Source: Flavobacterium lacustre (GTDB lineage Bacteria; Bacteroidota; Bacteroidia; Flavobacteriales; Flavobacteriaceae). From it: a stretch of DNA of 64,000 bases. Made by a program: the position numbers and the translations under genes. The stretch covers positions 1,116,001 through 1,180,000 of the forward strand of contig NZ_CP114882.2 in the NCBI RefSeq assembly GCF_027474525.2, in the 5' to 3' direction. This document shows, in pieces, positions 1-64,000 of this stretch (position 1 is its first letter; every line of letters begins with the position of its first letter). The notes beneath the pieces are model-generated. The model saw only the letters and a program-made list of their open reading frames with translations, did not search any database and was not told the DNA's origin.

Positions 1-45
1 TTGTTTTTTAAAACTTTGACAAATATATTCAAGATGTTTTGTGAT

Positions 46-705
46 TTAATCAATAACCATTTCTGGAATTTCACCATCAATAATTAATTTCGCTTCGGTG
101 GAAGCGATAATGTGTTCTACAGAAACGCCTGGTGCGCGTTCTAAGAGTTTAAAGCCTTTTGGAGTAATTTCCATAACGGCTAATTCGGTGACTACTTTTT
201 TTACGCAGCCAACGCCAGTCAATGGCAAAGTACATTTTTTAAGAATTTTACTTTCTCCGGCTTTGTTGACATGCATCATGGCCACGATAATATTCTCGGC
301 AGAAGCGACTAAATCCATTGCACCGCCCATTCCTTTGACCATTTTTCCGGGGATTTTCCAGTTGGCAATATCGCCGTTTTCGGCAACTTCCATCGCACCA
401 AGAATCGTCAAATCGACATGTTGCCCGCGAATCATCCCGAAACTTAAAGCAGAATCAAAAAAAGAAGCGCCGGGTAAAGTGGTAATAGTTTGTTTTCCGG
501 CATTGATTAAATCTGCATCTTCTTCGCCTTCAAACGGGAAAGGTCCCATACCGAGAACGCCGTTTTCACTTTGAAATTCTACATCAATTCCTTTTGGAAT
601 ATAATTAGCAACTAAAGTTGGAATTCCGATGCCTAGGTTTACAAAAAAACCATCTTTCAATTCCTGAGCAATGCGTTTCGCTATTCCTATTTTATCCAAT
701 GCCAT
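46..705 (-). CDS. scoB: 3-oxoacid CoA-transferase subunit B
   Basis: The 219-residue protein is the B (beta) subunit of a two-subunit CoA-transferase. It moves CoA between succinyl-CoA or acetyl-CoA and a 3-oxoacid such as acetoacetate, a cytosolic step in ketone-body or branched-chain acid use. The family signature SENGVLG lies at residues 46-52, and its glutamate (E47) is the residue that forms the glutamyl-CoA intermediate in this family. Length is normal and the frame is intact. It follows scoA with a 2-nt gap on the same strand, as expected for a co-translated heterodimer. Substrate (succinyl versus acetyl donor) cannot be settled from the sequence. Confidence 0.93.
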   Translation of the reverse strand: MALDKIGIAKRIAQELKDGFFVNLGIGIPTLVANYIPKGIDVEFQSENGVLGMGPFPFEGEEDADLINAGKQTITTLPGASFFDSALSFGMIRGQHVDLTILGAMEVAENGDIANWKIPGKMVKGMGGAMDLVASAENIIVAMMHVNKAGESKILKKCTLPLTGVGCVKKVVTELAVMEITPKGFKLLERAPGVSVEHIIASTEAKLIIDGEIPEMVID

Positions 706-707
706 AA

Positions 708-1409
708 TTAGTCTTTTTTTCTGGTTGTGCGTTGTTCAATTCTCTTTTCGTATTGCTCTCCTTGAAAAATGCGTTGCACGAATATTCCGGGAATATGAAT
801 TTGGTTGGGGTCGAGTGTTCCGGCTTCTACCAATTCTTCGACTTCGGCGATGGTGATTTTTGCAGCGCCAGCCATACAAGGATTGAAATTTCTAGCAGTT
901 CCTTTGAAGATGAGGTTTCCTGCTGTATCGCCTTTCCAGGCTTTTATGATGGCAAAATCAGCGTTGAAAGCCAATTCCATAATATGCATTTTACCGTTGA
1001 ATTCACGAGCTTCTTTTCCTTCGGCGACTTCGGTTCCGTAGCCTGCCGGGGTAAAAAAAGCGGGAATTCCGGCTTGTGCTGCCCGACATCTTTCTGCCAA
1101 AGTTCCTTGCGGAATCAAGTCTACTTCGAGTTCTCCGGAAAGCATTTGGCGTTCGAATTCGGCATTTTCTCCTACATAGGAAGAAATCATTTTTTTGATT
1201 TGTTTTTTTTGCAAAAGCAATCCGAGACCAAAATTATCGACACCGGCATTGTTGGAAATACAGGTAAGATTGTTGGTTTCTTTTTTGACAAGTTCGGCAA
1301 TGGAGTTTTCCGGAATACCGCACAATCCAAAACCACCGAGCATTAGTGTCATTCCGTTTTCGATTCCTTGAAGGGCTTCTTGAACTGTATTTACTTTTTT
1401 ATTAATCAT
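708..1409 (-). CDS. scoA: 3-oxoacid CoA-transferase subunit A
   Basis: This is the alpha subunit partner of scoB and supplies the CoA-binding half of the heterodimer. The [10 protein letters not shown] glycine-rich motif (residues 25-34) is typical of the family. I chose the ATG at 1409, giving 233 residues, because the upstream in-frame extension to 1451 ([14 protein letters not shown]) is not family-like and the conserved protein begins at MINKKVN. A copy of the dispersed intergenic repeat (1472-1550) lies just upstream. Subunit order A then B on the minus strand is usual. Confidence 0.92.
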
Positions 1410-1471
1410 AAATGAGTCTCGTATTAGCGGATTATTGTACTGGATTTGCAATTCAATTAGGAATACTAATG

Positions 1472-1550
1472 CCTAGCCCTGATGGAAGCGACATCCTTTT
1501 ATGCCGGTTTTCGGCATGAAAGATATAGCGTACAGCGGGAAACAGCTCCT
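1472..1550 (-). repeat. Dispersed intergenic element, copy A
   Basis: One of three related elements of about 80 bp in this window (others at 13310-13389 and 61345-61420). On the plus strand it begins CCTAGCCCTGATGG and ends AGCGGGAAACAGCTCCT. A central hairpin has arms at 1501-1506 (ATGCCG) and 1512-1517 (CGGCAT) around a 5-nt loop. It lies between the end of the PBP1A gene and the start of scoA, both on minus. I orient it on minus because all three copies then read AGGAGCT...GGGCTA in the direction of their neighbours' transcription. Function is unknown. Confidence 0.8.
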
Positions 1551-1573
1551 GATTAATTGAATCTGTTTGACTT

Positions 1574-3886
1574 TTATAATTCGAATTCGTCTGTGCTTTG
1601 TTCTACTGCGGTAGAGTCTTGAACGACTTTTGGCGCGGTGTAACAATCTACTTTTATGGATAGATTTGCGGGTCTGTCGAATTGTCCTTTGGATACGTGA
1701 AGTGCCGGATCGGCATAACAAAGTTTCATGAAATAACCCCAAACTGGTAATGCGGCTGTGGCTCCTTGTCCGTAAGTGATGCTTTTGAAACGTGCGGAAC
1801 GGTCTTCGCAACCTACCCAAACTCCGGTCACCAGGTTAGGAACCATTCCCATGAACCAACCGTCGGATTGGTTTTGTGTGGTACCTGTTTTTCCTGCTAT
1901 AGGGTTTTTGAACTGGTACGGATATCCTGTCCAGCGATTGTCTCCGTTTCCTCCGCCTGTTGTGCGCAAACGATCTCCTGATCCTCCTTCGGTTACGCCT
2001 TCTAATAATTTGATGACAGCAAAGGCGATGTCTTTGTTTAGAACATCATGAGATTCGGGTATGGGTTCGTAAATGATTACGCCACTTTTATCTTCAATTT
2101 TGGTCAAAAATTGTGGTTTGATGTATACGCCTTGATTGGCAAAAGTGCTGTAGGCTGCAACCATATCATGTACGGTAATTTCAACAGCTCCTAATGCAAT
2201 TGAGGGTTGGTTTACAATTTCAGATTGAACGCCTAATTTGTGTGTTAAGTCAATTACTGCTTCAGGTCCTACTTTGTCAATTAATTTGGCCGAAATAGTA
2301 TTGATGGAGTTGGCTAATGCTTTTTTCAAAGTCACCATTCCTCTGTATCTGTTGTCGGAGTTTCTTGGTTCCCAATCCTCGGTAACATGGTGTTCGCCTT
2401 TGCGAATCATGAATGGAGAATCGACGATAGAATCACAAGGAGACATGTTCAGTTGTTCGATGGCGGTTGCATAAACAAACGGTTTGAAAGTGGAACCTAC
2501 TTGTCTGGCTCCTTGTCCTACGTGATCGTATTGAAAATATTTGTAATTGATACCGCCAACCCATGCTTTTATGCTTCCTGTTTGCGGTTCCATGGCCATA
2601 AGACCGGATTGTAAAAAGTGTTTGTAATACCGAATAGAATCCAGAGGTGTCATGATGGTATCTCTTTCTCCTTTCCAGGTGAAAACCTTCATTTTTGTCT
2701 TTACTTTGAATGAGGCTATAATTTCTTCTTCACTTTTATCCATTGATTCCATGATGTTCCAACGTGTGGATGATTTCATGGCTTGGTTCATGATTCGTTG
2801 CGTTTCGGCTTGTGATATGTTGACAAATGGTGCGTTTTTATTGTCCTTAGACTGTTCAAAAAACTCTTCTTGAAGGTTTGCCATGTGTGCTTCAACTGCT
2901 TCCTCGGCATGCAATTGCATTCTGGAATCGATGGTGGTGTAAATTTTTAAACCGTCTTTGTAAATGTCATAATCAGACCCGTCCGGTTTTTTGTTTTCTT
3001 CTACCCATTTTTTCATGTAATCACGCAAATATTCTCTAAAATAAGTGGCCGTTCCATCTTTATGACTTTCTAATTTGAAGTTCAGTTTGATAGGTAAACT
3101 TTGTAATCTTACTTTTTGATCTTTGGTAATGATGCCTGCTTTTTCCATTTGTAAAAGCACTACATTTCTTCGATTGGTAACGCCTTCCGGGTTTCGTACT
3201 GGATTGTATAAACCGGAATTTTTGAACATTCCCACCAAAATTGCAGATTCATCAATGGTTAAATCCTTTGGTTCTTTTGAAAAATAAGTTTTTGCAGCAG
3301 AACTAACGCCAACTGAGTTATTCCCAAAATCATATACATTACAATACATGGCTATGATTTCGTTTTTGGTATATTGTCTTTCTAATCGAATGGCTATAAT
3401 CCATTCTTTGGCTTTTTGTACAATTCTAAAAGGCAAAAATTTAGACCCTTCTCCGTGAAATAATTGTTTGGCTAATTGTTGGGTTAGTGTACTTGCTCCG
3501 CCACTGGTTCCAAAACTCAAAATAGCTCTCATTGTTCCTCTTCCGTCAATTCCTGAATGTTCGTAAAAACGAGCATCCTCGGTGGCTACCAATGCTTGTA
3601 CCAGATTTTTAGGCAAATCGGAATACTTTAATTGAGACCTGTTTTTTTCGAAATATTTTCCTATTACAACGCCATCAGCCGAAATGATTTCTGTAGCTAA
3701 ATTGGAATCCGGATTTTCTAAGTCTTCAAAAGAAGGCATTGAACCAAAAAGTCCCCATGAAGCAAACAAGAAAAATAATGCAAGGCCTCCCATACTATAC
3801 AAGAAAACTTTCCAAAATTTCTTTGAATAATATTGAATGTCTTTTTCGGAATTATTGATTTGATTGTTATTTTTTCTAATAGCCAT
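1574..3886 (-). CDS. Penicillin-binding protein 1A (bifunctional transglycosylase/transpeptidase)
   Basis: The 770-residue class A PBP polymerises and cross-links peptidoglycan at the outer face of the inner membrane. A single N-terminal membrane anchor spans about residues 27-47. The GT51 glycosyltransferase motif with its catalytic glutamate is EDARFYEHSG (from E103). The transpeptidase has STFK (nucleophile S465), SIN (S527-N529) and KTGT (K666). All catalytic residues are present and the length is normal. The gene starts 10 nt downstream of gldH, so it is likely read with ricT and gldH, a grouping that links wall synthesis with an envelope lipoprotein. Confidence 0.95.
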   Translation of the reverse strand: MAIRKNNNQINNSEKDIQYYSKKFWKVFLYSMGGLALFFLFASWGLFGSMPSFEDLENPDSNLATEIISADGVVIGKYFEKNRSQLKYSDLPKNLVQALVATEDARFYEHSGIDGRGTMRAILSFGTSGGASTLTQQLAKQLFHGEGSKFLPFRIVQKAKEWIIAIRLERQYTKNEIIAMYCNVYDFGNNSVGVSSAAKTYFSKEPKDLTIDESAILVGMFKNSGLYNPVRNPEGVTNRRNVVLLQMEKAGIITKDQKVRLQSLPIKLNFKLESHKDGTATYFREYLRDYMKKWVEENKKPDGSDYDIYKDGLKIYTTIDSRMQLHAEEAVEAHMANLQEEFFEQSKDNKNAPFVNISQAETQRIMNQAMKSSTRWNIMESMDKSEEEIIASFKVKTKMKVFTWKGERDTIMTPLDSIRYYKHFLQSGLMAMEPQTGSIKAWVGGINYKYFQYDHVGQGARQVGSTFKPFVYATAIEQLNMSPCDSIVDSPFMIRKGEHHVTEDWEPRNSDNRYRGMVTLKKALANSINTISAKLIDKVGPEAVIDLTHKLGVQSEIVNQPSIALGAVEITVHDMVAAYSTFANQGVYIKPQFLTKIEDKSGVIIYEPIPESHDVLNKDIAFAVIKLLEGVTEGGSGDRLRTTGGGNGDNRWTGYPYQFKNPIAGKTGTTQNQSDGWFMGMVPNLVTGVWVGCEDRSARFKSITYGQGATAALPVWGYFMKLCYADPALHVSKGQFDRPANLSIKVDCYTAPKVVQDSTAVEQSTDEFEL

Positions 3887-3896
3887 AATACAATTT

Positions 3897-4376
3897 CTAT
3901 TCTTTTTTTTCTATTCTAAAACCCACATCTGTAATGCCTTCCAGAAGTTCTACTCCAGGAACTTTTCCGGTTTCCCGAACGGCTTGTTTTATAAAAACTT
4001 TGTACTTCCCTCTGAATCGTACATTCTCCTTGTAGTACAATTTACTTTCTTTAATATCTGTAAATCCGTCTCCAAGTAAGGAACCGTCAGGATTTGCCAT
4101 TTGGTATTCTAAAGTATCTACTTTTGTAAAACCATTTTGCATTTCCATACCCACAATGAGAAAGATATTATTAAACGGATAATTGTTGTTGTCTCTCAAA
4201 GTTACAAATAAATTATATCGTTTTGTACTGTCTAATTCCGGTAAATTGAAACTTACAATACTGTCTTTATGCCAAGCACTTCCAACGGATTTGTATTCGT
4301 CAAAAACTCTTTTTTTATCACACGAAAAAAGAAGTGTTGTGACCAAAAGCAGTATTGCACTATTTTTTATCCACAT
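3897..4376 (-). CDS. gldH: Gliding motility lipoprotein GldH
   Basis: The 159-residue protein has a lipoprotein signal peptide ending in the lipobox LFSC (Cys about residue 19), so it should be lipid-anchored in the envelope. The body (RVFDEYKSV near the N-terminus, VGFRIEKKE at the end) matches what I recall of GldH, a lipoprotein needed for gliding in Flavobacterium johnsoniae. Its start overlaps the end of ricT by 17 nt and the PBP1A gene follows at 10 nt. GldH's molecular role is not established; presence here fits a gliding, T9SS-bearing bacterium. Confidence 0.9.
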   Translation of the reverse strand: MWIKNSAILLLVTTLLFSCDKKRVFDEYKSVGSAWHKDSIVSFNLPELDSTKRYNLFVTLRDNNNYPFNNIFLIVGMEMQNGFTKVDTLEYQMANPDGSLLGDGFTDIKESKLYYKENVRFRGKYKVFIKQAVRETGKVPGVELLEGITDVGFRIEKKE

Positions 4377-5664
4377 TTTTAGTAATAATTATAGGTTTTC
4401 TTGGTTCTGCAGGGGTTTTATCATTTGCAGGATTTGGACGTCTGTTATTTCTGTTGTTGTTTCCTGCAGGTTTGTTGTTATTGTTGTTTGAATTTGCCGG
4501 TTTGTTAGCATTGGCAACAATTGCATTTTCACCAGATGGTTTGCGTTTTTTATTTGGTTTTTTCTTCGCTTTTGGTTGGTCAAATCGAGTTAAACTTTCC
4601 TGCCCCATGGCATTATTAAAGTTTTTCTCCGGTTCGATGACAATTTCTATCGCATAATCTTCAAGTGCTGAAACTTTATTTTTTAATTTGTTTTCTGCAA
4701 CAATTTCTTTGACTTGGTCGATTTTTAACACATGCCAATTGGCAAAATTATTAGTATATGCAAACCACATTAATCCTTTGAAAATATCTTGCTTTTGGCA
4801 AATGGCATCTCCTTTTTCAGTCACTAATTTAGTGTCAAAATCCGGAAAATCTTTCAAAGCATCCATGTAAGTGTCTAACTCATAGTTCAAACAACATTTT
4901 AATTTTCCGCATTGTCCCGCCAGTTTTTGAGGATTCAAAGACAATTGTTGGTAACGCGCTGCAGAAGTATTTACGCTTCTAAAATCCGTTAGCCAAGTAG
5001 AACAGCATAATTCTCTTCCGCAAGAACCAATTCCGCCCAAACGAGCCGCTTCCTGACGAAAACCGACTTGCTTCATTTCTACGCGAGTACTGAATTCTTT
5101 AGCAAAATCTTTAATTAATAATCTAAAATCGACTCTGTCATTTGCCGTATAATAAAACGTAGCTTTAGATCCGTCACCTTGAAATTCAATATCAGAAATT
5201 TTCATTTCCAGTTTTTGGGCAATCGCTAATTCTCGTGCGCGAACTTTCATCGGTTCTTCTTTATCACGGGCTACTGACCAAATATCGATGTCTTTTTGAG
5301 ATGCTTTTCGGTATATTTTTGGAACATCATTACTATTCGGATTGACTCCTTTTTTCTTCATTTGGATGCGAACTAATTCACCTGTCAAAGTAACAATTCC
5401 AATGTCGTGTCCTGGTGAAGCTACTGTGGCTACTATGTCTCCAATGCTTAAAGTCAGCTTTTCGGTATTGCGGTAAAACTCTTTTCTTCCGTTTTTAAAA
5501 CGAACTTCCACACAGTCAAATGCAGCTTCCCCATTAGGTAAACTCATATTCGAAAGCCAGTCGAAAACCGTTAATTTGTTGCAGCTGTCGGTGCCGCAAG
5601 TCCCATTATTTTTACAACCCTTAGGTGAACCACCATCCGAAGTTGAACAACTTGTACATGCCAT
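4360..5664 (-). CDS. ricT: RicT/PSP1-family iron-sulfur protein
   Basis: The 434-residue protein has a PSP1 domain with the cysteine pattern CGRELCCSTW and, about 30 residues on, CGKLKCCLNYE, the family hallmark. In Bacillus, RicT (YaaT) belongs to the Fe-S Ric complex that affects RNase Y; in Bacteroidetes its role is unknown. An N-terminal Cys-rich patch (MACTSCSTSDGG) and an Asn/Pro/Lys-rich C-terminal tail of about 70 residues lie outside the core. I chose ATG at 5664 because MACTSC is the conserved-looking start and the extension to 5694 overlaps the leader. The gene overlaps gldH by 17 nt. Confidence 0.85.
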   Translation of the reverse strand: MACTSCSTSDGGSPKGCKNNGTCGTDSCNKLTVFDWLSNMSLPNGEAAFDCVEVRFKNGRKEFYRNTEKLTLSIGDIVATVASPGHDIGIVTLTGELVRIQMKKKGVNPNSNDVPKIYRKASQKDIDIWSVARDKEEPMKVRARELAIAQKLEMKISDIEFQGDGSKATFYYTANDRVDFRLLIKDFAKEFSTRVEMKQVGFRQEAARLGGIGSCGRELCCSTWLTDFRSVNTSAARYQQLSLNPQKLAGQCGKLKCCLNYELDTYMDALKDFPDFDTKLVTEKGDAICQKQDIFKGLMWFAYTNNFANWHVLKIDQVKEIVAENKLKNKVSALEDYAIEIVIEPEKNFNNAMGQESLTRFDQPKAKKKPNKKRKPSGENAIVANANKPANSNNNNNKPAGNNNRNNRRPNPANDKTPAEPRKPIIITKNVDKK

Positions 5665-5720
5665 AATTTTATATGTAGTGTTGCATAAAAGCAACTTAAG
5701 TTCTTAAAACGATTAATGTG

Positions 5721-5752
5721 TAAAGATAGTATTTTTTAGTTTTAAGTTACAA
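5721..5752 (-). promoter_or_regulatory. Putative promoter for ricT-gldH-PBP1A
   Basis: Read on the minus strand, TTG (5750-5752) is followed after 21 nt by TATCTTTA (5721-5728), a near match to the Bacteroidetes -7 box TAnnTTTG. It lies about 57 nt upstream of the ricT start. The last base of the box deviates from consensus. Confidence 0.45.
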
Positions 5753-5851
5753 CCGTTCAAAAAGCCAATAAATCATAAATTTATACTAAAAAAAACCCAT
5801 TACAATTGAAGCTGTAACGAGTTGAATTTAAGTCTCTTTTTAATAAAAAAT

Positions 5852-6082
5852 TCAGGTTTCTTTCACCGAAATTATTTTCACCGGACAGGCTTTTACGGCT
5901 AATTCACAACTTTCAACAATACTATGATCGTGTGATTTTAAGGTAAAAAAACCTTTGGCATTTTGGGAATGAATCAAAACTGATTTTCCGTCTTTCTTGG
6001 ACATTTGAAACTGAACCGGAGCCATTTCGACGCAATAATTACAGCCAATGCATTTGTCTCTTTGTAACGTAACAATAACCAT
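5852..6082 (-). CDS. Small ferredoxin-like 4Fe-4S protein
   Basis: The 76-residue protein has one clear cluster motif, CIGCNYC (residues 11-17), with a distal cysteine pair of the form CELAVKACP near residues 59-67, so it most likely binds a single [4Fe-4S] cluster like mono-cluster ferredoxins. It is an electron carrier by family; the partner is unknown. Its ATG overlaps the stop of the upstream trhP gene as TAATG (1-nt overlap), which suggests translational coupling. Because TrhP-family U32 proteins carry their own Fe-S cluster, a supporting redox role is a reasonable inference. Confidence 0.88.
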   Translation of the reverse strand: MVIVTLQRDKCIGCNYCVEMAPVQFQMSKKDGKSVLIHSQNAKGFFTLKSHDHSIVESCELAVKACPVKIISVKET

Positions 6083-7323
6083 TAGGCTTCCACAATTTTA
6101 TATAATTTGTCCGACATTCGGATTCTGAAAGGTAATTTTAAAGTACAATCATCGCCTTTGGTAGCTTTCTTGGCTGCTACATCATTGACATACATTTCCT
6201 CGATAATCATTTCTTGCGCGCCAGTACTTGGTCCTGTTACCAAAATTTTATCGCCAAGTTTGATGTCGTAAGCTTCAATTTTGAATTGACCAATAGTTGC
6301 TTTCGGAAAATAATGAGTGCCTTTACCTACATAGACTTTTTTCTGTGTAGCCATTGAGCCGGAAACATCACTCCATTCGCCTAATTCCTGACCCAGATAA
6401 TAACTAGACCAAAAACCACGATTGTAAACTGTATTTAAAGCTTCCATCCAAAGTCCCACTTTTTCTTTCGAAAAGCTTCCGTCATAATAACTGTCAATAG
6501 CTTCACGATAGGTTTTGATGACTGTGGCAACGTATTCCGGAGCACGACCGCGACCTTCGATTTTCAAGACTTGAATGCCAGAATCAATTACTTGGTCTAG
6601 AAAGTCTAAAGTGCATAAATCCTTTGGCGACATTAAATACTCATTGTCAACTTCGATTTCAAAGCCAGTTTCTTGGTCAATAACGGTATATTTTTTTCGG
6701 CAATTTTGTTTGCAAGCACCACGATTTGCAGAAGAATTATTGGAGTGTAAACTCAAATAACATTTTCCTGAAACGGCCATACATAATGCACCGTGTCCAA
6801 AAATTTCTATTTCTACTAAATTTCCGTTTGGGCCTTTAATTTGCTCTTTTTCGATTTGTTCCGTGATTTTTTTTACTTGACGTAAACTCAATTCACGGCT
6901 CAAAACCATCGTATCAGCAAATAAACTATAGAATTTTATGGTTTCAATGTTCGTAACATTCAACTGAGTCGAAATGTGAACTTCCATCCCAATACTTCTT
7001 GCCATAGCAATAACCGCTTGATCCGAAGCAATAACCGCAGTAATATTTGCTTCTTTGGCTTTGTTCAATAATGTTTTTACAACCGATAAATCATGGTCGT
7101 AAATAATCGTATTTAAGGTTAGGTAGCTTCGCACATTTTTAGCTTCGCACCGTTTTGCAATTTCAGGCAAATCATCCATAGTAAAATTTACGGTAGCACG
7201 AGCGCGCATGTTTAATTGCTCTACGCCAAAGTAAACAGAATCAGCGCCATTATCTAACCCAGCTTGCAAAGACTCAAAGTTCCCAGCGGGAGCCATAAGT
7301 TCAATTTTGTTCGTCAATGTCAT
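6082..7323 (-). CDS. trhP: Peptidase U32 family protein, probable tRNA 5-hydroxyuridine synthase TrhP
   Basis: The 413-residue protein has the U32 core (MAPAGNFESLQAGLD at the N-terminus) and the four-cysteine set C181, C188, C204 and C208, which in this family binds an Fe-S cluster. A C-terminal beta-barrel-like domain spans residues 331-411. TrhP of E. coli and B. subtilis makes 5-hydroxyuridine at tRNA position 34 in a prephenate-dependent, oxygen-independent way; other U32 members act on 23S rRNA (RlhA) or in ubiquinone synthesis. The neighbouring trhO makes TrhP the best reading. The C-terminal domain matches that of TrhO. Confidence 0.82.
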   Translation of the reverse strand: MTLTNKIELMAPAGNFESLQAGLDNGADSVYFGVEQLNMRARATVNFTMDDLPEIAKRCEAKNVRSYLTLNTIIYDHDLSVVKTLLNKAKEANITAVIASDQAVIAMARSIGMEVHISTQLNVTNIETIKFYSLFADTMVLSRELSLRQVKKITEQIEKEQIKGPNGNLVEIEIFGHGALCMAVSGKCYLSLHSNNSSANRGACKQNCRKKYTVIDQETGFEIEVDNEYLMSPKDLCTLDFLDQVIDSGIQVLKIEGRGRAPEYVATVIKTYREAIDSYYDGSFSKEKVGLWMEALNTVYNRGFWSSYYLGQELGEWSDVSGSMATQKKVYVGKGTHYFPKATIGQFKIEAYDIKLGDKILVTGPSTGAQEMIIEEMYVNDVAAKKATKGDDCTLKLPFRIRMSDKLYKIVEA

Positions 7324-7329
7324 GATAAA

Positions 7330-8688
7330 TTAGTTTGTAATTTTATATAATTTATCTGATAATCGGATGCGGAAAGGCAAAGTAAAAGTTACTTTATCGC
7401 CCATTTTTGCTTGAGCTCCTTCGGTTCCGTTGACTAACATTTTTTCTAAAACTAATTCTTGATTTCCAGTTGTTGGTCCTGAAATCAATATTTTATCACC
7501 AAGGTTTAATTCTTGGTTTTCGATAGTAAACAGCGCTACTTGTGCTTTTGCATAATAGTGTTCTGCTTTACCAAGCAATACTTTTTTTACTTTTATTTTT
7601 TGGCGAATAGCTGTTGGTTTTTCGGCTAAAGCCAATGATTTATCGGATAGTTCCCCAGAATGTTTGAAGGCCAATTTATCTGATTTTCCTTTGCGAAAGA
7701 CTTTATTTCCTACCTGAATTCCTCTTCGTAATTTTACTTGTTCTACGAGAGGCAAGTGTATAATGTCTAAACATTCGGTAGAGCAGCAGTTTTCCATCGC
7801 TGCTTTACAATCGTCACATTGGATGAATAATAAATGGCAACCGTCGTTTTCACAATTAGTATGATTGTCGCAAGGTTTTCCGCATTGATGACATTGCGAA
7901 ACAATATCGTCGGTAATTCTTTCGCCTAGACGATGGTCAAAAACAAAGTTCTTCCCTATGAATTTACTTTCTAGATTTTCTTCTTTGATTTGTTTGGCAT
8001 AATTAATAATTCCGCCTTCTAATTGGAACACATTTTTAAAACCTTGATGTTTGAAATACGCAGAAGCTTTTTCGCAACGAATTCCCCCGGTGCAATACAT
8101 CACTAAGTTTTTATCTTCTTTGAAATCTTTCAATTGTTCGTTGATGATTGGTAAAGATTCACGGAAAGTTTCCACGTCAGGCGTAATTGCTCCTTTGAAA
8201 TGACCAATTTCACTCTCGTAATGATTTCTAAAATCAACTACAATCGTATTTGGATTGTCCAGAATTTCATTGAATTCTTGCGCTTTTAAATGCACACCAA
8301 TATTAGTAACATCAAAAGTTTCGTCATTCAATCCATCGGCTACAATTTTATCACGAACTTTTACAGTCAGTTTTAAAAACGAATGGTCATCATGTTCCAC
8401 AGCCACATTCAAACGAATGTTTTTCATGAAATCATATGCTTCTAAAGTTTCGCGGAAAGCTTCAAAATTTTCTGCAGGAACACTCATCTGAGCATTAATT
8501 CCTTCTTTGGCAACATAGGTTCGGCCAAGAGCGTCGAGCTTGTTCCATTCGATAAATAAATCGTCGCGAAATTTTTTAGGATCTTGAATTTTGGCATACG
8601 CATAGAAAGACAACGTGAGGCGTTGTTTACCGGCCTGATCAATCAGTTCAGCTCTTTCTTCTGCGCTTAAGGTGTTATACAGTTGCAT
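7330..8688 (-). CDS. trhO: Rhodanese-family tRNA uridine hydroxylase TrhO with extra C-terminal U32-type domain
   Basis: The 452-residue protein has an N-terminal acylphosphatase-like region, a rhodanese domain with active-site loop CTGGIRC (C199 to C205), and a Cys-rich block (about residues 266-306, CHQCGKPCDNHTNC first) as in E. coli TrhO/YceA. TrhO performs oxygen-dependent hydroxylation of tRNA uridine 34. Residues 371-450 form an added domain about 42/80 identical, without gaps, to the C-terminus of the adjacent TrhP. E. coli TrhO is about 100 residues shorter. I chose ATG 8688 (MQLYNTLSAEE) over the upstream start at 8748, whose extension is not family-like. Confidence 0.88.
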   Translation of the reverse strand: MQLYNTLSAEERAELIDQAGKQRLTLSFYAYAKIQDPKKFRDDLFIEWNKLDALGRTYVAKEGINAQMSVPAENFEAFRETLEAYDFMKNIRLNVAVEHDDHSFLKLTVKVRDKIVADGLNDETFDVTNIGVHLKAQEFNEILDNPNTIVVDFRNHYESEIGHFKGAITPDVETFRESLPIINEQLKDFKEDKNLVMYCTGGIRCEKASAYFKHQGFKNVFQLEGGIINYAKQIKEENLESKFIGKNFVFDHRLGERITDDIVSQCHQCGKPCDNHTNCENDGCHLLFIQCDDCKAAMENCCSTECLDIIHLPLVEQVKLRRGIQVGNKVFRKGKSDKLAFKHSGELSDKSLALAEKPTAIRQKIKVKKVLLGKAEHYYAKAQVALFTIENQELNLGDKILISGPTTGNQELVLEKMLVNGTEGAQAKMGDKVTFTLPFRIRLSDKLYKITN

Positions 8689-8782
8689 GCTATAAACGTT
8701 TAAGTGAGAAAATATGTTGCGAGTTCTAAATGGAAGAATTCGGTGCAAATTTAGGATTTTACCGCAGATTAAAAAAAAATAA

Positions 8783-8827
8783 ACCGCAAATTCACAAATT
8801 GATAAAAGTAATTTGTGAATTTGCGGT
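8783..8827 (-). terminator. Perfect 18-bp inverted repeat, terminator of the bacilliredoxin gene
   Basis: Arms at 8783-8800 and 8810-8827 are perfectly complementary (ACCGCAAATTCACAAATT) with a 9-nt loop. On the minus strand it sits 36 nt past the bacilliredoxin stop and is followed by a T-rich run, so an intrinsic terminator is likely. Part of one arm recurs nearby at 8761 (ACCGCAGATT). Confidence 0.7.
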
Positions 8828-8862
8828 AAAAATCTTTTTAAGGAATTTGTAGTGTTTAAAAA

Positions 8863-9273
8863 CTAGCAGTATTCGTTGAAAGCATCTTGTAAGTTCTCAG
8901 CGATTAATTCAGCTGGGCGACCTTCAATGTGGTGACGCTCTAACATGTGAACCAATTCGCCGTCTTTGAACAAAGCAATACTTGGTGATGACGGAGGAAA
9001 AGGAAACATAAATCCTCTTGCAGCATCTACAGCTTCTTTATCTACACCTGCAAAAACGGTGATTAAATGATCTGGTTTTTTAGCACCTTCTAAGCTCAAT
9101 TTTGCTCCCGGACGTGCATTTCTTGCTGCACAACCACAAACCGAATTTACTACTACAAGTGTTGTACCTGTAGATTTTATTGCGTTTTCAACTGCTTCAG
9201 CTGTATGTAATTCTTGAAAACCTGCATCTGATAATTCAGCACGCATCGGTTTTACCATTTCTTCTGGATACAT
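8863..9273 (-). CDS. BrxA/BrxB-family bacilliredoxin
   Basis: The 136-residue protein is a thioredoxin-fold bacilliredoxin (YphP/YqiW family). The start [11 protein letters not shown] and the [13 protein letters not shown] motif, with the CGC redox pair, are diagnostic. In Firmicutes such proteins remove bacillithiol from S-bacillithiolated proteins; Flavobacteria were long thought to share or replace this thiol, so the physiological thiol is uncertain. The gene stands alone with its own promoter (9308-9315) and terminator (8783-8827). Confidence 0.92.
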
Positions 9274-9307
9274 ATTTTTTTATTTAAAGTTTAAACTTTT
9301 CGAAATG

Positions 9308-9315
9308 CAAAGTTA
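9308..9315 (-). promoter_or_regulatory. -7 promoter box for the bacilliredoxin gene
   Basis: On the minus strand the sequence TAACTTTG matches the Bacteroidetes -7 consensus TAnnTTTG exactly and lies 35 nt upstream of the ATG at 9273. TTG-containing sequence lies near the expected -33 position. Confidence 0.65.
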
Positions 9316-9378
9316 CAAAGTTTAAAACCAACAAGTATAATCGAACTATAAAGTTTTGTTATAGTTTGATTACTATTT

Positions 9379-10539
9379 TTATTTTAAAAAAATCTGACGA
9401 AAAACAGCTTTGATAAAAGGTAATTTAGGACACTTTAAAATCACTTGAAGGTCCTCGCGAAAGGAAGTGTCTTCATCTAAGAATTTAAAAATTAAGCTCG
9501 GATTTCCAGCTTTGAAAAGTGAAGTGAAAATGACAGTTCCTAATTCATTATTTCGGTCCAAAACGCCTAAAAATAAGAGGTCGTAAAACCAAAATTTAGT
9601 CTTCTTATGAAATTGAGTAAAGTTGGTTTCTCTTTGCAGGAAAGAAACTAATTCGGTAGATTTTTTGTCTGAATTCTTGAAAGTATAGCCGGTGCTTGCT
9701 TTTGTCCAACCTCCCGAAGTGCCAATATTTAAGACACTTTTTGTATTATTTTTCCAAAATGGATAACAGGTCATCGGAATGCTGCCTTGTTCTTTTTCGA
9801 TGATTTCATATTTTGAAATCCCTAGTTTTTGAATGTAATTCTTGATTTCGGATTCATATTCCTCTTTGGCTAAAAGTGTATGAGAAAACAAGGTATATTC
9901 TAATAATGCTTCGGTTTTTGATGTTGGTAAAACGTACATAAAGCGCGTATTTCCTTTCTGTTCTACCGAAAAATCCATGAAAGTAGCCTGCTCGGGATTG
10001 AAAACCGCTTCTTCACTTTTGATAAACCAACCAATAAAATGCTGTTGTAAAACGGGATATTTAGTCTGGTTTTCTACTTTGATTGCATTGTAAATGCTGT
10101 TGAATAATTTGTTGCAAGTGAATGTTTCGGTTTCGGTTTGTACTATAATTATGGTTTTCGATTCCTCAATTGCTACTGCTTTTTGATTTATGAAAGTGAT
10201 ATTTTTTTGTTTAGAAAGCAAACCAAAAACCTGATTGTAAAAATCCAATCCCTGAATCATGTTGTATTGATACGGATTTAAATTTAAATCTCGTTTCAAA
10301 TCTTGGTTTGCAAATAAGGCAGAATCCCACGTTTTAGCAATTGCATCATCCCAAATCGTTTCAGTTTCTTTCCAAAAACACCAAGTTCTGTCATTGGATT
10401 TTTTGGTGTTTTCATCCAATAACAAAATGGTTTTGTCGTTAAATTTTCCGGATAAAACCATTTTATAAACGGTCATCAAAGCGGATAATCCCGTGCCGGT
10501 GAAAATGTAATCGAAAGCCTGTTTTTGTGTTAAAATCAT
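9379..10539 (-). CDS. crtY: Lycopene cyclase (CrtY-type)
   Basis: The 386-residue flavoprotein cyclises lycopene ends to beta-ionone rings on the way to beta-carotene and zeaxanthin. The N-terminal dinucleotide-binding motif is YIFTGTGLSALM, and the family motif DRTWCFWK lies near residues 50-57. Length fits CrtY. I prefer ATG at 10539 (MILTQKQ); a TTG two codons upstream (10545) is also possible. Other carotenoid genes are not in this window, so the gene is detached from a crt cluster. It is 17 nt beyond the end of the upstream beta-barrel gene and may be read with it. Confidence 0.9.
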   Translation of the reverse strand: MILTQKQAFDYIFTGTGLSALMTVYKMVLSGKFNDKTILLLDENTKKSNDRTWCFWKETETIWDDAIAKTWDSALFANQDLKRDLNLNPYQYNMIQGLDFYNQVFGLLSKQKNITFINQKAVAIEESKTIIIVQTETETFTCNKLFNSIYNAIKVENQTKYPVLQQHFIGWFIKSEEAVFNPEQATFMDFSVEQKGNTRFMYVLPTSKTEALLEYTLFSHTLLAKEEYESEIKNYIQKLGISKYEIIEKEQGSIPMTCYPFWKNNTKSVLNIGTSGGWTKASTGYTFKNSDKKSTELVSFLQRETNFTQFHKKTKFWFYDLLFLGVLDRNNELGTVIFTSLFKAGNPSLIFKFLDEDTSFREDLQVILKCPKLPFIKAVFRQIFLK

Positions 10540-10556
10540 GTTCAAAAATAAACAAT

Positions 10557-11312
10557 TTAGATTTTAAATCGAAACGAATAGCCCAAAGAAACAAAATAGT
10601 CCGGGGAAGTTGCCGATAAACCAAAGCCTCCCGAAAGGTCTAATTGATGATTTGGATTGAATAAATAATTCAGTCCGGCATCAAACCGATGATCCGGTTT
10701 GTTTATTTGAGGAATAAAACCGTAAAATTCAACATAACCACTTATTTTTTCAGAGAAAGAATACCCAGTGGTTAAAGTGTAAATAAATGCGGGTTCAGCA
10801 GTTATTCCGTCCCATTCGGCACCAAGATTATAACTTAAAGTTTGTTTTTTGGTTAAAGTATGTTGCATGGTGAATCGGAATGCCGGGGCATAATAATTCG
10901 TTTTTAATACGGCAGAAGCTATTTTCGGAAAGTGTAAATGACCTATTAATGACGTGGTCGGGATGATTCCTTTTTCCTGCCAAAGTTTGGTTTTAAAGCC
11001 AATAGCCATTGGGCTTATTCCCGAAATGTTTTTTGAATTTTCGGACTCGATGCTATATTCTGTAATCAAGCGAAATTCAAAATGATCGTTAATTCCATAT
11101 TTTGTCAAAATTGTTGGTGCAGTTATTTCACTTGAATTTTTTGTTTTTACTTCATAAGAAAATCCGTTTTCTAACTGAAAATATCCTTTTGGAGTTATAA
11201 ACGGGCATTCCGTCTGATCGGGTCTGTCGGTCTGAATGGACGGTAATTCTTGTGCTTGACATATATTTTCAAACAGTAAAAAAAACGGAATAAACAGAAA
11301 TTTATTTTTCAT
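10557..11312 (-). CDS. Outer-membrane beta-barrel transporter-like protein
   Basis: The 251-residue protein has a Sec signal peptide ending at about CQAQ (residue 20), then the motif IQTDRPDQTE and alternating aromatic/polar strands ending in a C-terminal phenylalanine-rich strand (VSLGYSFRFKI), as in the Phenol_MetA_deg-like outer-membrane family. Substrate is unknown. It is transcribed divergently from mntH across a 97-nt region that contains a TTTAGA-CAAA-TCTAAA palindrome overlapping its likely -7 box, so shared metal control with mntH is a fair inference. Confidence 0.75.
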   Translation of the reverse strand: MKNKFLFIPFFLLFENICQAQELPSIQTDRPDQTECPFITPKGYFQLENGFSYEVKTKNSSEITAPTILTKYGINDHFEFRLITEYSIESENSKNISGISPMAIGFKTKLWQEKGIIPTTSLIGHLHFPKIASAVLKTNYYAPAFRFTMQHTLTKKQTLSYNLGAEWDGITAEPAFIYTLTTGYSFSEKISGYVEFYGFIPQINKPDHRFDAGLNYLFNPNHQLDLSGGFGLSATSPDYFVSLGYSFRFKI

Positions 11313-11333
11313 TTAGTTTTGCATTAAATTAAA

Positions 11334-11349
11334 TTTAGACAAATCTAAA
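11334..11349. promoter_or_regulatory. Palindromic operator candidate between beta-barrel gene and mntH
   Basis: Perfect 6-4-6 palindrome TTTAGA-CAAA-TCTAAA. It overlaps the minus-strand -7 box TAGATTTG (11340-11347) of the divergent beta-barrel gene and lies just upstream of the mntH promoter. The half-sites recur between hemA and the AraC gene (26483-26511). MntR, encoded downstream, or another metal regulator is the likely ligand; this is inferred. Confidence 0.6.
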
Positions 11350-11356
11350 AATTAAA

Positions 11357-11387
11357 TTTGTAAAAACTAATTTTAATCTTATATTTG
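11357..11387 (+). promoter_or_regulatory. Promoter of mntH
   Basis: TTTG (11357-11360), a 19-nt spacer and TATATTTG (11380-11387) form an exact Bacteroidetes-type promoter, placing transcription start about 15 nt before the ATG at 11410. Confidence 0.75.
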
Positions 11388-11409
11388 CGTTAGTAATTCA
11401 ATTTCAGTC

Positions 11410-13281
11410 ATGAGCAAATCTCTCGAAGAGGTAAACCAATCGGTTTCCACACAAAATAAAACCACCGTTTTCAGGAAAATATTAGCCTTTTTTGGTCCCG
11501 CATATTTGGTAAGTGTCGGATATATGGATCCGGGAAATTGGGCAACAGATATTGCTGGCGGAAGCCAATTTGGTTACGCATTACTTTGGGTTTTATTAAT
11601 GAGTAATCTAATGGCGTTGCTTTTGCAAAGTTTAAGCGCCCGTCTGGGAATTGTAACCCAAAGGGATTTGGCGCAAGCTTCGCGGGAAACTTATTCGCCT
11701 TTTATCAATTATATTCTTTATTTTCTTGCCGAAATTGCCATTGCAGCTTGTGATTTGGCTGAGGTTTTAGGAATGGCCATAGGGATAAATTTGTTATTTG
11801 ACATTCCGCTTATTGAAGGGGTTTTAATCACCGTTTTAGATACTTTTTTATTGCTTTTTTTAATCAATAAAGGCATCCGAAAAATGGAAGCTTTTATTAT
11901 CGTTTTAGTAGCTATTATTGGGTTTTCTTTCATTTTCGAAATGATTTTTGCAGAGCCGGAGATGAGCAAGGTAATTTATGGATTGATTCCATCGATGCCA
12001 AATGAAGCCGCACTTTATATCGCCATAGGAATTATCGGAGCAACAGTGATGCCGCATAATTTATACTTGCATTCTTCTTTGGTACAAACCCGAAAATTCT
12101 CCCGAACTCACGCCGGAATCAAGCAGGCCATAAAATATAATTTCATAGATTCTGCCATTGCGCTCAATTTAGCTTTTTTTGTAAATGCCGCTATTTTAAT
12201 TTTGGCCGCAGCCACATTCTATAAAAACGGCATGTTTGAAGTCGCCGAAATACAAGATGCACATAAATTTTTGGCACCACTTTTAGGGACAAAATGGGCG
12301 CCAATATTATTTGCTGTAGCTTTAATTGCTGCAGGACAAAGCTCAACAATTACAGGAACTTTGGCTGGGCAAATTGTCATGGAAGGCTACCTTAATTTGC
12401 GCATTCAACCTTGGGTTCGTAGAATAATTACCAGAATAATTGCCATAGTTCCCGCCGTTATTGTCATCTTGATTTATGGCGAAAGTATAACCGGAAAACT
12501 ACTCATTTTAAGTCAGGTTATTTTGAGTTTACAACTGGGATTTGCTATTATTCCACTCATTCATTTTGTGAGTGACAAATCTAAAATGAGAGGATTTCAT
12601 ATTAGTAAAATCACTCAGGTTGCCGCTTGGATTATTGCTTCAATTATAGTTTCGCTCAACGCCAAATTAGTTTTTGATGAAATTTCAGGATGGTTAGAAA
12701 CGTCTCAAAACCCAATAATTCTTTGGTTAACCGTAGTTCCTTTGGCATTTGGTTTCCTTATTTTGTTGCTTTATATCGTTTTTAAACCGTTTATTTCCAA
12801 AGCCAAATTAGACATTCACAACCATTCGCCTCACAACATGGTTTTGAAGTTTTCAGAATCGGCAGCGCATTCCCAAAAGAATATTGCCGTTTCAGTAGAT
12901 TTTTCTTTTGCTGACGAAAAAGCCATTAATTACGCCTTCAACATGGGCGGAATAGATGCAAAATATACCTTGATTCACGTGGTAGAAACCGTAGGCGCCA
13001 TGATTTACGGAAAAAATGTAGATGACCATGAAACCACAATCGACGAAAAATTATTGCTCGAATACAAGCAAATGTTCCGCGAAAAAGGCTTTCATGTCAA
13101 AACGCAATTGGGTTTTGGAAAACCAAATAAAGTGATTCCAAAAATTGTCAATAAAGGTAATTTCGATATTTTAGTAATGGGAACACACGGCCACACCGGC
13201 ATGAAAGATTTGCTTTTTGGCACTACAGTCGACAAGTTGCGCCATAAAATTTCAATTCCTTTGGTAATCGTAAATAATTAA
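11410..13281 (+). CDS. mntH: NRAMP-family Mn/Fe transporter fused to a universal stress domain
   Basis: The 623-residue inner-membrane protein has an NRAMP core (about residues 25-470) with the metal-site motifs DPGNWATDIAGG and GATVMPHNLYLHSS, giving proton-coupled Mn2+ (or Fe2+) import. Residues of about 485-623 form a cytosolic UspA-like domain with the nucleotide-binding signature GTHGHTG followed by FGTTVDKLRH. Classical MntH is about 410 residues, so the Usp part is a true C-terminal fusion that may sense nucleotide or stress. mntR follows on the same strand with a repeat element between them. Confidence 0.93.
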   Translation: MSKSLEEVNQSVSTQNKTTVFRKILAFFGPAYLVSVGYMDPGNWATDIAGGSQFGYALLWVLLMSNLMALLLQSLSARLGIVTQRDLAQASRETYSPFINYILYFLAEIAIAACDLAEVLGMAIGINLLFDIPLIEGVLITVLDTFLLLFLINKGIRKMEAFIIVLVAIIGFSFIFEMIFAEPEMSKVIYGLIPSMPNEAALYIAIGIIGATVMPHNLYLHSSLVQTRKFSRTHAGIKQAIKYNFIDSAIALNLAFFVNAAILILAAATFYKNGMFEVAEIQDAHKFLAPLLGTKWAPILFAVALIAAGQSSTITGTLAGQIVMEGYLNLRIQPWVRRIITRIIAIVPAVIVILIYGESITGKLLILSQVILSLQLGFAIIPLIHFVSDKSKMRGFHISKITQVAAWIIASIIVSLNAKLVFDEISGWLETSQNPIILWLTVVPLAFGFLILLLYIVFKPFISKAKLDIHNHSPHNMVLKFSESAAHSQKNIAVSVDFSFADEKAINYAFNMGGIDAKYTLIHVVETVGAMIYGKNVDDHETTIDEKLLLEYKQMFREKGFHVKTQLGFGKPNKVIPKIVNKGNFDILVMGTHGHTGMKDLLFGTTVDKLRHKISIPLVIVNN

Positions 13282-13309
13282 AACAATATTCGTAGCATAA
13301 TTTTTGAAG

Positions 13310-13389
13310 AGGAGCTAATCCCGCTATCCGTTACAATCTTACAGGCCAAAACCCGGCCCATAAGGATTTTCACTACTATCGGGGCTAGG
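13310..13389 (+). repeat. Dispersed intergenic element, copy B
   Basis: The element runs from AGGAGCTAATCCCGCT to CGGGGCTAGG and matches the reverse complement of the 1472-1550 copy over its length. Hairpin arms are GGCC at 13344-13347 and 13355-13358, with different bases from copies A and C. It lies between mntH and mntR, both on plus, so it has the same relation to local transcription as the other copies. Confidence 0.8.
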
Positions 13390-13429
13390 AAATCTGCAAT
13401 CAAGAACACTAATTTTCAATCAAAATCCT

Positions 13430-14083
13430 ATGACTTTTTCAGAAGAAAATTATCTTAAATCCATATACCATCTTACCGCAGTTTCCGAAACGGAAGTCAG
13501 CACCAATGCGATTGCCGAAATGATGGAAACCAAAGCTTCCTCCGTAACGGATATGCTCAAAAAATTAGCCGAAAAAGAGTTCGTTAATTATAAAAAATAT
13601 CAAGGCGTTTCCCTTACTAATAAAGGAAAACTTGCCGCCAAAATGATTGTGAGAAAACACCGTTTATGGGAAGTTTTCTTGGTCGAAAAACTAGACTTTT
13701 CCTGGGACGAAGTACATGATATTGCCGAACAATTAGAGCACATTAAATCCGAAAAATTAATCAATAAACTCGATGATTTTCTGGGAAATCCCACCGAAGA
13801 TCCACACGGCGACCCCATTCCCGATGCAAATGGTCAAATGATTAAAATCGATAAACAATTGCTTTCGGAATTGATGCAAAACCAAACCGGAATTTGTGTT
13901 GGAGTAAAAGATACGTCTTCAGAATTTTTGAAATATTTAGACAAACAAGAAATAGCTTTGGGCTCAAAAATTGAATTTATATCCAAAGAAACATTCGATT
14001 TATCGCTAAAAATAAAAGTAGATGGCCGAGACTTGACCGTTTCTAATAAAATTGCAAGTAATTTATTTGTGAAGGTGATTTAA
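13430..14083 (+). CDS. mntR: DtxR/MntR-family metal-dependent regulator
   Basis: The 217-residue protein has an N-terminal winged helix (MTFSEENYLKSIYHL onward), the DtxR dimerisation/metal-binding helices with VRKHRLWEVFL, a conserved segment GNPTEDPHGDPIP, and a C-terminal FeoA/SH3-like domain. It should repress metal uptake genes when Mn2+ or Fe2+ is bound. Location 148 nt after mntH on the same strand makes mntH its natural target, through the palindrome at 11334-11349 or another site. Its stop overlaps the stop of the convergent small Cys-rich gene by 4 nt. Confidence 0.92.
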   Translation: MTFSEENYLKSIYHLTAVSETEVSTNAIAEMMETKASSVTDMLKKLAEKEFVNYKKYQGVSLTNKGKLAAKMIVRKHRLWEVFLVEKLDFSWDEVHDIAEQLEHIKSEKLINKLDDFLGNPTEDPHGDPIPDANGQMIKIDKQLLSELMQNQTGICVGVKDTSSEFLKYLDKQEIALGSKIEFISKETFDLSLKIKVDGRDLTVSNKIASNLFVKVI

Positions 14084-14202
14084 TTGCAACCGCAATCGCC
14101 ATCGCCACAATTCTTGTCTGATTTTTTCTTCCAAAAATACTTTTTAATCAAAAAAGCGACAGCAAATATTAATATTCCGAAGGCTATAATTTCTTGAATC
14201 AT
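14080..14202 (-). CDS. FeoB-associated Cys-rich membrane protein (40 aa)
   Basis: A 40-residue protein too short for usual ORF cut-offs. It has one membrane helix (IIAFGILIFAVAFLI), a Lys-rich turn and the C-terminal cysteine tail CGDGDCGCN. This layout matches the FeoB-associated Cys-rich family, the small third partner (FeoC-like position) of Bacteroidetes ferrous iron systems. It begins 6 nt after the feoB stop and feoA-feoB have the same 6-nt spacing, so the three form an operon. Role in iron transfer is inferred from context. Confidence 0.88.
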   Translation of the reverse strand: MIQEIIAFGILIFAVAFLIKKYFWKKKSDKNCGDGDCGCN

Positions 14203-14208
14203 ACTACT

Positions 14209-16308
14209 TTATTTTAGAATTTGATACGCAATTAAGGCTACTGCGTAAGCCAATCCACTCATAAAAATAAGTTGTCCCAACGGCCATTTCCAGGTATTGG
14301 TTTCTTTCTTGGTAATGGCGAGTGTACTCGCACATTGCATAGCAAAAGCATAAAACAAAAGCAGTGAAATTCCAGAGGCAAAATTGAAAATCTTTTCACC
14401 CGTTTTTGGGTTGATTTCAGCTTGCATTTTGTTTTTTATAGTGTCTTCATTATCCGTATCGCCCACGCTGTAAATGGTTGCCAAAGTGCCTACAAATACT
14501 TCTCTGGCAGCAAATGAACTGATAATCGCAATACCAATTTTCCAGTCGTAGCCTAAAGGAGAAATCACAGGCTCTATAGATTTTCCCATTAAACCAATAT
14601 AGGAATTTTCTAGTTTTTGAGAAGCAATCGCATTGTTCAAAGCTGTTTCAGATAACGGATTGTCTTTTGTCTTTTCTATAATTATAGCTTCTGCGTTCTT
14701 AAATTGTTTTCCCGGACCGTAGGACGCCAAGAACCATAAAACGATAGATATGGCCAAAATTATTTTACCGGCACCAAAAATAAAAGCTTTGGTTTTTTCA
14801 ATCACATTGATTCCCACATTCTTGAAAAGGGGTAATTTGTAATTGGGCATTTCTACGATGAAATAGGTTTTTCCTTTTATTTTCAATATTTTATTTAAAA
14901 TATAAGCCGAAAAAATAGCCATTCCAAAACCCAAAAGATACAAAAGCATCAGGGTGAATCCTTGCATATTGATAATTCCAAAAATACGTTCGTCCGGAAT
15001 AACAAGAGCAATAATAATGGCGTAAACCGGAAGTCTGGCAGAGCAGGTTGTAAATGGTGTTACGAGTATGGTGATGAGTCGTTCTTTCCAGTTTTCGATG
15101 TTTCGGGTGGCCATAATTGCAGGAATTGCACAAGCGGTTCCGGAGATTAACGGCACAACACTTTTGCCTGATAAACCAAATTTTCTCATGATTTTATCCA
15201 TCAGGAAAACCACACGACTCATGTATCCGCTTTCTTCCAGAATAGAGATAAACATAAACAAAAAGGCAATTTGTGGTATAAAAATCAAAATTCCTCCAAT
15301 ACCGGGAATGATTCCTTGTGAGATTAAATTACTCAAAACACCAGCCGGTAATTTTTCGCCGGCAAGCGCACTTAAGGAAGCAAAAGCGGTGTCGATATAA
15401 TCCATCGGAATTTTGGACCATTCAAATATAGATTGAAAAATCCCAAACAAGATGAAAAAGAAAATAAGATAACCCCAAATTTTGTGGGTAAGGATTCTGT
15501 CTAAAATACTACGGAAATCTTTGGCTATTGACGCATCTATTTTAAGCCCAACTTTTAGGACATCATTGATGAATTGATAGCGTTTTATGGTTTCTTTTTG
15601 TTGCAACCGTTTCAAATCAGAATGTGATTTGGTATAAGAATTCCGAATTTCATTTCGTTCTAAATTCAAGAAATTCACATCCTGAGTAATTACTAACCAC
15701 AATTTATAAAGCAATTGATTTGGGAAAGTACTGCGCAACGTATTGAAATATTCGGGATCAATACTTGAAGCATTCAAGCAAGGTTCACTGGAAATGGACC
15801 TGTAGTTGACAATTAAATTTCTCAATTCGTCAATGCCAAAACCTTTTCTGGAACTGATTAGAGCAATCTTAGTTTTTAGGTGTTCTTCAAGGTAAGGAAT
15901 GTCTAAGGAAATTCCTTTGTGCTTCATTCTGTCGGCCATGTTAATGACCAAAATGGTAGGGATTTCTAAATCTTTTATCTGTGTAAAAAGCAGTAAATTA
16001 CGTTTTAGATTTTCTACATCTGTAACAACAAGAGCTACATCGGGATATAAACGGTCATTTTTATTCAGCAAAAGTTCAATAACAACGCTTTCGTCGATTG
16101 AGCTGGCATTCAAACTGTAAGTGCCTGGTAAATCAAGAATATTAGCTCTGATATTGTTGGGTAATCTGCAAAAACCAATCTTTTTTTCAACGGTAATTCC
16201 AGGATAATTTCCCACTTGTTGGTTCAAACCCGTCAATTGATTAAAAACAGAGGTTTTCCCAACATTTGGGTTGCCAATAAGAGCGACATTAATATTTTTG
16301 AGGCTCAT
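14209..16308 (-). CDS. feoB: Ferrous iron transport protein B
   Basis: The 699-residue protein has an N-terminal G domain with G1 motif GNPNVGKTS (residues 12-20), the G3 motif DLPGTYSL and the G4 motif NMAD, followed by a helical spacer and a polytopic membrane domain with two Gate motifs (for example SGTACAIPAIMATRN). It imports Fe2+ across the inner membrane driven or gated by GTP. Length is close to the usual 700-770. It sits between feoA (6 nt upstream) and the Cys-rich microprotein (6 nt downstream). Confidence 0.97.
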   Translation of the reverse strand: MSLKNINVALIGNPNVGKTSVFNQLTGLNQQVGNYPGITVEKKIGFCRLPNNIRANILDLPGTYSLNASSIDESVVIELLLNKNDRLYPDVALVVTDVENLKRNLLLFTQIKDLEIPTILVINMADRMKHKGISLDIPYLEEHLKTKIALISSRKGFGIDELRNLIVNYRSISSEPCLNASSIDPEYFNTLRSTFPNQLLYKLWLVITQDVNFLNLERNEIRNSYTKSHSDLKRLQQKETIKRYQFINDVLKVGLKIDASIAKDFRSILDRILTHKIWGYLIFFFILFGIFQSIFEWSKIPMDYIDTAFASLSALAGEKLPAGVLSNLISQGIIPGIGGILIFIPQIAFLFMFISILEESGYMSRVVFLMDKIMRKFGLSGKSVVPLISGTACAIPAIMATRNIENWKERLITILVTPFTTCSARLPVYAIIIALVIPDERIFGIINMQGFTLMLLYLLGFGMAIFSAYILNKILKIKGKTYFIVEMPNYKLPLFKNVGINVIEKTKAFIFGAGKIILAISIVLWFLASYGPGKQFKNAEAIIIEKTKDNPLSETALNNAIASQKLENSYIGLMGKSIEPVISPLGYDWKIGIAIISSFAAREVFVGTLATIYSVGDTDNEDTIKNKMQAEINPKTGEKIFNFASGISLLLFYAFAMQCASTLAITKKETNTWKWPLGQLIFMSGLAYAVALIAYQILK

Positions 16309-16314
16309 TGTATG

Positions 16315-16548
16315 TTATTTTTTAATTTTTTCAACTTCAATTTGTGAAGCGGTTTCTATTCTAATGGCGACATGTGAGCCATTAATATTCAAATACAAAG
16401 GATCTCCAAAAGGAGCTACTTGAAGCAATTCGACTTCATTGCCAGGCAAACATCCCATTTCAAGTAATTTTAATGGAATAGCATCGATATCAAAATCTTT
16501 GATGATGGCTTTTTCGCCTTTTTTGAGAGAATGTATCGTTGTTCGCAA
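16315..16548 (-). CDS. feoA: Ferrous iron transport protein A
   Basis: The 77-residue protein is a single SH3-like FeoA domain with the family segments LLEMGCLPGNEVELLQ and GDPLYLNINGSHVAIR. It is a small cytosolic partner thought to modulate FeoB. It is the first gene of the feo operon, behind a promoter with a Fur-like palindrome. Confidence 0.94.
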   Translation of the reverse strand: MRTTIHSLKKGEKAIIKDFDIDAIPLKLLEMGCLPGNEVELLQVAPFGDPLYLNINGSHVAIRIETASQIEVEKIKK

Positions 16549-16574
16549 ACCTTATTTAGATTGAATTTAGATTG

Positions 16575-16616
16575 CAAAAATACATATTATAATACAAACA
16601 CAAATGATAATTATCA
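16575..16616 (-). promoter_or_regulatory. feoA promoter with Fur-like box
   Basis: On the minus strand a TTTG, an 18-nt spacer and TATTTTTG (16575-16582) form a Bacteroidetes promoter 27 nt before feoA. The palindrome TGATAATTATCA (16605-16616) abuts the -33 element and resembles the core of the Fur 7-1-7 box. A direct repeat TTTAGATTG-n-TTTAGATTG (16557-16574) lies in the leader. Confidence 0.65.
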
Positions 16617-16669
16617 CATTTGTATCTATTTTAAGTAAAACGGAAGAAAAGAATAATCAGGAAATTGGG

Positions 16670-17335
16670 TTATTCGGCACACAAAAAATTAATGTCTTCG
16701 ATCAATTGTTTCATGTCTTCTTTTTTGGTTCCGTCATAAAAACCACGAACACGTCTTTTTTGATCTACTAAAACAAAATTTTCGGTATGAACCATATCAT
16801 ACAATTCAGAAGGTTTTCCGAGTTTTACGGCCAAATAGGATTTTCTCGCCATCGTGTAAATTTCTTTTTTATCTCCGGTGACTAAATTCCATTTGCTGTC
16901 AATTACGCCGTGTTTTTTGGCGTAAGCTTTCAAAACAGGAATACTGTCAATTTCAGGAAAAACGGTGTGGGAAAGCAGCATTACGTTCGGATTGTTTTGA
17001 ACTGCTTTTTGAACTTCGGCAAGGTTAGTGGTCATTTTTGGACAAATAGAACCGCAAGTTGTGAAGAAAAAATCAGCCACATATACTTTGCCTTCATAGT
17101 CTTTTTGAGTAATTGTTTTCCCGTTTTGATTCACGAATGAAAAATCAGCAATGGTATGGTATTTACTGATGTATTGTACGGTGCTATCCACTAATTCCGG
17201 ATTTACATCGGAAGGATTATATATAGGTAATGTTTTTGCAGGTTTTAAAGCCGAGTAAAATAAGGAAATAGTAATGACCGAAAACACGAATAAAACAGCA
17301 AAGAATTTTCGGTATTTGACAAAAATAGATTTCAT
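16670..17335 (-). CDS. SCO1/SenC-family copper chaperone
   Basis: The 221-residue protein has an N-terminal signal anchor (FFAVLFVFSVITISLFYSAL) and a periplasmic thioredoxin-like domain with the copper-binding CGSICP pair and a conserved late histidine in DMVHTENFVLV. SCO proteins deliver copper to the CuA site of cytochrome c oxidase or act as thiol reductants. I chose ATG 17335 (MKSIFVKYRK); the six-residue extension to 17353 overlaps promoter-like sequence. It is a single gene between feo and a divergent M13 peptidase. Confidence 0.92.
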   Translation of the reverse strand: MKSIFVKYRKFFAVLFVFSVITISLFYSALKPAKTLPIYNPSDVNPELVDSTVQYISKYHTIADFSFVNQNGKTITQKDYEGKVYVADFFFTTCGSICPKMTTNLAEVQKAVQNNPNVMLLSHTVFPEIDSIPVLKAYAKKHGVIDSKWNLVTGDKKEIYTMARKSYLAVKLGKPSELYDMVHTENFVLVDQKRRVRGFYDGTKKEDMKQLIEDINFLCAE

Positions 17336-17472
17336 AAAAACAATTTGATGCAAAAATACAAAAAGCAGTTCTTATTTTCAGAACATTTAACGCAATGTAA
17401 TTCTCATTGAATTCGCGTTTTATTAAATATTTTATTAATAAGTTTGTGATAACCTCTAAAACGTTAATTAAA

Positions 17473-19536
17473 ATGAAAAAATTATTTGCTAAACGCTTTA
17501 TTTTTGTGATTCCTGCAATTGTTTGGTTGTCGGACAGTCAGGCGCAAACCGTTGTAAAACCAACAGAACCGGGGATTAATGTTACATTTATGGATAAAAG
17601 TGTAAAGCCCAATACTGATTTCTTCCGTTTTGTAAATGGAACCTGGTTGAATCAAACGGAAATACCAAATGATCGAACTTCTTGGGGAAGTTTTAATGAG
17701 TTATTGAAAAAAACCGATAAAGATGCGTTAACCATCTTGAAAGAAGCGGCAAATAATCCTGTTTATAAATCGAATACCGATCAAGGAAAAGCGGTTAATC
17801 TTTTTAAATCGATTTTAGATACGGTTGCCAGAAATAAAGAAGGAATTGCGCCATTAAAACCGTATTTAGCCAAAATTGATAAGGTAAAAACCATTCAGGA
17901 TGTACAATCACTTTTGATAGAAATGGAACCTATCGGCGGGATTGGATTTTTTGGTCTGTACATTGGAGCCGATGATAAAAACAGCGATAAAAACGCTGTG
18001 AATTTAGGCGTTGGAAGATTGGGTTTGTCTGATAAAGATTATTATTCTTCAGAGGATAAAGATTCTAAAGAAAAGAAGGCTAAATATGAACTTCATATCG
18101 CTAAAATGTTAGGGTTTATTGGCGAAAGTCCAGCTGTAGCAAAAGCAAATGCAAGTAGAATAATAGCATTAGAAACCGCACTTTCTAACCCAAGATTAGA
18201 CCGTGTGGAAAGTAGAGACAGCCGTTTGCAATACAACCCAATGACGGTTGCCGATTTACAAAAAATAACGCCGGCGATTAATTGGAATGCTTATTTTTCC
18301 GGAATTGGGCTCCCAAAATTAGATACAATTATTGTTTCTCAACCGCGATACATGAAGGCTTTGCAAACTATTTTTACAGAAAATAAAGTTGCCGATTGGA
18401 AAGCCTATATGCGTTGGACTTTGTTAAACGCATCCACAGGAAAATTATCCACGGATATCGAAGCCGCTAATTTTGATTTTTACGGTAAAACTTTAACTGG
18501 CGCCATTAAACAAAGACCCAGAGAAGATAAAGCGCTGCAAACCGTAAATAATACTATCGGAGAAGCTTTAGGGAAATTATATGTAGAAAAAATGTTTCCG
18601 GCTGAAGCCAAAGCCAAAGCGGAAAAAATGATCAAAAATGTAGTTTTGGCCTATCAAAACAGAATTAATAATCTGACTTGGATGTCGCCTGAAACGAAAG
18701 TAAAAGCGATTGAAAAATTAAATAAAATCACCATTAAAATTGGTTATCCTGATAAATGGAAAGACTATTCTGCTTTAGTAATCACCAGTCCGTCAGAAGG
18801 AGGAAGTTATTACAAAAACATGCAGAACCTTTCCCGTTGGACATTCCAGGAAGATTTAGACAAACTTTCTAAACCAGTTGATAAAACCGAATGGGGAATG
18901 TCGCCACAAACGGTGAATGCCTATTACAATCCTTCGTATAACGAAATTGTATTTCCGGCAGCAATTTTACAACCGCCTTTTTACAATTATAATGCGGACG
19001 AAGCTGTAAATTATGGCGGAATCGGAGCCGTAATTGGTCACGAAATTTCTCATGGATTTGATGATTCCGGAGCACGTTACAATGCCGATGGAAACTTGGT
19101 AGATTGGTGGACTGCCGATGATTTAAAACAATTTACAGTGCTTGGAACAGCTCTTGCAAATCAATACAGCGCATTAGAGCCTTTGCCGGGGATTCATGTA
19201 GACGGGAAATTTACACTTGGAGAAAATATTGGCGATTTAGGTGGTGTTAATGCTGCTTACGACGGTTTGCAATTGTATTTAAAAGAAAACGGAAATCCAG
19301 GATTAATAGATGGTTATACGCCAGAACAGCGATTCTTTATTTCTTGGGCAACCGTTTGGAGAACTAAAATGCGTGACGAAGCAATTAAAAATCAAGTAAA
19401 AACCGATCCACATTCTCCGGGAATGTATCGTGCTTATGTGCCGGTGCAAAACATTGATGCTTTCTATAATGCATTTGATATAAAATCAGGTGACGGAATG
19501 TACATTGCACCAGAGAAAAGAGTAAAAATTTGGTAA
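17473..19536 (+). CDS. M13-family (neprilysin-like) metallopeptidase
   Basis: The 687-residue protein has a Sec signal peptide (MKKLFAKRFIFVIPAIVWLS, cleavage after SQAQ). The zinc site is HEISH with downstream glutamate in GENIGDLGG, and the family motif NAYYNPSYNEIVFPA precedes it. PepO-like enzymes cut oligopeptides in the periplasm or outside. ATG 17473 is chosen because it begins a clean signal peptide; the 22-residue extension to 17407 would bury it. A strong hairpin terminator follows. Confidence 0.93.
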   Translation: MKKLFAKRFIFVIPAIVWLSDSQAQTVVKPTEPGINVTFMDKSVKPNTDFFRFVNGTWLNQTEIPNDRTSWGSFNELLKKTDKDALTILKEAANNPVYKSNTDQGKAVNLFKSILDTVARNKEGIAPLKPYLAKIDKVKTIQDVQSLLIEMEPIGGIGFFGLYIGADDKNSDKNAVNLGVGRLGLSDKDYYSSEDKDSKEKKAKYELHIAKMLGFIGESPAVAKANASRIIALETALSNPRLDRVESRDSRLQYNPMTVADLQKITPAINWNAYFSGIGLPKLDTIIVSQPRYMKALQTIFTENKVADWKAYMRWTLLNASTGKLSTDIEAANFDFYGKTLTGAIKQRPREDKALQTVNNTIGEALGKLYVEKMFPAEAKAKAEKMIKNVVLAYQNRINNLTWMSPETKVKAIEKLNKITIKIGYPDKWKDYSALVITSPSEGGSYYKNMQNLSRWTFQEDLDKLSKPVDKTEWGMSPQTVNAYYNPSYNEIVFPAAILQPPFYNYNADEAVNYGGIGAVIGHEISHGFDDSGARYNADGNLVDWWTADDLKQFTVLGTALANQYSALEPLPGIHVDGKFTLGENIGDLGGVNAAYDGLQLYLKENGNPGLIDGYTPEQRFFISWATVWRTKMRDEAIKNQVKTDPHSPGMYRAYVPVQNIDAFYNAFDIKSGDGMYIAPEKRVKIW

Positions 19537-19560
19537 TATTATCAATTTGTAAAAACAAAA

Positions 19561-19588
19561 AACCATTCGAATAAACGAATGGTTTTTT
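19561..19588. terminator. Bidirectional terminator after M13 peptidase
   Basis: Arms AACCATTCG (19561-19569) and CGAATGGTT (19576-19584) with a 6-nt loop, flanked by A-run on the left and T-run on the right. It separates convergent genes (M13 peptidase on plus, cytochrome c on minus). Confidence 0.85.
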
Positions 19589-19615
19589 TGTTTTAATAAT
19601 AAATGTACGCAGAGG

Positions 19616-20020
19616 TTATTTCAAACTAGAGTAAACATAAGCTTCCAAAGCTTTCAATTCTTCCTCAGACATCGTTTTTGTGATGGCAAAATTAGCTTTC
19701 ATTACTTCATATTGAGTAGGATCGACTAATGCTTCTCCTTCGCCTTTTAAGAACGAAATCATATCTCCGTTTTTCTCTTTGTAGATTTTGGCAATATCTT
19801 GCAGGCTTGGGCCAATAAGTTTTGCATCTGTTTTGTGACAAGCAATGCACGTTCCTTTTCCTTCAAAAATTTCTTTTCCTAATGCTTCCGGAGTTTTTAT
19901 TTCGGCAGTAGTTTTTTCGGTTGGTTCTGAAGTTTCGGTTGGTTTTCCAAAAGATTCTTCGCTTTCTTTTTTACAGGAAATAAATGCTAAAACGGATAAT
20001 ACGTATACAATTTTTTTCAT
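19616..20020 (-). CDS. Lipoprotein monoheme cytochrome c
   Basis: The 134-residue protein has a lipoprotein signal with lipobox FISC (about residue 17), a Glu/Thr-rich linker of about 35 residues and a cytochrome c domain with heme-binding CIACH and a distal methionine in VMKANFAITKTMSEEEL. It should be an envelope-anchored electron carrier. It is the last gene of the heme operon, 11 nt after hemB, which places a heme consumer with heme makers. Confidence 0.88.
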   Translation of the reverse strand: MKKIVYVLSVLAFISCKKESEESFGKPTETSEPTEKTTAEIKTPEALGKEIFEGKGTCIACHKTDAKLIGPSLQDIAKIYKEKNGDMISFLKGEGEALVDPTQYEVMKANFAITKTMSEEELKALEAYVYSSLK

Positions 20021-20031
20021 GAGACTAGTTA

Positions 20032-21024
20032 TTATTTGTTTAAAAGTATCGCAGCTTCTTTAGCAAAATAAGTCGAAATTAAACTGGCTCCAGCACGTTT
20101 GATGCACATTAATTGTTCCATCATAATCTTGTCATTGTCTAACCAACCTCTTTCGGCAGCAGCTTTGATCATTGCATATTCACCCGAAACGTGGTATACT
20201 GTTACAGGTACATTTACCGCGTTTTTAATCTCGCGAACGATGTCTAAATACGCAATTCCAGGTTTTACCATAACCATATCAGCCCCTTCTTCAACATCCC
20301 ATAATGCTTCTTTGATGGCTTCAATACGATTGGCATAATCCATTTGGTAGGTTTTTTTGTCTTTTGGAATTTCTGTAGAATCTACCGGTGCGCTGTCTAA
20401 TGCATCACGGAACGGTCCGTAAAATGCGGAAGCGTACTTAGCGGAATAGCTCATGATTCCAACATTTTCAAATCCTGCCGCATCCAATCCTTGGCGCAAA
20501 CGCAATACGCGTCCGTCCATCATATCTGAAGGCGCTACAAAATCGGCTCCAGCCTGAGCGTGAGAAACAGCCATTTTTACCAAAGCATCATTTGTTGGGT
20601 CATTTGCAACATCTCCTTTTTCAATGATTCCGTCATGACCATAAATAGAATACGGGTCTAAAGCCACATCAGGCATAACAATCATTTCCGGACAAGCGGC
20701 TTTTATAGAACGAATGGCGTTTTGCATTAATCCGTCTGGATTCCATGCTTCTTTCCCGGTATTATCTTTCAGATTTTCGCTGACTTTCACGTAAATATTC
20801 ACCGCACGAATGCCTAAAGCAAATAATTCTTGAATTTCTTTTACGGTTAAATCGATCGAACGACGAAATATTCCTGGCATTGAAGCAATTTCCGCTTGAT
20901 AATTTTCGCCTTCAGCAATAAACATGGGAAACATGAAATCACTTGGACTTAATGTCGTTTCACGAACTAAACTTCGGATGGATTCGTTTGTTCTTAATCT
21001 TCTGCCTCTGTGTAATGGGAACAT
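20032..21024 (-). CDS. hemB: Porphobilinogen synthase
   Basis: The 330-residue enzyme condenses two 5-aminolevulinates to porphobilinogen. Active-site features include the lysine region ADMVMVKPGIAYLDI and the YSAKYASAFYGPFRDA segment with its Schiff-base partner lysine. The metal-site region DVALDPYS lacks the three-cysteine zinc cluster, as in Mg-dependent HemB forms. Length is normal. The gap of 99 nt to hemF holds a perfect 18-bp inverted repeat. Confidence 0.97.
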   Translation of the reverse strand: MFPLHRGRRLRTNESIRSLVRETTLSPSDFMFPMFIAEGENYQAEIASMPGIFRRSIDLTVKEIQELFALGIRAVNIYVKVSENLKDNTGKEAWNPDGLMQNAIRSIKAACPEMIVMPDVALDPYSIYGHDGIIEKGDVANDPTNDALVKMAVSHAQAGADFVAPSDMMDGRVLRLRQGLDAAGFENVGIMSYSAKYASAFYGPFRDALDSAPVDSTEIPKDKKTYQMDYANRIEAIKEALWDVEEGADMVMVKPGIAYLDIVREIKNAVNVPVTVYHVSGEYAMIKAAAERGWLDNDKIMMEQLMCIKRAGASLISTYFAKEAAILLNK

Positions 21025-21062
21025 ATGTTTTCGTTTAAAGTTGAACTTTAATTTATTTTTTG

Positions 21063-21116
21063 AACCATTAAGAAATTAAGATTTATTAAGGTTTTAAACT
21101 TAATTTCTTAATGGTT
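21063..21116. terminator. Perfect 18-bp inverted repeat between hemF and hemB
   Basis: Arms AACCATTAAGAAATTAAG (21063-21080) and its exact complement (21099-21116) enclose an 18-nt spacer. It lies just past the hemF stop on minus and could be a terminator or attenuator inside the heme operon, although it lacks a GC-rich core. Confidence 0.5.
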
Positions 21117-21123
21117 AAACTAT

Positions 21124-22026
21124 TTAAATCCAATTTCTTGGGTTTTCTAGTACGTTTATTAATTTTTCTTCCTCGCTTCCAACTTCTGCATGATGGTCGT
21201 ACACCCATTGCACATGTGGCGGTAAACTCATCAAAATACTTTCGATTCTTCCGTTGGTTTTTAGACCAAATAAAGTGCCTTTGTCGTGTACCAAATTAAA
21301 TTCCACATAACGACCACGACGGATTTCCTGCCAGGTTCTTTGTTCTGGAGAATACGGTAAATTTTTTCTTTTTTCTACAATTGGAACATACGCTTGAAGG
21401 AAACTATTGCCAACTTCGGTTACAAAGTTGTACCAATCTTGCATTGACATCGCATCTGTTGCTTTGCAATAATCAAAAAATAATCCGCCAATTCCACGGG
21501 CTTCATTGCGATGCGCATTCCAAAAATAGGCATCACATTGTTTTTTGTATTTTGGATAAAACTCCGGATTGTGTCTGTCACAAGCGGTTTTACAGGTTTG
21601 ATGAAAATGAATTGCATCTTCTTCAAACAGATAATAAGGTGTCAAATCTTGTCCACCGCCAAACCATTGCTGGATTACATTTCCGTTGTCATCGTACATT
21701 TCGAAATAACGCCAATTCGCGTGAACGGTTGGTGTCATTGGATTTTTTGGATGCAAAACCAAACTCAATCCACAGGCAAAAAAATCAGCTTCGCCTACAT
21801 TGAACATCTTTTGCATAGCTTCCGGTAATTTCCCGTGAACGGCCGAAATATTGACACCGCCTTTTTCGAAAACTACTCCGTTTTCAATTACGCGTGTTCT
21901 TCCGCCTCCGCCTTCCGGACGTTTCCAAATATCCTCACGGAATTTGGCTTGACCATCAGACGCTTCTAATCCTGCACAGATTTGGTCTTGAAGGTTTTGT
22001 ATGTAGCTGTAAAATTGTTCTTTCAT
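21124..22026 (-). CDS. hemF: Oxygen-dependent coproporphyrinogen III oxidase
   Basis: The 300-residue enzyme converts coproporphyrinogen III to protoporphyrinogen IX using O2. Family motifs include EGGGGRTRVI, HANWRYFEMY, WFGGGQDLTPYYL and RGRYVEFNLVHDKGT. Length matches HemF. Its ATG overlaps the stop of the upstream orphan gene as TAATG. Presence of HemF with HemJ (28613) indicates an aerobic route through protoporphyrinogen IX. Confidence 0.97.
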   Translation of the reverse strand: MKEQFYSYIQNLQDQICAGLEASDGQAKFREDIWKRPEGGGGRTRVIENGVVFEKGGVNISAVHGKLPEAMQKMFNVGEADFFACGLSLVLHPKNPMTPTVHANWRYFEMYDDNGNVIQQWFGGGQDLTPYYLFEEDAIHFHQTCKTACDRHNPEFYPKYKKQCDAYFWNAHRNEARGIGGLFFDYCKATDAMSMQDWYNFVTEVGNSFLQAYVPIVEKRKNLPYSPEQRTWQEIRRGRYVEFNLVHDKGTLFGLKTNGRIESILMSLPPHVQWVYDHHAEVGSEEEKLINVLENPRNWI

Positions 22027-22406
22027 TATAAATTTGCTTTTGCAGCAGCTAATTTTTTAAATATTTCAAACGAAAAAATCTTGCTTTCTTGTTGAACATA
22101 ATCGTAAATGGCAATTGCTTTTTCTTGAAAATCAAATTGACTTTCTTTCGAAAATGCCAACAAAAAATCGGCAAATAATTCGAAATGATTCCAATCAAAA
22201 TGAAGACGTTCCAAGTGGGTAATCAATTCTTTTTCGTCGAAATCACGAAGACTTTCGACATTCATTCCCAAATCTTTTAATTCATTTTCGAGATACAGGA
22301 GGTCTTCTAAATTCCAAAACTTAGGAGCGAAAGTCAGTGAATGCAACACCTTTAGAATGTTGTCTATTCGGATGCTTTCCTGATCTCGTAATCCTTTGTT
22401 TAGCAT
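22026..22406 (-). CDS. Orphan protein within the heme operon
   Basis: A 126-residue protein that I do not recognise. It is predicted to be mostly helical, acidic and rich in aromatic residues (for example FDWNHFELFADFLL), with no signal peptide, membrane helix or cysteine motif. It lies 12 nt after hemE and overlaps the hemF start by 1 nt, so it is read and probably translated with these genes. A role as partner or regulator of a heme enzyme is inferred from position only. Confidence 0.8.
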   Translation of the reverse strand: MLNKGLRDQESIRIDNILKVLHSLTFAPKFWNLEDLLYLENELKDLGMNVESLRDFDEKELITHLERLHFDWNHFELFADFLLAFSKESQFDFQEKAIAIYDYVQQESKIFSFEIFKKLAAAKANL

Positions 22407-22418
22407 TTTTAAATCTAA

Positions 22419-23444
22419 TTATTGATTGTATTCTTTCACCGCATCAATAAATGCTTTTGCGTGATCCACAGGAATATTTGGTAAAATTCCGTGACCTAAA
22501 TTCACGATGTATTTGTCTTTTCCGAATTCGTCAATCATTTCATGAACCATTTTCTTAATTACCGGAATCGGAGAAAGCAAACGACTAGGATCAAAATTTC
22601 CCTGTAACGTGATGTTTCCACCAGACAAGTATCTGGCATTTCGTGGAGAACAAGTCCAGTCAACTCCTAAAGCAGAAGCCTTACTTTTTCCCATTTCGCC
22701 AAGCGCAAACCAACATCCTTTTCCGAAAACAATAACCGGAGCATCATCTGCCAAAGCTTCTACGATTTGGTTGATGTATTTCCAAGAGAATTCCTGATAA
22801 TCAACCGGAGAAAGCATTCCGCCCCAAGAGTCAAAAATTTGAACGGCATTTACTCCCGCTTTTACTTTTTCTTTTAAATATAAAATAGTGGTATCCGTAA
22901 TTTTTTGCAATAAAACATGTGCTGCTTCCGGATATTGGAAACAAAATCCTTTGGCCATATCAAAACTTTTAGACCCTTTTCCTTCCACAGCGTAACAGAA
23001 AATCGTCCAAGGTGAACCAGCGAAACCAATTAATGGTACTTCGTCATTCAACATTTCTTTGGTCAACTTGATAGCGTCAAAAACGTATCCTAATGTTTCA
23101 TTTACATCTGGAACGATTACTTTTTCGACATCCTGAATCGTACGAATTGGATTGGGTAAAAACGGACCAAAACTTTCTTTCATCAAGACTTCGATTCCCA
23201 TAGCTTGTGGTACTACCAAAATATCTGAGAATAAAATTGCTGCATCCGGCGCTATTCTGCGAATGGGTTGAACCGTGATTTCGGCAGCTAATTCCGGAGT
23301 TTGACAACGGGTGAAAAAATCATATTTATCACGTAAAGCGATGAATTCCGGTAAATATCTTCCGGCTTGACGCATCATCCAAACTGGCGGACGTTGTACT
23401 GTTTCTCCTTTTAAGGCGCGTAAAAATAGGTCGTTCTTAATCAT
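22419..23444 (-). CDS. hemE: Uroporphyrinogen decarboxylase
   Basis: The 341-residue enzyme removes four carboxyls from uroporphyrinogen III. The two signatures are [15 protein letters not shown] near residues 20-34 and [16 protein letters not shown] mid-protein. I chose ATG 23444 ([14 protein letters not shown]), which gives the usual length; a start at 23495 would lengthen the protein and overlap hemD. The hemD stop is 22 nt upstream. Confidence 0.97.
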
Positions 23445-23466
23445 GTGTTTAAATTTAAGCAGGTAG

Positions 23467-24150
23467 CTAGATGCTTTCCGTTTTATAATATTCAATAACT
23501 TCCAAAATCACCTCTTCGATAGTTGGCGTTTCGGCAATTACTATGTTTTTAATTTTTTTTGTTTCTAATGCTGATGCTGTAGTGGTGCCTATGCAAAAGC
23601 AAACTTCATTCTTGATTTTATTATTTGTCAAATAACTTTCAACGCCAGATGGGCTAAAAAATAGAATTCCGTCAAAATTTTCTTGGTCTGATATTTTAAA
23701 AGGCGCAAGAGTTGTTTGATAAACTTCAATTTCGTTAAAAGTTATTCCTGTACTTTTTAATGCTTTAGGTAAAGTCTCTTTGCGCAAATTTCCGCTCAAA
23801 AAAGTATAACTTTCCTTATTGTAAATTAGGGTGATTATTTCGGCTAATTCAGAGGCGTAATCCATGTAAACATCAACTTTAAAACCATGCAATTCAAGCA
23901 ATTCCTTGGTTTTAATGCCTACGCAAAAAACCGGTTTAGTCTTTAAAACTTCCCAACCGTTTTGTTCTATCAAACTTAAAACAGCATTTTGACTGCTAAA
24001 AATTAAGTTGTTGTTGATGGTATTGAGCTCGAAAAGATTATTTTTAATTTCGATGAAATCTTGTTCTAAAAGATCAAAATTAGCGTCAAGAAATACTTTC
24101 CTTTGTTCTGCCGACAATGTTTTGGTGGATAAAATACTGGTTTGGCTCAT
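23467..24150 (-). CDS. hemD: Uroporphyrinogen-III synthase
   Basis: The 227-residue protein has the HemD two-domain layout and the late motif [15 protein letters not shown] followed by [11 protein letters not shown]. It closes hydroxymethylbilane to uroporphyrinogen III. Sequence is divergent, as is normal for HemD, but position between hemC and hemE settles the call. Its ATG overlaps the hemC stop as TAATG. Confidence 0.93.
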
Positions 24151-25067
24151 TATTTCTTCAATGTTTCTTTAATAGATTTCATTAGTGTTGTTCCGCCGTT
24201 TTCTAGAATTTCTTTGGCACAATAAAAACCTAATTTCTTCCAGTCTTGCATTGGAACGGTTTTTTCGATTTCGATTTTTTGTTTCCCATCAATAGAAAAA
24301 AGAACGCCTTTAAACAAAATATCATCTTCAACAAAAGTTGCCAAAGCGCCAATTGGCGCCGTACAACCACCTTCGAGTGTCTTTAAAAACTGTCTTTCGA
24401 TGTGCGTACAAATTTCGGTATCAATGTCATTGAGTTCGTTTAGCGCTTGTCTGGAAAACTCATCATTTGCCATAGCAACCACAAGCATTGCTCCTTGAGC
24501 CGGTGCTGGAATCATCCAATCTAAGTTGATGAAATTCTCCGGTTTCAAATTGATTCTTTCTAATCCAGCTGCTGCAAAAACAGCACCGTTCCAATCGTTT
24601 TCCTGCAATTTTTTCATTCTGGTGTTTACGTTTCCACGCAAATCTACTACGGTATGATTGGGATATTTGTTCCACCATTGCGCTTGACGGCGTAAGCTTC
24701 CGGTGGCAATTGTACCTTTTCCGGTAAGAAAATCAAGGTTTCCTTTGTGGACTAAAATGTCTAAAGTATTAGCTCTTTTAAGAACTGCAGCCTGAACAAT
24801 GCCAATTGGCAAAGCGGTAGGAACGTCCTTCATCGAATGCACGGCAATATCAACTTGACCGTTGATCATAGCAATATCAAGTGTTTTTGTAAAAATTCCA
24901 GTGATTCCTAATTCGTAAAGGGGTTTGTCAAGAAGAAGATCTCCTTGTGATTTTACGGCTATAATTTGGGTTTTATATCCTAAATCATTTAGTTTTTTTT
25001 CTACGGTATGAGCTTGCCAAAGCGCGAGTTCACTATCGCGAGTTCCTATACGTATTGTTTTTGTCAT
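24150..25067 (-). CDS. hemC: Hydroxymethylbilane synthase (porphobilinogen deaminase)
   Basis: The 305-residue enzyme links four porphobilinogens. The N-terminal IRIGTRDSELALWQA motif is classic, GSLRRQAQW supplies substrate-binding arginines, and the dipyrromethane cofactor cysteine is in LEGGCTAPIGA. Length is normal. It overlaps both neighbours (hemA stop and hemD start) by 1 nt. Confidence 0.97.
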   Translation of the reverse strand: MTKTIRIGTRDSELALWQAHTVEKKLNDLGYKTQIIAVKSQGDLLLDKPLYELGITGIFTKTLDIAMINGQVDIAVHSMKDVPTALPIGIVQAAVLKRANTLDILVHKGNLDFLTGKGTIATGSLRRQAQWWNKYPNHTVVDLRGNVNTRMKKLQENDWNGAVFAAAGLERINLKPENFINLDWMIPAPAQGAMLVVAMANDEFSRQALNELNDIDTEICTHIERQFLKTLEGGCTAPIGALATFVEDDILFKGVLFSIDGKQKIEIEKTVPMQDWKKLGFYCAKEILENGGTTLMKSIKETLKK

Positions 25068-26323
25068 TATTTTGCAGTCGCTTGAATTTGGAACACTTTT
25101 TCAATCCATTCGATACTTTCGTCGACCATGGTGTTGTCATCTTTGAGATGATTCGCAAAGTGCGTGGTTATTTTTTGGATAATTCTGTTGCTGATAATTT
25201 CGGCTTGCTCTTCATTAAAATCAACAATTTTTTTGCTTTGAAAATTCAATTCTGAATCTTTAATCGCGTTCAGTTTTTGTTTTAAAGCATGAATGGTTGG
25301 CGCAAATTTTCTTGATTTGGTCCATACCAAAAATTCTTCTTTGATTTCTTCAATAATTGCTTCAGCAGCAGGAATATGTTTTTTTCTGTTTTCTAAAGTT
25401 TCGTCCGTAATCTGAGATAAATGATCCAAGTGAATCAGTGTTACTCCTTCCAAATCTTTAACATTTTCATGAACATTTTTTGGAATAGACAAATCTAAAA
25501 TTAACATTGGTTTTTTTAGATTCAAAATCGCTTTGTCAACCGTAGGGTTTTGAGCGCCGGTTGCTACTACAACTACATCTGCTTTTTGTAATTCGAGATG
25601 CAATTCGGAATAATCTTTAACAATCAGATTCAATTTTCCAGCTAATTTCTCCGCTTTGTCTTTGGTTCTGTTAATTAAAGTGATGTGTTCGTTTTTAGTA
25701 TGTTTTACTAAATTCTCACAGGTATTTCGACCTATTTTTCCGGTTCCGAAAAGTAAAATATTTTTGGATCCAATATTTTCAACGTTTTTAATAATATACT
25801 GTACCGAAGCAAAAGATACGGAGGTTGCACCTGAACTTATTTCGGTTTCGTTTTTAATTTTTTTGCTCGCTTGGATGACAGAATTGATTAATCGGTCTAA
25901 AAAAGTATTTATTAAACCCAGTGATTTCGATTCGGCAAAGCCATTTTTAAGCTGGCTGATGATTTCAAAATCACCTAGAATTTGACTGTCTAAACCTGTT
26001 CCAACCCGAAAAATATGATTTATAGCGTCCTGATTTTTAAAAACATAAGCTACTTTTTGGAATTCTTCCACGGTTCCATGGCTGTTCTCACAAAGCAATT
26101 TGATTAACTGAAACGGATGTTCGGCATAGCCGTATATTTCTGTACGATTACAAGTAGAAGTCACAATCAGACTAGGTATTCCTTCCTTTTTGGCCTGTTC
26201 TAGTAAACGCGTTTTGGCTAAAGCGTCTAAACTAAATTTACCTCTTATTTCGGCATCGGCCTTTTTATAGCTCAATCCAACTGAGTAGAAATAGTGATGT
26301 TTTGCCCCGTGATTATTTTCCAT
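25067..26323 (-). CDS. hemA: Glutamyl-tRNA reductase
   Basis: The 418-residue enzyme reduces glutamyl-tRNA to glutamate-1-semialdehyde, the committed C5-pathway step. The catalytic cysteine is C58 in STCNRTEIYGYAE, and the NADPH-binding segment is LFGTGKIGRNTCENL. First gene of the heme operon, behind a -7 box at 26349-26356. HemA is often a point of heme feedback; the AraC gene is divergent from it across 228 nt. Confidence 0.97.
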   Translation of the reverse strand: MENNHGAKHHYFYSVGLSYKKADAEIRGKFSLDALAKTRLLEQAKKEGIPSLIVTSTCNRTEIYGYAEHPFQLIKLLCENSHGTVEEFQKVAYVFKNQDAINHIFRVGTGLDSQILGDFEIISQLKNGFAESKSLGLINTFLDRLINSVIQASKKIKNETEISSGATSVSFASVQYIIKNVENIGSKNILLFGTGKIGRNTCENLVKHTKNEHITLINRTKDKAEKLAGKLNLIVKDYSELHLELQKADVVVVATGAQNPTVDKAILNLKKPMLILDLSIPKNVHENVKDLEGVTLIHLDHLSQITDETLENRKKHIPAAEAIIEEIKEEFLVWTKSRKFAPTIHALKQKLNAIKDSELNFQSKKIVDFNEEQAEIISNRIIQKITTHFANHLKDDNTMVDESIEWIEKVFQIQATAK

Positions 26324-26348
26324 AAGTACACTTTGACTAAAAGTGAAA

Positions 26349-26356
26349 CAAAACTA
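26349..26356 (-). promoter_or_regulatory. -7 promoter box for hemA
   Basis: On the minus strand TAGTTTTG matches TAnnTTTG and lies 26 nt before the hemA ATG. No convincing -33 element is seen, which would suit an activator-dependent promoter. A small palindrome ACTATA-AC-TATAGT overlaps it. Confidence 0.5.
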
Positions 26357-26482
26357 TAACTATAGTCTTGATAAAAGTAACGCTCAAAGTTCTTTTTGTG
26401 TCGCTCTGTGTTTTTTTGTATTTAAATCGTCATTTAATTGTAAAAACACTTATTTTTGTAGTGAAATCAGGGTGTTTGAATT

Positions 26483-26511
26483 CTTTTATTTAGAGCCGTT
26501 CTAAATAAAAG
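26483..26511. promoter_or_regulatory. Perfect 12-bp palindrome between hemA and AraC gene
   Basis: Arms CTTTTATTTAGA (26483-26494) and TCTAAATAAAAG (26500-26511) enclose GCCGT. The core TTTAGA-n5-TCTAAA repeats the half-sites found before mntH (11334-11349). It lies about 40 nt upstream of the AraC ATG and is a candidate binding site for an iron or heme regulator. Confidence 0.65.
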
Positions 26512-26551
26512 CAATTGTCAAATATCATTTTTTAAATAAAAAAATATCGCT

Positions 26552-27424
26552 ATGGGTTCACAGGAGATTATAAAAATTGAAGATGATTTTACGCTTATTC
26601 GTTTTCAGAATGATGGTCTTGTTCCTTTTCATGCGCAACACGAGGTTAGCAGTGGATTGATTCAATTTCATTTTGGACTTAAAGGCAATGCAAAATTTAT
26701 ATTCAATCAAGGAAATTATGCTTTAGAACTGAAAGAGGAAAAGTCATTACTGTTGTATAATCCTCAAAAAGAATTGCCTTTAAATTTAGAATTGGCTCCT
26801 AATTCCTGGGTAATATCAGTGATTGTTTCTATCAAAAAATTTCATGCTTTGTTCTCTACCGAGGCGAATTATATCACTTTTTTGAGTGCAGATAATAAAG
26901 ATAAGAAATATTATAACGAAGGAAATATCAGTCCTTCGATGGCAATTGTGCTTAGTCAGTTGTTTCATTACAGCTTGCATCCGTCCATTAAAAATTTATA
27001 TTACAGAGGAAAAGGTTATGAATTATTGAGTTTGTATTTCAATAAAACCGAAGATCCAAATGCGGAACAATGTCCGTTTTTGATTGATGAGGATAATGTA
27101 TTGAAAATTAAAAAAGCGAAAGAAATTATTATCGCCAATATGGCTGAACCACCCGGATTACAAGAATTAGCAGATGAAATTGGACTGAATTTAAAGAAAC
27201 TGAAAATGGGTTTCAAACAAATTTATGGTGATACGGTTTACGGTTTTCTTTTTGATTACAAAATGGATTTTGCCCGTAAATTATTAGACAGCGGTTCATA
27301 TAATGTAAACGAAGTAGGTTTGAAAATTGGCTACAGTACCGGAAGTCATTTTATAGCGGCATTCAAAAAGAAATTTGCTACAACACCCAAAAAATATTTA
27401 ATGTCGATTAACCCGAACACCTAA
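26552..27424 (+). CDS. AraC-family (PchR-like) transcriptional regulator
   Basis: The 290-residue protein has an N-terminal cupin-like sensing half (about residues 1-150) with the motif QFHFGLKGNAKFIFN, and a C-terminal double helix-turn-helix (about residues 190-285) with LQELADEIGLNLKKLK and NEVGLKIGYSTGSHFIAAFKKKF. PchR relatives respond to siderophores or iron. Its place between the hemA operon and hemH, with a palindrome upstream, suggests it controls heme genes, itself or both. Ligand is unknown. Confidence 0.85.
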   Translation: MGSQEIIKIEDDFTLIRFQNDGLVPFHAQHEVSSGLIQFHFGLKGNAKFIFNQGNYALELKEEKSLLLYNPQKELPLNLELAPNSWVISVIVSIKKFHALFSTEANYITFLSADNKDKKYYNEGNISPSMAIVLSQLFHYSLHPSIKNLYYRGKGYELLSLYFNKTEDPNAEQCPFLIDEDNVLKIKKAKEIIIANMAEPPGLQELADEIGLNLKKLKMGFKQIYGDTVYGFLFDYKMDFARKLLDSGSYNVNEVGLKIGYSTGSHFIAAFKKKFATTPKKYLMSINPNT

Positions 27425-27521
27425 TCGTATCAATTTACTATATCAAACAATAAATAAAAAATAGTTCATCAACTTTTAACAAAAAGTAAGTTTATTTACT
27501 TTTATCCAAAAATAAAAACAA

Positions 27522-28535
27522 ATGAAAGGCGTATTATTAGTCAATTTAGGTTCCCCGGAAAGTCCAACTCCCAAAGATGTAAAACCATATTTAGATGAAT
27601 TTTTAATGGACAAATACGTTATTGACGTTCCGTTTTTGTTAAGAGCATTATTGGTTCGTGGAATTATTTTGCAAACCAGACCCAAAAAATCAGCTGCGGC
27701 TTATGCCAAAATATGGTGGGACGAAGGTTCACCTCTTGTAGTGATTTCGAAAAGAATGCACGAAAAAGTAAAGCAATTAGTTGATGTTCCGGTTGCATTG
27801 GCTATGCGTTACGGAAATCCTTCGATGATGGCGGGTTTAAAGGAATTGCAGGATAAAGGAGTAACTGAGGTGATGCTTTTTCCGTTGTATCCGCAACACG
27901 CTATGGCTTCTACAACAACTATTTTGGAACTGGCAGAAGACTTGCGCAAAAAACATTTTCCAGAAATGAAATTTACGATTGTACCTGCATTTTATAACAA
28001 ACCGGATTATATCAAGAATTTAGCAGATTCTATCAAAGGCCATTTAGCTGGTTTTGAATACGACCATTTGTTATTCTCTTACCACGGAATTCCGGAGCGA
28101 CACATTCGCAAAACAGATATTACCAAATCACATTGCAAAATTGACGGTTCTTGTTGCAACACGCCTTCGCCGGCACATGAATTTTGTTACCGTCACCAGT
28201 GTTACGAAACGACCAAACAAGTGGTCAAATTATTGGGAATTCCAGAAGGAAAATACAGCCAGACTTTTCAATCCCGATTGGCCGGTGACAAATGGTTGAC
28301 GCCTTACACGGATGTTGAAGTGAACAAAATGCCAGAGAAAGGCATTAAAAATCTAGCGGTAGTAACTCCTGCTTTTGTTTCGGATTGTTTAGAGACTTTG
28401 GAAGAAATTGCTATGGAAGCGAACCACGAATTTAAGGCACACGGCGGTGAAAATTTTAAAGCGATTCCATGTTTGAACGACAGTGATGATTGGTGTAAAA
28501 CGGTAAGTAATTGGATTACGGAATGGGCAAAATAG
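27522..28535 (+). CDS. hemH: Ferrochelatase
   Basis: The 337-residue enzyme inserts Fe2+ into protoporphyrin IX. It begins MKGVLLVNLGSPESP, typical of HemH, and has the active-site histidine segment LLFSYHGIPERH and the SRLAGDKWLTPYTD signature. Length is normal. It lies 97 nt after the AraC gene and shares its direction, with hemJ 77 nt downstream. Confidence 0.97.
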   Translation: MKGVLLVNLGSPESPTPKDVKPYLDEFLMDKYVIDVPFLLRALLVRGIILQTRPKKSAAAYAKIWWDEGSPLVVISKRMHEKVKQLVDVPVALAMRYGNPSMMAGLKELQDKGVTEVMLFPLYPQHAMASTTTILELAEDLRKKHFPEMKFTIVPAFYNKPDYIKNLADSIKGHLAGFEYDHLLFSYHGIPERHIRKTDITKSHCKIDGSCCNTPSPAHEFCYRHQCYETTKQVVKLLGIPEGKYSQTFQSRLAGDKWLTPYTDVEVNKMPEKGIKNLAVVTPAFVSDCLETLEEIAMEANHEFKAHGGENFKAIPCLNDSDDWCKTVSNWITEWAK

Positions 28536-28612
28536 AATATTGTCTTTCTCTACTTTTAAGTATGATTTTAAAAAATCGAAAGTATTCAAACCTATATTAA
28601 TTGATTTAATAA

Positions 28613-29167
28613 ATGGACTATTATAATTACCTCAAATCCCTTCATCTTATCTTTGTAGTTACTTGGTTTGCCGGACTTTTTTACATTGTTCGTTTATTTG
28701 TGTACCAAATTGAAGCTGCACAAAAACCATCTCCTGAAAAAGAAATTTTGCGCAAACAATACAACATAATGACTTATCGTTTGTGGTATATTATCACATG
28801 GCCATCAGCAATTTTGACTAGTATTTTTGCGTTTTGGATGTTGTTTTTTACCGATTTAGGAAAGGCTTGGCTTCAAATGCCTTGGATGCATGTAAAACTT
28901 GGCTTCGTATTTGCGTTGTATTTATATCATTTAAAATGCCATCAAATATTCAAACAATTACAAAACGATGACGTGAGATATACCACAAATTTCATGCGGT
29001 TATGGAACGAAGGAGCTACTATAATTCTTTTTGCAGTTGTTTTTTTAGTGATATTAAAAAATGCCGTGAACTGGATTTACGGTGTAATCGGAATCATTTT
29101 ATTCTCTGTTTTGATAATGCTCGGGTTTAGATTTTACAAAAGAATCAGAGAAAGAAATCAGTCATAA
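28613..29167 (+). CDS. hemJ: Protoporphyrinogen oxidase HemJ (CopD family)
   Basis: The 184-residue membrane protein has about five helices. The family start YLKSLHLIFVVTWFAGLFYI carries the conserved histidine, followed by RLFVYQIEA. HemJ oxidises protoporphyrinogen IX to protoporphyrin IX with quinone as likely acceptor. CopD-annotated homologues are often HemJ, and adjacency to hemH supports it. The next gene starts 2 nt after its stop. Confidence 0.9.
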   Translation: MDYYNYLKSLHLIFVVTWFAGLFYIVRLFVYQIEAAQKPSPEKEILRKQYNIMTYRLWYIITWPSAILTSIFAFWMLFFTDLGKAWLQMPWMHVKLGFVFALYLYHLKCHQIFKQLQNDDVRYTTNFMRLWNEGATIILFAVVFLVILKNAVNWIYGVIGIILFSVLIMLGFRFYKRIRERNQS

Positions 29168-29169
29168 TC

Positions 29170-30642
29170 ATGTTCAAAAGCTTTAAAATATCGATGCTGT
29201 CTTTGCGAATTCGGATTTTTCTTTCGATGATCGTATTGATTGTTATGGCTTCGATATTGCTGGCGTCTATTTCTATTATTCAGTTTAAAAATGAAGCCAA
29301 AGAATACCATCAAGAACGCTTAGAACGAAAAGAAAACGCTATTAAAGAACACATAAATTATGTGCTTTCTACGACAACATATCCTTTGACCACCGAAAAT
29401 TTAAGCTTAATTTTTAAAGATAAAATACATGAATTAGCTCAAATTCATTCTATTGAAATCAACATTTACAGTCTGGAAGGAAAGCTTTTAAAATCATCCA
29501 AAGAATCTTTCTCCGTAGATAAAGTTTCGCCTCCGGTTCCTAAATATATCTTGAAATTAGTGCGTTCTTCTATCGAAAAGAGATATGTAGACATCAAAAC
29601 TATCGACGGCGTAAAAAACCGTTCTTCGTACAGCCAGATCAAAGATGACAAATTTAAACCGCTCGGAATTTTGAATTTACCGTATTTAGAAGATGATGGT
29701 TTCTATGAAAATGAATTAAACAGTTTCTTGATTCGCTTGGGTCAAGTCTATTCTTTTATGCTGATTGTGGCTTTTGCCCTGGCCTATTTCCTTTCGACAT
29801 ACATCACTAAATCGTTAAAAACAATTTCGGATAAATTAAGCGAAACCAGCTTGAATCAAAAAAATGAAAAAATAATGTTGGAAGCCAGTAGTAAAGAAAT
29901 CAATTTACTGATAAAAGCATACAATGCAATGGTTGATGAACTCGAAATTAGTGCGATAAAATTAGCGCAAGGCGAACGTGAAGAGGCTTGGCGCGAAATG
30001 GCTAAACAAGTTGCCCATGAAATCAAAAATCCGTTGACGCCCATGCGATTGACGGTACAAAGTTTTCAAAGAAAATTTGATCCCAATGACGCAGATGTAA
30101 AGCAAAAAATGAAAGATTATTCCGAAACCCTGATTCAACAAATTGATACCATGAATGCGGTTGCTTCGGCATTTTCTAATTTTGCTTCGATGCCTGCGCA
30201 GCAAAACGAAACCTTGAATGTGGTGGAAGTAGTGGAACTGGCCATGGATATTTTTAATGAAGAGTATATTGTTTTTGAAAAAGATGCGCCCGAAATCATT
30301 TCGAAAATAGACCGGACACAACTCATCCGAATTATTACCAATCTGGTTAAAAACGCCATTCAATCCATTCCAGAACAGCAGGAAAATAAAGCTATTTCTG
30401 TGAAGGTAAAAAAAGTTTCTGATAACGTTTTGATTATCGTAAAAGACAACGGAATCGGAATCCAGCCCAAAGATATTAATCGCATATTTGAACCGAAGTT
30501 TACCACTAAAAGCAGCGGAATGGGATTGGGACTTGGAATCATCAAAAACATTATCGAAAATTATAAAGGAACGATTACCTTTGATACAGAATTTGGTAAA
30601 GGAACCACTTTTACGGTTTCACTTCCGATAATTAACTCTTAA
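29170..30642 (+). CDS. Sensor histidine kinase (NtrY-like)
   Basis: The 490-residue inner-membrane kinase has two membrane helices (about 15-37 and 193-211) around a 155-residue periplasmic sensor domain, a HAMP linker (about 212-265), and a HisKA box QVAHEIKNPLTPMRL with H283, then an HATPase_c domain with N box (NLVKNAIQSIP), VKDNGIGI and GLGLGII. No response regulator gene is adjacent, so its partner is elsewhere. It begins 2 nt after hemJ and may be co-transcribed with hemH-hemJ. Signal unknown. Confidence 0.92.
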   Translation: MFKSFKISMLSLRIRIFLSMIVLIVMASILLASISIIQFKNEAKEYHQERLERKENAIKEHINYVLSTTTYPLTTENLSLIFKDKIHELAQIHSIEINIYSLEGKLLKSSKESFSVDKVSPPVPKYILKLVRSSIEKRYVDIKTIDGVKNRSSYSQIKDDKFKPLGILNLPYLEDDGFYENELNSFLIRLGQVYSFMLIVAFALAYFLSTYITKSLKTISDKLSETSLNQKNEKIMLEASSKEINLLIKAYNAMVDELEISAIKLAQGEREEAWREMAKQVAHEIKNPLTPMRLTVQSFQRKFDPNDADVKQKMKDYSETLIQQIDTMNAVASAFSNFASMPAQQNETLNVVEVVELAMDIFNEEYIVFEKDAPEIISKIDRTQLIRIITNLVKNAIQSIPEQQENKAISVKVKKVSDNVLIIVKDNGIGIQPKDINRIFEPKFTTKSSGMGLGLGIIKNIIENYKGTITFDTEFGKGTTFTVSLPIINS

Positions 30643-30652
30643 AATCAGCATT

Positions 30653-31435
30653 ATGAACTACGAGAATATTTTAATTTCAATAGAAAATAATACCGCTACA
30701 ATTACTGTAAATCGTCCTACGAAACTCAATGCGTTGAATAAAGACACGATTGCTGATTTGCATAAAGCGTTTAAGACTTTGGCTAAAAATAAAGAAGTTG
30801 CTGTTATTATTTTGACTGGTAGTGGCGAAAAAGCGTTTGTAGCTGGTGCTGATATTGCTGAATTCTCCAATTTTTCTATCGAAAAAGGAACGGAATTGGC
30901 GGCTGAAGGACATGAAAAATTATTTGATTTTATAGAAAATTTAAAAAAACCTGTAATTGCTGCTATAAATGGTTTTGCATTGGGTGGCGGATTAGAATTA
31001 GCCATGGCTTGCCATTTCAGAGTCGCTTCCGAAAATGCTAAAATGGGATTGCCGGAAGTTTCTCTTGGTTTAATTCCTGGTTATGGAGGAACACAACGTT
31101 TGCCTCAACTGGTTGGGAAAGGTCGTGCGATGGAAATGATTATGACCGCAGCAATGATAACCGCACAAGATGCTTATAGGATTGGTTTGGTTAATCATGT
31201 TGTTCCTCAAGAAGAACTTTTGGCTTTTTGTAACAGCATCGCTCATAAAATAATGAAGAATTCTCCTTTTGCTATTGGCAAAGCTATAAAAGCGATTAAC
31301 GCAAATTTCAAAGAAGGTAAAAATGGCTTTGAAACTGAAATTAAAGCGTTTGGAAAATGTTTTGGTACCGAAGATTTTAAAGAAGGAACTACGGCATTTT
31401 TAGAAAAAAGAAAAGCTAATTTTACCGGAAAATAG
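30653..31435 (+). CDS. Enoyl-CoA hydratase/isomerase family protein
   Basis: The 260-residue crotonase-fold enzyme has the oxyanion-hole motifs AFVAGADIAEF and NGFALGGGLELAMACH, and PEVSLGLIPGYGGTQRL with the second catalytic glutamate position. Likely hydrates short-chain enoyl-CoA (for example crotonyl-CoA) in fatty or amino acid breakdown. Length is normal. It starts 10 nt after the kinase stop, so is likely in the same transcript. Confidence 0.93.
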   Translation: MNYENILISIENNTATITVNRPTKLNALNKDTIADLHKAFKTLAKNKEVAVIILTGSGEKAFVAGADIAEFSNFSIEKGTELAAEGHEKLFDFIENLKKPVIAAINGFALGGGLELAMACHFRVASENAKMGLPEVSLGLIPGYGGTQRLPQLVGKGRAMEMIMTAAMITAQDAYRIGLVNHVVPQEELLAFCNSIAHKIMKNSPFAIGKAIKAINANFKEGKNGFETEIKAFGKCFGTEDFKEGTTAFLEKRKANFTGK

Positions 31436-31495
31436 TTTTCTGTTTCGGATTACAGATTTCATTTTTTAAACTAATTCAACGATTAAATTATAATT

Positions 31496-31894
31496 ATGTC
31501 CTTCCAGCCTGTATTTGCTCAATTTTGGGAAAAAGTAAAAGAAAGTATCGAAAACCATACGTATGCCAAGTTAACTTTGGCCAAAACCATTGGTGATACC
31601 GAACTAAAAAATATTTATGTCCGTCCGGTTTTATTAGAAAATGATGTTTTCAGTCTTTCGCTTACCGCACGTTATAAAACCGAAGAAATTGAAAGTTTTC
31701 ATAGCCTGGACGAAGCTTTTTTCATATTGGCTCCTTATATGAACAACCCGTTTTTGACTGCTTTGTTGTTTACCACAGAAAACGATGTAACTTTTAAACT
31801 CAACAAGAAAAGAGTGGGAACTATTATAGAACAAGCACCTACTTTCAAAAATGCATCCGATGTAATTATTGAAATGAAAGAGAAAGGACTTTAA
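31496..31894 (+). CDS. Conserved-looking protein of unknown function
   Basis: A 132-residue cytosolic protein with no recognised domain. It starts MSFQPVFAQFWEKVKES and ends with a charged helix; there is no signal peptide, membrane helix or cysteine. The central region looks like an alpha/beta fold. It follows the hydratase by 60 nt and is closed by a strong bidirectional terminator. Codon use and frame integrity look normal, so I consider it a real gene. Confidence 0.78.
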   Translation: MSFQPVFAQFWEKVKESIENHTYAKLTLAKTIGDTELKNIYVRPVLLENDVFSLSLTARYKTEEIESFHSLDEAFFILAPYMNNPFLTALLFTTENDVTFKLNKKRVGTIIEQAPTFKNASDVIIEMKEKGL

Positions 31895-31916
31895 AAAGGA
31901 GTTGAAAAATACAATT

Positions 31917-31958
31917 AGTGTTCCTTTTTTTAGACTCAACACTAAAAAAAGGAACACT
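31917..31958. terminator. Bidirectional terminator, 17-bp perfect stem
   Basis: Arms AGTGTTCCTTTTTTTAG (31917-31933) and its exact complement (31942-31958) with an 8-nt loop, between convergent genes (orphan on plus, HD hydrolase on minus). Confidence 0.85.
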
Positions 31959-31963
31959 GATAA

Positions 31964-32617
31964 TTACTTATTTCCTTCCCATTCTGCGTAAAATTGCGCT
32001 AAAAAACCTTCCATATAATGGTGTCTTTGATGGGCAATTTGTTTCCCGGTTTCGGTATTCATTTTGTCTTTTAGGAGTAACAATTTTTCGTAGAAATGAT
32101 TGATAGTCGGGGCTTCATTATTTTTGTATTCTTCCTTAGTCATTTTTGAATTCGGAGGAATTGCAGGGTTGTATAGAGGTCTGTTTTTGAAGCCGCCATA
32201 ATTAAATGTACGTGCAATTCCGATGGCGCCAATGGCATCTAAACGATCTGCATCCTGAACAATATCCAATTCAATGGAAGAGAATTTTTTGTCGAAATTT
32301 CCGCCTTTGAAAGAAATATTTTCGATAATATTGATTACATGACTGATTGTTTCTTGATTTACATTTTCGGATTCTAAGAATTCGCGTGCTATTTTTGGAC
32401 CAATCGTTTCGTCACCACCGTGAAATTTACTATCGGCAATATCGTGAAGTAAAGCACCCAACTGAACAATTCTTATGTCACAAGTTTCTTCTTGGGCAAT
32501 CAATAACGCATTTTTATACACGCGTTGTATGTGAAACCAGTCGTGTCCGCCTTCGGCATTTTCTAAATTTTGTTTAACAAAAAGAATTGTCTTACTTATC
32601 AAATCAGATGTACTCAT
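31964..32617 (-). CDS. HD-domain phosphohydrolase
   Basis: The 217-residue protein has the HD superfamily metal motif: HDWFHIQRVY near the N-terminus, LLHDIADSKFHGGDE with the HD pair, and VQDADRLDAIGAIG with the late aspartate. Such stand-alone HD proteins are often nucleotide phosphohydrolases. ATG 32617 (MSTSDLISKT) is preferred over 32653 because the 12-residue extension overlaps the terminator stem of the desaturase gene. Confidence 0.9.
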   Translation of the reverse strand: MSTSDLISKTILFVKQNLENAEGGHDWFHIQRVYKNALLIAQEETCDIRIVQLGALLHDIADSKFHGGDETIGPKIAREFLESENVNQETISHVINIIENISFKGGNFDKKFSSIELDIVQDADRLDAIGAIGIARTFNYGGFKNRPLYNPAIPPNSKMTKEEYKNNEAPTINHFYEKLLLLKDKMNTETGKQIAHQRHHYMEGFLAQFYAEWEGNK

Positions 32618-32636
32618 AAATGGGGGATGTTTATAA

Positions 32637-32682
32637 AAAAAGCTGTTTTTCAAAGTTTATAAACCTCAAAAAGCAGCTTTTT
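32637..32682 (-). terminator. Terminator of the acyl-ACP desaturase gene
   Basis: Arms AAAAAGCTG (32637-32645) and CAGCTTTTT (32674-32682) with additional pairing inside and a T-run on the minus strand, 25 nt past the desaturase stop. Confidence 0.7.
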
Positions 32683-32706
32683 AATGTGATTTTAAAAATC
32701 TGAAAT

Positions 32707-33693
32707 TTACAATCTAGCGGGTTCTACCCATTTGAAAATATAAGATTCTTGAGGAATTACTAATCGTTCAGAAATTTTAGCCATTCTGCCAGGTAATTTC
32801 ATCAAATAATCACGGGCTTTTTCGGCTTCATCAGTCAGACCGGATATTTTGTCAATTTCCCATTTTTCGATTAGTTTTTGCATGATGTCAACATAATCAT
32901 TTGCGGTATAAACCCCAATTCGTTGTGCTGAATCTGAAAAATTTTCGAAAGCAGTCCCTATTTTTTGTCCTGATTCTCTCAAGAAATGAGCCGGCATAAC
33001 AATTTTTTGCTTCATCATATATTGAAAAGCAAGCATCATTTCGCTTGGATCTACCTGAAAAATTCTATTCACAAATTCGCTGTAAGCATGATGATGACGC
33101 ATTTCGTCGCCAGCAATCATTTTACACATTTTAGATAATTTTTTATCACCATAGTTTTTGGCTAGTTGCGAAACTCTGTTGTGAGAAACATACGTCGCTA
33201 ATTCCTGAAAACTGGTGTACACAAAGTTTTTATACGGATCTCTTCCTGTCCCAATATCAAAACCATCATTGATAAGATGTTGTGTTGTTATTTCTACCTC
33301 GCGCATGTTGACACGACCGGAAAGATATAAGTATTTGTTCAGTAAATCACCGTGGCGATTTTCTTCACCTGTCCATTGGCGAATCCATTTAGACCAGCCA
33401 TTTCGTTCCAGATTGTCTATTCCTTCTACTTCCATCAACCAAGATTCGTATGTTGGCAAAGCTTCCTCAGTAATGGTATCGCCAACCATGGCAACCCAAA
33501 AATCATAAGGTAAATCTTTGGCAATTTCTCTCAATTCTTTTACTTCTTCAAAAAAAGTATCACTTTCTGAATTGGGTAAAAAATCGGAGGGCTGCCATAT
33601 TTTTTCTACTGGGATTAGATACTGATCGACAAAACTGTCAACGTTTTTTTCCAAAAACTGCATTACTTCTAATCGAATGTTTTTTATAGACAT
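32707..33693 (-). CDS. Acyl-ACP desaturase
   Basis: The 328-residue soluble di-iron enzyme has the ferritin-like ligand motifs EENRHGDLLNKYL and DEMRHHHAY, matching stearoyl-ACP 9-desaturases. It introduces a double bond into acyl-ACP with O2 and ferredoxin. The full metal ligand set is visible. It is followed upstream by a PlsC-like acyltransferase on the same strand at 11 nt, so the pair may tune membrane lipid composition. Confidence 0.93.
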   Translation of the reverse strand: MSIKNIRLEVMQFLEKNVDSFVDQYLIPVEKIWQPSDFLPNSESDTFFEEVKELREIAKDLPYDFWVAMVGDTITEEALPTYESWLMEVEGIDNLERNGWSKWIRQWTGEENRHGDLLNKYLYLSGRVNMREVEITTQHLINDGFDIGTGRDPYKNFVYTSFQELATYVSHNRVSQLAKNYGDKKLSKMCKMIAGDEMRHHHAYSEFVNRIFQVDPSEMMLAFQYMMKQKIVMPAHFLRESGQKIGTAFENFSDSAQRIGVYTANDYVDIMQKLIEKWEIDKISGLTDEAEKARDYLMKLPGRMAKISERLVIPQESYIFKWVEPARL

Positions 33694-33704
33694 TATATAT
33701 TAAA

Positions 33705-34439
33705 TTAAAATTTTATTCCTTTTACTACTTCACTTTCTGTTTTAGCCATTAATTCAGCAAAATCAAATTCGCTTACTGCTAATGGTTTATGGACTGTAAA
33801 GGTAAGGCGATTTCCTAAACCAAGCGGAAAAAAACCAAATTTTACCATTTTCCAAGAATTATTAATGCTAATTGGCACGACATAAGCCGAAGGGGCGTAT
33901 TTGCATAATATTTTCAATCCACTTTGGGCAAACTCTTTTGGTTTACCGGTCTTACTTCGTGTTCCTTCCGGAAAAATAACAGCAGTTCGCTTGTATTTCT
34001 CGATATATTCTGACAATCCTTTTATTGCCGGAATGGCTTGTTTGGGATCTTTTCTGTCAATAAGAACGGAACCTCCGTGGCGCAAATTATACGAAACACT
34101 TGGAATACCGCTGCCTAATTCTTTCTTACTTACAAATTTGCAATGAAAACGTCTCAAAAACCAAATCATCGCAATGATATCATACATACTTTGATGATTA
34201 GATACAAATATTAGAGGAACATTTTTTGGAATGTTTTCTACATTTTCAAATTTGTATCTTGTTCCTAAAAGTCTCGTACACAGTACTAAAAACAGGTTCA
34301 GATAATCAACGCTTTTTTTGTGGGCTTGGTAGCCAAAAACGTTCAAACAAATCCACTGAATTGGATGAAAAATAACCAATGTAAGACCGAAACACAAATA
34401 ATAAATTACAGATATGGGATACGATATTAGTTTTTGCAT
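33705..34439 (-). CDS. 1-acyl-glycerol-3-phosphate acyltransferase family (PlsC-like)
   Basis: The 244-residue membrane protein has two hydrophobic segments near the N-terminus, the catalytic NHQSMYD (HX4D) motif and FPEGTRSKTGKP. It acylates lysophosphatidic acid or a related lipid. First gene of a two-gene unit with the desaturase, and divergent from rnpA. Confidence 0.92.
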   Translation of the reverse strand: MQKLISYPISVIYYLCFGLTLVIFHPIQWICLNVFGYQAHKKSVDYLNLFLVLCTRLLGTRYKFENVENIPKNVPLIFVSNHQSMYDIIAMIWFLRRFHCKFVSKKELGSGIPSVSYNLRHGGSVLIDRKDPKQAIPAIKGLSEYIEKYKRTAVIFPEGTRSKTGKPKEFAQSGLKILCKYAPSAYVVPISINNSWKMVKFGFFPLGLGNRLTFTVHKPLAVSEFDFAELMAKTESEVVKGIKF

Positions 34440-34524
34440 GCGTTAAAAATTAGCTGCAAAAGTAAGAAATATATTTGTAGCTATATTTAAATCATAAACA
34501 ATAAGTAGGTTTAGGGTTTAATTG

Positions 34525-34532
34525 TACCTTTG
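34525..34532 (+). promoter_or_regulatory. -7 promoter box for rnpA
   Basis: TACCTTTG matches TAnnTTTG exactly, 32 nt upstream of the rnpA ATG. A clear -33 TTG is not seen. Confidence 0.5.
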
Positions 34533-34564
34533 TCGACTAAAATTGTTGTCTTTTTTTACCAAAA

Positions 34565-34954
34565 ATGAATTTTACCTATCCAAAAAACGAGAAGCTAAAA
34601 AGTAAAATAACCATCGGATTATTATTTTCTGAGGGGAAATCCGTGTCTAAATATCCATTGCGTTTGGTGTATTATTCAGGAGCTTTGGGCGATGAGCAAA
34701 AGATTAAAATAGGAGTTTCAGTTTCAAAAAAATATTTTAAAAAAGCGGTTGACCGAAATTATTTCAAAAGAGTATTGCGCGAAACCTATCGCCTGAACAA
34801 ACATTTATTGGTAGATAATTTAGACAAACCGTATGCTTTTATGCTTTTTTACCAAAGTAAAGACCGATTGTCCTACGAAGAAATCAATACAAAAACGATT
34901 CAATTGTTTGAAAAATTTGTAGCCCAAACCCAAACGATTGTCGAGACAAAATAA
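34565..34954 (+). CDS. rnpA: Ribonuclease P protein component
   Basis: The 129-residue basic protein binds the RNase P RNA and aids 5' maturation of tRNAs. The RNA-binding helix appears as KKAVDRNYFKRVLRETYR, a variant of the usual KRNRIKRLIRE. Length is normal. It is not next to rpmH or yidC here; instead an S41 protease follows, an arrangement I associate with Flavobacteriaceae. Confidence 0.95.
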   Translation: MNFTYPKNEKLKSKITIGLLFSEGKSVSKYPLRLVYYSGALGDEQKIKIGVSVSKKYFKKAVDRNYFKRVLRETYRLNKHLLVDNLDKPYAFMLFYQSKDRLSYEEINTKTIQLFEKFVAQTQTIVETK

Positions 34955-35062
34955 AGCGTTTCTTTTTATGAAACACGCTTTATAAAGAGTTTAGCATTTG
35001 GCGTCAGCTATTATTGATGATTTATTCTTAATTTAGTAGTCTGAAATTAAGATAATAAACAC

Positions 35063-36697
35063 ATGGCCCTGTTTCAAAAAAAAATTATAATTCCTGTTGT
35101 CGCTGCTCTATTTCTTTTTATTGGTACCAGTTTCAAAGATGACTTTTTTGAAATCGCCAAACAAGTAGAAATTTTCACCACGTTGTTTAAAGAATTGAAT
35201 AAGAATTACGTTGACGAGACCAATCCAGGCGACTTGATGGACAAGGCGATAAAAGGAATGTTGACCAGTTTAGATCCGTATACCGTTTATTTTAATGAGC
35301 AGGATGTTGTCCGATTTAAAATAAATAATACCGGTGAATATACCGGGATCGGTGCCTTAATTACCCGAACAGAAACGAAACTTATAGTCAAAGAACCGTA
35401 TAAAAATTTCCCTGCAGATAAGGCCGGATTAAAAGCCGGAGACGAAATTATTCAAATTGGTGATATTATGGTATCGGATTTTAAAGACGAATCTTCCCAA
35501 TTATTTAAAGGAGGAAAGAACACTAAAATAGATGTGAAATACATCCGTCAAGGGAAAACAAACACTACACAAATTATTCTGGATGAGGTTGAAATAAAAT
35601 CGGTTCCGTTTTTTGCAAAAATCGACGCTAAAACAGGATATATCGTTTTGTCCCATTTCAGTAAGAAAGCTTCATTAGAAACCAAAGAAGCGCTGGAACA
35701 ATTAAAACGTGAAGGTGCGGAGCGCATCATTTTAGATGTCAGAGATAATCCTGGCGGACTTTTGAACGAAGCGGTGGCTATTTGTAATTTATTTGTTCCA
35801 AAAAACGAAATCATCGTAACCACAAAATCAAAAATCGAAAAACATAATAATACGTATAAAACTACCCGAGAACCTATAGATACCGAGATTCCGTTAGTTA
35901 TTCTGGTTAACGGAAGAAGCGCTTCGGCCTCCGAAATTGTTTCGGGAGCTTTGCAGGATTTGGATCGTGCCGTAGTCATTGGAAGCCGTAGTTTTGGAAA
36001 AGGATTGGTGCAAAGACCGGTAGATTTAACTTATGGAACACAACTAAAAGTGACAATTTCCCGTTATTATACGCCTTCCGGCAGATGTATTCAAGCATTA
36101 GATTATGCTCATAAAGACAAAAACGGAATGGCCATAAAAACAGAAGAGAAAAATTATAATGCTTTCAAAACCCGAAAAGGAAGAACTGTTTATGATGGCG
36201 GCGGAATTCAACCGGATATAGAACTCGACGAAACAAAACTGAGTCCAATTGCTAATGCTTTGGTAAAAAACGACGGAATTTTTAATTATGCCACAAGTTA
36301 TTATTATAAAAATCCAAGTTTAGGTGATAAAATTCCCGTTTTTTCGGATGCAGATTATGCGGATTTTAAACAGTTTTTAAAAGTCCAAAAATTCTCTTTT
36401 GATACCGAAACAGAAATCGCTTTGAAAAACACTTTGGCTGCAGCCAAAAAAGAAAAAATAGAGGAATCCATAACCGCAGAATACCAACAATTACTTTTGG
36501 CGCTTCAAAAAAGCGAGAATAACTTATTGGATAAAAATCAAAAAGAAATTAAAGCTTTGATTCTCGATGAACTCATCAAGCGCTACCAATATCAAGAAGG
36601 ATTGTACCAATATTACATTAAGAATAATTCTGAAATTATGAAAGCAGTCAGCGTTTTGAACAACAATACGCAGTATAAGTCGATTCTTAAAATGTAA
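35063..36697 (+). CDS. S41-family C-terminal processing protease
   Basis: The 544-residue periplasmic protease has an N-terminal signal anchor, a PDZ domain (about residues 80-170), and a serine/lysine catalytic site: NGRSASASEIVSGALQD with the serine, and SRSFGKGLVQ with the lysine. A helical C-terminal extension of about 150 residues follows. It trims C-termini of envelope proteins. Its stop overlaps the start of the OmpA gene as TAATG. Confidence 0.93.
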   Translation: MALFQKKIIIPVVAALFLFIGTSFKDDFFEIAKQVEIFTTLFKELNKNYVDETNPGDLMDKAIKGMLTSLDPYTVYFNEQDVVRFKINNTGEYTGIGALITRTETKLIVKEPYKNFPADKAGLKAGDEIIQIGDIMVSDFKDESSQLFKGGKNTKIDVKYIRQGKTNTTQIILDEVEIKSVPFFAKIDAKTGYIVLSHFSKKASLETKEALEQLKREGAERIILDVRDNPGGLLNEAVAICNLFVPKNEIIVTTKSKIEKHNNTYKTTREPIDTEIPLVILVNGRSASASEIVSGALQDLDRAVVIGSRSFGKGLVQRPVDLTYGTQLKVTISRYYTPSGRCIQALDYAHKDKNGMAIKTEEKNYNAFKTRKGRTVYDGGGIQPDIELDETKLSPIANALVKNDGIFNYATSYYYKNPSLGDKIPVFSDADYADFKQFLKVQKFSFDTETEIALKNTLAAAKKEKIEESITAEYQQLLLALQKSENNLLDKNQKEIKALILDELIKRYQYQEGLYQYYIKNNSEIMKAVSVLNNNTQYKSILKM

Positions 36698-37503
36698 TGG
36701 GGAAATATTTCAAAATAGGATTTTTGTTGTGGTTTGGATGCCTTTTCGCCCAGGAAAAGACTATTGAAACTGTATATTTTGAATTTGATAAATATGTTTT
36801 GCCCGAAAAACAGGAACAGATTGTTGAAGATTTTATAAAAACAATTGACACCACAAAAATAGAATCCATTCAAATTTATGGCTATTGTGACGACAGAGGC
36901 GATAATGATTATAATTACAAATTATCTAAAAACAGAGTTGAAACGGTTCAAAAAATACTAACCAACAACGGATTCAATAAAAACAAAATCGTAATCATTG
37001 AAGGTAAAGGCCGAGTGGTTATTAGAAAAGATACTGTAGAAAACCTAAATGAAACCCGCTCAAAAAACCGACGTGTCGACTTGATTCTGGTGAAGAAAAA
37101 CAGTTTTGGAAAAGGAATTTACAATTCGTTTCAAAAAAAGCATACAGTAGGCGATCGCATTTTTTTAGAAAACATTCTTTTTGTGATGGGAAGCAGTAAA
37201 CTTACCACAAAATCCAAAGAGGAATTAGATAAAATTGCCGTTCAACTTCAAAAAGATAAAACCTTGGAATTCGAAATTAGAGGCCATGTATGTTGTACGC
37301 CAAGTTATTATAATGACGCCATTGACAAAGAAACTAAGGAACGAAAACTTTCTCTAAATAGGGCCAAAACGGTTTACAGATATCTCTTGTCGAAGAATAT
37401 CAACAGCCTGCGAATGACATATAAAGGTTGCGGAAATCAATTCCCTTTAGGAAAAGGGGATGCCTTGGACCGCAGAGTCGAATTCCTGATTTCTAAGATA
37501 TAA
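36697..37503 (+). CDS. Tandem OmpA-domain protein
   Basis: The 268-residue protein starts with a short signal peptide ending FAQ and has two OmpA_C-like halves. The first (about 20-135) has YFEFDKYVLPEKQ, YGYCDDRGDNDYNY and SKNRRVDLI. The second (about 150-268) has LFVMGSSKLTTKSKEELDKI, RGHVCCTPSYYNDA and GDALDRRVEFLISKI. OmpA domains bind peptidoglycan. There is no barrel domain. Two peptidoglycan-binding halves in one chain, coupled to the S41 protease, are unusual. Confidence 0.85.
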   Translation: MGKYFKIGFLLWFGCLFAQEKTIETVYFEFDKYVLPEKQEQIVEDFIKTIDTTKIESIQIYGYCDDRGDNDYNYKLSKNRVETVQKILTNNGFNKNKIVIIEGKGRVVIRKDTVENLNETRSKNRRVDLILVKKNSFGKGIYNSFQKKHTVGDRIFLENILFVMGSSKLTTKSKEELDKIAVQLQKDKTLEFEIRGHVCCTPSYYNDAIDKETKERKLSLNRAKTVYRYLLSKNINSLRMTYKGCGNQFPLGKGDALDRRVEFLISKI

Positions 37504-37950
37504 TTATTCCTTTTTCATTTCAATATGCGGAATATCGTCTTCAAGATACATGTCGCTGGTTTGCATAAATCCGTGGCTTTCATAGAATTTTTTCAGGTAT
37601 AATTGAGCTCCGATAGTGATTTGGCTTTCGCCAAAATGAATCAGAATACCCGCAATTGCTTCCCGCATTAAATCATGACCCCATTTTCTGTCGCGATAAT
37701 CAGCAGCAACAGTGACTCTGCCAATAGAAGCATTTTCAAAACTTATTCCGGCTTTGAATAATCGGGCATGAGCCACAATTTTACCTTCAAACTCGCCAAA
37801 AAGATGTAAGGCCACTTTGTCTTTTCCGTCTAAATCTAAATAAACACAGTTTTGCTCAACTACAAAAATTTCGCTTCTCAACCGAAGTAAATCATAAAGT
37901 TCATGTACCGAAAGTGCCTCAAAGGACTTGATTTTCCATTCTATTGCCAT
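37504..37950 (-). CDS. ElaA-type GNAT N-acetyltransferase
   Basis: The 148-residue protein has the ElaA start (WKIKSFEALSVHELYDLLRLR) and the acetyl-CoA binding segment RVTVAADYRDRKWGHDLM. Substrate is unknown. It is convergent with the OmpA gene, with only the stop codons between. Length is normal. Confidence 0.93.
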   Translation of the reverse strand: MAIEWKIKSFEALSVHELYDLLRLRSEIFVVEQNCVYLDLDGKDKVALHLFGEFEGKIVAHARLFKAGISFENASIGRVTVAADYRDRKWGHDLMREAIAGILIHFGESQITIGAQLYLKKFYESHGFMQTSDMYLEDDIPHIEMKKE

Positions 37951-37999
37951 GGATTGTTTTTATATTTTAGGATTCAAAGAAAATAAAAATTTGCCATTA

Positions 38000-38040
38000 A
38001 CCATTAAAAAAAGGATTTAAAAAACACTTTTTTTAATGGT
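38000..38040 (-). terminator. 14-bp inverted repeat after M28 peptidase gene
   Basis: Arms ACCATTAAAAAAAG (38000-38013) and its exact complement (38027-38040) lie 24 nt past the M28 stop on the minus strand. AT-rich, so terminator strength is uncertain. Confidence 0.55.
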
Positions 38041-38063
38041 CTTGGATAATTTTGAAAGCAAAC

Positions 38064-40460
38064 TTAGTTTACGTTCAAACTGTCTTTTGTGATTGTCAGA
38101 CTGTCTTTTATGGCGCGGTTAACAATGGGATTTTTTAGAACAGTTCCGGCTACAACTGCACTTGGTTTTATTTTTTGTCTAATAACCACCGCATCATTCA
38201 AAACAAAAGGGGTTGGCATCATCCAAGGTTCTCTTTGAGCCATATTGAATAAAGGATTTGTCATCAAGTCAAAAGAACTTTCTAAAAGATTCATGTCGAA
38301 AATGGTTTTAGAATCCATGCTGAATTGCATTTCTAATGGCTCGTTTCCAACGACATAATAACTTAAAATTTTCTTGCCTTTTTGTTCGTATTTAGATCCT
38401 TTTTGGTCTAATGCTTTTGCGCCGTTCGCTTTGAAATTATGAATAATCATTGCTTCATTGGCAAAAATATCATACCGATTAACGGTTCGGTTTGGAGAGA
38501 TTCGGATTCTAAAATACCGTTGATTTCCAGCAATTCGATCTTCCAAAAACTCTATTTTTGGTTTTAGAATTCCTTTATTTGGAGCTTCAGCTGCATAAGT
38601 AAAACCGGAATTGTATTTGCTGAACAAAGGCAATTCATTCATGATTTTGGCATCTTTTGGAGCATTTCCCAAATAGTTTTTAGTCCACGAGTCAAGATTG
38701 GTGTCATAAGTTACCCAATTCGCAACATTAGTGTCGGCATTGTAAACATATAATAAGCTATTGGATTTTGCTTTTCCGAATTCATAACCGGATTCAGAAT
38801 GTGCTTTCGCAAAAAAAGCTGCGGCAAGGATAAAAAATGTGATGGACCAAATTCCTTTTTTGGCGTAAGCCCCAAAAATAGGCAACAATAATCCGAAAGT
38901 TAAAACACTCAGAATGGCACTTCCAAACAGGACTTTCAATCCTAAACCTATTGGGAACATTTGAATAAACGGAGCAATAATCAGTAAAGCCGGAAGACTA
39001 CAAACGAGGTTGAGTATCCAATTTGATTTTTGGGTAAGAATAAAAGCCGCAAATGCAAACAACCCAAAATAAACAGGAATGATTAAGAATCCTGCACCTT
39101 GCAGACTATTTGCCAGAAATGAATTAATTAGAATCCAGACCAATAATGCGGAAACAAAATGATTCATAGTGATTTTTTTGGCCGAAAAACGATTGTAAAA
39201 AGCAAAACTAATGGCAATACTCAACAATACAAAACCAGCTATATAAGCGTGTCCGTTATAGGTAAATCCGTTTAATAAATCGTTGTACTGAGGGTAGATT
39301 AGTAAGAGTCCTTTCCAGCCTAAAAACGTAATTAAACCGGTAACAATTACAGCGCCAAAAAGCGGAATAAAGCCTTTTCCGATTTCTCTAAAGGAAATTA
39401 TGCGTTTCCCTTTGCCTACGAAAATTAAAAATCCTAATAGCACCAAAGCAATTATCGTCATGGGGAAAACCCAACTAAAAGGATAACTTATAAAAGTATA
39501 TGGAATGGTAAAGTATACATAATCTGTTGAGGCTTGTGTGGCACTTAAATCAACATTCGAAAAATAATTTAGTAACGGCATTAAATATGTTCCTTGATGC
39601 GCTAGTGTGTTTTTGTCTAAATGGTTGATGTCATCTTGGGCGGTGTGGTAATTAAAATGATTGTCTATGAAGGCAAAATTATATCCTTGAATGTTGCCTT
39701 GTTCTCTGAAAACAGTCAAATCGGTATCGTTTGGGAGCATTTTATAAATGCTGTACATCAGTGAATTTGAAACTGGGAATGTCGCTTTTGCGGAAGCAAA
39801 CTCTTTTACAAGTGCTGCATTTCCTTTGTTGGTTTCCATTAACATATAACTTGGGCCGGAAGAACCGCGAGCTTCAAAATTTAAAACTAAGCCTACGTTT
39901 TTGGCCCATTGGTGCTGGGTTACAAAAAGTGCAGCGCCATTCAGACCTAATTCTTCGGCATCTGTAAAGAGAATGATAATATCGTTTTTATGTTGTTTTT
40001 TGGTATACAAAAAGGCACGAACACTTTCCAGAATTGTCGCTACTCCAGAAGCATCATCACTGGCACCAAGCGAGTAGGAATGAGGTGCGCTGTCATAATG
40101 AGAAAGTAAGAGTAAGGCTTTTTTTGAACTGTCAGTTCCTTTTATTCGAGCTAAAATATTTTTAGATTTTACTAAATTTCCCCAATCGCTTAACGTAAAT
40201 CCTTCTTGTATAGAAGTGGTTAATCCTAATTTTTGGAGTTCAGTTTGAATATATTCGGCTACGACTTCATGATTTTGTGAACCCACAAAATGAGGTTTTT
40301 GAGCAATTGCTTTGACTTGTGTAAAAGCTCTTTCGGTAGAGAATTCCGAGAGGGAATTGTCTTCATCTGATGTCCATTTTGGCATCATAGTAGCGTAAAT
40401 CAATCCTAGGAATCCTAAGATAAACAACGCGGATAAAATGGATGAATAATCTTTTTTCAT
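38064..40460 (-). CDS. M28-family membrane metallopeptidase
   Basis: The 798-residue protein has one N-terminal helix, an M28 zinc aminopeptidase domain (about 60-310) with LLSHYDSAPHS, GASDDASGVATILE and FTDAEELGLNGA, a bundle of about eight membrane helices (330-590), and a C-terminal soluble domain. The catalytic domain should face the periplasm. This architecture resembles endoplasmic-reticulum M28 enzymes. Substrate is unknown. Confidence 0.9.
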   Translation of the reverse strand: MKKDYSSILSALFILGFLGLIYATMMPKWTSDEDNSLSEFSTERAFTQVKAIAQKPHFVGSQNHEVVAEYIQTELQKLGLTTSIQEGFTLSDWGNLVKSKNILARIKGTDSSKKALLLLSHYDSAPHSYSLGASDDASGVATILESVRAFLYTKKQHKNDIIILFTDAEELGLNGAALFVTQHQWAKNVGLVLNFEARGSSGPSYMLMETNKGNAALVKEFASAKATFPVSNSLMYSIYKMLPNDTDLTVFREQGNIQGYNFAFIDNHFNYHTAQDDINHLDKNTLAHQGTYLMPLLNYFSNVDLSATQASTDYVYFTIPYTFISYPFSWVFPMTIIALVLLGFLIFVGKGKRIISFREIGKGFIPLFGAVIVTGLITFLGWKGLLLIYPQYNDLLNGFTYNGHAYIAGFVLLSIAISFAFYNRFSAKKITMNHFVSALLVWILINSFLANSLQGAGFLIIPVYFGLFAFAAFILTQKSNWILNLVCSLPALLIIAPFIQMFPIGLGLKVLFGSAILSVLTFGLLLPIFGAYAKKGIWSITFFILAAAFFAKAHSESGYEFGKAKSNSLLYVYNADTNVANWVTYDTNLDSWTKNYLGNAPKDAKIMNELPLFSKYNSGFTYAAEAPNKGILKPKIEFLEDRIAGNQRYFRIRISPNRTVNRYDIFANEAMIIHNFKANGAKALDQKGSKYEQKGKKILSYYVVGNEPLEMQFSMDSKTIFDMNLLESSFDLMTNPLFNMAQREPWMMPTPFVLNDAVVIRQKIKPSAVVAGTVLKNPIVNRAIKDSLTITKDSLNVN

Positions 40461-40481
40461 AGTAGGTTGGGGTTGTGGTAT

Positions 40482-40829
40482 TTAAATATCTTTTTTGACT
40501 AATACATAATAGTCATTGTCCAAATGCATATAGCCTTGGTCATATAGGAAATAGTAGGTATTTCCTGTTTTGGTGTTCAAAATATTGGTAAAAAAATCAA
40601 AATCAAATCCTTTACTCATTAATTTAGTTCGGGTAGTTTTACTTTTCCCTTCTACATTTAGCTCGCACAAAACGCGATAATTTTTGCGTAATTTGTTGTT
40701 AATGTTGCGCATATAGTTGGTACTGTCTTTGTTTATTTTGTTGTTGTAGGCATTGCGGCAACCATCGCTACAGAATTTTTTATCTTCCCGGCCTACAATT
40801 TTTTCGGAGCATTCGAGACAGGTTTTCAT
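40482..40829 (-). CDS. Small zinc-ribbon protein
   Basis: The 115-residue protein begins CLECSEKIVGREDKKFCSDGC, a four-cysteine zinc ribbon (DUF2116-like), followed by a basic middle and a C-terminal half ending YYVLVKKDI. Its start overlaps the stop of the GNAT-nitrilase gene by 4 nt (ATGA), implying translational coupling. Function unknown; nucleic-acid or protein binding is plausible. Confidence 0.82.
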   Translation of the reverse strand: MKTCLECSEKIVGREDKKFCSDGCRNAYNNKINKDSTNYMRNINNKLRKNYRVLCELNVEGKSKTTRTKLMSKGFDFDFFTNILNTKTGNTYYFLYDQGYMHLDNDYYVLVKKDI

Positions 40830-42355
40830 GGACTTATTTTTTTAATTTCATATAAATCAGTTCTACGATCTTTTAGAATTCGAACACTTCCATGTTCATG
40901 CAGTTCTTTTAATAAATTTAAATCAACGTCTACGATTAACGTCATTTCTGTATTTGTAGTAGCTTCGGCTTTTATACCATTGCTAGGAAAAGCAAAATCT
41001 GAGGGTGTAAATACAGCAGATTGGGCATATTGAATGTCCATGTTGTTTACTTTTGGAAGATTACCTACACAACCCGCTATGGCGACATAGCATTCGTTTT
41101 CAATGGCTCTGGCTTGTGCGCAATGTTTGACTCTGGTGTAAGCATTTTGAGTATCGGTCAAGAACGGGACAAATAAAATATTCATTCCTTCATCGGCCAT
41201 TAATCTAGACAGTTCCGGAAACTCTACATCATAACAAATCATGATGCCTATTTTTCCGCAATCGGTATCAAAGGTTTTGATTTGGGATCCGCCTTTCATA
41301 CCCCAGTGCTGTACTTCGTTTGGTGTGACATGAATTTTAGCATACATTTCAGAGGTTCCGTCTCTTTTGCAAAGAAAACCCACATTATATAAAGTGCCAT
41401 TTTCTAAATAGGGCATGCTGCCTGTAATGATATTGATGTTGTAAGAAATGGCAAATTCCTGAAAGCGTTTGCGAATGGGTTCCGAATGTTTGGCTAATTC
41501 GCGGATGGCTTCGGCTTCTGATAAATGGTTGTAATCTGCCATTAACGGGGCTGTAAACAGTTCCGGAAATAAGGCAAAATCACTGCCGTAACCCGAAACG
41601 ACATCTATAAAAAATTCGCATTGTTCGAATAAGGCTTCTAAATTGTTTAATTGGCGCATTTGCCACTGAATCAATCCGAGTCGGATAACACTTTTTTCGA
41701 GATTGATTAATTTTGGACTTTCATCATAATAAATGTTGTTCCATTCCAGCAAAACAGCAAATTCTTTCGAATCAGAGTCGCCCTCCAAATAGTTTTTCAT
41801 TACTCGGATAACGTGAAAATCATTGCTCAGTTGAAACGAAAGTACCGGATCGTGTAATTCTTTTCTTTTAACTTTTTCTATGTAGTTTTTTGGTGTTAAT
41901 TTTTTGGCGTGCTGACCATAATTCGGGATTCTTCCGGCAAAAACAATTGCTTTTAAATTGAGTTGTTCACACAGCTCTTTTCGGGCATCGTACAAGCGTC
42001 GTCCCAATCGAAGTCCTCTGTAATTGGGATGAATAAAAACGTCAATTCCATATAAAACATCCCCTTTTGGGTTGTGAGTTGAAAACGAATAATTCCCAGT
42101 TACATCTGAGTAATTGTGGTTTTTATCTACCAGACTTTCATCAATAATCAACGATAATGCAGAGCCTACAACTTTGTCATCAACTAAAATTACCAATTGA
42201 CCTTCTGGAAAAATATTTAGTAATTTTTCGATATGATGTTCTCTCCAGTAGGACCCAACCATCTCAGGATAGGACTCTACCATTGAATTTTTTAGTTGTT
42301 TGTAGTCTTCAATTTCTAAATTTCGTAATTCAACTTTATTTATTTTGGCTTGCAT
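40826..42355 (-). CDS. GNAT acetyltransferase / carbon-nitrogen hydrolase fusion
   Basis: The 509-residue protein has an N-terminal GNAT domain (about 1-200) with HPNYRGLRLGRRLYDARKE and a C-terminal nitrilase-fold amidase (about 220-505) with the Glu-Lys-Cys triad in FPELFTAPL, YAKIHVTPNEV and GIMICYDVEFPEL. The two activities in one chain suggest acyl transfer and amide hydrolysis on related substrates. It overlaps a zinc-ribbon gene. Such fusions are widespread in Bacteroidetes and proteobacteria. Confidence 0.92.
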   Translation of the reverse strand: MQAKINKVELRNLEIEDYKQLKNSMVESYPEMVGSYWREHHIEKLLNIFPEGQLVILVDDKVVGSALSLIIDESLVDKNHNYSDVTGNYSFSTHNPKGDVLYGIDVFIHPNYRGLRLGRRLYDARKELCEQLNLKAIVFAGRIPNYGQHAKKLTPKNYIEKVKRKELHDPVLSFQLSNDFHVIRVMKNYLEGDSDSKEFAVLLEWNNIYYDESPKLINLEKSVIRLGLIQWQMRQLNNLEALFEQCEFFIDVVSGYGSDFALFPELFTAPLMADYNHLSEAEAIRELAKHSEPIRKRFQEFAISYNINIITGSMPYLENGTLYNVGFLCKRDGTSEMYAKIHVTPNEVQHWGMKGGSQIKTFDTDCGKIGIMICYDVEFPELSRLMADEGMNILFVPFLTDTQNAYTRVKHCAQARAIENECYVAIAGCVGNLPKVNNMDIQYAQSAVFTPSDFAFPSNGIKAEATTNTEMTLIVDVDLNLLKELHEHGSVRILKDRRTDLYEIKKISP

Positions 42356-42538
42356 AAGGGCTTGATTTCTACCAAATATACTTAAAAATTTCCATTTACA
42401 AACGTTTACAAATAGTTACAACCGAAAGTAAACAGTTAACAACCGAATAATTTTTGAAAGCTGATGCATCTTTGCAATGTCGAAATCAAACAACCATCGG
42501 CAAAAGATAAACACACTAACATTTAAATTTTACACGCC

Positions 42539-42871
42539 ATGAATGCAATGAAAAACAGAGTTCAGTTAATCGGTCACGTAGGGAATGATCCAGAAATCAA
42601 AAATCTTGAGGGAGGAAAAAAAGTAGCTAATTTAACCATCGCCACAAATGACAGTTATAAAAATGAAAAAGGAGAAAAAGTAGAACAAACCGAATGGCAT
42701 AAAGTAGTTGCTTGGGGAAAAACAGCCGAAATAATAGAAAAATACGTAACCAAAGGAAAGGAAATTGCCATTGAAGGTAAGTTGACGCACAGAAGTTACG
42801 AAGACAAAACCGGCGAAAAAAGATACATCACCGAAGTAGTTGCCAATGACATACTTTTATTGGGAAAATAG
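42539..42871 (+). CDS. ssb: Single-stranded DNA-binding protein (short form)
   Basis: The 110-residue protein is a single OB fold with MKNRVQLIGHVGNDPE, ANLTIATNDSY, TEWHKVVAWGKTAE and KGKEIAIEGKLTHRSY. It ends at ANDILLLGK, so the acidic C-terminal tip that recruits repair and replication proteins in canonical SSB is absent. It may be a second SSB for uptake or repair rather than the housekeeping one. ATG 42539 leads it by three residues before an alternative ATG at 42548. Confidence 0.93.
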   Translation: MNAMKNRVQLIGHVGNDPEIKNLEGGKKVANLTIATNDSYKNEKGEKVEQTEWHKVVAWGKTAEIIEKYVTKGKEIAIEGKLTHRSYEDKTGEKRYITEVVANDILLLGK

Positions 42872-42884
42872 TGATACAACAGAT

Positions 42885-42923
42885 TTCGGATAGCAGGAAT
42901 AATACAACAACCTGCTATCCGAA
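42885..42923. terminator. Bidirectional terminator after ssb
   Basis: Perfect 13-bp stem TTCGGATAGCAGG (42885-42897) / complement (42911-42923) with a 13-nt loop, between convergent ssb and the CAT-like gene. Confidence 0.8.
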
Positions 42924-42931
42924 TTTGTATT

Positions 42932-43561
42932 TTATTGATTCATCAGATCCTGGAAATAATCCGCAAATTGACCTACATGTAAACCGTCCATCAAACCATG
43001 ATGTACGTGAATTGACATAGGCATCGTTCTTTTTCCGTTTTCGGCAAGTGTCATTTTTCCAAAAGAAATTTTCGGGCAACTATCCGGGAAAGTATAACTT
43101 CGGGCGTGGGAAAGTGAAGTAAAATTCAACCACGGAATTGCAGAGAAATGAATTAAATTAGTTTCATCGAAAGTTCGTGTAAAAAGGCCTATTGTATTTT
43201 GAATCCGTTCTATTTCGGTTCGGGCGATTTGCTCAAAGACGTTGAAATCCGGGTGGTATTTTATTAATGAAAATCCAAAAGTTCCATCTTTACGGCTGAT
43301 TGTTGCGGAACCATCAATACTGTCGTAAACAAAAACAGCATCACCTGAAATTCGATAACGAAAGTTTTCAATCGCATTTACAGCAACTAATGTTTGGTGT
43401 AAATAATAAATAAAAAAAGAAGTATTTTGTGCTTTTGCGGTTTGATAAGCTTTGGTACAATCAATTTCAATGGTCACGCCAAAAAACGGTTCTTCCATTT
43501 GTTTGAAAAACTGAAAATGTGTTGCTCTGTTCCAATTTTCAAGATCTAAAAGCGTTTTCAT
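42932..43561 (-). CDS. CAT-fold acyltransferase (chloramphenicol acetyltransferase-like)
   Basis: The 209-residue protein matches the chloramphenicol acetyltransferase family along its length, with the catalytic histidine in HVHHGLMDGLHVG and the SHARSYTFPDSCPKISFGK segment. Many chromosomal CAT-like proteins in Flavobacteria are intrinsic and not part of a mobile resistance unit; nothing mobile lies nearby. Whether it confers resistance cannot be told from sequence. Its ATG overlaps the HAD gene stop as TAATG. Confidence 0.88.
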   Translation of the reverse strand: MKTLLDLENWNRATHFQFFKQMEEPFFGVTIEIDCTKAYQTAKAQNTSFFIYYLHQTLVAVNAIENFRYRISGDAVFVYDSIDGSATISRKDGTFGFSLIKYHPDFNVFEQIARTEIERIQNTIGLFTRTFDETNLIHFSAIPWLNFTSLSHARSYTFPDSCPKISFGKMTLAENGKRTMPMSIHVHHGLMDGLHVGQFADYFQDLMNQ

Positions 43562-44247
43562 TATTCCAGTCTTTTTAAAACATCAGTCATTTTTTCAAAA
43601 GTACGGAAGTTTTCATGTTCTACTTTATGATCAATTTTCTCGTGAGCCCAAGTCGTGTGAAACGGAATATGAACAGCGTGTCCGCCAATGGCCAAAACCG
43701 GCAAAACATCCGATTTTAAAGAATTTCCAATCATAAAAAATTCCGAAGGTTGTATTTCCAATCGTTTAATCAAATCCGAATAATCCACTTCCTGTTTGTC
43801 TGACATCACTTCAATATGATGAAAGTAATGACCCAAACCTGAATTGTGTAATTTTCGACGTTGGTCTAATAAATCGCCTTTGGTGGCAACTACTAATTTA
43901 TATTTTCCGTGTAAAGCTTCTAAAGTTTCTTCCACGCCATCCAATAAAACAATTGGTTTTTCGAGTAATTCTTTTCCGTATTCAATGATTTTTTCAATGA
44001 TTTCTATCGGAAGCGTATGATTCGAAATAGTCATCGCCGCTTCAATCATAGAAAGAATATAGCCTTTGATTCCGTAGCCGTATAATTTTAAATTATCAAT
44101 TTCGACCTTGAATAATTCTTTAGAAATTCCTTGATGTGACAAATAATCTTCCATCAAACCACAGAATTTCTTCTCGGTTTCATCAAAATACGTTTCGTTG
44201 ATCCATAAGGTATCATCGGCATCGAAAGCAATTACTTTTAGGTTCAT
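43561..44247 (-). CDS. HAD-family hydrolase
   Basis: The 228-residue protein has HAD motif I FDADDTLW (catalytic D-x-D), motif II VVATKGD, and motif IV FFMIGNSLKSDVLPV. It is a likely phosphatase or dehalogenase-type phosphotransferase of unknown substrate. It overlaps the CAT-like gene by 1 nt, and the pair is probably one transcript. Confidence 0.9.
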   Translation of the reverse strand: MNLKVIAFDADDTLWINETYFDETEKKFCGLMEDYLSHQGISKELFKVEIDNLKLYGYGIKGYILSMIEAAMTISNHTLPIEIIEKIIEYGKELLEKPIVLLDGVEETLEALHGKYKLVVATKGDLLDQRRKLHNSGLGHYFHHIEVMSDKQEVDYSDLIKRLEIQPSEFFMIGNSLKSDVLPVLAIGGHAVHIPFHTTWAHEKIDHKVEHENFRTFEKMTDVLKRLE

Positions 44248-44307
44248 TCTTATATAATTTACCGCAAACTATTCTTTTTTATATTGAATTGAAATTTGCA
44301 GTTGAAT

Positions 44308-46368
44308 TTAATTTATCGTTTCTCCATTGGCAACGCCATCTGTATCCGGATTTACAAAAACCAATTTTCCTTCGGTGTTTGTTGTCATCAAAATCATTCC
44401 TTGACTTTCTACGCCACGAAGGTTTCTTGGAGCCAAATTCACTAAAACAGTCACTTTTTTACCAATAATATCTTCTGGTTTAAAACTCTCCGCAATCCCT
44501 GAAACGATTGTGCGGACATCAATTCCGGTATCGACTTTCAAAATCAAAAGCTTGTTGGCTTTCGGCATTTTTTCGGCTTCCAAGATTGTTCCCACACGAA
44601 TATCCATTTTAGCAAAATCCTCAAATTGAATGGCTTCTTTCTGTGGTTCCGCTTTTTTGTTTTCGGCAGTATTAGCAGTTTTTGTCGCTTCCAGTTTGTC
44701 TATTTGTTTTTGAATTTCCTCATCTTCAATTTTAGCAAACAATAATTCCGCTTCGCCAATTTGGTGACCAGCCGGAATCAAATCAGATGTTTCTGAGATC
44801 GTATTCCAGTTCAACGGACTTTCTATTTTTAGAATTCTTGATAATTTTTTTGCTGTAAATGGCAAGAATGGTTCGCAAAGTGAGCTCAAAGCAGCTGCAA
44901 TTTGCAACGCCACATACATTTGTGTTTGTACGCGTTCCGGATTGTCTTTGATTACTTTCCAAGGCTCTTCGTCAGCCAAATATTTATTTCCTAAACGAGC
45001 CACATTCATCAATTCGCTCAACGCTTCACGGAATCTGTAGCGCTCCACAGAACTAGAAATCACAGCTGGATACGCTTTCAATTCAGTTAAAGTGGCTTCG
45101 TCTACTTCCGAAAGTTCATTCGGTTGTGGTACAATTCCGTTGTAATATTTATTAGTCAAAACCACGACACGATTAATGAAATTTCCGTAAATCGCAACCA
45201 ATTCATTGTTGTTTCTTGCTTGAAAATCTTTCCAGGTAAAATCATTATCTTTCGTTTCCGGCGCATTCGATGTCAACGCATAACGCAAAACATCTTGCTG
45301 ATTCGGAAATTCTTCCAAATATTCGTGCAACCAAACCGCCCAGTTTTTGGAAGTCGATAATTTATTTCCTTCCAAGTTCAAGAACTCATTTGCAGGCACA
45401 TTGTCCGGCAAAATATAACTTCCTTCAGCCTTTAACATCGCAGGAAAAATGATGCAATGGAAGACAATATTGTCTTTCCCAATAAAGTGAACTAGTTTTG
45501 TGTCTTTATCTTTCCAGTAAGGTTCCCAATCTTTTCCTTCGCGCAAGGCCCATTCTTTAGTGGAAGAAATATAGCCAATCGGTGCGTCAAACCATACATA
45601 TAATTTTTTTCCTTCGGCGCCTTCAACGGGAACATCAATTCCCCAATCTAAGTCACGAGTTACCGCGCGAGGCTCTAATCCGCCGTCAATCCAAGATTTT
45701 ACTTGTCCATAAACATTCGGTTTCCAGTCGTTTTTATGTCCAACGAGAATCCATTCTTTCAAGAAATCTTCATAACGGTCTAAAGGTAAAAACCAGTGTT
45801 TCGTAGATTTCAAAATAGGAGTTTCTCCAGTGATTGTCGATTTTGGATTAATCAAATCCGTCGCATTCAGCGTCGAACCGCATTTTTCGCATTGATCACC
45901 ATACGCTTCATCGTTACCACATTTTGGGCAAGTTCCCACCACAAAACGGTCTGCCAAGAACTGATCGGCTTTTGCATCATACAATTGTTTGGTCACTTCT
46001 TCGATAAAATCGCCTTTATCATATAGTGTTCTAAAAAATTCCGAAGCGGTATCATGATGAATTTTGGCAGAAGTTCGGGAATAATTATCAAACGAAATTC
46101 CGAAATCTGAGAACGATTTACGAATGATTCCGTCATATTTATCGATTACTTCCTGTGGCGTAATGCCTTCTTTTTTGGCTTTCATCGAAATAGCCACGCC
46201 GTGTTCATCGCTTCCGCAAACAAATAAAACGTCTTTTCCTTGCAATCGTAAATAACGGGAATAAATATCTGAAGGCACGTAAACACCTGCCAAATGGCCA
46301 ATGTGAATCGGTCCGTTTGTATAAGGTAACGCTGCTGTAATCGTATATCTTTTTGGATTCTGTATCAT
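44308..46368 (-). CDS. metG: Methionyl-tRNA synthetase
   Basis: The 686-residue enzyme charges tRNA-Met. It shows HIGH in [14 protein letters not shown], a variant KMSKS as NKLSTSKNW, a zinc-finger insert with [18 protein letters not shown], and a C-terminal tRNA-binding/EMAP-like domain from [16 protein letters not shown] chose ATG 46368 ([18 protein letters not shown]), the family start; the longer start at 46422 overlaps the promoter. Confidence 0.97.
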
Positions 46369-46409
46369 AAAATTATTTTTAGATTCTGAAATTAATTCAG
46401 AATGCGCTG

Positions 46410-46417
46410 CAAAAATA
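46410..46417 (-). promoter_or_regulatory. -7 promoter box for metG
   Basis: Minus-strand TATTTTTG matches TAnnTTTG, 41 nt before the metG ATG. An 8-bp inverted repeat ATTCTGAA/TTCAGAAT (46383-46403) lies between the box and the gene. Upstream sequence to 46606 is AT-rich with no further feature seen. Confidence 0.55.
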
Positions 46418-46606
46418 AGCAATAGAATTGATAGTCCCGATGCTTCGCTGTGGTTTTATTAGCGACTCTTTATTGTTCTGTTTTTTAAAATGAATGTGGT
46501 TGATATGAAAAATAAATTAAATTCAATTTTAATTAATCAGTATTTGTTTTTAAATTAATAGTAAAAATTAACTATTAATTAATAAAAATCATTATAAGAA
46601 AACCTC

Positions 46607-46614
46607 TATATTTG
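46607..46614 (+). promoter_or_regulatory. -7 promoter box for the first surface-protein gene
   Basis: TATATTTG matches TAnnTTTG exactly and lies 40 nt upstream of the ATG at 46655. Confidence 0.65.
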
Positions 46615-46654
46615 CGCAAAAATTAACTTAATTAGGCTTTGCAATCAATACTTT

Positions 46655-49600
46655 ATGAGAAATAAATTACTCTCTAAAAAAGCAAATAACTTGTTTTTCT
46701 TCTTTGTTTTAATCTTATTATTTACTGTTTCATTATCGAATGCTGCAAATCGTTTTTCTGTAGCAACGGGCAACTGGAGTTCAACTGCAACTTGGTCAGC
46801 AACTTTAGGAGGTGCATCGGGTGCATCGGTTCCTGTAGCTGGAGATGTTGTTACTATTGCCGGAGGTTTTACAGTGACGCTTTCTGCAAACGCAGCTTGT
46901 ACGGATGTTACGGTTAATGCAGGAAGTGCTTTAAATATCGTAAATAGAACCCTTACAGCATCAGGTTTTTTTGTAAATAATGGGTCGGTTACTGGAACAA
47001 CCGGAACTATATCACTTATGGGTAATTTTACGAATTCGGGGACATTTACTTTGAGAACAGGACGATTAGCAGTATCTGCCGGTACTTTTTCCAGTACAAA
47101 TTCCTTTACTTTCACAGGAGCAGGAATGTTAGTTTTAGGAGGAAATTTTTCATATTCAGGAACATTTACTTTATTATCTGCACAAGTTCAGTTTACCGGA
47201 ACAGCAAATCAATCAATACAAGGCTTTACTACAACAGGAACAGTTAGTATGCTCAAAACAGGAGGGACAGCCACCCTTTCAGGGAATGTAAATGGTGCCG
47301 GATTAACCATTAGTGGTGTTGGAGGGACTTTAAATTTGGTTTCAGGAACGCACACTTTTTCTGGAAATTGGACTAGAACAAATGGGACTTTAAATTGTGG
47401 TTCAAGTCTTTTGAGAATCCGTGGAAATATCTCGGGTACAGGAGGCGCGTTTACAGCAGGTTCCGGAACGGTAGAATATTATAGAGCAGGAGGACAGACT
47501 GCAGCTGTATTGACATACAATAATTTAATACTTTCAGGTTCAAATACGAAGACCTTTGCTAATTTACCTACGGTAAATGGTGTTCTGTCTATGCAAGGTA
47601 CGGCAACAGTAAATGTGTTAACAGGAGCTATAACTTATGGCGCAAATGCTACACTTCAATATAATACGGCTACAGCAAGAAGCGTTGGAGCTACAGATGA
47701 ATGGATTACACCATTTATAGCATCAGGGGGAGTTGTTATTGCTAATACTGGTAAAATAACAATGACTGTGGCGAAAACATTTAATGCCACAGCTCCACTT
47801 ACTGTAAATTCTTCTGCACAATTAGGATTGGGGACTGTATTATTGACTTTGAATGGTAATTTTATTAATAATGGTTTAGCTACAGGAACAACAGGAGGTG
47901 TAACTATTACAGGAACAGCAACACAAAGCATAGGTGCTTTTACTACAACAGGTACAGTTTCAATGACAAAAGCATCAGGTACAGCAACGCTTACAGGAAA
48001 TATAAATGGAGCAGGATTGACTATAAATGGAGTAGCAGGGACATTGAATTTAGGAACAGGATTGACTCATACACTTACCGGAGCGGTTGCATTGAACAGT
48101 GGTACATTAAATGGAGGTTCGAGTAGGTTGAATGTAAATTTTTCAGGCTCAGCATGGAATGGAACAGGCTCTAATTTTAACAGAGGAACAGGAACAGTAA
48201 ATTTTGGAGGAGCTGCTCAAACACTTGATGTAGTTTCTACGTTTAATAACCTTATATTTTCTAATTCGGGAATTAAAACACTTGCAGGGGTACCTACAAT
48301 AAATGGAATTCTTTCTATGGAGGGAACAGCTACGGTTTCTGTGGTTCCAAATTATGGCACATCAGCTACATTACAATATAATAGATCAGTATATCAAGGT
48401 ACAGGTCCGGAATGGAAAACACCATTTACATCAACAGGAGGTGTTAATATTATTAATACTGGAACAATTACATGTGGTGGGGCTAAAGTTTTTAATGCAG
48501 GTGTGCCTTTAAGTATTTCAGGTGGTGCTACTTTAGATAACGGAGGTTTTGCAATTTCAGGTGGTTCAACGCTATTTGTTGCTGATACAGGAACATTGGT
48601 AGTAAGCGGAGCAAGTGTTTTTCCTTCAGGTTTTGGAACAACAACTTTAAGTCCAACGAGTACTGTGGAATATACCGGTACAGTACAAAGTATTGCAAAT
48701 CATGTATATGGTAATTTAGTTCTTACGGGTTCGGGCAACAAAAATTTTACAGCTGCAACCACAATTGTGGGGAGTCTTGAAGTGACAGGTTCTGCAGTAG
48801 CTATTTTACCTAATGGAACACTCTCATCAGCAAGTTCAATATTATTTTCCGGAGTTTTACAAACATCAGGCAATTGGGGAGGAACTGCTTCAGGAGCAAC
48901 TTTTAAAAGCGGTCCTAGATTTGGGAGTACTACAACGGGTATTATAAGTAACATATCTTGTACCGTTGGTTATTGGTTAGGCGGAATTAGTACGGATTGG
49001 AGCGTGGCAGGAAACTGGTGTGGCAGTGTTTTACCAACAGCAATAACGGATGTTACTATAGCTCCAGCTGTAAGGCAGCCTGTCTTATCAGCTTCAAGTG
49101 TATGTCGAAATATAACTATAGCAAGTGGAGCAAGTTTGGGCTTAGCTTCAAATACATTAACCGTTAGTGGTAATTGGACTAATAACGGAGGTACATTTAC
49201 GGCGGGAACAGGCACAGTAGTTTTTAATGGTATTGCTGCACAATCTATAGGAGGGACAAGTGTCTCTGTCTTTAATAATTTAACGAATGCAAATACAAAT
49301 GCTGCTATTACGGCAGGAAGAGGCATTACTGTCAATGGAATATTAAGTATGAGTAATGTAGCATCTTTGTTAGAAATGCAAACTTTTGCATTAAGCGGAG
49401 GAGCTTCTTTTTCTAATACGGGAGCAGGTCAAATACGAACTTCAAATACGACTTCTTTACCTATTCCGACTGGGAAAACTTGGAATAATACAATTGTATA
49501 TTTGAATCCAACGGGTGGACAAACGATTGTTGGCGGAACCTATAATGGAACACCTTCTTTGGAAATAGATAATATATCTGGAATTCAAACTGCCTCTGGT

Positions 49601-51445
49601 GCTATAGTAGCCGGAGGACAATTAAATATCAATAATGGAGGAACTCCAACATTTAAAACGAATGGATTTCCTTTGACTGTACATGCATTAAATCTAAATT
49701 CTGGAGCAACATTAGATATGGGAACAGGAGTGTTTTCATATGCAAATCTTGTTGCTATGAATGGTACTGTTCGTTTTTCGGGCGCTACGAATGGATTAGC
49801 TTTTCCTTCGGGGACAGTCGAATATTATGCTGCAACACCTACGGTAGCTATTGTTGCTGATGGGGTTTATTATGATTTACTATTTTCGGGTACCGGAACA
49901 TATACTATTGGTAGTAATATAGAAGTTGCTAATACTTTGACGGTGAATAGTGGAGCGTTAAAAGTTTTAGACTCATTTTCAGTATCTGTTGATGATGCAG
50001 TAATTGTTTCTCCTCTGGCAACATTCACATTAGAAAATAATGCAAGTTTGGTACAAATAGGTTATACAGGACCTAATACCGGTGAGATTAACGTGATAAG
50101 AAACACAACCCCAATTGTATTAGACGACTATACTTATTGGTCTTCTCCAACGACTGGGACCCAAACATTACATGATTTTTCTCCAAATACCTACAGTGGA
50201 AGGTTCTATAATTATAATAATAGTTGGGGAAGTCTAAATGAAACAACAACAGTTTTTGAACCAGGAATAGGCTATGCAATTCAAGCCTCTCAAGGAACGA
50301 GTTCTACAATACCTTCCGTTGATACCTCTTATCAATTTGTTGGAGTTCCAAATAATGGTACTACGGTTGTCCCGTTAGTTGTTAGAACATCCGACAATAA
50401 AGGGCACCGATTAATAGGGAATCCTTATCCATCAGCCATAGATGCGGATGATTTTATTAATGCTAATCTTGAATATACAGGAACAATTAATCAAACTATT
50501 ACTGGGACCTTATATTTTTGGACACACAATCATGCTACATCCGGATATGATTATATGGCAACCGATTATGCTACTTATAATTTATTTGGAAGTGTAGGAG
50601 TAAGTTCAGGTACAGGAAATTTAACGAATCCAAGTCAGTATATTGCTTCAGGTCAAGGATTTTTTGTTCAAAATAAATTTGCAGGTGATATTACGTTTGA
50701 CAACACTATGCGAATTATAGAAAACAACACCAATTTTTACAGACAGAATAAAGTTAATAGTGATGAAGATCGCAGCAGAATTTGGCTTAAACTCGCTAAG
50801 AATGCAGTTGATGTAACAGGAACTTTGATTGGTTATGGACCAAATTCAACAAATGAATACGATTCAGGTTATGACAGTTTTGTTTATGATAAGAATCAGT
50901 CTTTTTCTATTTATAGTTTTATTGGAACAAATAAAATGGCGATACAAAGTAAAGTTTTACCATTTGTAGACTCAGACACATTTCCTATAGGATATAGCAT
51001 TAATTCAGCAGGAAACGCTACAATAAGTATTGAAAAAGTCGATGGATTCTTCTTGTATGATCAACCGGTTTATCTTGAAGATAAAGTATTAAATGTAGTG
51101 CATGATATTGTAAATTCTCCTTACATTTTTAGTACAGCTGCGGGTACTTTTAATGATCGTTTTGTTTTACGTTATACGGATAAAACTCTTGGAACAGATG
51201 ATTTCGAATCCATAGAAAAAAGTGTTTTGATTTCTAAAAATAAAAGTGAACTGCGAATAAAATCAGCTGTTGAGAACATTAAAAATATTGCAGTATATGA
51301 TTTACTTGGTCGAAAGGTTTTTGAAAAAAGTGACGTAAATAATACGGAGTTTTCAACATCAGATTTTGTATTAAGAAATCAAATAGTGGTAGTAAAAGTA
51401 ACTTTAGAAAACGGAAAAACGGTCTCTCAAAAAGTAGTTTTTTAA
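46655..51445 (+). CDS. Giant T9SS-secreted beta-strand-repeat surface protein
   Basis: The 1596-residue protein has a Sec signal peptide (VLILLFTVSLSNA) and a long Gly/Thr/Ser-rich beta-helix-like region of about 1100 residues with a G8-like start. Internal repeats include two close copies of QSI-n-FTTTGTVSM (about 47216 and 47926) and WSVAGNWCGSVLPTAITDV. The last 450 residues share a module (TYWSSP, LIGNPYPSAI, YFWTH) with the next gene and end with a ChiA-like T9SS signal (VYDLLGRKVFEKS ... KTVSQKVVF). Likely adhesin or surface layer component. Confidence 0.85.
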   Translation: MRNKLLSKKANNLFFFFVLILLFTVSLSNAANRFSVATGNWSSTATWSATLGGASGASVPVAGDVVTIAGGFTVTLSANAACTDVTVNAGSALNIVNRTLTASGFFVNNGSVTGTTGTISLMGNFTNSGTFTLRTGRLAVSAGTFSSTNSFTFTGAGMLVLGGNFSYSGTFTLLSAQVQFTGTANQSIQGFTTTGTVSMLKTGGTATLSGNVNGAGLTISGVGGTLNLVSGTHTFSGNWTRTNGTLNCGSSLLRIRGNISGTGGAFTAGSGTVEYYRAGGQTAAVLTYNNLILSGSNTKTFANLPTVNGVLSMQGTATVNVLTGAITYGANATLQYNTATARSVGATDEWITPFIASGGVVIANTGKITMTVAKTFNATAPLTVNSSAQLGLGTVLLTLNGNFINNGLATGTTGGVTITGTATQSIGAFTTTGTVSMTKASGTATLTGNINGAGLTINGVAGTLNLGTGLTHTLTGAVALNSGTLNGGSSRLNVNFSGSAWNGTGSNFNRGTGTVNFGGAAQTLDVVSTFNNLIFSNSGIKTLAGVPTINGILSMEGTATVSVVPNYGTSATLQYNRSVYQGTGPEWKTPFTSTGGVNIINTGTITCGGAKVFNAGVPLSISGGATLDNGGFAISGGSTLFVADTGTLVVSGASVFPSGFGTTTLSPTSTVEYTGTVQSIANHVYGNLVLTGSGNKNFTAATTIVGSLEVTGSAVAILPNGTLSSASSILFSGVLQTSGNWGGTASGATFKSGPRFGSTTTGIISNISCTVGYWLGGISTDWSVAGNWCGSVLPTAITDVTIAPAVRQPVLSASSVCRNITIASGASLGLASNTLTVSGNWTNNGGTFTAGTGTVVFNGIAAQSIGGTSVSVFNNLTNANTNAAITAGRGITVNGILSMSNVASLLEMQTFALSGGASFSNTGAGQIRTSNTTSLPIPTGKTWNNTIVYLNPTGGQTIVGGTYNGTPSLEIDNISGIQTASGAIVAGGQLNINNGGTPTFKTNGFPLTVHALNLNSGATLDMGTGVFSYANLVAMNGTVRFSGATNGLAFPSGTVEYYAATPTVAIVADGVYYDLLFSGTGTYTIGSNIEVANTLTVNSGALKVLDSFSVSVDDAVIVSPLATFTLENNASLVQIGYTGPNTGEINVIRNTTPIVLDDYTYWSSPTTGTQTLHDFSPNTYSGRFYNYNNSWGSLNETTTVFEPGIGYAIQASQGTSSTIPSVDTSYQFVGVPNNGTTVVPLVVRTSDNKGHRLIGNPYPSAIDADDFINANLEYTGTINQTITGTLYFWTHNHATSGYDYMATDYATYNLFGSVGVSSGTGNLTNPSQYIASGQGFFVQNKFAGDITFDNTMRIIENNTNFYRQNKVNSDEDRSRIWLKLAKNAVDVTGTLIGYGPNSTNEYDSGYDSFVYDKNQSFSIYSFIGTNKMAIQSKVLPFVDSDTFPIGYSINSAGNATISIEKVDGFFLYDQPVYLEDKVLNVVHDIVNSPYIFSTAAGTFNDRFVLRYTDKTLGTDDFESIEKSVLISKNKSELRIKSAVENIKNIAVYDLLGRKVFEKSDVNNTEFSTSDFVLRNQIVVVKVTLENGKTVSQKVVF

Positions 51446-51466
51446 AAATATATAATAGTATTTATG

Positions 51467-51504
51467 AAAAATCCCATCTTAATCAAAAATAAGATGGGAT
51501 TTTT
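51467..51504 (+). terminator. Terminator after the first surface-protein gene
   Basis: Perfect 15-bp stem AAAAATCCCATCTTA (51467-51481) / complement (51490-51504), 8-nt loop, then a T-rich tail. Confidence 0.9.
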
Positions 51505-51539
51505 ATTTGTAAGATTTTAAATATCACTAAATGTGGGTA

Positions 51540-51570
51540 TTGTAGGAATAAACTAATGTTTTTATATTTG
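51540..51570 (+). promoter_or_regulatory. Promoter of the delta-60 repeat protein gene
   Basis: TTG (51540-51542), 20-nt spacer, then TATATTTG (51563-51570). A 5'-leader hairpin follows (ATTGATTCG at 51573-51581 pairing with CGAATCAAT at 51597-51605), before the ATG. Confidence 0.7.
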
Positions 51571-51671
51571 GAATTGATTCGGCTTTAAAAACAAGTCGAA
51601 TCAATAACGCTAAAAAACTGCTTATGATATTTCCCCCACAGGTTAAGCAAAAAAACACATCACTTTTTTTG

Positions 51672-54600
51672 ATGCAGAGTAGAACCAAAATTTGGTTTTT
51701 GATTGTGTTTATTCTTCTTTTTTTTAATTCCATTTATTCCCAACAAGGCAAAGTTGATCTCCAATTTAATACATATGATGACGGATTATTGGGAGATGGT
51801 TTTGATAATGCGGTAAGAACAGTTTCGTTACAAGCTGATGGAAAATTAATTGTCGGCGGTGATTATTTAAATTTTAACGGTGCCACAACTCCTTATTTGT
51901 GTCGTCTGTACTCGGATGGGACAAAAGACGTGTCATTTGATTTAGGGGCTGGTTTTAATGCGAAAGTATATTCCTCCTCTATTCAACCTGACGGAAAAAT
52001 TGTTCTTGGTGGGTCATTTACAGCTTTTAATGGTACGGCTGCAGGGCGTTTAATCCGTTTGAATGCCAATGGTTCGCGTGATGCAACTTTTAACACTTCA
52101 ATAGCCTCAAACACAGGAATCATTTACGCAACTGCTTTACAACCCGACGGAAATATTATTATTGTAGGGAGTTTTACAAAATACAATGGTATAACCGCAA
52201 ATCGATTGGCGAGAATTTTACCTGACGGAAATCTGGATTCTACTTTTAATATTGGTACAGGAGCAAGCGGATTGGTCGAAGAAGTTCAAATACAATCTGA
52301 TGGAAAGATACTTGTGGCGGGCTCTTTTGACTCTTTCAACGGATTTCCCAATAGCAGCAAAATAGTCCGGTTAAATAGCAATGGTAGTGTTGATGTTACT
52401 TTTGCCATTGGAACTGGTTTTAATGATACGGTAACGGCTTTGACTTTACAACCCGACGGTAAAATTTTGGTTGGAGGTATTTTTACAGTATATAATGGGT
52501 CGGTGGCCAATAGAATAGTGCGTTTAAATCAGGATGGTTCTATTGATGCCAGTTTTATTTCTGGTTTGGGATTCAATAATGGTGGTGTGGCAGTGATTCA
52601 AGTAAATGCCTCGGGTTCAATTATGGTTGGCGGTTCGTTTACGGATACTTATAATGGATCCGATGTGAATCGATTGGCGCTGTTGAATGCAACTGGCGTA
52701 ATCAATCCGATTTTTGATATTGGAGCCGGACCCTTTTCTGCAACGGTATATTCTTTGGTTACAGATTTAGATGGTTCTTGTTATGTTGGCGGTTCTTTTT
52801 CGATTTTTGATTCTCAAAATCAAGGAAGATTGGCTAAAATTGATGCCCTTGGAACTCTTGATGTTGGGTATTTAACGGCAGGTGTTGGGTTTGACAATTC
52901 GGTGGTGAAAATACTTTCTTTGCCAAATGATAGTGCGATGATTTTTGGAAATTTTACGAAATTTAATGGCGTAAGCGTTCCCAGAATTGCCAGATTATCA
53001 AACAACGGAACTTTAGACGAAACTTTTAATACAGCAGGTTTAGGCGCTGATGCTTTAATTAAAACCGCCTTTATACAACCTGATGATAAAATCATTTTTG
53101 CAGGTAGTTTTACACATTATAATGGAATTGCAGTAAATAGAATTACCCGGATTTTAGCTGATGGAACTTTGGATACTACTTTTAATTCCGGGACAGGGTT
53201 TAATAATCAAATTTATACATTGGCACTGCAGCTCGACGGGAAAACAATAGTTGGGGGAAATTTCACGAATTATAATGGTGTTTTAATCAATAGAATTGCT
53301 CGATTATTACCTGATGGGACGTTAGATTCCAGTTTTAATGTTGGTCTTGGTGCCGATGCAATTGTAGAAACAGTTTTGATTCAGACGGATGGAAAAATTT
53401 TAGTGGGAGGACGATTTGCTTTTTTTAATGGTAGTTTGTGTAATCGTTTAGTTCGTTTGAATACTAATGGAAGTATTGATTCTAGTTTTTCGGTTGGTTC
53501 AGGTTTTGATAAATATGTTTATACTTTAGCGCTGCAATCAGATAATAAATTGATTGTTGGAGGAACATTTTTAAATTATAACGGAGTCGCTGTAAAACGG
53601 ATTGTAAGATTGAATACGGATGGTAGTTTTGATGCTACTTTTACGACTGGAGCAGGATTTAGCAATGGAGAAATCAGGACAATTTTGGTTCAACCCGATA
53701 ATCGGTTATTAATTGGCGGAACTTTTTCGGGAACATACAACGGAGTTGCCGTAAAACGAATGTTACGGTTGTTGTCTAATGGGGTCTATGATACTACTTT
53801 TTCAGTAAATCTGAATGGAACGTTATTTAGCAGTTGCTTCACGCCAGAAAATAAAGTGTTGATTGGCGGTAACTTTAATTCGGTTTCCGGAATAACGAAA
53901 CATCGTGTGGCACGAATAAAATTGTGTACAAATAGTTCGGTTTGGAATGGAACTGTTTGGAGTAATGGCTTGCCTTCGGGAGAGAAAGAGTTGCTTTTTC
54001 ACGAGGATTTTACATTTTTGGCTTCGGCCAATGGTTGCAATTGCTCCATTGACTTAGGGAAAAAAGTTGTTGTTCCAAGTGCTATGACTTTAGGTTTAAG
54101 TTTTAATTATATAGGTTCCGGAACTTTGATTTTAGAAGATACTGCCGCATTTTATCAATCGGATGACGAAATGATTAATACGGGCGTAGTTGAGGTTAAA
54201 AGGAAAACTACTCCAATTTTAAAAACAGATTATACTTATTGGTCTTCTCCCGTATCAAACCAGCAATTGATAGCTGTTTCACCAGATTCGTCTCCTGATA
54301 AATTTTACTCTTTTGGTCCTAATGTTGCAAATTGGATACAAGAGACAGTAACCAATACTATGGATTCCGGTAAAGGATATATTATAAGAGGGCCCGAAAG
54401 TTTTTCGGAAACAGTTCCTGCAATTTATGAATCTGTGTTTAAAGGGATGCCTAATAACGGTATCGTTACTGCTTCAATAGGTACGACAGGCACTTCAAAT
54501 CTTATCGGAAATCCGTATCCTTCAGCGATAAATGCTGATTTGTTTTTGGCAGCGAATTCCAGTGTTATTAAAGGAACGGTTTATCTTTGGACACATAATA

Positions 54601-55538
54601 CTGCCTTTGCAAACAATGTTTATACTTCAAATGATTATGCGGTTTATAATTTATTGGGTGGAGTTGGGACAAGTTCTGCGGTGAATTCCGGTATAAACAA
54701 TGCAAAGCCAAATGGGAAAATTGCTTCTGGTCAAGCTTTTTTTGTAAAGGGAATAAATGGTGGCGGAAATGCTGTTTTTAATAATACTATGCGTATTGTG
54801 GGACAAAATGCTTCTTTTTTTAAGTCAAATGGAATTCGGAATACAAAATCTTTAGCAGTAATCGAAAAACATCGTATTTGGTTGAATCTGTCGAATGATC
54901 AAGGTGCTTTCAAACAAATTTTAATTGGTTATGCAACAGGAGCCAGTAATAATGAGGATGATTTATTAGATGCTAAAAGTTTTAATGGGAATGCATTTTT
55001 AGATTTTTATAGTCTTAATCAAGAAACTAAATTAGTCATTCAAGCCAGAGCATTGCCATTTGAAGAAACCGATGAGGTACCTTTAGGTTACAAAACCGCT
55101 ATCGAAGGGATTTTTAGTATCAATATTGATGAAGTTGATGGAGTATTAAAGAATCAATCCATTTTTATTGAGGACAAACAAATCAATATAATTCATGATT
55201 TACAAAAAGAAGCGTATTCCTTTTTTACGGAAAAAGGATTATTTAAGGATCGTTTTGTTTTGCGCTACAGGGATAAAAATCTAGGAATTTCGGCCGTTGA
55301 ACAAAAAGAAAATACAGTTTTAATATTTCATAATGACAAACAAATACAAATCAGTTCTTTGGACGAAAGAATTGATAAAGTAGTTGTTTACAATCTTTCG
55401 GGAAAGCAAGTGTATCAAAAAACGGATGTGAACTGTAAAGAATTAACGGTGTTTGATTTGGATTCAAGCCGTCAAATGAGTCTAGTGAAAACCACGTTAC
55501 AGAACGGAAAAACAGTTACAGGAAAAATCATGTATTAG
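51672..55538 (+). CDS. T9SS-secreted delta-60 repeat surface protein
   Basis: The 1288-residue protein has a signal peptide (IWFLIVFILLFFNSIYS) and about 14 delta-60 beta-propeller-like repeats of 50-58 residues, each with a QPDGKILVGGSFT-type core and a NRIVRLN-DGSID-type strand. A linker WNGTVWSNGLPSG leads to a 430-residue module shared with the upstream gene and a ChiA-like T9SS signal ending KTVTGKIMY. I prefer ATG 51672 since it starts a compact signal peptide; ATG 51624 is possible. The gene has its own promoter. Confidence 0.85.
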   Translation: MQSRTKIWFLIVFILLFFNSIYSQQGKVDLQFNTYDDGLLGDGFDNAVRTVSLQADGKLIVGGDYLNFNGATTPYLCRLYSDGTKDVSFDLGAGFNAKVYSSSIQPDGKIVLGGSFTAFNGTAAGRLIRLNANGSRDATFNTSIASNTGIIYATALQPDGNIIIVGSFTKYNGITANRLARILPDGNLDSTFNIGTGASGLVEEVQIQSDGKILVAGSFDSFNGFPNSSKIVRLNSNGSVDVTFAIGTGFNDTVTALTLQPDGKILVGGIFTVYNGSVANRIVRLNQDGSIDASFISGLGFNNGGVAVIQVNASGSIMVGGSFTDTYNGSDVNRLALLNATGVINPIFDIGAGPFSATVYSLVTDLDGSCYVGGSFSIFDSQNQGRLAKIDALGTLDVGYLTAGVGFDNSVVKILSLPNDSAMIFGNFTKFNGVSVPRIARLSNNGTLDETFNTAGLGADALIKTAFIQPDDKIIFAGSFTHYNGIAVNRITRILADGTLDTTFNSGTGFNNQIYTLALQLDGKTIVGGNFTNYNGVLINRIARLLPDGTLDSSFNVGLGADAIVETVLIQTDGKILVGGRFAFFNGSLCNRLVRLNTNGSIDSSFSVGSGFDKYVYTLALQSDNKLIVGGTFLNYNGVAVKRIVRLNTDGSFDATFTTGAGFSNGEIRTILVQPDNRLLIGGTFSGTYNGVAVKRMLRLLSNGVYDTTFSVNLNGTLFSSCFTPENKVLIGGNFNSVSGITKHRVARIKLCTNSSVWNGTVWSNGLPSGEKELLFHEDFTFLASANGCNCSIDLGKKVVVPSAMTLGLSFNYIGSGTLILEDTAAFYQSDDEMINTGVVEVKRKTTPILKTDYTYWSSPVSNQQLIAVSPDSSPDKFYSFGPNVANWIQETVTNTMDSGKGYIIRGPESFSETVPAIYESVFKGMPNNGIVTASIGTTGTSNLIGNPYPSAINADLFLAANSSVIKGTVYLWTHNTAFANNVYTSNDYAVYNLLGGVGTSSAVNSGINNAKPNGKIASGQAFFVKGINGGGNAVFNNTMRIVGQNASFFKSNGIRNTKSLAVIEKHRIWLNLSNDQGAFKQILIGYATGASNNEDDLLDAKSFNGNAFLDFYSLNQETKLVIQARALPFEETDEVPLGYKTAIEGIFSINIDEVDGVLKNQSIFIEDKQINIIHDLQKEAYSFFTEKGLFKDRFVLRYRDKNLGISAVEQKENTVLIFHNDKQIQISSLDERIDKVVVYNLSGKQVYQKTDVNCKELTVFDLDSSRQMSLVKTTLQNGKTVTGKIMY

Positions 55539-55547
55539 TAAAAAACT

Positions 55548-55579
55548 AAAAACCCATCACGGTAACCGGATGGGTTTTT
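55548..55579. terminator. Bidirectional terminator between surface protein and bioB
   Basis: Arms AAAAACCCATC (55548-55558) and GATGGGTTTTT (55569-55579) around a 10-nt loop, between convergent genes. Confidence 0.85.
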
Positions 55580-55596
55580 TATAGAGTGTAAAATAT

Positions 55597-56682
55597 TTAT
55601 TTTCCTTTAACAGATGCTTCAAGGTTTCTTTCGATAGTATGTCCTGGTCTTGACCATTTTGGTTTTTCTCCCAAAGCGGCAAATTTTGAATCTGCTGCTT
55701 CTACCGTTTGTGGCTGAACTACTTTTGTAAATGGTTTTTGTGGTTTTAAACCTAACATTTCAAACATTTTCATGTCTTCGTTTACGTCCGGATTTGGAGT
55801 AGTAAGTAATTTATCACCAGCAAAAATAGAATTGGCACCAGCAAAAAAGCACATCGCCTGACCTTCACGACTCATGTTTGTTCTTCCTGCCGAAAGACGT
55901 ACTTGAGTTTGAGGCATAACAATTCTGGTAGTGGCAACCATTCGAACCATTTCCCATATTTCTATTGGTTTTTCTTCTTCTAATGGAGTTCCTTCAACGG
56001 CAACCAATGCATTAATAGGCACAGATTCTGGTTGTGGGTTTAACGTAGAAAGCGCCACTAGCATTCCGGCTCTGTCTTCAATACTTTCTCCCATTCCAAT
56101 TATTCCACCACTACAAACCGTCACGCTCGTTTTACGAACATTTTCTATAGTTTGTAAACGGTCTTCGAAACCACGCGTAGAGATTACTTCTTTATAATAA
56201 TCTTCGGAGGTATCTAAATTATGATTGTAAGCATATAATCCAGCTTCGGCTAAACGTTGCGCTTGATTTTCGGTAATCATTCCAAGTGTACAACATACTT
56301 CCATGTCTAATTTGTTGATGGTACGAACCATTTCCAATACTTGGTCAAATTCAGGGCCGTCTTTTACATTTCTCCACGCTGCTCCCATACATACACGAGA
56401 AGAACCACTTGATTTTGCACTTAAAGCCTGAGCTTTAACTTGATTTACAGACATCAAATCGTTTCCTTCTATATCCGTATGGTAACGCGCTGCTTGCGGA
56501 CAATAACCACAATCTTCTGAGCAGCCACCAGTTTTTATCGATACTAAAGTAGAAACTTGAACCACGTTCGGATCATGATTTTCCCTGTGAATTGTAGCTG
56601 CTTCAAAAAGCAAATCCATTAAGGGTTTATTGTAAATTGCAATAATTTCGTCTTTTGTCCAGTTGTGTTTTGTAATACTCAT
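55597..56682 (-). CDS. bioB: Biotin synthase
   Basis: The 361-residue radical SAM enzyme inserts sulfur into dethiobiotin. The cluster motif is CSEDCGYC in GGCSEDCGYCPQAARY, with the later CCTLGM and the [2Fe-2S] ligand region. It begins MSITKHNWTKDEIIAIYN, normal for the family. A -7 box TACTTTTG (minus strand) lies at 56704-56711. No other bio gene is adjacent. Confidence 0.97.
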   Translation of the reverse strand: MSITKHNWTKDEIIAIYNKPLMDLLFEAATIHRENHDPNVVQVSTLVSIKTGGCSEDCGYCPQAARYHTDIEGNDLMSVNQVKAQALSAKSSGSSRVCMGAAWRNVKDGPEFDQVLEMVRTINKLDMEVCCTLGMITENQAQRLAEAGLYAYNHNLDTSEDYYKEVISTRGFEDRLQTIENVRKTSVTVCSGGIIGMGESIEDRAGMLVALSTLNPQPESVPINALVAVEGTPLEEEKPIEIWEMVRMVATTRIVMPQTQVRLSAGRTNMSREGQAMCFFAGANSIFAGDKLLTTPNPDVNEDMKMFEMLGLKPQKPFTKVVQPQTVEAADSKFAALGEKPKWSRPGHTIERNLEASVKGK

Positions 56683-56703
56683 CGATACGATTTTTTAGTG
56701 CCC

Positions 56704-56711
56704 CAAAAGTA
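56704..56711 (-). promoter_or_regulatory. -7 promoter box for bioB
   Basis: Minus-strand TACTTTTG matches TAnnTTTG, with an ATTG about 20 nt further upstream, 21 nt before the ATG. Confidence 0.6.
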
Positions 56712-56786
56712 ATCAAATTGTTTTAAACAAGCAATGCCGAAACCCGTGAAAAAGAAGGATAATACTAATTTAAAATCTATCTAAAA

Positions 56787-57224
56787 TCAGTCGGCAACAT
56801 GACGGTCATTCCAGTATAGCATCAACAATAAAGTGACAATTATTGTGGAAGCAATCCCTTCAAATAATAAAGAAATACAATAAGTGTTTACGGTAGGATT
56901 TCCGCCAAATAAAAAGGTTTCCGAAAGGGATTGCACATAAGAATCTCCTCCTTTCATATTGCTGTAAATGAGTAATCCAATGATGCTTAGCAAAACACCT
57001 ACAAGTGAGGTCATCATTGCAGAAACAGCATTAGTGACAAAAACTTTTTTACCTTCGGCTAGGTTCATTTGAATGGTTCGGTTGACACCATAAAAAACAA
57101 AAATGATGTTGAATACGCGTAAGAAAGTAACATTCTCATATCCCAAAATAGTCATCAATAAAAAATAAAGAGCAATTCCGATGAAGATGAGAATTCCGTT
57201 TAATAATTCTTTTGGTAGTTTCAT
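56787..57224 (-). CDS. Small integral membrane protein, unknown function
   Basis: The 145-residue protein has about four membrane helices (ILIFIGIALYFLLMTILGY, FNIIFVFYGV, ALVGVLLSIIGLLIY-like and ASTIIVTLLLMLYW). It resembles the DUF4199-type layout but I do not recognise the family firmly. It stands between bioB and ribF with its own spacing, and no partner is evident. Confidence 0.72.
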   Translation of the reverse strand: MKLPKELLNGILIFIGIALYFLLMTILGYENVTFLRVFNIIFVFYGVNRTIQMNLAEGKKVFVTNAVSAMMTSLVGVLLSIIGLLIYSNMKGGDSYVQSLSETFLFGGNPTVNTYCISLLFEGIASTIIVTLLLMLYWNDRHVAD

Positions 57225-57340
57225 GTGATTCGTTTTTAAAAAGTTAAAAATAATAGTTCACTGATAAACAATTGGTTAACTACCAAATTTACAAAAACCA
57301 CATGGATATATTGACGTTTGTCAAAAGAATTTTAGAATCA

Positions 57341-58270
57341 CTACAATTTGTTTAAAAAGGCTTTTGCATAATTACGGTCTTTTTCTAGTTGCTCTTTTAA
57401 AAGAACAACCGAATCGAATTTTTGCTCGGAACGAATTCTGTGAAGTAAAGAAACGGTTATTTTTTGGTGGTATAAATCTGCTTCAAAATCAAAAAAGTGA
57501 ATCTCGATAGTCTGGTTTTCACCGTCAACTGTTGGATTAAAACCGATATTCATCATGCCAAATACAGTTTTATTATTGATTATACTCGAAACAATATAAA
57601 CGCCATTTCTGGGAATAAGCTTGTAATTTTCTTCGATTTTCAGGTTAGCGGTAGGAAAACCTATTGTTCTGCCTAATTGTTTGCCTTTAATTATGGTTCC
57701 GGTCAAAAAATAGTTGTAACCCAGGTATTTATTGGCCAAGACAATATCTCCTTCTTCCAGTGCATTTCTGATTTTTGTGGAACTCACAGAAATTTCATTG
57801 ATTTCCTGTGCCGATATTTGTTCTACTTCAAAGCCGTATTTTTTTCCAAAATCTATTAAATCATCAATATTTGCAGTACGATTTCTTCCAAAACGATGAT
57901 CGTGGCCAATGATTATTTTTTGAATATGAAATTGTTCTACCAGAATTTCCCGAACAAATTCTTCGGCCGTCAATCGTGAAAAACTTTCGTCAAAAGGATG
58001 GATAACCAGATTTTCAATACCGGTTTTTTCTAATAAATCTATTTTTTCGGTTATAGTGTTGAGCAGTTTAATAGCAGATTCTTCCTGTAAAATCATCCTT
58101 GGATGCGGAAAAAAAGTGAGAACTAAACTTTCGTATTTTTCGTTTTCTGTATTTTGTGTAATCTTTTCCAAGATTTTTTTGTGACCAATATGCACACCAT
58201 CAAAGGTACCCAAGGTAAGGATTGTCTTTTTCGGAGAACTGAAATCGTTTATAGAATGAAAAATCTTCAA
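57341..58270 (-). CDS. ribF: Bifunctional riboflavin kinase/FAD synthetase
   Basis: The 309-residue enzyme makes FMN then FAD. The FAD synthetase half has LGTFDGVHIGHKKIL and the kinase half has GRTIGFPTANLK and the flavokinase motif NGVY. I chose a TTG start at 58270 (giving MKIFHSIND) because a -7 box TAAATTTG overlaps the earlier TTG at 58294, so the longer start would lie in the promoter. Confidence 0.94.
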   Translation of the reverse strand: MKIFHSINDFSSPKKTILTLGTFDGVHIGHKKILEKITQNTENEKYESLVLTFFPHPRMILQEESAIKLLNTITEKIDLLEKTGIENLVIHPFDESFSRLTAEEFVREILVEQFHIQKIIIGHDHRFGRNRTANIDDLIDFGKKYGFEVEQISAQEINEISVSSTKIRNALEEGDIVLANKYLGYNYFLTGTIIKGKQLGRTIGFPTANLKIEENYKLIPRNGVYIVSSIINNKTVFGMMNIGFNPTVDGENQTIEIHFFDFEADLYHQKITVSLLHRIRSEQKFDSVVLLKEQLEKDRNYAKAFLNKL

Positions 58271-58291
58271 ATTAACTGTTTTATAATGCTG

Positions 58292-58299
58292 CAAATTTA
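58292..58299 (-). promoter_or_regulatory. -7 promoter box for ribF
   Basis: Minus-strand TAAATTTG matches TAnnTTTG exactly and sits 21 nt before the TTG start at 58270, supporting that start over 58294. Confidence 0.6.
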
Positions 58300-58323
58300 T
58301 ACTAATAATAACAGATAAAAAAA

Positions 58324-58349
58324 AGAGGATTGAAATAAATCAATCCTCT
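58324..58349 (-). terminator. Terminator of the M43 metalloprotease gene
   Basis: Arms AGAGGATTGA (58324-58333) and TCAATCCTCT (58340-58349), 6-nt loop, followed on minus by a run of T. It lies 20 nt past the protease stop. Confidence 0.85.
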
Positions 58350-58368
58350 GTAATTTTCTATAAGGAGT

Positions 58369-60426
58369 TTATTCTTTGATAAATCGGAGTGTTTTTTTCT
58401 TATTGTCTTTTAGAACGGTTATAAAATAAACGCCATTGCTTAAGGATGAGGTGTTTATTGACAAGTCTTCTTGTGCCGAAACTTTTTTGGTATAAATAAT
58501 TTGGCCTGAAGAACTGCTGATAGTAAGACTATCCGGTAAACCAAAAAGGTTTGAAACTTTTACGTTTAAAATTCCTTTGGAAGGATTTGGATACACATAA
58601 ATTCCTTCTGAGGCTTCAAAGTCTTGAATTCCTAATGTAGCAATCAAAAATGATTTAGATTCACTAAATGTAAATACTCCGCCAGAGGTAAATTCAACAC
58701 CATTCGCATCTTTTAAAATGTAGCTTCCTTTTCCGCCGTTAGTAGCAATTCCATCGCCAAACGAATCGTATATTGTAAAGGTGTAGCATTCTCCATTTGT
58801 TAAAGCAAAAGTTATGTTTTCTACAGGGTTCAAGATTATTGATGTTGGGGAATCTTTATAAGGCCCTCCGCTGTAAAGGGTGGTTCCAGTACTGTTTTTT
58901 AAGGTCCAAGTGGTTTCGGTACCATCTCTGTCACATTGCAAATCCAGTTTTACAGTTGTTGTGGTAACGTTAAAACTTGATTCTTGTGTAAACGCTTTAG
59001 ACAGCGCATTATTAGTAGCATTTAAATCGGTTTGATTGTTTGCCGTATTAATTGTTGCGTAAAAAATGTGTGCTCCGGCCGTAGAGGCTATTGCGCTTAA
59101 ATTGATGTCGGTTGTTGCATATTGAGGTAAACTGCCTGTCCAAGTATAGGTTTTTGGAGAAACATTATCAAGACTATAGGTAATGGGAACAGTGGTTAAA
59201 GTTGTTGTTCCTCTATTTTCAATAGTTATTGACGGTGAAAATGTAGTCTTGCAACCGTCAACGGTAACTGCAATGTTTGCAATTTTTGCGTCATGAGTAT
59301 AGGCTGTTCCGGGAGTACCGGCTGTAGAGCTTGGTAATTCTTTTCGTCTGAGTGAATTGGTCATTACGGCAACCATACGGGCTTTTTGTCCTGCCGTAAA
59401 AGTGTTCATACACGCATCATTTGTATAGTCCATGTAGTTTTCAATCATGTCATTTCCGATGCAATGTGAAACGGTCACACAAGTGTAATTCTCTATATTT
59501 GAATCGGGAGTGTCTGTGACATAATCGCCTGAAGTGTTGTTGTTACCCGTACATGTTGCATCATCGCCCCATATGTGTATTAAACCCAACCAATGTCCAA
59601 CTTCGTGAGTCATAGTTCGGCCAAGGTTGTAGCTTTGATTCATTTCAAAAGTGCCGTCATTTGCAGCTATAGTTCCAAAAGCGTTATAACTGGCAACTAC
59701 TCCGTCTGAATTGGCTAATCCTCCGTTTGTGTTTATACCTCCTAAAGTTGAATTAGAAGGAAATTGAGCATATCCAAGTAAAGTTTCATCGGACAGTCTA
59801 ACGACCCACATGTTTAAATATTTTGTAGGATCCCATTGTGTTTGAGGTTTTACAATTGCATCGATATCTTCTACAGACCAGCTGGTTTGTCCCATATTAA
59901 CTCGGTCAACACCGTTGGTAAGGATTCCGTTTTCATCTTGTCGTGCCAATACAAAGTTTATTTCACAATCTACACCTAAATTATATCCTGTTGATCCATT
60001 CCCCGGTGTACCAAGCATTCTCCTGAAATCTTGGTTCAATACCGTAATTTGAGAAGCGGCTTGTGCATAAGAAATATTTTCTCCAGTATGGGAAGCGCTT
60101 GTGTTAATAGGATCGCCATTATGAATGACGTGAATTACCACCGGAATATTAAATACAACTTGTTGTGTTCTGCTGTTTTTACTGTTTTCTTTTTGTGCTG
60201 CAATAATTGGAGCAATCCAGTTCTCGAATTGCGCAGGACTTAATCGCTGTGGATTTTTTACTCTCAGGAATTCTTCATACTCGGTTGTTAAGCATCTGGA
60301 GTATCCGTTTTCAGAGTTTATTTTAGTACTCTTTACCGGTATAGAGAGGTTGTTTTTTACACCCTGTTTTTGTTGCCCATAAGTAAGGCAAAGCGTAAAA
60401 AAACAAATTAGAGTACAAATTTTCAT
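58369..60426 (-). CDS. Secreted M43-family zinc metalloprotease with T9SS signal
   Basis: The 685-residue protein has a signal peptide (ICTLICFFTLCLTYGQ), a pro-region, and a pappalysin-like catalytic domain with HEVGHWLGLIH (HExxHxxGxxH) followed by the Met-turn region NYMDYTNDACMNTF. A CARDB-like domain (from about 385), a second beta domain and a type A T9SS signal (VYPNPSKGILNVK ... LRFIKE) follow. ATG 60426 starts a proper signal peptide; the 15-residue extension to 60471 is not family-like. Likely extracellular gelatinase-type enzyme. Confidence 0.92.
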   Translation of the reverse strand: MKICTLICFFTLCLTYGQQKQGVKNNLSIPVKSTKINSENGYSRCLTTEYEEFLRVKNPQRLSPAQFENWIAPIIAAQKENSKNSRTQQVVFNIPVVIHVIHNGDPINTSASHTGENISYAQAASQITVLNQDFRRMLGTPGNGSTGYNLGVDCEINFVLARQDENGILTNGVDRVNMGQTSWSVEDIDAIVKPQTQWDPTKYLNMWVVRLSDETLLGYAQFPSNSTLGGINTNGGLANSDGVVASYNAFGTIAANDGTFEMNQSYNLGRTMTHEVGHWLGLIHIWGDDATCTGNNNTSGDYVTDTPDSNIENYTCVTVSHCIGNDMIENYMDYTNDACMNTFTAGQKARMVAVMTNSLRRKELPSSTAGTPGTAYTHDAKIANIAVTVDGCKTTFSPSITIENRGTTTLTTVPITYSLDNVSPKTYTWTGSLPQYATTDINLSAIASTAGAHIFYATINTANNQTDLNATNNALSKAFTQESSFNVTTTTVKLDLQCDRDGTETTWTLKNSTGTTLYSGGPYKDSPTSIILNPVENITFALTNGECYTFTIYDSFGDGIATNGGKGSYILKDANGVEFTSGGVFTFSESKSFLIATLGIQDFEASEGIYVYPNPSKGILNVKVSNLFGLPDSLTISSSSGQIIYTKKVSAQEDLSINTSSLSNGVYFITVLKDNKKKTLRFIKE

Positions 60427-60582
60427 ATTAGAATTGGTTTTTGTTTTTGGATGTACAAAAATATTTATCAAATGTAGTAAATTTAGAAGAGTGATTAATT
60501 CTTAAAAGTTCAAAATAATGAAATTTATGTAAATAATTTGTTGGTATAATCCGTTAGTCCAATGGTGCTTAGACTGGAATTT

Positions 60583-61257
60583 TTATTTCCCGTTGAATGT
60601 GGTCATGGTATTTTCTAATCCGGCTGTTCCAAAAGATTTTATGATTTCCGAAGCTAATTCTAAACGTTCCGGGAGTGCGGTTTTCTCGGCATCATCCCAT
60701 TCACCTAGCACGTAGTCTATTTGTTTTCCTTTTTTGAATTCATCGCTGATGCCAAAACGAAAACGAGCATATTCTTGTGAATTCAGGATCAGATTGATGT
60801 TTTTGAGTCCGTTGTGTCCGCCGTCGCTGCCTTTTTTTCGGATGCGGATGGTTCCGAATGAGAGGTTTAAATCGTCGGTAATGACTAAGATGTTTTCCTG
60901 TGGAATGTTTTCCTTGTCCATCCAGTATTTAACTGCTTTGCCGCTGAGATTCATGTACGTGTTGGGTTTCAGGAGGAAAAAGGTTCTGCCTTTGTACTTG
61001 TATTCGGCCAATGCGCCCAGTTTTACGGTTTCGAAAGTAAGGCTTTCTTTTTTGGCTAAAAAATCAACTATTTTAAAACCGATATTGTGTCGGGTATTTA
61101 CGTATTCGGCACCGATGTTGCCTAGTCCAACGATTAGAAATTTATTACTCACGCTTTTCATATTGTTTTTTTGGTATTCGAGAACCTCTGGTTTTCTATA
61201 ATCTGTATTGTCTGCTGTTTTTGTTGATAAAAACAGTTTTGTTATCCATTTTATCAT
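60583..61257 (-). CDS. pth: Peptidyl-tRNA hydrolase
   Basis: The enzyme recycles peptidyl-tRNA. Catalytic and binding motifs are GLGNIGAEYVNTRHNIGF and LLKPNTYMNLSG, with DDLNLSFG and GSDGGHNGLKN after. The frame from 61257 gives 224 residues with a 38-residue Lys/Thr-rich N-terminal extension; an internal ATG at 61161 gives the usual length of about 190. I report the longer frame but the short start is possible. A dispersed repeat copy lies upstream. Confidence 0.92.
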   Translation of the reverse strand: MIKWITKLFLSTKTADNTDYRKPEVLEYQKNNMKSVSNKFLIVGLGNIGAEYVNTRHNIGFKIVDFLAKKESLTFETVKLGALAEYKYKGRTFFLLKPNTYMNLSGKAVKYWMDKENIPQENILVITDDLNLSFGTIRIRKKGSDGGHNGLKNINLILNSQEYARFRFGISDEFKKGKQIDYVLGEWDDAEKTALPERLELASEIIKSFGTAGLENTMTTFNGK

Positions 61258-61344
61258 GATGCAAAAATAGACTTAATTAGAATAATGCACTAATTAGCGG
61301 GTTGGATTTTTAGAAAAGGGGATTATAAATAAAGTATTTCAGGA

Positions 61345-61420
61345 TAGCCCTGATGGAAGTGGCATCCTTTTATGCCGGTGTTCGGCAGGAAAGATAGAAC
61401 GTACAGCAGGAGGGAAGTTG
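61345..61420 (-). repeat. Dispersed intergenic element, copy C
   Basis: It matches copy A closely over TAGCCCTGATGGAAG, GCATCCTTTTATGCCGGT and AAAGATA, and diverges at its end. Hairpin arms TGCCG (61373-61377) and CGGCA (61383-61387) enclose a 5-nt loop. It lies between L25 and pth, both on minus, in the same relative orientation as the other copies. Confidence 0.75.
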
Positions 61421-61460
61421 TTTTGAAAACTAATAGTGTGCTCCTAAAAAAGTATAAAGC

Positions 61461-61494
61461 AAAAAAAAGCACCAGTTTTGCAACTGATGCTTTC
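61461..61494 (-). terminator. Terminator of the L25 gene
   Basis: On minus, AAGCATCAGTT-GCAA-AACTGGTGCTT forms a stem with one G-U pair, followed by eight T, 19 nt past the L25 stop. Confidence 0.85.
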
Positions 61495-61512
61495 TTGAAT
61501 GTGTGAAAAAAA

Positions 61513-62124
61513 TTATTTTTTCTTTCCTTTTGCAGGAGCTTTTGCTGCTTTTGCTGCTTCTTGAGCTGCTTTCATAGCTGCACGAGAAATTCTTACTTGA
61601 CAAACAACAGTGTTGTCTGGGTGCATCAATTTGTATTTGTCAGAAACAAGTTTCGTAACGTACAATTTGTTACCCATTTCAAGTGGAGTAATGTCAGCTT
61701 CAACAAAATCTGGAAGATTTGCCGGTAAAGCTTTTACTTTTAATTTACGAGTGTTCAAACGTAAAACACCACCTGCAAGAACACCTTTAGATGTTCCAAC
61801 GATTTTTACAGGAACTTCCATAGTGATTTCTTTTTCATCAAATAATTGAAAGAAGTCAATATGTAAAATCTTGTCAGATACAGGGTGAACCTGAATATCT
61901 TGTAAAATGGCATTGAATGATTTTCCTTTTCCAAGATCAATCACAACTGTGTGTGCGTTTGGAGTGTAAACCAAGTTTTTGAAAGCCATAACTTCTGCTG
62001 AGAAATGAACTGCCTGATTTCCTCCGTATAATACGCAAGGAACCAATCCAGCATTACGTAAGGCTTTAGTCGCAACTTTACCCACGCTTTCTCTTTCTGA
62101 TCCTTTAATTGTAATCGATTTCAT
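61513..62124 (-). CDS. rplY: 50S ribosomal protein L25 (Ctc form)
   Basis: The 203-residue protein binds 5S rRNA. It has the L25 N-terminal domain ([19 protein letters not shown] ... VPCVLYGG) and the longer C-terminal Ctc domain ([27 protein letters not shown]), with an Ala/Lys tail. Length fits the Ctc type. It is on minus after prs, 89 nt away. Confidence 0.96.
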
Positions 62125-62213
62125 TGTAAAAAAATATAGTTATTAATAATATTACTTGTTTGGCTTTTAGCATTTGGCTATCGGCATGACTTTATAATTT
62201 TAAGACTTAAGTC

Positions 62214-63155
62214 TTACATTATAAACTTTCCACTAATGGAATTGTTGTGGTGCACCATGTGCATAACTTCGGCAAAAAGAGGCGCACAACTCAACACTCT
62301 TATTTTATTCGATTTTTTCTTCAACGGAATAGAATCGGTAACGATCAATTCTAATAATTGAGATTTTTCTATTTTTTCGTAAGCATCTCCGGATAAGATG
62401 GCGTGTGTACAAATTGCTCTTACGCTCAATGCTCCTTTTTCCATCATTAAATCGGCGGCTTTCGCCAATGTGCCTCCGGTGTCAATCATATCATCCACCA
62501 AAATTACATTTCTTCCTTTTACTTCACCAATTAATTCCATGGTGTCAATTACATTGGCTGCTTTTCTTTGTTTGTAGCAAATAACTACATCCGAAGATAA
62601 AAATTTAGAATAGGCATATGCTCTTTTTGAACCTCCCATGTCTGGAGAAGCAATCGTCAAATTGTCTAAACCTAAACTTTCTACATAAGGTAAAAAGATA
62701 GTTGAGGCAAAAAGATGATCTACTGGTTTTTCAAAGAAACCTTGTATTTGGTCTGCATGCAAATCCATTGTCATTACTCTTGTTGCACCCGCAGCATCCA
62801 ATAGATTGGCTACTAATTTAGCTCCTATCGGAACTCTTGGTTTGTCTTTTCTGTCTTGTCTTGCCCAACCAAAGTAAGGAATTACAGCTGTTATATGTCT
62901 TGCTGAAGCACGTTTTGCGGCATCAATCATTAATAACAATTCCATTAAATTGTCGGCACTTGGAAAAGTGGAACAAACAATAAAAACACGTAATCCTCTG
63001 ATAGACTCTTCGTAAGAAGGTTGAAATTCACCATCACTGTATTTAGAAGTGGTGATTTTACCCAATGGGATTCCGTATGCTTCTGCGATTTGTTCGGCTA
63101 GATATACACTTTGTGAACACGCAAAAATTTTAGCTTCTGGTTCTAGGTGTGACAT
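62214..63155 (-). CDS. prs: Ribose-phosphate pyrophosphokinase
   Basis: The 313-residue enzyme makes PRPP from ribose-5-phosphate and ATP. The metal/ATP motif DLHADQIQGFF, the RQDRKDKPRVPIGAKL flexible loop and the PRPP-binding VDDMIDTGGTL are complete. Length is normal. Its leader of about 120 nt holds a small hairpin CCGT-TTT-ACGG. Confidence 0.97.
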   Translation of the reverse strand: MSHLEPEAKIFACSQSVYLAEQIAEAYGIPLGKITTSKYSDGEFQPSYEESIRGLRVFIVCSTFPSADNLMELLLMIDAAKRASARHITAVIPYFGWARQDRKDKPRVPIGAKLVANLLDAAGATRVMTMDLHADQIQGFFEKPVDHLFASTIFLPYVESLGLDNLTIASPDMGGSKRAYAYSKFLSSDVVICYKQRKAANVIDTMELIGEVKGRNVILVDDMIDTGGTLAKAADLMMEKGALSVRAICTHAILSGDAYEKIEKSQLLELIVTDSIPLKKKSNKIRVLSCAPLFAEVMHMVHHNNSISGKFIM

Positions 63156-63275
63156 TTAATTTGTTGTTTTTATTCCGCTGCGCTACTTACAGTTTGACTT
63201 TGTTGTTCGAATAAAGCCTTGTGTTTGTATTAGCCTCGGGTGTAGTTAGTTAGTGTGTTCCGTTTTACGGAGGTG

Positions 63276-63283
63276 CAAATTTA
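63276..63283 (-). promoter_or_regulatory. -7 promoter box for prs
   Basis: Minus-strand TAAATTTG matches TAnnTTTG exactly, 120 nt before the prs ATG. The remainder of 63156-63446 shows only this box, the leader hairpin and the tRNA promoter. Confidence 0.55.
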
Positions 63284-63327
63284 TAAAATTTATTCAACTC
63301 TGAAAGGAAAAATTTAAGTATTTTTAG

Positions 63328-63357
63328 TTGAACATTTAATATTATTTTTTACATTTG
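63328..63357 (+). promoter_or_regulatory. Promoter of tRNA-Leu
   Basis: TTG (63328-63330), 19-nt spacer and TACATTTG (63350-63357): an exact Bacteroidetes promoter. It implies a leader of about 80 nt before the mature tRNA. Confidence 0.75.
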
Positions 63358-63446
63358 CACCGTGTTAAAGGAATCGATGGTTGATTTATAAACAATCTCC
63401 TCTTTTATTGCGTTGAAATAACTGTTGTTATTTCATGTCTAGCTAA

Positions 63447-63526
63447 GCCCGGATGGCGGAATTGGTAGACGCGCTGGTCTCAAACACCTGTGGGAAACCG
63501 TGCCGGTTCGACTCCGGCTCCGGGTA
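63447..63526 (+). tRNA. tRNA-Leu (anticodon CAA)
   Basis: A class II tRNA with acceptor arms GCCCGGA (63447-63453) and TCCGGGT (63519-63525), D-loop GGAATTGGTAGAC, anticodon loop CTCAAAC (anticodon CAA, reads UUG), variable arm GTGGGAAACCGT and T-arm GCCGGTTCGACTCCGGC. CCA is not encoded (the gene is followed by CAA). Position 28-42 of the anticodon stem is a T-T mismatch. A terminator follows at once. Confidence 0.96.
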
Positions 63527-63527
63527 C

Positions 63528-63557
63528 AAAAACCGCTTCGAAAGAAGCGGTTTTTTT
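63528..63557 (+). terminator. Terminator of tRNA-Leu
   Basis: Arms AAAAACCGCTTC (63528-63539) and GAAGCGGTTTTT (63544-63555) with loop GAAA, then T-run. Confidence 0.9.
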
Positions 63558-63751
63558 GGTTTTAATCAGATACACATTAATGGTTAATTAGAAAAATACT
63601 CGTTAACCAAGGTTTATTTGGTTTGTTTTTACTCATTTTCATAGGGAGAAAAAGACCAGAAATAAAACAGTGTTTATAAAGAGGGATTATTGGAACTGGC
63701 CGCTTATTATTTAAAGCATATAAATGAATTGTAATATTGGTTGCGATTCCT

Positions 63752-64000
63752 TTATTTGATAAAAATCCATTTTTTATCACTGTTGAGTTTGAAAGAAGCA
63801 ATGAATTCTTTATTCCATTCTTCGGGAGATATTAGCGATAAAAAGGATACGTCATCATCACCTAAATACATGTGATACGTCTCGCCGATTACCGGTTCAA
63901 ACGAAAATTTAGCATTATATACGATTTCGTTCCATTTATATTCTTCCATCAATTTTTGATATTCTGCTTTAAGTTCATTGAACTTATTCTCAAATTCTTT
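63752..64000 (-). CDS. DUF2452-like protein, truncated by window edge
   Basis: An open frame of 82 residues runs to the end of the window with no start, so only the C-terminus of a larger protein is seen. It reads as a charged helix (KEFENKFNELKAEYQKLMEE) and then WNEIVYNAKFSFEPVIGETY and LISPEEWN, ending KWIFIK. I associate this C-terminus with DUF2452 (sometimes called GTP-binding) proteins of Flavobacteria. Function is unknown. Confidence 0.7.
   Translation of the reverse strand, partial: KEFENKFNELKAEYQKLMEEYKWNEIVYNAKFSFEPVIGETYHMYLGDDDVSFLSLISPEEWNKEFIASFKLNSDKKWIFIK

Follow-up and report, generated by a model that had tools for sequence, protein, structure and literature searches.

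The three intergenic elements at issue in the 64-kb window, the whole stretch of Flavobacterium lacustre DNA analysed here, are copies of Flavo-1 (Rfam RF01705), a family in which the fold of one strand, that of the Rfam model, has long been kept whatever the direction of the surrounding genes. Their identity is secure, as all three matches exceed the gathering score of 42 bits (Table 1), and the cmscan E-values for the 64-kb window (6.6e-14, 5.7e-14 and 2.9e-11 for copies 1, 2 and 3) show that the matches are not due to chance. We propose, with a rough probability of 0.45, that Flavo-1 is a REP-like element of Flavobacterium and relatives, old and scattered between genes, and that it is kept for the fold its Rfam strand adopts as a single strand. 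A preliminary description of this DNA had placed three intergenic elements, alignable over about 80 bp, between codirectional genes, and both the sequence with its RF01705 matches and the ORF calls confirm this; at each site the Rfam strand runs opposite to the two genes, whose calls come from a simple ORF-based gene finder and carry approximate start positions. The impression that copy 3 is weaker at its first end is explained by about 28 extra nucleotides ahead of its 3' end, GCTCCT, which lies displaced at 61440-61445. The preliminary description mentioned, correctly, similar repeats in other Flavobacterium genomes and gave them no name; the name exists in Rfam.

Table 1. Flavo-1 copies of the window and the genes on either side of them
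Feature	Position	Strand	Evidence and remarks
Flavo-1 copy 1 (type 1)	1472..1550	+ (Rfam strand; antisense to both neighbours)	cmscan 1471-1546, 72.1 bits
Flavo-1 copy 2 (type 1)	13310..13389	- (Rfam strand; antisense to both neighbours)	cmscan 13313-13390, 72.3 bits
Flavo-1 copy 3 (type 1, displaced 3' end)	61345..61445	+ (Rfam strand; antisense to both neighbours)	cmscan 61342-61417, 62.5 bits
CoA transferase gene, copy 1 neighbour	708..1451	-	PF01144; true start probably near 1409, at MINKK
PBP1A-type gene (transglycosylase + transpeptidase), copy 1 neighbour	1574..3886	-	PF00912, PF00905
Nramp-Usp transporter gene, copy 2 neighbour	11410..13281	+	PF01566, PF00582
DtxR-type metal-dependent repressor gene, copy 2 neighbour	13430..14083	+	PF02742, PF01325, PF04023
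Peptidyl-tRNA hydrolase (Pth) gene, copy 3 neighbour	60583..61257	-	PF01195
Ribosomal protein L25 gene, copy 3 neighbour	61513..62124	-	PF01386, PF14693

The family itself is already known, catalogued with its function unexplained. The account of the motif in the 2010 catalogue where this candidate RNA is listed presents it as a probable RNA of the Bacteroidetes, not cis-regulatory, and names no function for it (Weinberg et al. 2010, PMC2864571); the entry in a later review likewise lists it without function (PMC9029176). In the F. psychrophilum transcriptome, according to the passages that deal with Flavo-1, several 5' transcribed regions coincide with matches to the family, and the matches lie sense or antisense, many of them outside transcribed regions, and give no functional clue (PMC9723704). 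Rfam types RF01705 as 'Gene; sRNA', and we found no description of an outer stem, subtypes or a strand constraint among the open-licence papers searched. The elements analysed here share with the Flavo-1 RNA of RF01705 their sequence, basal stems with 3x3 internal loops, a variable apical stem and occurrence in the Bacteroidetes; they differ in that the Rfam model stops inside the hairpin P3, whereas here an outer stem, P1, and a variable P3 are added, and in their division into type 1, type 1 with a displaced end, type 2 and a long-arm type 3.

Judged from its sequence, Flavo-1 extends past the Rfam model, the new part being a putative outer stem that covaries in one subtype. The arm covered by Rfam, P2, consists of short stems, purine-rich 3x3 loops, a bulged C (present in 95/95 anchored elements, six anchorless ones being left out) and a variable apical stem; in copy 1, ATC at 1493-1495 is able to pair with GAT at 1522-1524, with the bulged C at 1496. 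Watson-Crick pairs occupy 484/505 basal cells with several pair types per position, the second basal pair being CG in 39, TA in 31, AT in 17 and GC in 9 of 101 elements, besides TG in 3, CA in 1 and CT in 1, and the basal pairs covary while the loops that separate them stay mispaired. The central hairpin of the preliminary description, with stem bases that change while pairing stays, is borne out by these counts. Five-base loops end 65/124 distinct apical arms, on differing stems; 32 of the 65 read TCTTT or CCTTT, and 25 form G-N-[GT]-T-T. The arms of four copies (L205, L245, L232 and L360) resemble one another in an insert around CTATTTTCATAGGAGTTC..GAACT, which gives the impression of a swapped-in module.

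The 3' end GCT[CT]C, with which the 5' AGC is able to pair as P1 with P3 in between, lies 1-2 nt past the last P2 base in 113/147 elements and 26-34 nt past it in 23, and was not found in 11; in copy 1 the proposed P1 would join AGC at 1475-1477 to GCT at 1545-1547. In type 2 the outer stem reads GCGTNA/NACGC, P3 is a highly variable hairpin, and the free position is T-A in 9, G-C in 7, A-T in 1 and mispaired in 2 of 19 elements, three of which were read by eye. The data for type 2 support a three-way junction, in which P1 would close P2 and P3. For type 1 such a junction is a proposal: its P1 is almost invariant, which leaves nothing for covariation to test, and P1 is absent from the RNA folds of lowest energy for copies 1 and 3, though present when copy 2 is folded as DNA.

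The two strands can be told apart because a G-U wobble, read on the complementary strand, becomes an A-C mismatch. Read on the Rfam strand, the 2157 scored pairs of 147 distinct elements, parsed with patterns that put little or no restriction on the scored positions, include 41 G-U against 7 A-C (p 6e-7, a value too small because the elements are related by descent), and an excess of G-U is found in 35 elements, of A-C in 3. Divided by context, the G-U and A-C counts are 19 and 0 in antisense copies, 6 and 1 in sense copies, 9 and 1 between divergent genes, 4 and 2 between convergent genes, and 3 and 3 in unclassified positions. Because the antisense copies lack the reversed ratio, the mRNA of the neighbouring genes is unlikely to be the selected molecule. 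One strand's fold, that of the Rfam strand, has thus long been kept whatever the gene direction, and the G-U excess is equally compatible with RNA and with single-stranded DNA; the asymmetry argues against a cruciform using both strands. Predicted RNA energies on the Rfam and the other strand are -24.9 and -22.1 kcal/mol for copy 1, -27.0 and -18.8 for copy 2, and -25.3 and -20.0 for copy 3, although for copy 3 the RNA fold of minimum energy departs from the family fold and scores no better than shuffled sequences (z -0.28); predicted DNA folding energies of two window copies are -13.0 against -9.2 and -11.5 against -6.5.

Orientation relative to the genes is mixed in the type to which the window copies belong. 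Type 1 and its variants, counted over own and relatives' copies, among them the three copies of the window and a Pth-L25 copy from one relative (L070), lie antisense in 32 cases and sense in 28 (p 0.70), so that a fixed orientation fails for type 1, whereas the rarer type 2 does lean antisense (14 against 2, p 0.004, with a duplicate copy counted once and 3 of 19 unclassified). Relative to the Rfam strand, the 59 copies of the F. lacustre genome comprise 25 antisense, 14 sense, 11 divergent, 3 convergent and 6 unclassified, and 45 copies in relatives, all with at least 600 bases of flank, comprise 15 sense, 13 antisense, 8 divergent, 7 convergent and 2 unclassified. A wider parsed set, from which 30 copies of two orthologous sites were left out, holds 44 antisense and 32 sense copies (p 0.21), with 17 divergent, 10 convergent and 14 unclassified. 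The preliminary description had inferred a fixed orientation, with the gene-sense strand as the folding strand and 3'-end processing or mRNA stability among the possible roles. The three window copies are indeed alike, as are most type-2 copies, but for type 1 as a whole this is a three-copy coincidence; the gene-sense strand fails as the folding strand in view of the G-U excess on the opposite one, and the mRNA role finds no support in the mixed orientation or in the G-U counts of the antisense copies. Few genome-wide copies, loss of pairing or random orientation were said to speak against a functional structured family: copies are many and pairing is retained, and orientation in type 1 is random.

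At two orthologous sites Flavo-1 has stayed in position and faces the same way, although the surrounding sequence and the apical arms have diverged. A CoA transferase-PBP1A query matched 148/150 genomes of the genus, and 36/67 relatives with both genes carry Flavo-1 in the spacer (25 by signature, 11 by eye); these relatives are returned loci and chosen matches, not a random draw, and their occupancy was partly read by eye. Several of the eye-read elements are degenerate, four are type 2, and the observed orientation is uniform, with the reverse signature in none. At the Pth-L25 site the forward signature occurs in 18/27 loci with both genes (2 of 29 loci lacked a gene, and for five long spacers the signature was the sole criterion) and the reverse in none. 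Among the parsed elements, 19 from the CoA-PBP1A and 12 from the Pth-L25 site with the own copies included, cores are 75-85% identical and flanks 33-39%. The Nramp-DtxR site holds Flavo-1 in 1/13 relatives with both genes, namely F. frigoris (42.8 bits), the other 12 comprising two spacers of about 50 bp, nine with a different hairpin repeat and one with neither; loss, decay and replacement must therefore also be common, since this site is mostly without Flavo-1. In the nine loci concerned (L118, L119, L120, L122, L123, L125, L127, L128 and L136) the spacer is filled by a hairpin of short GGTTCTAAG- or CAAAGG-like repeated units. At the CoA-PBP1A site, the apical tips of Flavo-1 itself hold other repeats in some species (L213, L214, L260 and L263, by eye).

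The family is numerous and widespread in the genus, and a structured Flavobacterium repeat with many genome copies, as first supposed, is supported by RF01705 matches throughout the genome. The single 3.45-Mb contig of F. lacustre holds 59 matches, 55 above the cut-off and 4 below, among 150 scored candidates out of 1046. Two further own copies were recovered by subtype pattern (25 five-prime halves found), both with a long apical arm of about 120 nt; the element patterns overlook degenerate copies. The long apical arms of seven own copies (L036-L039, L059, L337 and L338) have in common a motif like GAGCGAC...GGAAGCTC, which may be a second conserved domain. Seven unpaired 5' halves among the loci collected, considered as traces of an autonomous long version, turned out to be ordinary copies failing the pattern or chance-like matches. 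Across 37 Flavobacterium genomes, F. lacustre included, copies per genome range from 0 (two genomes) to at least 65; of 150 genomes drawn from the genus, 140 had a match and 10 none, and 5/23 genomes outside the genus have matches. We saw no replication-strand bias among the own copies (15 plus and 17 minus before 1.73 Mb, 16 plus and 11 minus after, with dnaA at 415 and a base-composition skew that marks the origin unclearly). Two pattern scans of viral contigs gave one match, a Flavo-1 between ORFs on a 30-kb IMG/VR contig (L336:474-565) that may be host DNA beside a provirus.

The dispersed unit can be delimited as CCCTAGCC...AGCTCCT because L024 and L013, two of the own copies, share 91% identity within unrelated flanks. 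In another own pair (L017 and L019), likewise 91% alike, the resemblance reaches some bases into the flanks, which suggests that a longer unit was duplicated. We saw no sign of recent copying: the best pair among the 59 own copies stands at 91%, and one copy queried in a complete genome (G172) has paralogues of at best 90-91% among 40 scored candidates out of 112. By eye, aligned copies and best pairs show no terminal inverted repeats or target duplications, and the ends CCTAGCC and AGCTCCT have only AGC/GCT in common.

REPs with their RAYTs are dispersed, intergenic, folded repeats with tens of copies and variable parts, and Flavo-1 resembles them in all these respects; it differs in its larger and more complex fold and in that the RAYT-like genes here lack adjoining Flavo-1, with motifs at 0/20 RAYT-like loci under strict patterns over 1-4 kb each, some ending at contig ends. 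Many of these RAYT-like genes (L266-L284) are flanked by repeats of their own, such as GCGCGGATTTGCAATCCGTGC in several species. The F. lacustre genome has one Y1_Tnp gene, about 59 kb from the nearest listed Flavo-1, and a REP/RAYT partnership within the genus was rejected, as Y1_Tnp and Flavo-1 counts are unrelated over 37 genomes (Spearman 0.02, p 0.91). Outside the genus, Y1 occurs in 4/5 genomes with at least 5 Flavo-1 copies against 3/18 others (Fisher p 0.017), and over all 60 genomes the association has p 0.008. An RRM partner was likewise set aside: its association over 60 genomes (Fisher p 1e-4) is confounded by kinship, with p 0.18 in the genus and 0.58 outside, and six genomes with 7 to 47 Flavo-1 copies have no RRM match, so that an RRM protein is at most a lead. 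The single RRM protein of F. lacustre is a 122-aa frame (G000:C1:1363707-1363916). Integron attC sites are folded in a strand-specific way, keep certain bases mispaired and vary in their terminal structure, a combination with which the strand-specific fold, conserved mispairs and variable tip of Flavo-1 may be compared; Flavo-1 differs in that no core boxes were recognised by eye, in having no cassette arrays and in being dispersed both ways. The STAXI motif, described in the same catalogue, is also repeated, and the account given of it there weighs both single-stranded DNA and RNA; as described, it forms tandem pseudoknots with UUCG loops, whereas Flavo-1 is single with T-rich pentaloops (PMC2864571).

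The best reading of Flavo-1 is a folded single strand recognised by protein, because selection acts on one strand, the element is conserved in place and its arms turn over. In the mechanism we envisage, the Rfam strand would fold into the long imperfect hairpin arm P2 and the small variable hairpin P3, closed by P1, and a protein belonging to this lineage would recognise it in single-stranded form; the past spread of the family may have relied on a mobilising enzyme. The T-rich pentaloops, the small share of G-U (41/2157) and the antisense placement make us lean to single-stranded DNA as the folded molecule, whereas RNA would be just as compatible with the conservation of the purine-rich internal loops, and an RNA reading would need transcription of the Rfam strand at antisense copies. 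Several observations count against the REP-like reading: a purely selfish repeat would not be expected to stay in place as Flavo-1 does, an orientation-blind function leaves the antisense bias of type 2 unexplained, the Nramp-DtxR site holds the element in 1/13 relatives, Y1 transposases do accompany it outside the genus, and neither a binding protein nor a mobilising enzyme was found. A more specific version, which we regard as unlikely as it stands, makes Flavo-1 a new kind of resident cassette, a single-strand three-way junction of DNA or RNA that a dedicated protein would read and whose one-strand fold would be kept in place irrespective of transcription, while its apical arms would be exchanged from copy to copy or give way to other repeats and its base would be preserved.

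Other explanations account for part of these data. An independently transcribed small RNA, made from the Rfam strand at each copy whatever the neighbours do, agrees with the Rfam type, with the G-U excess that RNA predicts and with conservation in place, and we hold it to be possible, if on the doubtful side. It sits poorly with copy numbers that vary from 0 to at least 65 within one genus, with F. psychrophilum matches that, in the relevant passages, lie in either sense and often in no transcribed region (PMC9723704), and with the absence of an Rfam-strand-specific promoter excess upstream of the 59 own copies: 9 have TAnnTTTG within 150 bp upstream on the Rfam strand and 11 have it on the opposite strand, and 4 and 3, respectively, combine it with a spaced TTG, where 1.2 are expected in random stretches. 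A presently mobile non-autonomous element, whether a REP with RAYT or a MITE, is decidedly unlikely. Unrelated flanks around the dispersed unit, large copy-number differences, the other repeats in the Nramp-DtxR spacer and the Y1 transposases that accompany Flavo-1 outside the genus are what it would predict; the lack of recent copies among those compared, the unrelated Y1 counts within the genus, the 20 RAYT-like loci free of Flavo-1 motifs and the failure to see inverted repeats or target duplications by eye speak against it.

An element that acts in cis on mRNA, at the 3' ends of genes or within operons, and serves processing, stability or termination is very improbable: it would account for the shared direction of the window copies and most type-2 copies, yet orientation is mixed in type 1 and in the wider set, the antisense copies show the opposite of transcript selection, and we found no terminator-like site (G+C-rich stem plus T run) at copies 1 and 2. 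At copy 3 a clear terminator-like hairpin (61496-61463, minus strand) adjoins the L25 stop and lies outside the element, whose 5' edge is overlapped by a weak match of 6 pairs; a hairpin like 61463-61496 is visible in most relatives read at Pth-L25. Least probable of all, and hardly to be expected, are neutral, functionless palindromes kept perfect by template-switch mutation, to which the apical arms would conform, being mostly perfect palindromes, widely variable and with tips that host other repeats; their basal pairs covary while the mispaired loops stay mispaired, the core is conserved inside diverged flanks, and the asymmetry of G-U and A-C opposes the idea as well.

Flavo-1 has stood without a function since 2010 although it occurs in 140/150 of the genus genomes searched. 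The strand constraint, the conservation in place and the proposed three-way junction make the question of its function testable. If Flavo-1 is, as we read it, an old REP-like element maintained because one of its strands folds, the search would be for a protein with affinity for the folded Rfam strand, in the form of single-stranded DNA or RNA, and not for the machinery of mRNA 3' ends.
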